Origin: Spirosoma fluviale
Lineage (GTDB): Bacteria; Bacteroidota; Bacteroidia; Cytophagales; Spirosomataceae
DNA length: 37,953 nt
NCBI GenBank assembly: GCA_945906915.1
Contig: CAMDSI010000003.1
Location: forward strand, 1-37,953
Reading direction: 5' to 3'
Position 1 is the stretch's first letter. Every line of letters starts with the position of its first letter. This document shows positions 1 to 37,953 of this stretch, one piece after another. Made by a program: the position numbers and the translations under genes. The notes under the pieces were generated by a model. It had not been told where the DNA came from, searched no databases, and was given only the letters and a program-made list of their open reading frames with translations.

Positions 1-2480
1 ATAGGATAGACTAAATCGATGCCTAAGATTTTACCAATTCCCGTCAAGCCATAACTAATCTCTTGGTAATTAATTACTTGAGAACTTATGGACGTTTGAA
101 GATAAGCATAACCCACTTTCTCTTTCAAGCCATAAAGGGATAAAAACGCATTTTGGGTAAGGATAAATTTACGCGGTTCCCAGTTAACAAATGCCTTTAA
201 ATGATCTCCAGAGTTCGAAAGCGAATAATAGGGAAGAGCTAAAAAGCTTGATTCACCAGAGGAGACATTCACTTCATTTCCTTTGAAATGCTGATAATCC
301 ACTAACAAAGAGGGTTTATTGATAAAATGAGCTACAGAAACTCGGTAATTAATTTCACCCCAATTAGCTAATGAGATAGACTGAGAAACCTGCAGAGAGA
401 TTTTGTTAAAGGAATCATCTCCAAACGCCTGTTCATAAGCACCCGAAATGGTAGGACCTACCTCATTGGACAATCTTCGAGATCCATTATATCTCCTCCA
501 AGTAGCGAATGGTTGATATCGAACTATAATTGAGCCATAAAGTTGCTTACTAGTGGCAAAGGGAAGACCATTAGACTCAAAACGACGCTCCTTGAAGAAA
601 AAACCATTCTCCTCGTGGTTCACTAAACTAGTCCGTGATCGAAATTCAAGAGTCGAGTTCACATTCCATTTGGCATTCATTTGAACCCTATAAGAAGCCT
701 TAATAAAATCCTTTTGGTATAACTTCAGATAATTTTGAGATAGGAACAAGGCATAATACAGGTTTACAATTTCAGGAACAGGTTCTGTGGAATTGATCTG
801 TTGAATAGAAGATCCACCAGCGACTTGAATAAAACGACGATTCTCATCCCAGTTTCGCTCCAAATAGGCAAATCCATTCCACGCTTTTCGAGAGAAAGCA
901 TAACGAAGATTGAATCCTGTTCCCCAATAATCTGATAATTTGTATGTGTAGCGGTAATCCAAACGTCGACTTAATTGATAACCATCCACCGCATTATAAC
1001 CTGACTGAAAACCACCAAGCGTTAATCTGGCACCTAAACCCTTTTGACCATAGGTATAAACACGACCAGACCAAATATCGCCATAGCGGAATCGAGGCAA
1101 AGCATTGACTGAATCTTTTAAGCGTTTCTTTTCATCTTGAATTGATAAACTATCAGCCTCTTTATACCCTTTTACCTCAGCCTCCGTCAAAGGTACTTGA
1201 CGTTCCGCCTCCCAATATTCTTCTTTTTTAATCGCTGCAGAGGAATCAACCGAGATCGAGTAATCCGAACTAAACTCTTCTTTTACTTCTTTTTTCTCCT
1301 CTTTATCTAATTCTTTAAGCACCTTTTTGAGCTTTTTGCGCGTTATATCTGAGCTCAAAGCTAATTTAGGAGTGGAGATTTTTTCTTTATTTATTTCTTT
1401 CGCCCAATCCTTATGCAAGCGCTCTTCTATAATCGTTGGCTTTACAACATAAGCAGGATTCACCTTAATCGAATATTCCTTCACTTGAGTGATGTAACGA
1501 AAAGTAGCACCAAAGCCCATCGCTTCGAAATTAACATTCACATCATAATTAACCGGCATCCAAACACCTTGAAACAGGGCATTCTGTTGTTGAAACGTAT
1601 AATAGCCCTGCGAATTTCGAAAGGCTAAACTAAACGAATAGATACTCCAAGTATCTTCGACAATGGATAATGTACCTTCAAATAAATCAGAGGAAACTGA
1701 TTTAGGTCTAACCTGTATTTTAGAAACCGTTTGTCCATTCAACTGAAAACTACCCAAGTAAGCAAAAGTATAGTATGAAAAAGCAGAGGCTGAAATAGGA
1801 GAAATCAAGGAGCCCCACACCTTAGGCTGGTAAAAATTAGTTTGAGTAATGCGCAGATTAGGCGCTCCTGAATTTTTTAATACAGCTGGTAGGTTGTTTC
1901 GATTCGAAAGTACTTTCTCCTCGATCTTATTAGGCTTAGTATAAGTGATTTGATTAATTCCCTCTAATACATAAGTGGAGCCTACCTTAATTCCGGCTTC
2001 CTTCTCCATCTTCTTACCGACAAGCGCACTCATCACTTTAGAGATGGAGGTGATTTTCCCAGCACCTTTCACATAACCTTTAGCAGAATACCGATCAATC
2101 TCTTTTAAATGGAACGGAGCCATCGAAATCATCCGACGCATCATACCTATTGCTGGATCTTCTTTTAAACCACCCACATTCACGTCTTGTAATGTGATCG
2201 CTTCTTCTGATAAAATAACATCTAAGGAAAGATCGCCTGATATGGTTAAGCGATGTAATTTAGGAGTATGACCAAGAAACCGAAAAACAACTTCATGTTC
2301 TCCTTTAGGTAAGGTAATAGCATATTTTCCGTCTTCATTCGCCAGCGTACCTCTATTCAAATCATTTACCCATATCGTAGCAAAAGGCATCAATTCGCCC
2401 TTATTAGAACGAACTACACCACTAAGCGTTTGGGCATGAAGACCAATACAAGAGCAAAGAAGTAGAAGAAATAATTTCAT
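1..2480 (-). CDS. DUF5686 / carboxypeptidase-regulatory-like domain outer-membrane protein (3' end truncated by window edge)
   Basis: Manual reverse-strand translation from ATG at 2480 is open to position 1: MKLFLLLLCSCIGLHAQTLSGVVRSNKGELMPFATIWVNDLNRGTLANEDGKYAITLPKGEHEVVFRFLGHTPK... Signal peptide, then CarboxypepD_reg-like N-terminus, then long beta-rich region. Absent from the ORF track because no stop is in the window. Confidence 0.85.
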   Translation of the reverse strand, partial: MKLFLLLLCSCIGLHAQTLSGVVRSNKGELMPFATIWVNDLNRGTLANEDGKYAITLPKGEHEVVFRFLGHTPKLHRLTISGDLSLDVILSEEAITLQDVNVGGLKEDPAIGMMRRMISMAPFHLKEIDRYSAKGYVKGAGKITSISKVMSALVGKKMEKEAGIKVGSTYVLEGINQITYTKPNKIEEKVLSNRNNLPAVLKNSGAPNLRITQTNFYQPKVWGSLISPISASAFSYYTFAYLGSFQLNGQTVSKIQVRPKSVSSDLFEGTLSIVEDTWSIYSFSLAFRNSQGYYTFQQQNALFQGVWMPVNYDVNVNFEAMGFGATFRYITQVKEYSIKVNPAYVVKPTIIEERLHKDWAKEINKEKISTPKLALSSDITRKKLKKVLKELDKEEKKEVKEEFSSDYSISVDSSAAIKKEEYWEAERQVPLTEAEVKGYKEADSLSIQDEKKRLKDSVNALPRFRYGDIWSGRVYTYGQKGLGARLTLGGFQSGYNAVDGYQLSRRLDYRYTYKLSDYWGTGFNLRYAFSRKAWNGFAYLERNWDENRRFIQVAGGSSIQQINSTEPVPEIVNLYYALFLSQNYLKLYQKDFIKASYRVQMNAKWNVNSTLEFRSRTSLVNHEENGFFFKERRFESNGLPFATSKQLYGSIIVRYQPFATWRRYNGSRRLSNEVGPTISGAYEQAFGDDSFNKISLQVSQSISLANWGEINYRVSVAHFINKPSLLVDYQHFKGNEVNVSSGESSFLALPYYSLSNSGDHLKAFVNWEPRKFILTQNAFLSLYGLKEKVGYAYLQTSISSQVINYQEISYGLTGIGKILGIDLVYP

Positions 2481-2505
2481 AACGCAAAATAAAACGAAAC
2501 GTGGG

Positions 2506-2528
2506 TTATCAAATGATAAATTTGATAA
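2506..2528. promoter_or_regulatory. Operator-like perfect inverted repeat TTATCAAAT-GATAA-ATTTGATAA
   Basis: Exact 9-bp inverted repeat with 5-nt spacer in the divergent intergenic region between the DUF5686 gene and the aminotransferase. Confidence 0.5.
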
Positions 2529-2569
2529 ACGGCAGACGATTAACGATAATTAACGTAATTTTACTGCAT

Positions 2570-3772
2570 ATGGCTTACACGCATAGACAACTCTTCCAGA
2601 AATTTATGGCGCCCACATCGGACGCACCTTTGGCATTAGAAATAACCAAAGCGGAAGGTGTATATATGTATGATGCACAGGGGAAATCCTATATGGATTT
2701 AATTTCCGGGATTGCCGTTTCGAACGTAGGTCACAGAAATCCAGCCGTCGTAAAAGCAATAAAAGACCAGGTCGATGCCTATATGCACCTTATGGTGTAT
2801 GGGGAATATATCCAAAGTCCTCAAGTAAAACTCGCAGAAGCCCTAGTAAAATCTACCGGCACAACCCACTTAAATCAAGTCTACTTCACTAATTCAGGAA
2901 CAGAGGCAGTAGAGGGTGCTATGAAATTAGCTAAACGCTACACCGGAAGAACCGAATTCATCTCTTGTTTCAATGCTTACCACGGTGCTAGCCAAGGAGC
3001 ATTGTCCATCGCAGGGGATGAGAATTTCAAGAATGCTTTTCGTCCTTTGTTGCCTGATATTCGCCACATTCACCATGGCTGCATTGCTAATCTGTCTAAA
3101 ATAACCAATAAAACGGCGGCGGTAGTGATCGAAATTGTAGCAGGAGAGGCCGGCGTCAAAACTGCACCAGCCGCTTATTTTCAAGCTTTACGCAAGCGAT
3201 GTACTGAAACTGGATCCTTATTAATTATTGATGAAATTCAATCGGGTTTCGGGAGAACAGGAACTTTCTGGGCTTTTCAAGCCATGGACATTATCCCAGA
3301 TATTTTACTAACAGCTAAAGGAATGGGGGGAGGAATGCCCATTGGCGCTTTTTTAGCGAATGATGAAGTGATGAAGACCTTAAGTTTTGAGCCCGTACTG
3401 GGCCATATTACCACTTTTGGAGGACATCCAGTTTCCTGCGCTGCCTCACTAGCTACTTTACACTACATTCTTGAAGAAGGATTAATGGATGAAATTCCAA
3501 CTAAAAACGATCTTTTCAAGAGTTTATTAAAACACCCCATCATTCATGAGGTACGCGGCATAGGATTCATGCTAGCGGTCGAAATGAAAGATTTTAAAAC
3601 GGTCAAAGCCGTTATAGATGAATGTATCCTTCAAGGATTAATCACAGATTGGTTCCTATTCTGCGATAATTCACTTCGAATTGCCCCTCCTTTGACCATC
3701 ACAGAAGAGGAAATAAAAATAGCCTGCAACATCTTGTTACAGGCTATGAATAAAGTCTACGCGCCAGATTAA
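2570..3772 (+). CDS. Class-III PLP-dependent aminotransferase (aspartate/acetylornithine aminotransferase family)
   Basis: ORF 2501..3772; start placed at ATG 2570 (MAYTHRQLFQKFMAPTSDAP...). Contains NSGTEAVEGAMKLAKRYTGR, IIDEIQSGFGRTG and LTAKGMGGGMPIGAF (PLP lysine). Confidence 0.88.
   Translation: MAYTHRQLFQKFMAPTSDAPLALEITKAEGVYMYDAQGKSYMDLISGIAVSNVGHRNPAVVKAIKDQVDAYMHLMVYGEYIQSPQVKLAEALVKSTGTTHLNQVYFTNSGTEAVEGAMKLAKRYTGRTEFISCFNAYHGASQGALSIAGDENFKNAFRPLLPDIRHIHHGCIANLSKITNKTAAVVIEIVAGEAGVKTAPAAYFQALRKRCTETGSLLIIDEIQSGFGRTGTFWAFQAMDIIPDILLTAKGMGGGMPIGAFLANDEVMKTLSFEPVLGHITTFGGHPVSCAASLATLHYILEEGLMDEIPTKNDLFKSLLKHPIIHEVRGIGFMLAVEMKDFKTVKAVIDECILQGLITDWFLFCDNSLRIAPPLTITEEEIKIACNILLQAMNKVYAPD
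3714..3745 (-). terminator. Rho-independent terminator for trxA, inside the 3' coding end of the aminotransferase
   Basis: AGCCTG-c-AACA-tct-TGTT-a-CAGGCT hairpin (3721-3745) followed on the minus strand by ATTTTTATTT. Confidence 0.6.
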
Positions 3773-4092
3773 GCGTGCTTCAATAAAGTTTCAGCTAAAA
3801 CAGACTTCGGGATATTTCCTCCTACAAGACGCTCTACCATTTCACCGTTCTTAAACACCATTAAAGTAGGAATAGAACGAATACCTAGTGACGCAGGTAC
3901 CGATGAATTTTGATCTACATTCATTTTTGCCACAATCGCCTGACCTTCAACATCTCCTGCTAATTCCTCTACGATCGGTCCGATCATCTTACATGGGCCA
4001 CACCATTCTGCCCAAAAATCTACTAAAACTGGTGTATCAGTGCCGATTAACTCTTGAAAATTAGCATCTGTTGCCTCTACGTATTTTCCCAT
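3769..4092 (-). CDS. trxA: Thioredoxin
   Basis: 107 aa with PVLVDFWAEWCGPCKMIGPIVEEL (WCGPC). Confidence 0.95.
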   Translation of the reverse strand: MGKYVEATDANFQELIGTDTPVLVDFWAEWCGPCKMIGPIVEELAGDVEGQAIVAKMNVDQNSSVPASLGIRSIPTLMVFKNGEMVERLVGGNIPKSVLAETLLKHA

Positions 4093-4121
4093 TGTTTGAT
4101 ATATTTTATAAAATTCAAAAT

Positions 4122-4155
4122 TAAAACAAAACCGGGATAAGAATTAGTTCCCGGT
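4122..4155 (-). terminator. Rho-independent terminator downstream of dnaE
   Basis: ACCGGGA (4131-4137)/TCCCGGT (4149-4155) stem, followed on the minus strand by TTTTGTTTTAA. Confidence 0.6.
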
Positions 4156-4164
4156 AAAAAATAT

Positions 4165-7100
4165 TTACGAAATTAATCGAAAGCCCACATTCTCAAGTTC
4201 TCTGAGCTCAGAAATCAAGCCCTTAGTAATTGAAACCTGCATTTTACGCGAAAGAAAATCCATTCCTATTTTCTCTTGATCGTCATAAACCTCAATAGTT
4301 AATTTCTTTTCTCCCTTATTACGCTCTAAGGTTTCCTGCAATAAATCCAATAAGCCAGGATTTAGTTGATTCAATTCTAAACGCAATTTGATTTCTTTCG
4401 TACGATCACTTAAGATTTCGGATAATAATTCAATAGACTGAATCTTGAACACCATTTGATCCATGTGTCGATTCTTTAATTGATAAGAACCATTAATATA
4501 CAAAAGACGATCTAGAGCTATAAAGCGCTCGAACTGGATGTAATCCTTCGAAAATAAGGCAAACTCATAATTACCTGCGTAATCCTCCAGGGTGAAAATC
4601 ATAAATTGATTGCCATTTCCAGAAGTCCGCACATTAACTTTAGTGACGATCCCTGCAAAAGATTGAGCTACGTTAGGACGGGATTCAAGTTGTCCAGTAT
4701 GTGAATTGCAAAAATTAGAAATTTCGGTTTTATAATCATCCAAAGGATGCCCAGAAATATAAACGCCCACCACTTCCTTCTCATTTTTCAATTGTTCCAT
4801 GACAGACCATGGTTCAGAAGTAGGAATGCGTGGTTTTGCTATATCATTTCCCGTTCCTGCACCTAATTCCCCAAAAAGGGACGCCGTAGCAGATGCCTTC
4901 AATTCACTCATTTTAGAGGCAAAACGCACAATTTTTTCAATGAAGTTGGTATTATCTTGCGGATCTACAGCAAAATAATGAGAACGCTGGACTTCCGGGA
5001 AGCAATCAAAAGCACCGGCAAAAGCGAGTGATTCTAAACTCTTCTTATTTACTTGGCGTACATTAATGCGCGAAACAAAATCAAAAATATCCTTGTATTC
5101 CCCATTTTTCATACGCTCCTCTACAATCGCATCGACTGCTGCTTCACCCACGCCTTTAATGGCAGCTAAGCCAAAACGTATTTGGCCTTTCTTATTGACC
5201 GCAAATGAGCGAGACGATTCATTCACATCTGGAACTAGTAAACTTAATCCCATTCGCTTACACTCATCCATAAAGAAAGTGATCTTCTCTATGTTGCCTA
5301 ACGAGTTCGAAAGCACCGCCGACATAAATTCTGGAGGGTAGTTTGCTTTTAGGTAACCTGTTTGGTAAGCCACTAATCCATAGCAAGTTGAGTGCGATTT
5401 GTTAAAGGCATATTGAGCAAAAGCTTCCCAGTCAGTCCAAATTTTATCTAGCTTATCCACTGGATGATTATTCGCTGCTCCACCTTCCATAAACTTGCCC
5501 TTCATCTTATCGATTGTGGCCTTGTCCTTCTTACCCATGGCCTTGCGAAGCACATCAGCATCTCCCTTCGTGAAATTGGCTATCTTCTGAGAAAGAAGCA
5601 TTACTTGCTCTTGGTAGACCGTAATACCGTAGGTATCACTTAAATACTCTTCCATTACTGGCAAATCGTATTCAATCTTTTCTCTTCCGTGCTTGCGAGC
5701 AATGTAATTAGGAATGTAGACCATCGGCCCTGGACGGAATAGGGCGTTCATCGCAATTAAATCAGAGAACTGATCGGGTTTTAGATCACGTAGGTGCTTC
5801 TGCATTCCCGGGGATTCAAACTGGAAAGTACCGTTCGTTTCTGCCCTTTGATATAATTCAAAAGTAAGCTGATCATCTAAAGGTAAATCATCTAAAATGA
5901 TCGTCTCATTATGATTTTGTTTAATTAAGCGAACAGACTCTTTTAAAATGGAGAGGGTTTTCAGTCCCAAAAAATCCATCTTAATCACACCTGCATTCTC
6001 AATCACGGAGCCATCATACTGGGTAATTAAGAGATTAACATCTTTAGAGGTGGCAACAGGCAAAATATCAGTTAAATCAGAGGGGGCAATAATGATTCCT
6101 GCCGCGTGAATACCGGTTCCACGCACAGAACCTTCTAAAACGAGTGCATTCTCAATTACCGTTGAAGGTAATCCTCCTGCTACCTTTATGCGTCTTAGCT
6201 CTTTCACTTGTTCTAATTCCTCCGAATTCAAACCTTCCTTATCGGCTAAACTATTATCTCCTGTAAGTGCCGCATTAAAAATACGTTCTAAGGTAATTTT
6301 GGGTTTATCCGGAACGAGTTTCGCTAACGCATTCGATTCCTGTAAGGGGAGGTCTAAAACGCGTGAAACGTCCTTAATGGACATTTTAGCGGCCATCGTA
6401 CCATAAGTGGCAATATGCGCTACTTGATTTTTACCGTATTTATCGACCACATAGTCGATTACTTTTTGGCGGCCTTCATCATCAAAGTCCGTATCAATAT
6501 CGGGCAAGGACTTCCGATCGGGATTCAAGAAACGCTCGAAAAGGAGATTATATTTAATCGGGTCAATGTTCGTAATCCCTAAACAATAGGCAACTACCGA
6601 ACCAGCCGCAGAACCACGACCAGGTCCCACATAAACGCCTAAATCACGACCAGCTTGAATAAAATCAGCTACAATCAAAAAATAACCTGCAAATCCCATC
6701 GTCTTAATTGTATGCAATTCAAATCGCAAACGTTCTTCGACAACTTGATCAATATCGATGTAGCGCCTCTTTGCGCCCTCCATCGTTAAATGCTCAAGGA
6801 AATCATCTTGATTTAGGAAAGTGGATGGAATTACGAAATTAGGTAATAAAACATCCTTCTCTAGCTTCAAGGTTTCCACCTTACCCACAATCTCATTCGT
6901 ATTATCAATTGCCTCTGGTATATGTGACCAAAGCTTCGTCATCTCCTCCGTCGTCTTGAAGTAGAATTGATCATTATAGAAAGCAAAGCGCTTTCCTTTC
7001 ATATCAAAATCACCTTCAATATCTTTATAAGTAGGAGTGGCCTGCTTTTCACCTGTATTAATACAAAGCAAAATATCGTGCGCATTAGCATCTTTTTGGT

Positions 7101-7731
7101 CCAAATAATGGCTATCATTCGACGCAATCACCTTTACATTATACTTCTTCGCAAAACGAAGTAACACCTCATTCACCGTTTGTTGTTCCGGAATAAAGTG
7201 ATTCTGAACCTCGATATAATAATCTTCACCAAATAAATCCAACCACCATTTAAACTCCTTTTCCGCTGCGTCCTCTCCATCACGCAAAATAGCTTGAGGC
7301 ACTGAAGCGCCTAAGCAGCAAGTCGTTGCAATTAAGCCTTTATGGTATTTTAACACCAATTCCTTGTCAATCCGGGGGTATTTCGAATACATTCCCTCCA
7401 TGAAACCCAAAGAACTTAATTTGACCAAATTCTGGTATCCTTCCGGATTCTTGGCTAAAAACAGTTGGTGGTAACGTTTATCCTTTAATTCTTTTGTAAA
7501 AACCTGCTTATGGCGATCATTCACTAAATAAAACTCACAACCCACAATCGGTTTAACACCTTGCTTACCCGCTTCCGCCACGAATTGAAATACCCCAAAC
7601 ATATTCCCATGATCTGTAATAGCCACAGCGGGCATATTATCTTCTTTCGCCTTTTTAAACATAGACGAAATCTTAGACGCACCATCTAAGAGTGAAAACT
7701 GGGAATGGTTGTGCAAATGCGAAAATTGCAT
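4165..7731 (-). CDS. dnaE: DNA polymerase III subunit alpha
   Basis: 1188 aa; N-terminal PHP motif HLHNHSQFSLLDGA; VGPGRGSAAGSVVAYCLGITNIDPI; LPDIDTDFDDEGR; FNKSHSTCYGLVAYQTGYLK. Confidence 0.97.
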   Translation of the reverse strand: MQFSHLHNHSQFSLLDGASKISSMFKKAKEDNMPAVAITDHGNMFGVFQFVAEAGKQGVKPIVGCEFYLVNDRHKQVFTKELKDKRYHQLFLAKNPEGYQNLVKLSSLGFMEGMYSKYPRIDKELVLKYHKGLIATTCCLGASVPQAILRDGEDAAEKEFKWWLDLFGEDYYIEVQNHFIPEQQTVNEVLLRFAKKYNVKVIASNDSHYLDQKDANAHDILLCINTGEKQATPTYKDIEGDFDMKGKRFAFYNDQFYFKTTEEMTKLWSHIPEAIDNTNEIVGKVETLKLEKDVLLPNFVIPSTFLNQDDFLEHLTMEGAKRRYIDIDQVVEERLRFELHTIKTMGFAGYFLIVADFIQAGRDLGVYVGPGRGSAAGSVVAYCLGITNIDPIKYNLLFERFLNPDRKSLPDIDTDFDDEGRQKVIDYVVDKYGKNQVAHIATYGTMAAKMSIKDVSRVLDLPLQESNALAKLVPDKPKITLERIFNAALTGDNSLADKEGLNSEELEQVKELRRIKVAGGLPSTVIENALVLEGSVRGTGIHAAGIIIAPSDLTDILPVATSKDVNLLITQYDGSVIENAGVIKMDFLGLKTLSILKESVRLIKQNHNETIILDDLPLDDQLTFELYQRAETNGTFQFESPGMQKHLRDLKPDQFSDLIAMNALFRPGPMVYIPNYIARKHGREKIEYDLPVMEEYLSDTYGITVYQEQVMLLSQKIANFTKGDADVLRKAMGKKDKATIDKMKGKFMEGGAANNHPVDKLDKIWTDWEAFAQYAFNKSHSTCYGLVAYQTGYLKANYPPEFMSAVLSNSLGNIEKITFFMDECKRMGLSLLVPDVNESSRSFAVNKKGQIRFGLAAIKGVGEAAVDAIVEERMKNGEYKDIFDFVSRINVRQVNKKSLESLAFAGAFDCFPEVQRSHYFAVDPQDNTNFIEKIVRFASKMSELKASATASLFGELGAGTGNDIAKPRIPTSEPWSVMEQLKNEKEVVGVYISGHPLDDYKTEISNFCNSHTGQLESRPNVAQSFAGIVTKVNVRTSGNGNQFMIFTLEDYAGNYEFALFSKDYIQFERFIALDRLLYINGSYQLKNRHMDQMVFKIQSIELLSEILSDRTKEIKLRLELNQLNPGLLDLLQETLERNKGEKKLTIEVYDDQEKIGMDFLSRKMQVSITKGLISELRELENVGFRLIS

Positions 7732-7737
7732 AGGGGT

Positions 7738-8421
7738 TTATTCTTTTATAAAAGGTTCTTTTTCAAAAAATACAGCATTCATGAAATCTAAATAAGGTTT
7801 TAATACCTTCGCATCAGAAATCAGCTGTTTAGTAAACATCGGGTTACAGACATCTTCATCTGTATATTTTTTCCAAAAAAACAATTGTTTCTTCTTCAAT
7901 AACTCCGCGTCAGCATGGTCTGTATCGTATCCTTTAGGGATTCTAACTAAACTTTCACCCACTTCCTCACCAAAAACAGCCACAAATTTCGGATTCTTAA
8001 TGATTTTACGTAATCCTGCCGCATTATAATCAATCTCTTGACGATAAGCAGCTAATTGCTCTGGACTAGGAGAGTACATTCCACCACCTAAAAATGACGC
8101 TCCATTCGGCTCAATATGTACATAATAGTCCATCAATCCGGACTTTCGCCCACCTTCTGAAAAACTAGCTGAAAACCAGGTCTTATAAGGTTCTTTATTT
8201 TTAGAGAATCGAACGTCCCGGTAAATGCGGTAGGAGCAATGCTTTAACAAAACACCATCCATATTCTCAAAATCTGCAAACTCGGTAATCAATTCAGTGG
8301 TCCACGCATCAAATCCTTTTTTCTCCTTTTCATAGATAGCCTTGTTTTCGGCAAACCATTCCCGTGAATTGTTCACACGAAGGTCACGCAAAAAGGCCAA
8401 AAGGCTTAGAGAAAGAGGCAT
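7738..8421 (-). CDS. DUF2461 domain-containing protein
   Basis: 227 aa; LLAFLRDLRVNNSREWFAENKAIYE and YRIYRDVRFSKNKEPYKTWFSASF are typical of DUF2461 (TIGR02453). Confidence 0.85.
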   Translation of the reverse strand: MPLSLSLLAFLRDLRVNNSREWFAENKAIYEKEKKGFDAWTTELITEFADFENMDGVLLKHCSYRIYRDVRFSKNKEPYKTWFSASFSEGGRKSGLMDYYVHIEPNGASFLGGGMYSPSPEQLAAYRQEIDYNAAGLRKIIKNPKFVAVFGEEVGESLVRIPKGYDTDHADAELLKKKQLFFWKKYTDEDVCNPMFTKQLISDAKVLKPYLDFMNAVFFEKEPFIKE

Positions 8422-8487
8422 GAAAACGGGGATGAAAATGTAAAAACGAATTTAGCGAATTTAGCTCGAATGCCCAAGCGCAAATCC

Positions 8488-8519
8488 TTTGGAGTTACGG
8501 TCTATTTTATTGATTTTTG
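8488..8519 (+). promoter_or_regulatory. Predicted Bacteroidota-type promoter of trpS (TTTG-N20-GATTTTTG)
   Basis: TTTG 8488-8491 and GATTTTTG 8512-8519 (one mismatch to TAnnTTTG), 20 nt upstream of ATG 8540. Confidence 0.45.
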
Positions 8520-8539
8520 CATAAATTATAATTAAAGCC

Positions 8540-9511
8540 ATGCGGATATTAACGGGCATACAAGCCTCTGGAAAGCCCCATTTAGGAAATATATTAGGTG
8601 CCATCATGCCTGCCATCGAGCTTTCAAAGCAAGCAGGTAATGAATCTTTTTTATTTATCGCGGATTTACACACCCTAACGTCCCTAAAAGACGGCGAAAG
8701 TATTAGAAATAATACGTTGTCTATAGCGGCAGCTTGGTTAGCCTTTGGCTTTGATACAGAAAAGAATTACTTCTACCGTCAATCTCAATTAGCCCCTTAC
8801 CACACCGAATTGATGTGGTATTTAAATTGCTTCACGCCATTTCCGATGTTGGCAAATGCACATAGCTTTAAAGATAAATCAGATAAATTATCTGACGTAA
8901 ATGCCGGTTTATTCACTTACCCCGTTTTACAAGCTGCAGATATTGTTTTATATGATGCGCATATTATTCCGGTAGGTAAGGACCAAAGACAACACATCGA
9001 AATGACCCGCGATATCGCCAATTCCGTGAATAAGCGATATAATAAAGAAATTTTTGTTTTACCAGAAGCGCGAATTAATGAAGACGTAATGACCATTCCT
9101 GGCCTAGACGGCGCTAAAATGAGCAAGTCATTAAATAACTACATTGATATCTTCTTACCAGAAAAGGATTTATTAAAGCAAATCAAGAAAATTGTCACTG
9201 ACACGACCCCTTTAGAAGAACCGAAGGATCCTTCCACCGATATTACCTTCAAACTATATCAATTAATGGCTTCACCAGCCCAAGTGGCAGAAATGCGTGC
9301 TAATTACCAAGCGGGTGGTTATGGCTATGGTCATGCAAAACAAGCATTGCATGAACTAATGCTCGGCTATTTTAAAGAGGCGAGAGAGAAATTTGACTAT
9401 TTCATTGCTCACCCAGAAATCATTGAAGAAAAACTAGCGATAGGGGAGCAAAAAGTACAGCCGATTGCAGAAGCTACCATCAAACGCATCAGATCTGAAT
9501 TTAAGTTCTAA
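8540..9511 (+). CDS. trpS: Tryptophan--tRNA ligase
   Basis: 323 aa; MRILTGIQASGKPHLGNILGAI (HIGH-like) and GLDGAKMSKSLNNYI (KMSKS). Confidence 0.96.
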   Translation: MRILTGIQASGKPHLGNILGAIMPAIELSKQAGNESFLFIADLHTLTSLKDGESIRNNTLSIAAAWLAFGFDTEKNYFYRQSQLAPYHTELMWYLNCFTPFPMLANAHSFKDKSDKLSDVNAGLFTYPVLQAADIVLYDAHIIPVGKDQRQHIEMTRDIANSVNKRYNKEIFVLPEARINEDVMTIPGLDGAKMSKSLNNYIDIFLPEKDLLKQIKKIVTDTTPLEEPKDPSTDITFKLYQLMASPAQVAEMRANYQAGGYGYGHAKQALHELMLGYFKEAREKFDYFIAHPEIIEEKLAIGEQKVQPIAEATIKRIRSEFKF

Positions 9512-9514
9512 GCT

Positions 9515-10060
9515 ATGTTTCCATCCTGGGATGCTGATCTATTTAAGTTCCTTAACGAGGCGCATCAGCCTTGGTTAGATGGACCTATGGAAATAATATC
9601 AGGCAAATTAACCTGGATTCCCTTATATACCCTCCTAATCTATTATTTGTATAAGGAATTTAGACAAGCTGCTTGGAAAGCGATTGTTTATTTACTTTCG
9701 ACTATTCTCTTGGCTGATCAATTCAGTTCTAGTCTACTAAAACCTCTCTTTAAGCGATTAAGACCCTGTCATGTAGAAGAATTCCAATCTTGGATACATT
9801 TACCTGATGGATGCGGGGGAATGTATGGATTTTGCTCCTCACATGCGGCTAATGCTTTTGCAGTAGCAATAGGCTTTTATTTGCTTACAAAAAACAAAGT
9901 TGCAGGTGCTGCCTTGGTACTTTGGGCTACACTAATATCTTACAGCCGAATCTATTTAGGCGCACATTATCCCTTAGATGTCATCGCGGGAGCTTTTGTG
10001 GGTGGAATAGGAGCGTGGCTACTATTTCAAGTTTTCTTGAGATTCACTAAAAAGTCGTAA
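9515..10060 (+). CDS. PAP2-family phosphatase
   Basis: 181 aa; KPLFKRLRPCH, GFCSSHAANAFA and SRIYLGAHYPLDVIAGA (three-part PAP2 signature). Confidence 0.9.
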   Translation: MFPSWDADLFKFLNEAHQPWLDGPMEIISGKLTWIPLYTLLIYYLYKEFRQAAWKAIVYLLSTILLADQFSSSLLKPLFKRLRPCHVEEFQSWIHLPDGCGGMYGFCSSHAANAFAVAIGFYLLTKNKVAGAALVLWATLISYSRIYLGAHYPLDVIAGAFVGGIGAWLLFQVFLRFTKKS

Positions 10061-11028
10061 GTATTGATTCCATCCGCGAAATCGTCGAGGGCTGGATGTT
10101 GACTTTGGCCAAAACCAATATCTAAACCCACTTTACATTGAATTTTTTCCTCGCGCTCCGCAATCCAGGCTAATAAAGAGGGTTCATCTGTATAGCGATG
10201 AACATATAAAACACCTACTGGAGAGACCAAATCCTCGTTTTCTGTCACTAAAAGATTCCCTAAATCAAAATGAGTAATCTGATTCAATAGGAACAGGGTT
10301 CTATGGTATTGAAAATTATTTGAATACTTTGAATGATCTAAAACCCACGTTTCCTTTGTCAATTCATCAAATAAAGGAGTTAAATCATACGCTGCAGGAA
10401 CAGCAATCGTAGAGACATTTCTGCAGCCTAAACCATAATAGGTAAATATATCCTGACCTAAACCTTTAAAATCACCCGCTGTTTCGTTTCCTTTCAAAAC
10501 TGCTAAGGAACTCCTATTCTTACGAATAATATGAGGAATGGTGGAGAAATAGTGGGCAAAATAAGCTCCTGAAAAATCACTACCCGTCGCAATAACAGCC
10601 TCCATGCCTTGTAAACGATCAATTACATAGATAGGGAAAGTACTGTCAAATGATTGCATCGCAGACACATACATTTGCATGAGGGCTTTATCTTGCGAAC
10701 TTAATTTCAAATGTGCTTCGTTTCCAGAGGCTAAAACCATTAACACATCATGCATTCCAACAGCGGGTAAATTACCGGCTAAAACAATTCCAACCTTTTT
10801 AGGGTGTGCCGTCTGTGAGGGATGCTTTACATAAAATTCCTCCCAGGCTTTGACAGAAAAAAACTGCTCTTCTATTGCCTGCATGGCATGCCGAACTAAT
10901 GATTCAGAAAACCAAGGATTCTCATTTATGGATCTTTCTATAAATAGTTCTATTTTATCTCGATTTGATTCATCCGTAAAATAGTTTTTCAAGAAAGTAA
11001 TAAGCTGTAAAAAGGAAGCCTTTGGCAT
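10027..11028 (-). CDS. Acyl-CoA reductase (LuxC family)
   Basis: 333 aa; GIVLAGNLPAVGMHDVLMVLASGNEAHLKLSSQD and GLGCRNVSTIAVP; overlaps PAP2 tail-to-tail by 34 bp. Confidence 0.8.
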   Translation of the reverse strand: MPKASFLQLITFLKNYFTDESNRDKIELFIERSINENPWFSESLVRHAMQAIEEQFFSVKAWEEFYVKHPSQTAHPKKVGIVLAGNLPAVGMHDVLMVLASGNEAHLKLSSQDKALMQMYVSAMQSFDSTFPIYVIDRLQGMEAVIATGSDFSGAYFAHYFSTIPHIIRKNRSSLAVLKGNETAGDFKGLGQDIFTYYGLGCRNVSTIAVPAAYDLTPLFDELTKETWVLDHSKYSNNFQYHRTLFLLNQITHFDLGNLLVTENEDLVSPVGVLYVHRYTDEPSLLAWIAEREEKIQCKVGLDIGFGQSQHPALDDFADGINTYDFLVNLKKT

Positions 11029-11140
11029 ATTATAATAGATTTTACCTCACAAAGGTCGAAAATTTTTCGGTTAGTCCATATAAATTATATACTATTCAAA
11101 TTTATGTTCGTAAATTGCACAATCAAACAAAAACATTGGT

Positions 11141-11488
11141 ATGGCGATTATCATAACTGACGAATGTATTAACTGTGGGGCTTGTGAACCAGAATGCCCT
11201 AACACAGCTATTTATGAAGGTGGTGTAGAATGGACTTGGGGCGGTGGCACTTCTTTAACAGAAATTGAATTAGAAGACGGATCTTCAATGGATGCAAAAA
11301 CTCCTGTGGAGCCCGTTTCAGAGGAATTTTATTATATCGTTCCAGATAAATGTACGGAGTGCACTGGTTTCCATGAGGAACCACAATGTGCTGCAGTTTG
11401 TCCAGTGGATTGCTGTGTGCCTGATCCTGATCGCGTAGAAGATACTGATACGTTACAAGCGAAGAAAGCATGGTTGCATGCGGAATAA
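11141..11488 (+). CDS. 2[4Fe-4S] ferredoxin with long inter-cluster insert
   Basis: 115 aa; [12 protein letters not shown] and [22 protein letters not shown]. Confidence 0.88.
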
Positions 11489-11512
11489 ATTTTAAGCTTT
11501 GCTTAAAATTTA
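11486..11512. repeat. Perfect AT-rich hairpin directly downstream of ferredoxin stop
   Basis: AAATTTTAAGC (11487-11497)-TTT-GCTTAAAATTT (11501-11511), plus an outer T-A pair. Confidence 0.6.
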
Positions 11513-11546
11513 AAGCATAAAGCATAGAGCATAAAGAATAGATTTA
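11512..11546 (+). repeat. Degenerate heptamer tandem array, left arm (AAAGCAT family)
   Basis: AAAGCAT AAAGCAT AGAGCAT AAAGAAT AGATTTA. Confidence 0.7.
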
Positions 11547-11547
11547 G

Positions 11548-11571
11548 AATGGGGCTTCGGCCCCATTTTTT
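11548..11571 (+). terminator. Rho-independent terminator with UUCG tetraloop (ferredoxin gene)
   Basis: AATGGGGC-TTCG-GCCCCATT followed by a T tract. Confidence 0.85.
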
Positions 11572-11594
11572 ATGTCCAAACATTTCATGAGGCC

Positions 11595-11608
11595 ATCGCC
11601 TAGGCGAT
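11595..11608. repeat. 14-bp perfect palindrome ATCGCCTAGGCGAT
   Basis: Direct read of 11595-11608. Confidence 0.6.
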
Positions 11609-11612
11609 TCGA

Positions 11613-11654
11613 GCTTTATGCTCTATGCTCTATGCTTTGTGCTTTATTCTTTAA
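11613..11654 (-). repeat. Degenerate heptamer tandem array, right arm, inverted relative to the left arm
   Basis: GCTTTAT GCTCTAT GCTCTAT GCTTTGT GCTTTAT TCTTTAA; reverse complement matches the left-arm units. Confidence 0.7.
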
Positions 11655-11658
11655 AAAA

Positions 11659-11689
11659 GACTACTGACTAGCGGCTAACGTCTAACTAC
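11659..11689. repeat. Second heptamer array with a different unit
   Basis: GACTACT GACTAGC GGCTAAC GTCTAAC TAC. Confidence 0.55.
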
Positions 11690-11701
11690 CGATATTTATA
11701 C

Positions 11702-11845
11702 TTTTTCAAGATTTTAAAAATTAAGTTTGAATTTGAACTCATTTATTCTTCATTTTTGCAAAATCATTAAATATTAGTTTAATTTTTACCTCATTTTTAC
11801 TATTTTTTTGCAAAAAGATTAAAAATAGGTTAAATTTTTATCTTA
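11702..11845. repeat. Three tandem imperfect repeats with exact 52-bp period upstream of the porin-amt operon
   Basis: Units starting at 11702, 11754 and 11806 align without gaps; by hand, unit 2 vs 3 is about 32/40 and unit 1 vs 2 about 32/45. Units 2 and 3 start TTTTGCAAAA. Confidence 0.65.
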
Positions 11846-11849
11846 AATA

Positions 11850-11881
11850 TTTGGAATATATAAATTTAGCCTACATCTTTG
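11850..11881 (+). promoter_or_regulatory. Predicted promoter of the porin-amt operon (TTTG-N20-CATCTTTG)
   Basis: TTTG 11850-11853, 20-nt spacer, CATCTTTG 11874-11881 (one mismatch to TAnnTTTG), 41 nt upstream of ATG 11923. Confidence 0.5.
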
Positions 11882-11922
11882 ATTCGTAATCAAGCATTTT
11901 TTACTCTTAAACAATCTCCCAA

Positions 11923-13065
11923 ATGAAAAAAACTATCCTAACAGCCATTTTCGCCGCAACAGCATTTTGTGGATTTTCCCAAGAAAAAGAAGCCGAAGCT
12001 CCTAAGTTTTCTTTTTCGGGTTACATTGATTCATACTATATGTTGAATTTCAATAGCCCAACTAGTAGAAGCAATTTAGGTGCCTCTGGATACGAAAGAG
12101 CTTTCGATCAGAAGTCAAATCAATTTTCTTTAGGACTTGTTCAAACGAAATTTGGGTACGCAACTAAATCAGCTGATGTAGTTGTGGATTTAACATTTGG
12201 ACCTAACGCAGACTTAGGTCAGTACGGAAACGTTATCGGACCATTGGGTGCGGGAAAAGCAAGTACGGCTTTGGCCATCAAACAAGCTTACTTTAACTGG
12301 AAAGCAAGCGACAAATTTACCTTAACAGTAGGCCAATTCGGAACCCACATCGGATACGAAGTAATCGATGCTCCTATCAACTACAACTATTCACTTTCTA
12401 ACCTGTTCAATAATGGTCCGTTCTACCACATCGGAGCAAAAGCGAATTATGCCTTCTCTGACAAATTTTCTGCCATGGTTGGATTAGTCAACAATGTGGA
12501 TAATTTAAATGACAATAATGCTTCTAAAGGTTTTATCTATCAAGTTTTCACCTCGCCTGTAGCCGGATGGAACCTATATGTTAATGGAATCAGCTCGAAT
12601 GAATCTGCTCCCTTAGCTAGCGGTAAAGATGATACTGGCAGCTATAACTTATTGGATTTAACAACATCTTACCAAATCACTCCTAAGTATTTATTAGGCG
12701 TAAATGCAGCATACGGAACACAAACTGGTGATTTCCAAGGAGGCGGATCTGTAGGAAATAGCAAATCATGGGGTGGAGTGGCTTTATACTCTAACTATGC
12801 ATTCACTGATAAATTTAGCTTAGGTGGTCGCTACGAAGTATTCGATAACACATCTGGTGCTCGTGCTTTACGTAAAGCGGATGGTACTGGAACTGATGTT
12901 AGTTCTCTTACCCTAACGGCTACATTCACAGCTGCAGAAGGCCATTTATTGATCAAACCAGAATTACGCACTGATTCTTACCATTCCACTCAATTCGTAG
13001 ACGGTGATGGAAAAAATCAAAAATCTCAAACAACCTTAGGATTGCACTTCATCTATAAGTTTTAA
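11923..13065 (+). CDS. Outer-membrane beta-barrel porin (Bbp2/OmpL-like)
   Basis: 380 aa; signal peptide MKKTILTAIFAATAFCGFSQ; FSFSGYIDSYYMLNFN; alternating beta-strand pattern; C-terminal aromatic LHFIYKF. Confidence 0.8.
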   Translation: MKKTILTAIFAATAFCGFSQEKEAEAPKFSFSGYIDSYYMLNFNSPTSRSNLGASGYERAFDQKSNQFSLGLVQTKFGYATKSADVVVDLTFGPNADLGQYGNVIGPLGAGKASTALAIKQAYFNWKASDKFTLTVGQFGTHIGYEVIDAPINYNYSLSNLFNNGPFYHIGAKANYAFSDKFSAMVGLVNNVDNLNDNNASKGFIYQVFTSPVAGWNLYVNGISSNESAPLASGKDDTGSYNLLDLTTSYQITPKYLLGVNAAYGTQTGDFQGGGSVGNSKSWGGVALYSNYAFTDKFSLGGRYEVFDNTSGARALRKADGTGTDVSSLTLTATFTAAEGHLLIKPELRTDSYHSTQFVDGDGKNQKSQTTLGLHFIYKF

Positions 13066-13091
13066 TTTATTCACACTTAACATTTAATAAT

Positions 13092-14438
13092 ATGACGAAT
13101 CAAAAACCAACCTGGATCCCGTTATTAGTTTTATTAGGAATAGCAGTCCTTGCCTTATTCACCACTTCTGTTCCTGGAGCGATTCCTACAGAAGGTTTAG
13201 ACACAGGTGATACGGCCTGGATGATTGTAGCCTCTGGCTTAGTACTTTTAATGACACCTGGATTAGCGTATTTCTATGGTGGAATGGTTAATCACAAGAA
13301 TGTAATCTCTACTATGTTGCAATCTTTCATTGCCATGGGAGTAATTTCCGTGATTTGGATTGTATTCGGTTTCTCTTTAGCGTTTGGCGACTCTTTAGGT
13401 GGCTGGATCGGAGACCCTAGAAGTTTCTTTATGTTCAATGGTGTATTTGATCACAAATTATCTTTAGGATCTTCAGATCAATTAAAGTTCACGATTCCTT
13501 TTGCTTTGTTTGCTTTTTTCCAAATGAAGTTTGCAGTTATCACGCCAGCGCTTATCTCTGGAGCTTTAGCAGAACGTATAAACTTCCGTGCCTTCGTTTT
13601 ATTCATGGTCCTTTTCTGTATAGCGGTTTACGCTCCATTAGCACACTGGACATGGCATCCAGATGGATTCTTATTCAACTTAGGTGTATTGGATTTTGCT
13701 GGGGGAACAGTTGTTCACATGTCTGCTGGTTGGGCAGCATTAGCGGGTGCTTTATACTTACGTCGCCGTAAGTCTCATATCGAGTCTAATATCTTGCCTC
13801 CAGCTAACATTCCTTATGTATTATTAGGAACAGGTCTATTGTGGTTCGGATGGTTTGGTTTTAACGCAGGTTCTGCGGTAGGAGCAAATGGATTAGCTGT
13901 AACGGCTTTCGCAACTACACACGTAGCTGCCGCTGCTGCTGGTTTATCTTGGATCTTATTTGATGTAACTCGTGGCAAGAAAGTATCTGCCTTGGGTTTC
14001 TGTATCGGTGCGGTAGTAGGTTTAGTAGCTATTACACCAGCGTCAGGTTTCGTGACTGTTCCTGTAGCGATTTTCATTGGAGTGGTTGCTGCGATCGTTT
14101 CTAACATGGCCGCACACTGGAGAGCAAGCTCTAACTTAGATGATACATTAGACGTATTCGCTTGCCACGGTATTGGTGGAATGGTAGGTATGTTAATGAC
14201 TGGTATCTTCGCAACCTCTGCTGTTAACGCAGCAGTAGTAGAGCAAGGCTTGTTCTACGGAGAAACCTCTTTATTCTTAAAGCACTTATTAGCTTTAGCA
14301 ATCGTTTCGGCCTTTGCTTTTGGCGCATCTTATATCCTTTTAGTTATCACGGACAAAATTATTCCATTACGTGTAAACGAGGAAGAAGAAAGATTAGGTT
14401 TGGATATTTCTCAACACGACGAGTCGTTAGCAAAATAA
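13092..14438 (+). CDS. amtB: Ammonium transporter (Amt family)
   Basis: 448 aa; GLAYFYGGMVNHKNVISTMLQSF, HMSAGWAALAGALYLRRR, CHGIGGMVGMLMTGIFA (twin histidines). Confidence 0.95.
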   Translation: MTNQKPTWIPLLVLLGIAVLALFTTSVPGAIPTEGLDTGDTAWMIVASGLVLLMTPGLAYFYGGMVNHKNVISTMLQSFIAMGVISVIWIVFGFSLAFGDSLGGWIGDPRSFFMFNGVFDHKLSLGSSDQLKFTIPFALFAFFQMKFAVITPALISGALAERINFRAFVLFMVLFCIAVYAPLAHWTWHPDGFLFNLGVLDFAGGTVVHMSAGWAALAGALYLRRRKSHIESNILPPANIPYVLLGTGLLWFGWFGFNAGSAVGANGLAVTAFATTHVAAAAAGLSWILFDVTRGKKVSALGFCIGAVVGLVAITPASGFVTVPVAIFIGVVAAIVSNMAAHWRASSNLDDTLDVFACHGIGGMVGMLMTGIFATSAVNAAVVEQGLFYGETSLFLKHLLALAIVSAFAFGASYILLVITDKIIPLRVNEEEERLGLDISQHDESLAK

Positions 14439-14488
14439 TTCAACACAGCTGAGCCGCAAGTAATGGTTCTTGTGGTTTTGTTTCAATC

Positions 14489-14522
14489 AAAAAGTCGGAG
14501 GCTACTAGCTTTCGACTTTTTT
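14489..14522 (+). terminator. Terminator hairpin of amtB
   Basis: AAAAAGTCG (14489-14497)/CGACTTTTT (14513-14521) with a T tract. Confidence 0.65.
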
Positions 14523-14551
14523 GTTTAGCGCCTGCGGCGCTAAACAAAAAA
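14517..14551. repeat. 16-bp perfect hairpin TTTTTTGTTTAGCGCC-TGC-GGCGCTAAACAAAAAA
   Basis: Direct read; overlaps the 3' arm of the preceding terminator. Confidence 0.65.
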
Positions 14552-14552
14552 A

Positions 14553-14580
14553 AGATAAGAGATAAGAGTGTATAGAGTAG
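14553..14580 (+). repeat. Heptamer tandem array, left arm
   Basis: AGATAAG AGATAAG AGTGTAT AGAGTAG. Confidence 0.6.
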
Positions 14581-14583
14581 AAA

Positions 14584-14603
14584 TAAAAAAAGGGCTAACG
14601 CCC
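14584..14603 (-). terminator. Terminator of mtaB
   Basis: Minus strand GGGGCGTTAGCCCTTTTTTT (stem GGGC/GCCC, loop GTTA). Confidence 0.65.
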
Positions 14604-14606
14604 CAT

Positions 14607-14661
14607 CTATATCTATAATCTATAATCTCTACTCTATAATCTATACTCTCTCTTCTATAAC
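14607..14661 (-). repeat. Heptamer tandem array, right arm, running into the mtaB 3' coding end
   Basis: CTATAT CTATAAT CTATAAT CTCTACT CTATAAT CTATACT CTCTCTT CTATAAC; mtaB stop (CTA on +) at 14641-14643. Confidence 0.75.
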
Positions 14662-15960
14662 CACCCCCAGCATCTCACCCGTCTCATTCAAAGATTTATA
14701 TCTAACCTGTTGAACCGTATTAATCTGTAAAGGATCGAAAGGAACCACGACACGAACGTAATTCTCAGAAAAACCTTCCATAGTTCCTGGAGTAGCCGAT
14801 TCTTCAAATAACACTTTTCCTTTTAACCCTGATTGTGATTCATAAAATGCACGACGCTTTTTATCGGAGAGAATATGCAACATCTTAGATCGCTCAGCTT
14901 TTTGCATGCCATCTACTTTGGGCTTCATATCTACCGCATAGGTATTAGGTCGCTCAGAATAGGGGAAAACATGTAAATAAGAGATATCTAATGAATTTAG
15001 GAATTCGTAGGTCTCTAAAAACAATTCAGGAGTTTCACCGGGATGACCCACGATTACGTCTACACCAATACAAGCGGAAGGCATAACTGATTTAATGGAG
15101 GAAACACGATCCACATATAATTCACGTTGGTAGCGACGCTTCATTAACCGCAACACCGTATTAGATCCAGACTGCAAGGGAATATGAAAATGGGGGACAA
15201 ACTTAGACGACGCGCCTAAATAGGCAATCATTTCAGATGTCAATAAATTAGGCTCGATAGAGGAAATGCGGAATCTCTGTATAGACGATTTTTCTTCGAT
15301 GGCTTGTACCAGCTGAAAGAATGTCTCTACTCGTTTTCCATTTTGAATGCCAAAATCACCAATATTCACTCCGGTAAGGACAATTTCCTTTACCTCTTTG
15401 GCAGAAATCTCCTCTATTAAACCCAAAACCTTTTCAATCGTATCGGAACGAGACTGCCCCCGAGCCAAAGGTATCGTACAATAGGAACAAGGATAATCAC
15501 AGCCATCCTGCACCTTTAAAAATGTACGCGTACGGTCATTAACCGAATAGGAGGCATGATAATCTAAATCGTAGCGAATTTCTGAGGCAATCAACTTAGG
15601 CAAAGTTGAAGAAGCACGATTTAAATAGGGGGGGATTAATTCCGGTAATTGAAATTTTTCGTTTGCCCCTAAAACTAAATCGACACCTGGAATGGCTGCA
15701 ATTTCATCAGGCTTTAATTGCGCATAACAGCCAATTATAACAACAGTCGATGAGGGATTAGCTTTTTTAGCTTCCCGAACCACTTTCTTACACTTCTTAT
15801 CTGCTTGTTCGGTAACACTGCAGGTATTAATCACAAATAAATCCGGCTGATCTTGAAATTCAGTACGAACAAAACCTAAAGGCTCTAAAGACCGAGCGAT
15901 AGAGCTAGATTCTGCAAAATTTAACTTGCAACCTAATGTGTAAAATGCGACTTTTTTCAT
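14641..15960 (-). CDS. mtaB: tRNA (N6-threonylcarbamoyladenosine(37)-C2)-methylthiotransferase
   Basis: MKKVAFYTLGCKLNFAESSSIA...; radical SAM motif DGCDYPCSYCTIPLARG; start at ATG 15960 rather than 15990. Confidence 0.92.
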   Translation of the reverse strand: MKKVAFYTLGCKLNFAESSSIARSLEPLGFVRTEFQDQPDLFVINTCSVTEQADKKCKKVVREAKKANPSSTVVIIGCYAQLKPDEIAAIPGVDLVLGANEKFQLPELIPPYLNRASSTLPKLIASEIRYDLDYHASYSVNDRTRTFLKVQDGCDYPCSYCTIPLARGQSRSDTIEKVLGLIEEISAKEVKEIVLTGVNIGDFGIQNGKRVETFFQLVQAIEEKSSIQRFRISSIEPNLLTSEMIAYLGASSKFVPHFHIPLQSGSNTVLRLMKRRYQRELYVDRVSSIKSVMPSACIGVDVIVGHPGETPELFLETYEFLNSLDISYLHVFPYSERPNTYAVDMKPKVDGMQKAERSKMLHILSDKKRRAFYESQSGLKGKVLFEESATPGTMEGFSENYVRVVVPFDPLQINTVQQVRYKSLNETGEMLGVVIEERV

Positions 15961-15983
15961 ACCTGAAATCAGGTGACAAAGGT

Positions 15984-16012
15984 AAAACAAAAATGGCGGG
16001 AAAACCCGCCAT
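15984..16012 (-). terminator. Terminator of GSII glnA
   Basis: ATGGCGGG-TTTT-CCCGCCAT followed by TTTTGTTTT on the minus strand. Confidence 0.75.
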
Positions 16013-16049
16013 CTTATCTATAAAAGTATATAAATGCTTAATAAATGTA

Positions 16050-17063
16050 TTATACTTTGGCTGTTTTAACCGTCTTGATAATACGAGCAGCCACTTTATA
16101 TGGATCTGCCGCTGAGTTCGGACGACGATCTTCTAACCAACCTTTCCATCCTTTTTCTACTGCTGCGATAGGAATACGAATAGAGGCTCCACGATCTGAA
16201 ATTCCATAAGAGAAATCATGGATAGAAGCGGTTTCGTGCTTTCCGGTTAAACGCATGTGATTGTCAGCACCATATACTTCGATGTGTTCTTTCACAAACG
16301 GAGCGAATGATTGACAAATAACGTCATATGCACCCTTATTTCCTGCTGTACGTAAAATGGTATTAGAGAAGTTAGCATGCATACCTGATCCATTCCAATC
16401 TAATTCACCTAAAGGCTTGCAATGCCAGTTAATCGCAACACCATATTTCTCGCCTAAACGCTCTAAAATATAACGACCTAACCAAATTTCATCACCTGCT
16501 TGTTTCGCTCCTTTAGCAAACATTTGGAATTCCCATTGTCCGGCAGCTACTTCCGCGTTAATACCTTCAATATTTAAACCTGCATCAATGCATAAATCTA
16601 AATGCTCTTCAATAATCTCACGACCGTACGCATTTTTTGCACCTACTGAACAGTAGTAAGGTCCTTGTGGCTCAGGATATCCATTTGCTGGAAAACCTAG
16701 AGGCTTATTGGTTTCTGGATCCCAAAGGAAATACTCTTGCTCAAATCCAAACCAGAAATCATTATCATCATCTTCAATTGTTGCACGACCATTAGACTCA
16801 TGAGGAGTACCATCAGCATTCAGAACTTCACACATAACTAAATAACCATCACGACGAGCTGGATCAGGACAAACATAAACCGGCTTTAGTAAGCAGTCAG
16901 ATGAACCTCCTTCGGCTTGTAGAGTAGAAGAACCATCGAAGGACCACATATCTAGGTCTTCTAATTTTCCACTAAAATTATTTTCAATTTTAGTCTTAGA
17001 ACGCAAACTTTGAGTTGGCTTGTAGCCATCTAACCAAATGTACTCTAATTTTGATTTAGCCAT
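16050..17063 (-). CDS. glnA: Glutamine synthetase type II (beta-grasp, eukaryotic-like)
   Basis: 337 aa; LEYIWLDGYKPTQSLRSKTK, WSFDGSSTLQAEGGSSDC, GINAEVAAGQWEFQ, HETASIHDFSYGISDRGASIRIP. Confidence 0.93.
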   Translation of the reverse strand: MAKSKLEYIWLDGYKPTQSLRSKTKIENNFSGKLEDLDMWSFDGSSTLQAEGGSSDCLLKPVYVCPDPARRDGYLVMCEVLNADGTPHESNGRATIEDDDNDFWFGFEQEYFLWDPETNKPLGFPANGYPEPQGPYYCSVGAKNAYGREIIEEHLDLCIDAGLNIEGINAEVAAGQWEFQMFAKGAKQAGDEIWLGRYILERLGEKYGVAINWHCKPLGELDWNGSGMHANFSNTILRTAGNKGAYDVICQSFAPFVKEHIEVYGADNHMRLTGKHETASIHDFSYGISDRGASIRIPIAAVEKGWKGWLEDRRPNSAADPYKVAARIIKTVKTAKV

Positions 17064-17115
17064 GATATTTAAACTTGATTTTGGAACAAAAATACTTTTT
17101 TAGGAATTCGTATAA

Positions 17116-17145
17116 CAAAAATATACCACTTTTCAGGAAAAACAA
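17116..17145 (-). promoter_or_regulatory. Predicted GSII promoter TTG-N19-TATTTTTG
   Basis: Minus strand TTG (17145-17143), 19-nt spacer, TATTTTTG (17123-17116); fits TTG/TAnnTTTG exactly. Confidence 0.6.
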
Positions 17146-17305
17146 TAGTTTTCATCAAAAAATCAAGCAAAAACAACCCACTTTTTAAGAAAACTCCAAA
17201 AATCCAAATTAAACTCAAAAAAATGAATCTTAATTTTCCTTTTTGTTCATTTTTTATCCCATGACAATTCGTTACTTTTACTTAAGAAAACAAATCAAAA
17301 AAAGA

Positions 17306-19513
17306 ATGGCAATCACTCGCTTTAAAGCCTTAGAATTGGCTCAATCCCGTACTGTAACTTCTGTAAAATTACCGACGGAAAAAGTATCTGATTATTATGG
17401 AAGTATGACCTTCAGTGATGAAGTAATGCGCTCATTATTATCTCCAGAAGCCTATTTAAAGATAAATACCGCAATCCAAACTGGTTCTAAAATAGACCGT
17501 GACGCAGCTGACGAAGTAGCAGCTGCCATGAAATCATGGGCCATTTCGAAAGGAGCTACACACTATACACACTGGTTTCAACCATTAACGGGTACTACCG
17601 CAGAAAAACATGACTCCTTCTTTGATATTGATTTAAGCAATGGAAAAGCAGTGGAAAAGTTCAAAGGTTCCGCCTTGGTACAACAAGAACCAGATGCTTC
17701 ATCCTTCCCGAATGGAGGTATTCGTTCTACTTTTGAAGCGCGTGGTTATACAGGTTGGGATCCATCATCCCCCGCTTTTATCATGGAAAATGCGGCTGGA
17801 ACGGCTACTTTATGTATCCCATCTGTCTTCGTTTCCTATACAGGAGAAGCATTAGATTATAAAACTCCCTTATTAAAATCAATTGAATTAGTAGATAAAG
17901 CCGCTACAGCCGTAATTAAGGAATTCTTTAATCGCGACGTAAACAAGGTCATTCCTACTTTAGGTGCTGAGCAAGAATATTTTGTCGTAGATGAAGCCTT
18001 ATTTAATGCGCGACCAGATTTAGTTATGGCCGGACGTACTGTTTTCGGACACGCGCCAGCGAAAGGACAACAATTAGAAGATCACTATTTTGGATCTATT
18101 CCAACCCGAGTGAATACTTTCATGGTTGACTTCGAAATCGAGGCACTTAAATTAGGTATGCCCGTTAGAACACGCCATAATGAGGTAGCTCCTGCACAAT
18201 TTGAAGTGGCGCCTACGTTTGAAGAAGCGAATTTAGCTTGTGATCACAATGCCTTATTAATGGATTTAATGGCTAAAGTAGCCTCAAAACATAAATTAAA
18301 GGTTCTATTCCATGAAAAGCCATTTGCGGGAATTAACGGATCCGGAAAGCACAATAACTGGGCATTAGCTACGGATACAGGTATTAATTTATTAGCGCCA
18401 TCTTCTAAACCAAAAGAAAACCTGCGCTTCTTGACATTTTTTGTCAATACCGTAAAAGCAGTGCATGATCGCGCTGATTTATTGCGTGCGTCCATTGCAT
18501 CTGCCGGCAACGAACACCGTTTAGGTGCAAATGAAGCCCCTCCAGCTATTGTTTCTGCTTTCCTAGGTAGTACAATGAGCCAAGTTTTGGACGACATGGA
18601 AAACATGGACGGTCTAGACGAGATTCAATTAGAAAAAGGAGATAATGTATACCTTAAATTAGGTATCAATAAAATCCCATCGTTGATCTTAGATAATACG
18701 GATCGAAATAGAACATCTCCTTTTGCCTTTACGGGAAATAAATTTGAATTCCGCGCAGTAGGTTCATCTGCGAATTCTGCAGCACCTATGACAGTTTTAA
18801 ATACCATCGTGGCAGACCAATTAATCAAATTCCGCAAGGAGGTAGAGGAAGTGTTAGAAAAAGGGGTGAAGAAAGAATTAGCAATCATGGAAGTGTTAAA
18901 GCGCTATGTGAAGGAGTCTAAAAACATCCGTTTTGAAGGAAATGGTTATTCTGATGAATGGGTAGAAGAGGCTGCTCGCCGTGGTTTATCTAATTTAAAG
19001 ACCACTCCAGAGGCATTAGCGGTTTATGCGCGTCCAGAATCCATCGAATTATTCACTAAGCATGGAATTTATTCTAAAGAAGAGATGCATGCGCGTCATG
19101 AAATTGAATTAGAAAACTATGTAAAGAAAATTCAAATTGAATCTCGTGTGATCGGAGATATGGCCATTAACCACATTGTTTCTACCTCTTTGAAATACCA
19201 GACACAATTAGTGGAGAATGTGAAAGGCCAAAAAGAAATCGGAATAGACCCGCAATATTTTGCCCCTACGATCGAGATGATCAAGAAAATCTCTGAATAC
19301 ACGTCTTCCATTGTTCGATTACAAAACGAGATGACGGAAGCTAGAAAAGAAGCGAATAACATAGAAGATTTAGAAGGAAGAGCTGTCTTATATAGCACGA
19401 AAGTGAAGAATTATTTCGAAGAGATTCGGTATAGTGTTGATAAATTAGAATTAATCATTGACGATGATGAATGGCCATTACCTAAATACCGTGAATTATT
19501 GTTAATCAAATAA
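17306..19513 (+). CDS. Glutamine synthetase type III (GlnN-like)
   Basis: ORF 17243..19513; start placed at ATG 17306 (MAITRFKALELAQSRTV...). GAEQEYFVVD, FHEKPFAGINGSGKHNNWAL, NEHRLGANEAPPAIVSAFLG, NRTSPFAFTGNKFEFRAVGSSAN. Confidence 0.95.
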   Translation: MAITRFKALELAQSRTVTSVKLPTEKVSDYYGSMTFSDEVMRSLLSPEAYLKINTAIQTGSKIDRDAADEVAAAMKSWAISKGATHYTHWFQPLTGTTAEKHDSFFDIDLSNGKAVEKFKGSALVQQEPDASSFPNGGIRSTFEARGYTGWDPSSPAFIMENAAGTATLCIPSVFVSYTGEALDYKTPLLKSIELVDKAATAVIKEFFNRDVNKVIPTLGAEQEYFVVDEALFNARPDLVMAGRTVFGHAPAKGQQLEDHYFGSIPTRVNTFMVDFEIEALKLGMPVRTRHNEVAPAQFEVAPTFEEANLACDHNALLMDLMAKVASKHKLKVLFHEKPFAGINGSGKHNNWALATDTGINLLAPSSKPKENLRFLTFFVNTVKAVHDRADLLRASIASAGNEHRLGANEAPPAIVSAFLGSTMSQVLDDMENMDGLDEIQLEKGDNVYLKLGINKIPSLILDNTDRNRTSPFAFTGNKFEFRAVGSSANSAAPMTVLNTIVADQLIKFRKEVEEVLEKGVKKELAIMEVLKRYVKESKNIRFEGNGYSDEWVEEAARRGLSNLKTTPEALAVYARPESIELFTKHGIYSKEEMHARHEIELENYVKKIQIESRVIGDMAINHIVSTSLKYQTQLVENVKGQKEIGIDPQYFAPTIEMIKKISEYTSSIVRLQNEMTEARKEANNIEDLEGRAVLYSTKVKNYFEEIRYSVDKLELIIDDDEWPLPKYRELLLIK

Positions 19514-19520
19514 GCAAAAT

Positions 19521-20093
19521 ATGTCTAAAACCACCAATCCAGGCTTTGACCCGGTAGAAATAGCAGCGTTAAAAAAGCAGTGTCAAGAAGACAATCGGTC
19601 TTTCGTCTATATTTTGGACGAAGAATTGCCTTCAGGAAACGAGCGAGAAATGGTTCACATTCAATTTGTGGGTCAATATGAGAAACAAGAGGTTATTTAT
19701 GATGCCATTGTTTGTACACTGCAATTACATTATTCTAGTCTCTTATATGAAGCAGCTGAACGCGAAATCATTCAGCAGTACCCATTGTATGTTCCTTTAG
19801 AGAATCGGGATGAAAACTACGAACCTAATGAAGAGTTAGACGAAGAGGTAGAAATGCTGATCTTAGAAGTTATTGAAGATTTAGAAGAAAACGAGGAGAT
19901 CAAAGTCGCTGAATACATCGAAATCGATCCCGAGTTTGATTATGGAGTAAGTATCGAAGTTGCTTTATACGTTCCGGCTCTAGATGACGACATGTTAACG
20001 CAATTCATCATTGACTTTAACGGAAATACCTTAAGTCTAGACCCCTCGCTTTATACCTTTAATTCAGATGACGAGGAGGAGGACGAAGATTAA
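19521..20093 (+). CDS. Highly acidic conserved-type hypothetical protein
   Basis: 190 aa, D/E-rich with tail DDEEEDED; 7 bp after GSIII and 3 bp before rsmE on the same strand. Confidence 0.75.
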   Translation: MSKTTNPGFDPVEIAALKKQCQEDNRSFVYILDEELPSGNEREMVHIQFVGQYEKQEVIYDAIVCTLQLHYSSLLYEAAEREIIQQYPLYVPLENRDENYEPNEELDEEVEMLILEVIEDLEENEEIKVAEYIEIDPEFDYGVSIEVALYVPALDDDMLTQFIIDFNGNTLSLDPSLYTFNSDDEEEDED

Positions 20094-20096
20094 TTT

Positions 20097-20801
20097 ATGA
20101 GTATAGCTGTTTTTTATGCTCCTAATGTAAAGGATTCCTCTTTTCTAAGTGAAGAGGAATCCTTTCATGCTATACGGGTTTTACGTCTCAAAATAGGAGA
20201 GGTTATACACCTTTTAGATGGGAGAGGATCTAAATTTGAAGCTAAAATCAACTCTATTGAGGGGAAAAAAGTAGCTTATAGCGGTTTAAACCTTATTGAA
20301 TCAGAACCTACACCTGCCTATAAAATTCAACTTTATGTTGCCCCCACGAAACAGATGGAGCGAATGGAGTGGATGGTGGAAAAATGTGTTGAGTTTGGGA
20401 TTCATGGTATTCATTTTTTTGCCTCTAAAAATTCAGAACGGAAAGAAATCAAATTACTTCGATTAGAAAAAACAGCGATTTCCGCTCTGAAACAATCTAA
20501 AAATCTGTACCTACCTGAAATAACGGGTTTACACGTGTTTAAGGATATTGCGGTGAAAGAGGGTGCTGAGAAATTGTTCGCATTCATTTCAAATCCTCCT
20601 GTATCTGTTTTATCAAAAGTGGCCACAGTGGGAAAAGAATACCACGTTCTAGTAGGGCCTGAGGGTGACTTTACCTCAGAGGAATCAGAATTATTGAAAA
20701 AAAATAAGTGGAAACCTTTTAGTCTAGGAAGATCTATATTACGCACGGAAACAGCTGGAATAGCTGTTTGTCATGGATTACACCTCTTAAATAGTGATTA
20801 A
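20097..20801 (+). CDS. rsmE: 16S rRNA (uracil(1498)-N(3))-methyltransferase
   Basis: 234 aa; HAIRVLRLKIGEVIHLLDGRG, LVGPEGDFTSEE, FSLGRSILRTETAGIA. Confidence 0.93.
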   Translation: MSIAVFYAPNVKDSSFLSEEESFHAIRVLRLKIGEVIHLLDGRGSKFEAKINSIEGKKVAYSGLNLIESEPTPAYKIQLYVAPTKQMERMEWMVEKCVEFGIHGIHFFASKNSERKEIKLLRLEKTAISALKQSKNLYLPEITGLHVFKDIAVKEGAEKLFAFISNPPVSVLSKVATVGKEYHVLVGPEGDFTSEESELLKKNKWKPFSLGRSILRTETAGIAVCHGLHLLNSD

Positions 20802-20850
20802 AATCAGTATAATTCTTTAAAAGCAGCTTAAATAAGAAACAATTGCGTCG

Positions 20851-20858
20851 TACTTTTG
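20851..20858 (+). promoter_or_regulatory. Predicted -7 box TACTTTTG of the desaturase gene
   Basis: Exact TAnnTTTG 28 nt upstream of ATG 20887; no clear -33 TTG. Confidence 0.4.
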
Positions 20859-20886
20859 TTAAAACATTAAAATTACTCCTTCTATT

Positions 20887-21648
20887 ATGCAATTAGTACT
20901 TCCGGCTTTCTTCATACATTGGTATGTTTCTTTGTTCAGCCAAACTTTTTTCCTTCACCGTTATTCAGCTCACAAAATGTTTTTGATGAGTAAGTTTTGG
21001 GAAAAATTCTTCTATTTCTTAACTTATTTATCGCAAGGCTCCTCTTTTTTAAGCCCAAGAGCTTACGCGATTTTACATAGAATGCACCACGCGTTCTCCG
21101 ACACCAAGAGAGACCCACATTCTCCTATGTTTTTTAGCAATGTTTTCACGATGATGTGGAAGACAAAAGACATTTATAATGCGGTGCTAAATAGAAAGCA
21201 AGAGGTAGAGGAGCGCTTTGAACATCAATACCCGGTGTCGAAAACCATCGAAAAAATTGGCGATTCCTGGATATCTCGCATTGGTTGGGGAGTAGCCTAC
21301 GTTTCTTTATATGTGGTCGGATTTATCTACTTTGATATGCACTGGGCATTCTTTTTCTTATTACCGGTTCACTTTTTAATGGGACCTGTTCACGGAGCGA
21401 TTGTTAACTGGTCAGGTCATAAATATGGCTACCAAAACTATGATAACCACGATCAGTCAAAAAATTCTTTGATCTTTGACGTACTCATGATGGGCGAGTT
21501 GTTCCAAAACAATCACCACAAACTACCTAATCGCGTTAACTTCGCGACGAAATGGTTTGAGTTTGACCCTACCTATCCAATGATTAAACTTTTGACCTTA
21601 TTAAAAATTATTCGTCCGAATATAAAACCGGATGATGCTAAGTTTTAA
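20887..21648 (+). CDS. Acyl-CoA / fatty-acid desaturase
   Basis: 253 aa; histidine boxes HRYSAH, HRMHHAFSD, NNHHKLPN. Confidence 0.9.
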   Translation: MQLVLPAFFIHWYVSLFSQTFFLHRYSAHKMFLMSKFWEKFFYFLTYLSQGSSFLSPRAYAILHRMHHAFSDTKRDPHSPMFFSNVFTMMWKTKDIYNAVLNRKQEVEERFEHQYPVSKTIEKIGDSWISRIGWGVAYVSLYVVGFIYFDMHWAFFFLLPVHFLMGPVHGAIVNWSGHKYGYQNYDNHDQSKNSLIFDVLMMGELFQNNHHKLPNRVNFATKWFEFDPTYPMIKLLTLLKIIRPNIKPDDAKF

Positions 21649-21665
21649 TAGCCATCTTATAAATG

Positions 21666-21694
21666 AAAAGAGCCTCAATCGAGGCTCTTTTTTT
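21666..21694. terminator. Bidirectional terminator between desaturase and E2 genes
   Basis: AAAAGAGCCTC-AATC-GAGGCTCTTTT with T tract. Confidence 0.85.
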
Positions 21695-22949
21695 ATATCT
21701 GTGTATCTAAACTAAACTTCTCTAAATAGTCAGAAACGCGTTTGACAAATCCTCCACCCAGCGAACCGTCCACGACACGGTGATCATATGAATGTGAGAT
21801 AAACATCTTTTGACGAATTGCAATCACATCTTCACCCTTTTCATTCGTAATAACCGCCGGCTTCTTTTCAATCATTCCAAAGGCTATAATACCTACCTGA
21901 GGCTGTACAATAATAGGGGTTCCCATCAAATTGCCAAAACCACCTATATTAGAAATGGTAAAAGTTCCACCCTCTAAGTCAGCTGGCTTTAACTTATTTG
22001 CTCTAGCGCGGTTAGATAAATCATTTACCTTTTGGGTTAATTCGGTTAAAGTCAATTTATCGACTTCGTGAATCACAGGAACAATTAAATTCCCATTAGG
22101 CAATGCGACCGCCATACCGATGTTAATCTGCGCGTGTTGCACAATATAATTTCCTTCTACGGAGATAATCATTCCAGGGAAATCTTTTATAGCCATGGCT
22201 GTCGCCATAAATAGGAGGGGCGTAAACGTTAGCGCTTCCTTGTGTTTATCCTGAAAACCTTGCTTAACCTTAGCTCGCCAATTCACTATATTAGTAACAT
22301 CCGCTTCTAGGAAAGACGTAACGTGAGGTGCGATACGTTTAGAATCTAACATGCGCTCCGAAATCATCTTCCGCATGCGATCCATTTCAATTACCTCGTC
22401 ACCAGGAAGACGCATTCCTGCACCTTGACTCAAAGTACCGGATGAAATAATACGCTTTGAATTACGAACCGCTATGTAATTAAGTACATCCTTTTTCGTA
22501 ATACGACCATCTAAACCAGAACCAGGAATCTCCATTAGTTCTCTTTGGGACACATTCTCTGACTGACAAATCTGCTTAATCAAAGGTGATATCCACGGAT
22601 TATTCGATTTCTCCGTACTCAATTCAGTGGATCCTAAGCTCACTTCGACTAGTGAACTAATGTCATCATCCAGCGAAAAAGCTTCCGCTGTAGTAGGGCT
22701 ACCCGTTGATACCGCATCAATTATACAAATGGCTTTACCTATCGTAGCGACAGAGCCTACTGGAATTAAGATAGATTGCATATAACCAGCCACTGGGGAA
22801 GGAACCTCCGTATCTATCTTATCGGTAGCGACCTCTAAAATAAATTCATCCGCTTCCACGTAGTCACCTGGCTGTTTTAACCAATTTAAAACAGTCGCCT
22901 CCATGATACTTTCACCCATTTTGGGCATAATAACCTCTGTAATGGCCAT
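21693..22949 (-). CDS. 2-oxo acid dehydrogenase E2 (dihydrolipoamide acyltransferase)
   Basis: 418 aa; lipoyl domain EVATDKIDTEVPSP, peripheral-subunit-binding domain, catalytic SHSYDHRVVDGSLGG. Confidence 0.93.
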   Translation of the reverse strand: MAITEVIMPKMGESIMEATVLNWLKQPGDYVEADEFILEVATDKIDTEVPSPVAGYMQSILIPVGSVATIGKAICIIDAVSTGSPTTAEAFSLDDDISSLVEVSLGSTELSTEKSNNPWISPLIKQICQSENVSQRELMEIPGSGLDGRITKKDVLNYIAVRNSKRIISSGTLSQGAGMRLPGDEVIEMDRMRKMISERMLDSKRIAPHVTSFLEADVTNIVNWRAKVKQGFQDKHKEALTFTPLLFMATAMAIKDFPGMIISVEGNYIVQHAQINIGMAVALPNGNLIVPVIHEVDKLTLTELTQKVNDLSNRARANKLKPADLEGGTFTISNIGGFGNLMGTPIIVQPQVGIIAFGMIEKKPAVITNEKGEDVIAIRQKMFISHSYDHRVVDGSLGGGFVKRVSDYLEKFSLDTQI

Positions 22950-22952
22950 AGC

Positions 22953-24203
22953 TTAGGTTAAATCGTTTAATAAATATTTGCGCAGCAAATTTACACAAGC
23001 TAAAGAACTTAAATAAATATTTTGCGTGCGTGTTCCTCCTAAAGTTAATTTTCTAGTAATAACACCGCTTTCATGAGCGAGGGCTATCCAAACAGTACCC
23101 ACTGGTTTTTCTTCCGTTCCGCCATCTGGACCCGCAATACCGGAAGTAGCCAAAGCATAAGTAGATCCTAGTCTTTGTTGAACACCTAAAGCCATAGCTT
23201 TGATGCATTCTTCAGATACCGCTCCAGTAGTGGCCAAAATTTCCGCTGAAACACCGAGTTGATCCATCTTCACCTGATTTGCATAGGAGAGGATGCCGCC
23301 TAGAAAATAGGCTGATGAGCCAGGATTTTGGGTGAAGTGATGTGCCAAATGACCTCCAGTACAACTCTCCGCCACAGCTATAGTCGCCTTATTCTCATTT
23401 AATAATCGTCCTACTACCTCCGCTAAATCGTCTTTTTCATATCCAAAAATATAGGACTTTATCAACGGATGTACTTTCTGCAATTCAACCTCCACGTCAG
23501 ACTTCAATACCTCCAAATCCTGACCTAATGCCGTTAAACGTAACTTTACAATACCCATGGAGGGCAAATAAGCTAATTTAATATGTTCCGGCAATTGTAA
23601 TTCCCAGCTTTCAATGAGATCAGACAAATAGGATTCACCTATTCCAACCGTTTTGATAACCTTATGAAAAATGATAGGCGTTTTAAAATGCTTTACTAAG
23701 CGAGGAAGCACTTCCTGCTCCATTATTGATTTCATTTCATAAGGAACACCTGGCATAGAAACCCAAATAACCCCTTTTTCATTAAACCACATGCCTGGTG
23801 CTGTTCCTTGACTATTTCGAACAAACTCTGCCTTCGTAGGCAATAAAGCTTGATCTCGATTAATATCAGATAATTCGCGTCCACGCTTCGAAAAGAATTC
23901 CGTGACATCTTGTAGGGCCTCTGGATGCATTTGAAGGTCACAACCAAAATATTCTGCCAAGATTTTTTTAGTCAAATCATCCTTCGTAGGGCCTAAACCA
24001 CCTGTGATAAAAACAACATCCGCACGCTGCGACGCTTCGTTAAGTATCTGAAGAATTTCTGATTTTTGATCACCTACGGAAGATTTCCGTACCGTTTTTA
24101 TACCTAATTTGTCTAATTCAAGACTGATCCATTGCGTGTTGGTATCCAGGATTTGCCCGTATAGAATCTCATCTCCAATGGTAATAATTTCAGCCCTAAC
24201 CAT
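22953..24203 (-). CDS. cinA: CinA-family competence/damage-inducible protein (nicotinamide-nucleotide amidase domain)
   Basis: MVRAEIITIGDEILYGQILDTN..., FITGGLGPTKDDLTK, VAESCTGGHLAHHFT, SGIAGPDGGTEEKPVGTVWIA; start at ATG 24203. Confidence 0.93.
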   Translation of the reverse strand: MVRAEIITIGDEILYGQILDTNTQWISLELDKLGIKTVRKSSVGDQKSEILQILNEASQRADVVFITGGLGPTKDDLTKKILAEYFGCDLQMHPEALQDVTEFFSKRGRELSDINRDQALLPTKAEFVRNSQGTAPGMWFNEKGVIWVSMPGVPYEMKSIMEQEVLPRLVKHFKTPIIFHKVIKTVGIGESYLSDLIESWELQLPEHIKLAYLPSMGIVKLRLTALGQDLEVLKSDVEVELQKVHPLIKSYIFGYEKDDLAEVVGRLLNENKATIAVAESCTGGHLAHHFTQNPGSSAYFLGGILSYANQVKMDQLGVSAEILATTGAVSEECIKAMALGVQQRLGSTYALATSGIAGPDGGTEEKPVGTVWIALAHESGVITRKLTLGGTRTQNIYLSSLACVNLLRKYLLNDLT

Positions 24204-24246
24204 TAATTTCCTTAATTTATACGAAAATACGATTAATTTTACATCC

Positions 24247-24600
24247 ATGAAACATTCTGAAATCAATTTTAAGATACAATTAGACGATCAAAATATCCCA
24301 GAGCAAATCTCTTGGTCAGCTACCGATAATCCGAACGAAGGCATCGAAGAAACCAAGGCCATTTTAGTAGCTACTTGGGATCCGTATCACAAGGGAACCT
24401 TGACTTTGCCACTTTGGACAAAAGACATGGAAGTGTTAGATATGAAAAGGTTTTTTATCGAAATAGTGGGCACCGTAGCTGATGCGTCATTACAAGCTAC
24501 AGGGGATAATTTCTTCGCACAAGAGTTAGAATCCGTTTGTCGCACCTTGTCATCTCATTTACAAAAAGAAATCGTAGCTGCTGAAAAAGGCACCAACTAA
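24247..24600 (+). CDS. gldC: Gliding motility protein GldC
   Basis: MKHSEINFKIQLDDQNIPEQISWSATDNPNEGIEETKAILVATWDP...LPLWTKDMEVLDMKRFF; start at ATG 24247. Confidence 0.85.
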   Translation: MKHSEINFKIQLDDQNIPEQISWSATDNPNEGIEETKAILVATWDPYHKGTLTLPLWTKDMEVLDMKRFFIEIVGTVADASLQATGDNFFAQELESVCRTLSSHLQKEIVAAEKGTN

Positions 24601-25634
24601 TGAAATACATTCTACTAACTCTGCTTTTACCTTTTTTGAGTGTTGCTCAAGGGATAGATTTTTTACAGGTAAACTCCTTGCAAGAAGCGAGAGCTGCCGC
24701 TATTAAGCAAAACAAATTGCTCTTCATGGAGATCTATGCCCCAGATTGCCATATTTGCAATTCTTTTAAAGGAGTATTTACTCAAGCTGCGGTGGGGGCT
24801 TTGTACAATAAAAATTTCGTTAATTATCAATTAGACATTCGGAATCCAGCGAATGAAATGGCTTTAAAGCAAGCCGGGGTTATACTTAATGCAACACCTA
24901 CTTTCGTATTCTTTGAGCCTAAATCGATGAAAATCGTTCAGGCGCGAATATTTGGGGAGAAAGACAATACAGTAACCATGGTAAACGGAATAGGCTCAAA
25001 GGCAGCCAATCCTGCTGAGCAAGCGTCCCAATTTCCGAAACGTCTAGCAGCGGGAGAAAAGAATCCTGGTATGTTAATAAATTATGCCCAATTTGCCCGG
25101 ATTACGGGTGATACTTTGGCTAATATCAAGGCGATGAATGCCTATATAGCCTTATTGAAACCTACGCAATATAGCTCACAAACTACCTTTAATTTAATGC
25201 AAGTGGCCTTAATGAGCCACGATAATCGATTGTTTGACTATTTTATTCGTAATCTGAATTATTATAATTCAATTTTCGACCCATCGGTAGTTCGGATGGT
25301 TTATGAGAATATCTTTCAAATCACATTAACCAGCTCTCGTGCTGCACAATTAGGCGAAGCTGGTATGATGAAACTTAAATCACAAATGGCTAAAACAGGA
25401 CTAGATCGATCTAGCATCGTTCGTAGAACCTGGATGGTGGAATCTGACATGTTGTTTAAGCAGCGAAACGCTACGCAAGCAATGAAGGTAATCGATGAAC
25501 TCATCAATTCGATGCCAGGGGCTTTAGGCCCTAAAGAAAATCAATTCCTTTGTGATTATGTGAAGGGAAAAACAAAAGACGCCAGCGCTTTGAAAAAGGC
25601 TAAATCCAATTGGTGCCTTTACGGGACGAAATAA
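24600..25634 (+). CDS. Secreted thioredoxin-fold protein (CHIC active site)
   Basis: 344 aa; signal peptide; KLLFMEIYAPDCHICNSFKGVF. Confidence 0.8.
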   Translation: MKYILLTLLLPFLSVAQGIDFLQVNSLQEARAAAIKQNKLLFMEIYAPDCHICNSFKGVFTQAAVGALYNKNFVNYQLDIRNPANEMALKQAGVILNATPTFVFFEPKSMKIVQARIFGEKDNTVTMVNGIGSKAANPAEQASQFPKRLAAGEKNPGMLINYAQFARITGDTLANIKAMNAYIALLKPTQYSSQTTFNLMQVALMSHDNRLFDYFIRNLNYYNSIFDPSVVRMVYENIFQITLTSSRAAQLGEAGMMKLKSQMAKTGLDRSSIVRRTWMVESDMLFKQRNATQAMKVIDELINSMPGALGPKENQFLCDYVKGKTKDASALKKAKSNWCLYGTK

Positions 25635-25635
25635 T

Positions 25636-25824
25636 TTAGCGAATAAAGGCGCGGTAAGTCATCACAATTAAGCAAATGATAAACATCAAGATAGATATCT
25701 TGTTAATCGTATGCATCGCACGAATATTAAAATTAGAGGGTGCACCTGGCTTGGGTTTCTTGAAGACACGAACGAAATACGTAAAAACTTCACCTACCTT
25801 AAATTGTTCTCTTAATCTGCTCAT
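25636..25824 (-). CDS. Small single-TM conserved protein (possibly DUF6728-like)
   Basis: 62 aa; VGEVFTYFVRVFKKPKPGAPSNFNIRAMHTINKISILMF plus C-terminal TM helix; abuts ispG. Confidence 0.6.
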   Translation of the reverse strand: MSRLREQFKVGEVFTYFVRVFKKPKPGAPSNFNIRAMHTINKISILMFIICLIVMTYRAFIR

Positions 25825-25828
25825 TTTT

Positions 25829-27814
25829 CTATTCGTTTACAGACGGCTCACGCCAGTCCCCATGTTCTTTAATTAGTTGAATTAACTCATCTACCGCTGA
25901 ATCCGCAGGAACGGACTTTTTAACGACATCCTGACCCTTATAAAGCGCAATCTTATCTTTTCCGATTCCTACATAGCCATAATCGGCATCAGCCATTTCG
26001 CCTGGTCCATTCACAATACATCCCATGATTCCTATTTTGACGCCTTTTAGGTGATCTGTTTTTTGGCGAATCAAAGCGGTCGTTTCTTGTAAGTCAAATA
26101 AGGTTCGGCCACAAGAAGGGCAAGAAATATATTCAGTCTTGGAAATACGCATTCGGCTAGCTTGTAGCGTCCCAAAATTCGTCGCATTACACAAGGCCTC
26201 TTTGTTTTTAGCATGATTCAAACTTAACAAAAGCCCATCTCCAAAACCATCAATAAATAGAGCTCCTCCATCAGTAGGTGCAAACAATTGAAATTGATCA
26301 TCCGAAATAGAAGAATAATTCAAGTGAATAATCACCGGATTCACAATGCCTTTATCCATCAAATGGAAGAAGGCGCGACGAATCGCTGGCATTTGATGCG
26401 CATTGGTTGATTTCAAAACTATCACGCACGTTTGATCAAATGAATCCGATCCCCCTAGTAATTCAGCCGCATCTAGTGCAACAAAATTTAAAACTGGGTG
26501 CTTTACGGTTGCCGTTTCAAAATCCGAATAGTTGAATAAGGGATAAACAAAATCAGAGGCCTGATAAACAGACGAATCTTGAATTTGGCGTAAACCATTA
26601 GGCAACATAAAATCAAGCGTCTGCTTGCCCGTATAGATAAAATCGGCTCCTAAATCATTCATGGCCCACTTATCAGGTTCAGGCAAGTAGAAGTGACCAA
26701 TGGCTTTTAAATCTGCAATCTCAATAGATGTTCTTGACGAAAAATCCGCAATTACGCGAGGCACTTGATGTCCACCAATCGAAAAAATCTCTGATGTCTT
26801 TCTACGGAAATGTGCGAATGGGTGAATAGGGGAGTCAAATGCTGCAGAAATACCTTCAAATGAATCAATAGGATCTTGGGATGAAGCACGTGAGTCATAG
26901 CGACGAACTAAATCTTGCGCTACCGGAATTTCAAATTCTGGATCCTCCGTCAATGAAACACGAATGGTATCGCCTAAACCATCTTCTAATAACGTTCCTA
27001 TCCCTACAGCCGATTTAATCCGACCATCTTCACCCTCACCGGCCTCTGTCACACCTAAGTGCATCGGATAATCCTTAAATCCTCCGTCCTTTAATTTCTT
27101 ACTCAATAATCGATACGCTTCCACCATCACCTGTGTATTGGAAGATTTCATCGAAAGGACGATATTAAAATAATTCTCATCCTCACAAATGCGCAGAAAT
27201 TCAAGAGCTGATTGCACCATCCCATTAGGAGTATCGCCATAACGACTTAAGATACGATCAGATAAAGAACCGTGGTTTGTTCCAATGCGCATCGCCGTTC
27301 CATATTCCTTACAAATTTTGACTAAGGGAAGGAATTTATCCCGAATACGGTCTAATTCAGCTGCATAGGATGCATCGGTATAATCAATTGTCTCAAAACG
27401 CTTCTTATCCGCGTAATTACCCGGATTAATACGCACCTTCTCGACAATTCTAGCGGCTAATTCAGCCGCATTAGGCGTAAAGTGTATATCGGCTACTAGA
27501 GGCGTATGATAACCTCGCTCACGTAAACCTTTGCGGATATTTTCTAGGTTTTGGGCTTCCTTAACTGATGGAGCCGTAATCCTGACTAATTCACAGCCTG
27601 CATCAATCATTCGAATCGATTGCTCGATAGAACCTTGGGTATCCATCGTATCTACCGTAGTCATCGACTGAATTCGAATAGGGAAATCTGACCCTAAATA
27701 AAGGTCGCCGATTTGCACAGGAATGGTGCTGCGTCTTGTATACGTATACAAAGACGACGCATAACGATTACCGTCTGCAATTAAAGGATCTGTGGACAAA
27801 GGTAAATTAGACAT
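25829..27814 (-). CDS. ispG: 4-hydroxy-3-methylbut-2-enyl diphosphate synthase, long form
   Basis: RIQSMTTVDTMD, YISCPSCGRTLFDLQ, GIMGCIVNGPGEMADADYGYVG; central insert domain; start at ATG 27814. Confidence 0.96.
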   Translation of the reverse strand: MSNLPLSTDPLIADGNRYASSLYTYTRRSTIPVQIGDLYLGSDFPIRIQSMTTVDTMDTQGSIEQSIRMIDAGCELVRITAPSVKEAQNLENIRKGLRERGYHTPLVADIHFTPNAAELAARIVEKVRINPGNYADKKRFETIDYTDASYAAELDRIRDKFLPLVKICKEYGTAMRIGTNHGSLSDRILSRYGDTPNGMVQSALEFLRICEDENYFNIVLSMKSSNTQVMVEAYRLLSKKLKDGGFKDYPMHLGVTEAGEGEDGRIKSAVGIGTLLEDGLGDTIRVSLTEDPEFEIPVAQDLVRRYDSRASSQDPIDSFEGISAAFDSPIHPFAHFRRKTSEIFSIGGHQVPRVIADFSSRTSIEIADLKAIGHFYLPEPDKWAMNDLGADFIYTGKQTLDFMLPNGLRQIQDSSVYQASDFVYPLFNYSDFETATVKHPVLNFVALDAAELLGGSDSFDQTCVIVLKSTNAHQMPAIRRAFFHLMDKGIVNPVIIHLNYSSISDDQFQLFAPTDGGALFIDGFGDGLLLSLNHAKNKEALCNATNFGTLQASRMRISKTEYISCPSCGRTLFDLQETTALIRQKTDHLKGVKIGIMGCIVNGPGEMADADYGYVGIGKDKIALYKGQDVVKKSVPADSAVDELIQLIKEHGDWREPSVNE

Positions 27815-27844
27815 AGCGGGAATAAAACGCAAAAATAGGCAATT

Positions 27845-29047
27845 CTACTTCCAAGAACTCTTTTTATGCCCAATTGTTGCGTAAAAATAGATAAAAATAT
27901 AACAAGGAATCAAAATCAAGTAAGCTGACTGTGTATTACCTAGCTGATCCGCTATTTTACCATATAACAAAGGCATCAAAGCCCCGCCCGAGATCATCAT
28001 AATAATCAAAGCAGAACCTATCTTAGTAAATTTACCTAATCCCTTAATAGCTAGAGGCCATAATGCAGGCCACATCAAGGCATTTGCAAAACCTAAAAGC
28101 GCTAAACATAAAACAGAATTAAATCCGGTAAAGGTAATGGCGCCTATTGAAAAAAGGACTCCTAAAATAGCCGAATAATTCAAGGCTTTTTGTTGAGACA
28201 AATATTTTGGAATAAAAAAGATACCAATCACGTAACCCACTAACATCCCATATAAGGTATAGGTGGTGAAGATCTTAGCCACATCCTTACTAAAACCTTG
28301 TGAAACACCATAATTAATAATTGTGTCGCCCGCAATCACTTCCACGCCTACATACAAGAAAAAAGCTACCAGACCTAAGACCAAACTCGGATAAGACCAA
28401 ACACTCGACTTCGCATTCCCAGCTTCTTCCACCGTCTCGTCTGCTTCTACTTCAGGTAAAGACGAGAACCACACCCAAACCGCTAAAACAACTAAAACCG
28501 CCGTCATAATTCCATAAGGCATAATAACGATGGCTAATTTTGAAGTACCCGCGACCGCACTAGACAGAAATAATCCACCAAAAATAAACTGACTTAAAAT
28601 ACCCGCCACCTTATTGCAAATTCCCATGACAGAAATTCGTTGTGCCGCTGAATCTGCGGGTCCCAAAATCGTCACATAAGGATTCGAAGCTGTTTGTAGA
28701 AGTGCTAAACCAGTTCCAATGACGAAAAGCCCAAATAAGAACATGGGATAATTTTCCATTTGAGCCGCTGGAATGAATAATAAAGTTCCCACAGCCATCG
28801 CTAAAAGTCCTAAAGACATCCCTTTTTTAAAGCCAGTCTTAGCTAAGACCCAAGAAGACGGAATCGCCATCACGAAATAGGAAATGAAAAAGGCAAAGGT
28901 GACTAATAAGGAATCGAAATTGTTTAATTGAAAAGCATCCTTAAAGAAGGCGATCAGCACCGAATTCACCCAGGTCACAAATCCGAAGACAAAGAAGAGA
29001 ATACCGATAATTAAAAGAGGTCCGTTTACGTTTTTTGATTGGTTCAT
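27845..29047 (-). CDS. Sugar MFS transporter, FucP-like
   Basis: MNQSKNVNGPLLIIGILFFVFGFVTWVNSVLIAFFKDAFQL..., LALLQTASNPYVTILGPADSAAQRIS; start at ATG 29047. Confidence 0.88.
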   Translation of the reverse strand: MNQSKNVNGPLLIIGILFFVFGFVTWVNSVLIAFFKDAFQLNNFDSLLVTFAFFISYFVMAIPSSWVLAKTGFKKGMSLGLLAMAVGTLLFIPAAQMENYPMFLFGLFVIGTGLALLQTASNPYVTILGPADSAAQRISVMGICNKVAGILSQFIFGGLFLSSAVAGTSKLAIVIMPYGIMTAVLVVLAVWVWFSSLPEVEADETVEEAGNAKSSVWSYPSLVLGLVAFFLYVGVEVIAGDTIINYGVSQGFSKDVAKIFTTYTLYGMLVGYVIGIFFIPKYLSQQKALNYSAILGVLFSIGAITFTGFNSVLCLALLGFANALMWPALWPLAIKGLGKFTKIGSALIIMMISGGALMPLLYGKIADQLGNTQSAYLILIPCYIFIYFYATIGHKKSSWK

Positions 29048-29052
29048 TTGGT

Positions 29053-30405
29053 TTAGTATTGATCGTTTAAAGCAAAAATTGGTTGATTTTTTTTCCATTT
29101 ACCCCGGGTAAAATCAGGGATTTGAATAGGAGCGGAGCCCTTCTTGATGGACTCCTCTGAAAGGGGTGCAATGGCAGACCATGCCGCCGCATCATATACG
29201 TCGATCGGTGGAGCTACCTTCGCTTTAATTGCCTCAATAAAGGCTCTTAAAACAAAATAATCAATTCCTCCATGGCCGGCATTTTCTGCATCTACGGCAT
29301 GTGATTTCCACAAAGGATGATCGTATTTATCTAAATAAGGCTTGGCTTCTTCCCAGCGATGCGCTTTGGCAGAAACACCCTCTAGATAAATCGATTTATT
29401 ATCTTCCATCCAAAGACCTTTCGTTCCCTGAACTCTAAATCCGAGTGAATAAGGACGAGGTGAATTCGTATCATGCGTAATAAGTATGGTTTCTCCGTTT
29501 ACACACTTAATCATCGTCTGAACAATATCGCCGCATTTGAAATTCACTTTCGCATTCGGATGATCAGCACCGCCTTTTTCTACGATGTAATTATGTAATC
29601 CCAAAGCAGGTGTCGCCATCGACGTTAAATAAGCAAACTGATTTCCACGGTTTATATTTAACATTTCAGCCACAGGTCCTAAGCCGTGAGTAGGATACAA
29701 ATCTCCGTTGCGATCGACAGAATGCTGGGTACGCCATTTGGCCTCTGAAAAACCCTTCTCCCCAAATTCAACACCACCACCATAACCTTGCTTTCCATCA
29801 TTAAATTTGACTTCGCGCAAATCATGTTGATAACCACATTGAACGTGATTTAAGGTACCAAACATCCCTTGGCGAACCATATTTAAAGTTGCCAGCACAT
29901 CTCGACGGTAACACACATTCTCTAAAATCATGCAATGAGAACCTGTTTTCTCGTACATATTCACCAAATCCCAGGATTCCTTCAAGGTAACGGTAGCCGA
30001 AACTTCCACGCCAGCGTATTTGCCTTGTTTCATCACTTCTAAGGCCATCGGAACGTGCCATTCCCAAGGAGTTGCAATTACAACACCATCGATATCCGTA
30101 CGTTTAGCTAAATTTTCAAAATCTTTTTCCGTCTTTCCGTACACTGCAGGAGCGGGACGACCTTTTTCTGAAATCATCTTCAAGGCAATATCAATTGCTT
30201 TCGGATCTATATCACAGATCGCCACGACTTCGACGTCCGTTCGATACATAGCCATTTCCAGGTGATTTTGGCCTCTTAATCCAACACCGATAAAACCTAA
30301 ACGTACTTTCGTTTGTTCTTCAGGTAGAGTCCTTAAATAAGTGGGAAATAAAGCGGTACCTGAGCTATATAGTAAGGAATCAGAGATAAATTTCCTTCTT
30401 TTCAT
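29053..30405 (-). CDS. Gfo/Idh/MocA oxidoreductase, GH109-like (alpha-N-acetylgalactosaminidase family)
   Basis: 450 aa; LGFIGVGLRGQNHLEMAM, ENVCYRRDVLATLNMVRQGMFGTLNHVQCGYQHDLREVKFN, GDLYPTHGLGPVAEMLNINRGN. Confidence 0.85.
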   Translation of the reverse strand: MKRRKFISDSLLYSSGTALFPTYLRTLPEEQTKVRLGFIGVGLRGQNHLEMAMYRTDVEVVAICDIDPKAIDIALKMISEKGRPAPAVYGKTEKDFENLAKRTDIDGVVIATPWEWHVPMALEVMKQGKYAGVEVSATVTLKESWDLVNMYEKTGSHCMILENVCYRRDVLATLNMVRQGMFGTLNHVQCGYQHDLREVKFNDGKQGYGGGVEFGEKGFSEAKWRTQHSVDRNGDLYPTHGLGPVAEMLNINRGNQFAYLTSMATPALGLHNYIVEKGGADHPNAKVNFKCGDIVQTMIKCVNGETILITHDTNSPRPYSLGFRVQGTKGLWMEDNKSIYLEGVSAKAHRWEEAKPYLDKYDHPLWKSHAVDAENAGHGGIDYFVLRAFIEAIKAKVAPPIDVYDAAAWSAIAPLSEESIKKGSAPIQIPDFTRGKWKKNQPIFALNDQY

Positions 30406-30475
30406 TTTGTTAATGATAGGTTATAAAAGATGAAATTTAAGGAAAATACTTTAATTTTATAGGAATTTAGAAAAA

Positions 30476-30898
30476 ATGACTGAAGCAACACGCGTTACCG
30501 TATTCCGAAAAGAGCATTTCAATGCAGCTCATCGATTGCATAATCCACTTTGGACTGCAGAGAAGAACAAAGAAATATTCGGATTGTGTAACAATCCGAA
30601 CTACCATGGACATAATTATGAATTAATTATCCAGGTTACCGGAACAATTGACCCAGAAACGGGTTATGTTATTGATACAAAGTTTTTATCTGATTTAGCG
30701 CAAACAGAAGTGTGCAAAAAATTTGATCACAAGAATTTAAATTTAGACGTACCTGAGTTCGCAGATTTAAATCCTTCAGCAGAAAACATTGTCATCGTTA
30801 TTTATAATAAAATGAGGGCTAAACTCCCTTCTAAATTAGATTTAAAAATCAGATTATATGAAACCGAACGAAATTTCGTTGAATTCCCTGCTAATTGA
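30476..30898 (+). CDS. 6-pyruvoyl-tetrahydropterin synthase-type protein (C-x5-HGH)
   Basis: 140 aa; FNAAHRLHNPLW, CNNPNYHGHNYELIIQVTG, FDHKNLNLDVPEFAD, LYETERNFVEF. Confidence 0.88.
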   Translation: MTEATRVTVFRKEHFNAAHRLHNPLWTAEKNKEIFGLCNNPNYHGHNYELIIQVTGTIDPETGYVIDTKFLSDLAQTEVCKKFDHKNLNLDVPEFADLNPSAENIVIVIYNKMRAKLPSKLDLKIRLYETERNFVEFPAN

Positions 30899-31559
30899 TA
30901 ATGACCATTTCTTGTTGAATGACGAGGAAATTGGGGACAATCATGTAGCCACCTCTATCGAAACACCGATGAGGGAGGATGCATTTGATCTTTCAGATTC
31001 AGAAAAAATAGCCATCATTGAATCTCATTTCCGTGAAATCATGTTGACCTTAGGTTTAGACCTAACAGATGATTCTTTGCGCGGAACTCCTAAGCGAGTA
31101 GCTAAAATGTACATCCAAGAGATATTTAATGGATTAAATCCAGCTAACGAGCCTAAAATCGCCTTATTTGATAATAAATATGGCTATAATGAAATGTTGA
31201 TCGAAAAGAATATTTCTTTCTATTCGAATTGCGAACACCATTTTGTACCCATCGTAGGTAAAACACACATTGCGTACATTTCATCGGGTCAAGTAATTGG
31301 GCTTTCGAAATTGAATCGCATTGTTCAATATTTTGCTAAAAGACCTCAAGTTCAAGAGCGTTTGACCATGCAAATTGCTAAATTCCTTCAAAAGGTATTA
31401 AAAACGGATCATGTGGCGGTTTTCATCGATGCTAAACACTTGTGCGTTTCTTCTAGAGGAGTTAAAGATGATGCTACTTCTACAATTACCTCGTATTATG
31501 GAGGTAAATTCCAAGAGGAAAATACCAAAAGAGAATTCTTACAGTCTATCCAAGGTTAA
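30858..31559 (+). CDS. folE: GTP cyclohydrolase I
   Basis: 233 aa; LRGTPKRVAKMYIQEIFNGL, FYSNCEHHFVPIVGKTHIAYI, VIGLSKLNRIVQYFAKRPQVQERL. N-terminus uncertain (overlaps the upstream gene by 41 bp). Confidence 0.95.
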   Translation: MKPNEISLNSLLIDNDHFLLNDEEIGDNHVATSIETPMREDAFDLSDSEKIAIIESHFREIMLTLGLDLTDDSLRGTPKRVAKMYIQEIFNGLNPANEPKIALFDNKYGYNEMLIEKNISFYSNCEHHFVPIVGKTHIAYISSGQVIGLSKLNRIVQYFAKRPQVQERLTMQIAKFLQKVLKTDHVAVFIDAKHLCVSSRGVKDDATSTITSYYGGKFQEENTKREFLQSIQG

Positions 31560-31561
31560 TT

Positions 31562-32260
31562 ATGGGAAAATACGTTATTGTAGGTGCTAGCCAAGGGATT
31601 GGCGAGTCCATTGCTACTGCTTTGGTCGCTAAAGGCCATGAAGTCATTAATTTTTCTCGAAACCCTACCAGTATTTCGGGAGTTGTGAATTATACTTGGG
31701 ATGCTCTAGCATCTGACGATTCTGCTTTAGCAGCAATTACAGGTCCCTTAGACGGAATTGCCTATTGCCCAGGGAGCATCAACTTAAAACCATTTCATCG
31801 TTTAGCTTCAGCAGATTTTGAAAAAGATTTCCAAATAAATGTTTTGGGCGCGGTACGAGTGATTCAAGCTTTATTACCTGCCTTAAAACAATCAGATACG
31901 TCATCCATCGTTTTATTTAGTACGGTCGCTGTGCAGACGGGAATGGGATTCCATGCTTCCATTGCGAGTGCAAAAGGAGCCATAGAAGGTTTGACTAGAT
32001 CTTTAGCAGCTGAATTATCAGCTAATAAAATTCGGGTAAATGCCATAGCACCATCCTTGACTTTAACTCCATTAGCTGGAGCCTTATTAAATTCACCGGA
32101 AAAAATCGAAGCAGGAGGAAAACGCCATCCCCTAGGACGTGTGGGACAAGCGGAGGATGTAGCTAATTTAGCGGCATTCCTTTTAGACCCGACAAATTCG
32201 TGGATTACAGGTCAAATAATGGGGGTAGATGGGGGAATCGGTTCCTTAAGGACGAATTAA
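31562..32260 (+). CDS. SDR-family protein with altered catalytic residues
   Basis: 232 aa; VIVGASQGIGESIA (Rossmann), C-terminal SWITGQIMGVDGGIGSL. Confidence 0.88.
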   Translation: MGKYVIVGASQGIGESIATALVAKGHEVINFSRNPTSISGVVNYTWDALASDDSALAAITGPLDGIAYCPGSINLKPFHRLASADFEKDFQINVLGAVRVIQALLPALKQSDTSSIVLFSTVAVQTGMGFHASIASAKGAIEGLTRSLAAELSANKIRVNAIAPSLTLTPLAGALLNSPEKIEAGGKRHPLGRVGQAEDVANLAAFLLDPTNSWITGQIMGVDGGIGSLRTN

Positions 32261-33243
32261 GAACGAGCTAACGTTTCGTTAAAATGTTTTTGGTTTAGGG
32301 CCAAATTCATCTGATTCCATGCTATTTTCTTCGTAAAGGCCTCTTTGCGTATCGCACAATCCGAAATCGAACAATGATTGCAGCACTCATCTAAACAAGG
32401 GTCTGCATGCACAAATATCTCTACGTGAGTAGCCTGCAGCTCGCCTAACATTTGTTCAAAGCCGTGAATTTCTTCGTGTGTTCTGCTCAAATCCCAATAG
32501 CGCGGCAATGTCAAATGGCAATCAATATGTAAATCGCCTCCATATTGTTGGACGCGCAAATTGTGCAAGTCAATCCATTCTTCTTTTTTATTCGAAACAA
32601 TCCAATTCGTTACTTTTTCAAACACAGCAGGATTCGTCTCATCCATTAAGGCTGCCACGGATTCTCTTATCAAATTTATTCCTTGCCAGCACATAAATCC
32701 AGCAAATAAGAAGGAGGCAACAGAATCTACCCAATACCAATTGGTAAAATAGGTAATGGCTAAGGCAAGCACTACTAAAATACCATTATAGGCATCTAAG
32801 CGAAGGTGTTTACCATCAGCAATTAAGGCGGGAGAGTGAGAGGAGCGTCCTTTTTGGACTAAAAAATAGCCTAAAACTCCATTAACTGCCGCAGAAATAA
32901 AAGATACACCTATACCCAAATCCAAGTTTTTAAGTTCTGGTGATGAATACAAATGCTCTGAGGCATGTAAGAAAATATAGGCTGAGGCTAATAAAATAAG
33001 GACTCCTTCTAATCCTGACGCAAAGAATTCAATTTTCCCGTGGCCATAGGGATGATTCAAATCTTTAGGTAAAGAGGCTAAATAGATCGAGTAATAGGCA
33101 AAACAGGCGGCGACCACATTAATAATTGACTCTAAGGCATCCGTTAATAAAGTTGTGGATCCACTAGCATAGTAAACCGCAAACTTCGCTACCATGATCA
33201 GTACCGAAACGACAAAAGAAAGAAGGACAAGCCGCTGTTTCAT
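32257..33243 (-). CDS. Cation diffusion facilitator transporter with Cys-rich C-terminus
   Basis: MKQRLVLLSFVVSVLIMVAKF..., STTLLTDALESIINVVAA, HPYGHGKIEFF; tail DPCLDECCNHCSISDCAIRKEAF; start at ATG 33243. Confidence 0.9.
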   Translation of the reverse strand: MKQRLVLLSFVVSVLIMVAKFAVYYASGSTTLLTDALESIINVVAACFAYYSIYLASLPKDLNHPYGHGKIEFFASGLEGVLILLASAYIFLHASEHLYSSPELKNLDLGIGVSFISAAVNGVLGYFLVQKGRSSHSPALIADGKHLRLDAYNGILVVLALAITYFTNWYWVDSVASFLFAGFMCWQGINLIRESVAALMDETNPAVFEKVTNWIVSNKKEEWIDLHNLRVQQYGGDLHIDCHLTLPRYWDLSRTHEEIHGFEQMLGELQATHVEIFVHADPCLDECCNHCSISDCAIRKEAFTKKIAWNQMNLALNQKHFNETLARS

Positions 33244-33248
33244 TACGA

Positions 33249-33256
33249 CAAAGATA
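33249..33256 (-). promoter_or_regulatory. Predicted -7 box TATCTTTG of the CDF gene
   Basis: Exact TAnnTTTG ending 5 nt before the ATG. Confidence 0.4.
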
Positions 33257-33269
33257 GTATTTTTACCGG

Positions 33270-33824
33270 ATGGAAAAGGAAAACAATCCCTGGAAAACAA
33301 TCAGTCAGGAAACGGCATATGAGAATGCGTGGATTCGGGTGGAACACCACCAAGTGTTGAATCCAGCTGGAAATCAAGGTATTTATGGAAAGGTGCACTT
33401 CAAAAATACCGCGATTTCGATTGTTCCCGTAGACTCCGACGGCTTTACTTATTTAGTAGGGCAATTCCGTTATACACTGAATGCCTATTCTTGGGAGGTA
33501 CCTGAAGGCGGTTGCTCCATCGAATCGGGGGAATCTATAGTAGAGGCTGCTAAACGCGAACTTTTGGAAGAAACTGGACTTGTCGCTACAGAGTGGAAAG
33601 AACTAGGGGAGGTCTACCTTTCGAATTCCGTGAGTGATGAGAAAGCGGTAATTTATTTAGCCCAAAACCTGAGTCAACACCAAGCCTGCCCAGAAGAAAC
33701 AGAAATATTAAAAATTAGAAAACTCCCACTGAAAGACGCTATAGAAATGGCTAAAAATGGGGAAATAACAGACGCATTAAGCGTTCTGAGTCTATTAAAG
33801 ATCCCAGCTTTGCATCTGTTTTAA
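33270..33824 (+). CDS. NUDIX hydrolase (ADP-ribose pyrophosphatase-like)
   Basis: 184 aa; GGCSIESGESIVEAAKRELLEETGL (Nudix box). Confidence 0.92.
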   Translation: MEKENNPWKTISQETAYENAWIRVEHHQVLNPAGNQGIYGKVHFKNTAISIVPVDSDGFTYLVGQFRYTLNAYSWEVPEGGCSIESGESIVEAAKRELLEETGLVATEWKELGEVYLSNSVSDEKAVIYLAQNLSQHQACPEETEILKIRKLPLKDAIEMAKNGEITDALSVLSLLKIPALHLF

Positions 33825-34562
33825 TTCATCATAATCAGTCAAATCATATTTAATAGGCACAATACTGACATAATTTTCTGCTAAAGCATCTAGATCAGTA
33901 TTGTTATTCAAATCTTCATTGAATAAATCTCCATCCATCCAATAATAAGGCTTTCCATAGGGATCTTTACGCTCTTCAAATCGCTCTCTAAAGATGGCAT
34001 TGGCTTGTTTAACTACTTTAACTCCTTGTAATGGCACAGAAGAATGTGCAGGAAAATTCACATTTAAAGTTAAACCTTTAGGTAATCCATGAACGAGTAC
34101 TTGCTGGCAGATTTTAATAATATAATCATGGCAGTGAGAAAAATTCGCATCTGACGCAAAGTCGCAAAGGGAAAATCCAATGGCGGGAATACCTTCCATA
34201 GCTGCTTCTATCGCTGCAGACATCGTTCCTGAATATAAAACGGCAATTGAAGCATTCGACCCATGGTTAATGCCAGAAACGACCAAATCAATTTTTCTAT
34301 CCTTTAAAATCTGGTGCTTACCTATCTTAACACAATCAGCCGGGGTTCCTGAACATTTATAGGATTGGATATGATCTCCAAAATCAGTCGTCTTAACCAC
34401 GCGCAATGGTTCACCCAGTGTAATCGCGTGACCCATTCCCGATTGATGTGTATCAGGAGCAACCACAACCACTTCGCCCATTTCTGACATAATTTCCGTT
34501 AAAACACGGATACCTTTGGAATAGATCGAATCGTCGTTTGCGATGAGAATAAGTGGCTTCAT
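33795..34562 (-). CDS. surE: 5'/3'-nucleotidase SurE
   Basis: 255 aa; LILIANDDSIYSKGIRVL, VVAPDTHQSGMGHAIT, SGINHGSNASIAVLYSGTMSAAIEA. Confidence 0.95.
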   Translation of the reverse strand: MKPLILIANDDSIYSKGIRVLTEIMSEMGEVVVVAPDTHQSGMGHAITLGEPLRVVKTTDFGDHIQSYKCSGTPADCVKIGKHQILKDRKIDLVVSGINHGSNASIAVLYSGTMSAAIEAAMEGIPAIGFSLCDFASDANFSHCHDYIIKICQQVLVHGLPKGLTLNVNFPAHSSVPLQGVKVVKQANAIFRERFEERKDPYGKPYYWMDGDLFNEDLNNNTDLDALAENYVSIVPIKYDLTDYDELKQMQSWDL

Positions 34563-34599
34563 ATTTTGCTATTTTGAATGCAATTTACAAATTTTGATA

Positions 34600-35076
34600 A
34601 TGATTTTACGCAAAGCAAGGCTTGAAGATATACCCACCATACAAGAAATTGCAGAGGAAGCCTGGAGGCCTACTTATGGGCTTATTTTGACAGAGGAACA
34701 GACCATGTATATGATTCCGATGATGTACAACACGGAATTAATTAGCGAGCAAATTGACTTGTTTTCAATGCTCGAGATGGATGGACATGCCATTGGCTAT
34801 TGTGCGTTTGAAAAAACCTCTGAAACGGATGGAAAATTACATAAACTCTATTTGCGTCCCTCTATAAAACAAAAAGGTGCAGGAAGCTTTATAATCGAGC
34901 AAATAAGCAACCAGGCTCGCTTATTAGGCCTTACATCTATCTATTTAAATGTAAATAAATTAAATTCTGCTGTAACTTTTTACCTCAAAAAAGGATTTAT
35001 AGTAGATCGTGAAATGATCTTAGACATAGGCAATGGCTACGTTATGGACGATTTTGTGATGCGATTATTCCTATAG
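34600..35076 (+). CDS. GNAT-family N-acetyltransferase
   Basis: MILRKARLEDIPTIQEIAEEAW..., LHKLYLRPSIKQKGAGSFIIEQI, NSAVTFYLKKGF; start at ATG 34600. Confidence 0.88.
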   Translation: MILRKARLEDIPTIQEIAEEAWRPTYGLILTEEQTMYMIPMMYNTELISEQIDLFSMLEMDGHAIGYCAFEKTSETDGKLHKLYLRPSIKQKGAGSFIIEQISNQARLLGLTSIYLNVNKLNSAVTFYLKKGFIVDREMILDIGNGYVMDDFVMRLFL

Positions 35077-35923
35077 CCTTTTCAATTAAGGACCTGATTT
35101 GACCTTCTGGATCTTGTGAGAATTCCTGCGTAATTCGATTCGCTAAAATAGCATTCAACGAAATCATTTCGTGTCCCATCGCACCAGCAAAAGCATAATA
35201 AGCCGCTGTCTCCATTTCAATGTTGGTGATTTCTTGCTCCCCTAATTTAGCCGCGGCTACTTTTGACAGAAAATCAGGTCTAATCGAATGCATCCGTATC
35301 GTTCGTCCCTGTGGCGCATAAAAACCTGGAGCGGTTAATGTTATGCCTTGGTAAGCATTCAATGAGGCAAATTGAGATAAAAGGGAAGCACTAGCACTTG
35401 CCGCATAAAGTGGCAAAGGGTAATCAATGGCTTTTGTCCATCGCGCCAGGACTTCTTCTGGCATAGACTGTGCCGAATCAAAGCCGTAAAACTGAGCCAA
35501 ATTATCAAAGCCTATCGCAGCTGTAGAAACTAAAATTGAATCCACGGGAATGTGCGCCTGAATACTTCCTGAGGTACCTATTCGAATTAAATGGAGGGAT
35601 CTTTTCTCTGCTTTTTCTGTCCGCGTTATAAAATCAATATTAACCAAAGCATCTAATTCATTCATCACAATCTCCACATTATCCGCCCCAATACCACTGG
35701 ATACTACCGCGATTCGTTTACCACCTAACAGGCCTAAATGCGTTACAAACTCCCGTTTTTGAATTTTCTCAGTCACCTCATCGAAATAGTGAGACACCGT
35801 AGGAACGCGCTCAGGATCCCCTACAAGAATAAGGGTATCTGGAATTTGATCAGGTCGTAAGTTCAAATGATAGGAACTACCATCCGGATTTATAATTAAG
35901 TCAGTGGGAGAGAAATAGGTCAT
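35042..35923 (-). CDS. Nucleoside phosphorylase (uridine phosphorylase-like)
   Basis: MTYFSPTDLIINPDGSSYHLNLRPDQIPDTLILVGDPERVPTVSHYFD; LIRIGTSGSIQ; NIEMETAAYYAFAGAMGH; start ATG 35923 likely (ORF extends to 35962). Confidence 0.88.
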   Translation of the reverse strand: MTYFSPTDLIINPDGSSYHLNLRPDQIPDTLILVGDPERVPTVSHYFDEVTEKIQKREFVTHLGLLGGKRIAVVSSGIGADNVEIVMNELDALVNIDFITRTEKAEKRSLHLIRIGTSGSIQAHIPVDSILVSTAAIGFDNLAQFYGFDSAQSMPEEVLARWTKAIDYPLPLYAASASASLLSQFASLNAYQGITLTAPGFYAPQGRTIRMHSIRPDFLSKVAAAKLGEQEITNIEMETAAYYAFAGAMGHEMISLNAILANRITQEFSQDPEGQIRSLIEKAIGIIASQNRP

Positions 35924-35964
35924 GCGCAAATTTATTGATAATTTTCCAATGTAATTAGCCATTC

Positions 35965-36405
35965 ATGAAAAGCACCAAATCCGAAATACATCTGAAACTA
36001 CGTTCTATTTTGGAAAAATCCCTAGAAGAGGCTCGTAGAGAGTATATTTTGGCCAAAGAATCCCGCGATTCTGATACAAAAAGTAGTGCCGGAGATAAAT
36101 TTGAAACGGGTCGCGAAATGATGCAAAGGGAGATGGATAAGTTAAGTGCTTTGGTAGATAATACGCTTAATTCCATAGCTAAATTAGACCGACTAACCGA
36201 TTTACCTGCTGCGGCGGTTATATCGGAGGGCAGTTTAGTAATAACAGATCAAGAAACGTATTATATATCCATTGGATATGGCAAGTTAGATGCTGTTTAT
36301 GCCATTTCTATCGAGTCACCACTCGGAGTAGAATTAAAAGGAAAAAGAGTAGCGGAGTGCATCGAAATGCGCGGCCGAAAAATCACAATAAAATCCATCT
36401 TATGA
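35965..36405 (+). CDS. GreA/B C-terminal-like protein with N-terminal coiled coil
   Basis: 146 aa; KSSAGDKFETGREMMQREMDKL, ESPLGVELKGKRVAECIE. Confidence 0.65.
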   Translation: MKSTKSEIHLKLRSILEKSLEEARREYILAKESRDSDTKSSAGDKFETGREMMQREMDKLSALVDNTLNSIAKLDRLTDLPAAAVISEGSLVITDQETYYISIGYGKLDAVYAISIESPLGVELKGKRVAECIEMRGRKITIKSIL

Positions 36406-36728
36406 AAAATGCGCACTATTTCTATCTTTTACTTTCCTTAGTAGGAGGCAGTTTCACCTTTTACTTTGTGTATGAAGGGATGATGCTAAACAAGGGGAAA
36501 TTCGATGTAATTGATTTTGTCCAAAGCACTTGGACATCAAACCCCTATGCTAAAAGTTTAAGCTGTGATTTTTGGACAGGAGCCATAGCAGGTACCTTTT
36601 TTATACTGATAGAGGGATTGCGTATTAAAATCAAATACCTGTATCTTTATTTATTAGCAACTGTTTTAATCGGATTTGCCTTTGCATTCCCTTTATTTTT
36701 ATTTGCTAGACACCGTCAATTAGCCTAA
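36402..36728 (+). CDS. DUF2834-like small membrane protein
   Basis: MKNAHYFYLLLSLVGGSFTFYFVYEG...; three hydrophobic segments; ATGA overlap with the upstream stop. Confidence 0.65.
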   Translation: MKNAHYFYLLLSLVGGSFTFYFVYEGMMLNKGKFDVIDFVQSTWTSNPYAKSLSCDFWTGAIAGTFFILIEGLRIKIKYLYLYLLATVLIGFAFAFPLFLFARHRQLA

Positions 36729-36736
36729 TATATTAT

Positions 36737-37087
36737 ATGGAAGAATACATTTTGACCTTTCCGGAGGCCACACAAAAGATTTTAATCGAAGTACGTGATG
36801 CCATTCGCTCTGTCGTGCCGGAAGAAACGGAGGAAACGATGTCTTATGACATGCCTACCTTCAAATTAAATGGAAATCTGATACATTTTGCAGCTTGGAA
36901 TAACCATTTAGGCTTTTACCCCACACCGAGTGGAATCAAAAATTTTGTTCAAGAATTAGCTCCTTATGAAGGGTCGAAAGGTGCCATTAAGTTCCCATAT
37001 CACTCGCCTATGCCTTTGGAACTAATAAAAGAGATTACCATTTTTCGAGTTCAAGAGAATTTAACTAAAAAGAAAAAAGACTCATGA
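36737..37087 (+). CDS. DUF1801 / YdhG-like protein
   Basis: 116 aa; MSYDMPTFKLNGNLIHFAAWNNHLGFYPTPSGI, GAIKFPYHSPMPLELI. Confidence 0.85.
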   Translation: MEEYILTFPEATQKILIEVRDAIRSVVPEETEETMSYDMPTFKLNGNLIHFAAWNNHLGFYPTPSGIKNFVQELAPYEGSKGAIKFPYHSPMPLELIKEITIFRVQENLTKKKKDS

Positions 37088-37953
37088 TTGAGCCTTTTTT
37101 TGTTTTTCGATCTTTTCTGTTCGTTTAAAAGATTTAAATCCTAGTTCCGGCGAATACCCTACCGATTGTTTGGAATAATATCCTTTGTCATTGTATGGCC
37201 GTTTTCTAGGATGTTCTTTACATTCCGATGAACAAGCACCTTCCATTTCTTTTAGACAAGCCGGGCAAATCGCTAAATGCTCATTGCATTCTGGATTTGC
37301 ACAATTGACCATATGATCTGATTTTGTTTGGCATACATGACAGGTAGAAACAACTTCCGGATTAATGGAATTAACAGCGGTGGCCACCCGGTTATCGAAT
37401 ACATAGCAAGAACCGTCAAAATCCTCGCCACCTTCTTCTAATCCATATTTAATAATGCCACCATGCAATTGATAGACATCTTTAAACCCTTTTTCTAATA
37501 AATAGGCAGATGCCTTCTCGCATTTAATTCCTCCGGTACAATACGTAATTACTTTTTTATCTTTCAAATGTTCAATCTCTTGCATATGATCGGGCAAATC
37601 ACGCAGATTTTCCATGTCAAAAGTATAAGCCCCTTTAAAGCGACCTAATTCGTGTTCATAGTTCGAACGCATATCGACTAAAACTACATCAGGATCATTT
37701 TTCAGTAATTGCTTAAATTCTTTCGGCTTCAAATGCTTCCCGGTTCTGACGCGAGGATCAACTCCTAAATCCGAATGGACAATTTCATTCTTCACCCTCA
37801 CGTGAAGCTTATTAAATGTATGGGCTTCGTGGTAATCAATTTTGAAGTCAAAATCGGAACCAGCAAAAATCGGATCAGATTCCAGCCATTGCATATACGT
37901 ATCGCAATCTGCTTTTAGCCCTGAAACAGTTCCATTCAAACCTTCTTCAGCAA
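37082..37953 (-). CDS. trhO: Rhodanese-family tRNA uridine(34) hydroxylase TrhO/YceA (5' end beyond window)
   Basis: In-frame codons reach the window edge (AEEGLNGTVSG); DMRSNYEHELGRFKGA, TYCTGGIKCEKASAYLLEKGF; Cys-rich C-terminus. Confidence 0.92.
   Translation of the reverse strand, partial: AEEGLNGTVSGLKADCDTYMQWLESDPIFAGSDFDFKIDYHEAHTFNKLHVRVKNEIVHSDLGVDPRVRTGKHLKPKEFKQLLKNDPDVVLVDMRSNYEHELGRFKGAYTFDMENLRDLPDHMQEIEHLKDKKVITYCTGGIKCEKASAYLLEKGFKDVYQLHGGIIKYGLEEGGEDFDGSCYVFDNRVATAVNSINPEVVSTCHVCQTKSDHMVNCANPECNEHLAICPACLKEMEGACSSECKEHPRKRPYNDKGYYSKQSVGYSPELGFKSFKRTEKIEKQKKAQS

Follow-up and report, generated by a model that had tools for sequence, protein, structure and literature searches.

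NtcA, the nitrogen-control activator of cyanobacteria, belongs to the Crp/Fnr family and binds the site GTA-N8-TAC upstream of ammonium-transporter and nitrite-reductase genes. In Escherichia coli, tandem CRP-dependent (class III) model promoters have 52 bp between sites at -41.5 and -93.5, and phage lambda repressor sites set five or six helical turns apart illustrate that identical dimers cooperate over integral turns. Here, we analysed a window of 37,953 nucleotides (the whole stretch of DNA under study) in which three dyad-symmetric sites stand upstream of the bbp2-amt operon, and compared them with these systems. Like NtcA sites, the sites are 14-bp dyads in which eight bases separate two defined triplets (GTT-N8-AAC in the array), and the target genes are similar; however, the half-site is GTT rather than GTA, there are three sites at an exact 52-bp spacing, and the nearest centre lies at about -50 instead of about -41.5, the likeness being one of site geometry. 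As at the tandem CRP promoters, the putative dimer sites are an integral number of helical turns apart, but the array has three sites, another motif and a Bacteroidota -33/-7 promoter, with its nearest site about one turn further from that promoter. NtrC enhancers are likewise phased dyads far upstream of nitrogen-assimilation genes, whereas the array promoter is of the sigma-A type and is without -24/-12 elements. With the lambda sites the array would share identical dimers over integral turns; the repressor arrangement was synthetic, whereas the one described here is natural and conserved at metabolic promoters. We give a probability of roughly three in four to the reading that three operators for a homodimer, all facing the same side of the helix, form a nitrogen-control module at bbp2-amt and nirBD, most likely an activating one.

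Phased dyads in the bbp2-amt promoter region

The top-scoring repeat in the window, as reported by Tandem Repeats Finder, was located at 11714-11840, with a period of 52 bp, 2.4 copies, 77% matches and a score of 140. Between 11486 and 11922, the best self-match at lag 52 was 72 of 104 positions, compared with a mean of 48 and a maximum of 58 for 1,000 dinucleotide-preserving shuffles of the same region, each of which was allowed any lag from 20 to 80; none of the 1,000 attained the window's value. A first-pass annotation of this DNA had described three 52-bp units, starting at 11702, 11754 and 11806 ahead of bbp2-amt, and had proposed the comparison with shuffled sequence; both analyses bear the units out. 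It was also right that units 2 and 3 begin with TTTTGCAAAA and that about 5 bp separate the end of the array from the -33 TTTG. Its hand-counted identities (about 80% between units 2 and 3, about 70% between units 1 and 2) were too high, since ungapped alignment gave 67% for both pairs and 62% for units 1 and 3.

Across Aquirufa species, the repeat consists of three 18-bp imperfect dyads with the core RGTTWAAWWTTWAACY (Table 1). The repeated segment in relatives is AGGTTTAATTTTTAACCT and variants of it, an imperfect palindrome around RGTTWAAWWTTWAACY; the window's own sites are weaker than this genus consensus, with 10 to 12 of 18 dyad matches (12 of 18 in operator 1). Operator 2 is the best conserved of the three in Aquirufa, with 73% orthologous identity over the 18-bp core, and its centre has the highest dyad symmetry of the region (z = 3.8, against 2.8 and 2.2 for the other two operators). 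The palindrome TTTTGCAAAA noted earlier is present, but the RGTTWAAWWTTWAACY dyad matters most, and TTTTGCAAAA lies midway between operators. A second, weaker dyad, TTTTTGCAAAA, also occurs about midway between operators, and the one near -68 gives a peak at -67.5/-68 in both Aquirufa and the Arcicella group.

The array is followed by a promoter with the hallmarks of Bacteroidota sigma-A promoters, namely a -33 TTTG and a -7 TAnnTTTG at a spacing of about 20 nt, both conserved. The start site was inferred to lie near 11886 by setting TAnnTTTG at -12 to -5, its mapped position in Flavobacterium psychrophilum (PMC9723704). On this numbering, the element AAGCATT(TAT) would fall near +7 of the transcript. 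We also observed AAGCATTTAT downstream of the nirB -7 box, for example in the nirB promoter of genome G020 (contig C21, locus L316), and in the non-coding DNA of G007, a complete congeneric genome used for whole-genome counts, TTTG-N10/11-AAGCATTT was found at bbp2-amt only.

Table 1. Features of the bbp2-amt promoter region and operon, in window coordinates; operators are putative.
Feature	Position	Strand	Remarks
Operator 1, AAGTTTGAATTTGAACTC	11723..11740	.	Centre about -154.5 from the inferred start site
TTTTGCAAAA, about midway between operators 1 and 2	11754..11763	.	TTTTG[CT] at -124 in 24/32 Aquirufa
Operator 2, TAGTTTAATTTTTACCTC (AGGTTTAATTTTTAACCT in relatives)	11775..11792	.	Centre about -102.5
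TTTTGCAAAA, about midway between operators 2 and 3	11806..11815	.	TTTTG[CT] at -72 in 17/32 Aquirufa
Operator 3, AGGTTAAATTTTTATCTT	11827..11844	.	Centre about -50.5; 5 bp upstream of the -33 box
-33 element TTTG	11850..11853	+	[TC]TTG 20 nt upstream of the -7 octamer in 56/72 bbp2-amt promoters
-7 element CATCTTTG (consensus TAnnTTTG)	11874..11881	+	Aligned in 72 relatives
Initial transcribed element AAGCATT	11892..11898	+	14-15 nt after the -7 TTTG in 44/72 bbp2-amt promoters
bbp2, putative beta-barrel porin-2 (PF07642)	11923..13065	+	Pfam E = 5e-78
amt, ammonium transporter (PF00909)	13092..14438	+	Pfam E = 3.3e-116; 26 bp after bbp2

The bbp2-amt neighbourhood is retained in related loci, where the conserved neighbours are genes for a LuxC-like acyl-CoA reductase and a ferredoxin. 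This pair (window 10027-11488) was conserved in 13 of 15 representative Spirosomaceae loci; the LuxC Pfam match in the window was below threshold. Other repeats were seen nearby. Long inverted arms made of the 7-bp words TAAAGCA / TGCTTTA (11503-11550 and 11607-11654) flank a hairpin after the ferredoxin gene; similar CTTTGTGCTTT words number 21 in G007, 18 of them non-coding, and form a short-word intergenic repeat found genus-wide. Between amt and the next gene (radical-SAM), a degenerate (ATCTATA)n tract of about eight units occupies 14605-14660.

Conservation of the array among relatives

The window is part of an Aquirufa-like genome (Spirosomaceae, Cytophagales), from a freshwater bacterium. 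The sequences preceding bbp2 in about 30 genomes of the same genus and in other Spirosomaceae were aligned on the -7 TTTG, and both the three sites and their 52-bp spacing were kept in close relatives. The repeat singled out by the first-pass annotation is real, and it is better conserved than that reading could know. Half-sites of the form A[GA]GTT stood exactly at -155, -103 and -51 from the -7 TTTG in 17, 27 and 26 of 32 Aquirufa, respectively, and the locally best profile site fell exactly on these offsets in 28 (operator 1), 31 (operator 2) and all 32 (operator 3). The spacing between operators was exactly 52 bp in 28/32 and 31/32 Aquirufa, the distance from the array to the conserved -33/-7 promoter was fixed in the genus, and position 2 of the dyad was G in 93 of 96 sites. 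A dyad-symmetric site is thus repeated at a fixed spacing and in a fixed phase with the promoter, as is characteristic of operator arrays.

Lag 52 ranked first among 105 lags in 23 of 32 single Aquirufa promoters, and it was also the top lag in the pooled sets, both within Aquirufa (z = 4.9) and outside it (z = 3.9). When a profile derived from Aquirufa alone was applied to 13 Arcicella/Flectobacillus-type promoters, -51, -155 and -103 were the top three of 250 positions. The three-site layout was present as well in two MAGs (loci L103 and L114) with a different gene neighbourhood. In more distant genera the letters drift and lag 52 is still raised, with a median rank of 11/105 across 27 promoters. 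Different units were 53% alike within Aquirufa species and 51% alike between them, and the identity of the same unit across species was 63% for unit 2 and 66% for unit 3, which shows that the array is old and has not been homogenised.

Another inverted motif, ATATTTGGC...GCCAAATAT, was observed upstream of bbp2 in Spirosoma, Arcicella and Flectobacillus (L112-L140, L094-L127; L116, for instance, has AATAATATTTGGCATATTGATTGATTTGCCAAATATG). It precedes the -7 TTTG by about 135-175 bp, and Aquirufa is without the motif in that form.

The array at nirBD and its reach across genomes

From bbp2-amt promoters alone we built a 111-position profile covering the two units nearest the promoter, and we ran it on 38 genomes of the genus. 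A nirB gene was found in six of these 38, the window's own genome being without it, and in five of the six the profile gave a further match upstream of nirB, with E values of 7e-6 to 2e-4 in G033, G020 and G024 and weak matches in G019 and G031. By Pfam domains, the matched gene is of the NirB type (Pyr_redox_2, Fer2_BFD, NIR_SIR) and is followed by nirD (Rieske_2), with a SUMT-type tetrapyrrole methylase gene in the divergent direction. In G020, G024 and G033, a matrix derived from the amt promoters placed the best three-site score at 52-bp spacing on -155/-103/-51 from the -7 TTTG of nirB, the anchor in G033 being one base off. None of 1,000 shuffles attained these scores, and 52 bp was the best of the spacings from 36 to 68, with none close. 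R2, a broader profile that takes in the nirB promoters of these three genomes, matched directly upstream of nirB in G019, G031 and G035; the nirB sites of the A. antheringensis-type genomes are marginal matches (E = 1e-3 to 0.3), known from profile scores.

The same operator-like site recurs at a second, functionally related promoter, that of nirBD. We regard this recurrence as the decisive support for the proposed nitrogen-control module. It also upholds, on stronger grounds than those first given, the earlier suggestion of a phased operator array at a nitrogen-uptake operon, but not the link to the GSII/GSIII genes that had been drawn with it: the letters of the match GAGTTTAATTT (17206-17216) are real, but they are not conserved in the intergenic region of 23 relatives. 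With no conserved operator in that region in the 23 relatives, the GSII/GSIII promoters were rejected as further targets.

R2 was searched over 25 genomes. Beyond the genus, the genome-wide best match preceded nirB in G040 (9.0 Mb; by 20-147 bp) and in G093 (3.8 Mb; by 20-137 bp), and it preceded amt in G051 (by 87-173 bp), all three genomes being from other families. Matches were also found at bbp2 in G060 and G064, and weaker ones 96-350 bp upstream of nirB in G070, G073 and G060. These matches outside the genus are marginal (E = 1e-3 to 0.3) and are known from location and profile score, location being the telling part; in most non-Aquirufa genomes of the search, no match was found near nirB, amt or bbp2. 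Two further array-profile matches were observed. In G073, from a genus other than Aquirufa, a strong match (C11:870384-870497, E = 2.9e-7) adjoined no bbp2, nirB or ammonium transporter gene when positions were compared, and it is possibly a further target of the array's putative regulator. The best match in G070 (C22:142116-142208) preceded a second ammonium transporter gene by about 0.7 kb.

Within G007 the array stood alone. A whole-genome two-site scan at lag 52 gave bbp2-amt a score of 50.0, against 14.8 for the runner-up, and found no second array. Nor was a single-site regulon detected in G007, where profile counts equalled permuted-column controls (15 vs 13.7 at a score of at least 12); genome-wide counts of exact single-site patterns equalled the reversed control. 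Because single-site counts are at background, only arrays are informative. The second ammonium transporter operon of G007, amt-glnK, had no array in the stretch that was read, and together with the GSII/GSIII result this indicates that the array does not mark a general switch for all nitrogen genes.

Proposed mechanism, alternatives and the candidate regulator

We propose that the array comprises three promoter-proximal operators for a single, putative homodimeric transcription factor, each operator being an imperfect dyad of 16-18 bp. Centres 52 bp apart correspond to five helical turns at 10.4 bp, and three dimers would accordingly sit on one DNA face at about -50, -102 and -154. The nearest dimer would border the upstream side of the -33 box, in a promoter of the sigma-A type, where it could touch RNA polymerase, and the upstream dimers may contribute cooperative binding or extra contacts. 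The module would govern nitrogen acquisition through bbp2-amt and, where present, the assimilatory nitrite reductase nirBD, most likely by activating both under nitrogen scarcity; that nitrogen status would be the signal is suggested by what the two targets do, namely take up ammonium and reduce nitrite.

The alternative that survives best, although we consider it unlikely, is that the three operators bind a repressor, with cooperative dimers in a looped or stacked complex blocking the promoter when ammonium is plentiful. Dyads at integral-turn spacing suit cooperative repressors and activators alike, operator 3 is only 5 bp from the -33 box, and the computed evidence is equal for both; however, no operator overlaps the -33 or the -7 box, two of the sites are at -102 and -154, which are positions more usual for activators, and the -7 boxes are often imperfect (as is CATCTTTG in the window), like those of promoters that need help.

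A much smaller probability attaches to intrinsically curved DNA with phased A/T tracts, or a nucleoid-protein site, acting without a sequence-specific regulator. The region is very AT-rich, lags 41, 71, 92 and 104, near helical multiples, are also somewhat raised, and lag 51 reaches z = 2.0 when the intergenic DNA of G007 is pooled. Yet lag 52 is far above the other helical multiples, the AA/TT phasing power is ordinary, with 21% of G007 intergenic regions reaching at least the window's value, and the conserved letters within the dyad are G, C and T, among them the near-invariant G at position 2.

Slightly less probable again is that the dyads are enhancer sites for a sigma-54 activator of the NtrC type. 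Phased palindromes upstream of nitrogen genes do resemble NtrC enhancers, and rpoN was found in all four Aquirufa genomes searched, but a GG-N10-GC (-24/-12) signature occurs in only 4 of 72 promoters between -90 and +30, whereas the TTTG/TAnnTTTG type with 20-nt spacing occurs in 56 of the 72. In F. psychrophilum, the genes targeted by sigma-54 are those for chaperones, the envelope and gliding (PMC9723704). That the array is a functionless repeat, left by neutral tandem duplication or in decay, would fit the moderate identity of the tandem units but is scarcely credible given a spacing and promoter phase kept in about 30 species and other genera and the same layout at the unrelated operon nirBD. 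A structured RNA element was rejected as well, because the window had no Rfam match and the conserved promoter comes only after the array.

As for the factor that would bind the three operators, no conserved regulator gene was found beside bbp2-amt in the loci compared. The GTT-N8-AAC geometry fits a Crp/Fnr-family site, but a search for Crp/Fnr proteins in G007 gave three matches, none by nitrogen genes: two clear Crp/Fnr genes, which adjoin cbb3-oxidase and TauE-type transporter genes, and a weakest match that is a LacI-type protein. In the open-access literature, our searches turned up neither a transcription factor acting on amt, glutamine synthetase or nirBD in Bacteroidota nor any NtrC-, NtcA-, GlnR- or AmtR-type control of these genes in the phylum, and, as that literature alone was covered, this absence is weak evidence of novelty. 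On balance, we lean toward the view that Spirosomaceae, and perhaps the wider Cytophagales, control nitrogen genes with a regulator not yet described, which binds as a rigid array of three dimers at bbp2-amt and nirBD.

The regulation of nitrogen uptake in Bacteroidota is apparently poorly described, and a defined operator with a rigid spacing rule and two target operons offers a direct means of isolating the regulator. Because genera share the strict three-site geometry at 52 bp, the array also lends itself naturally to testing helical phasing at a promoter that is not of the E. coli type. If the proposed module is true, it would represent a nitrogen-control regulon for Bacteroidota, spanning ammonium uptake (bbp2-amt) and nitrite reduction (nirBD).
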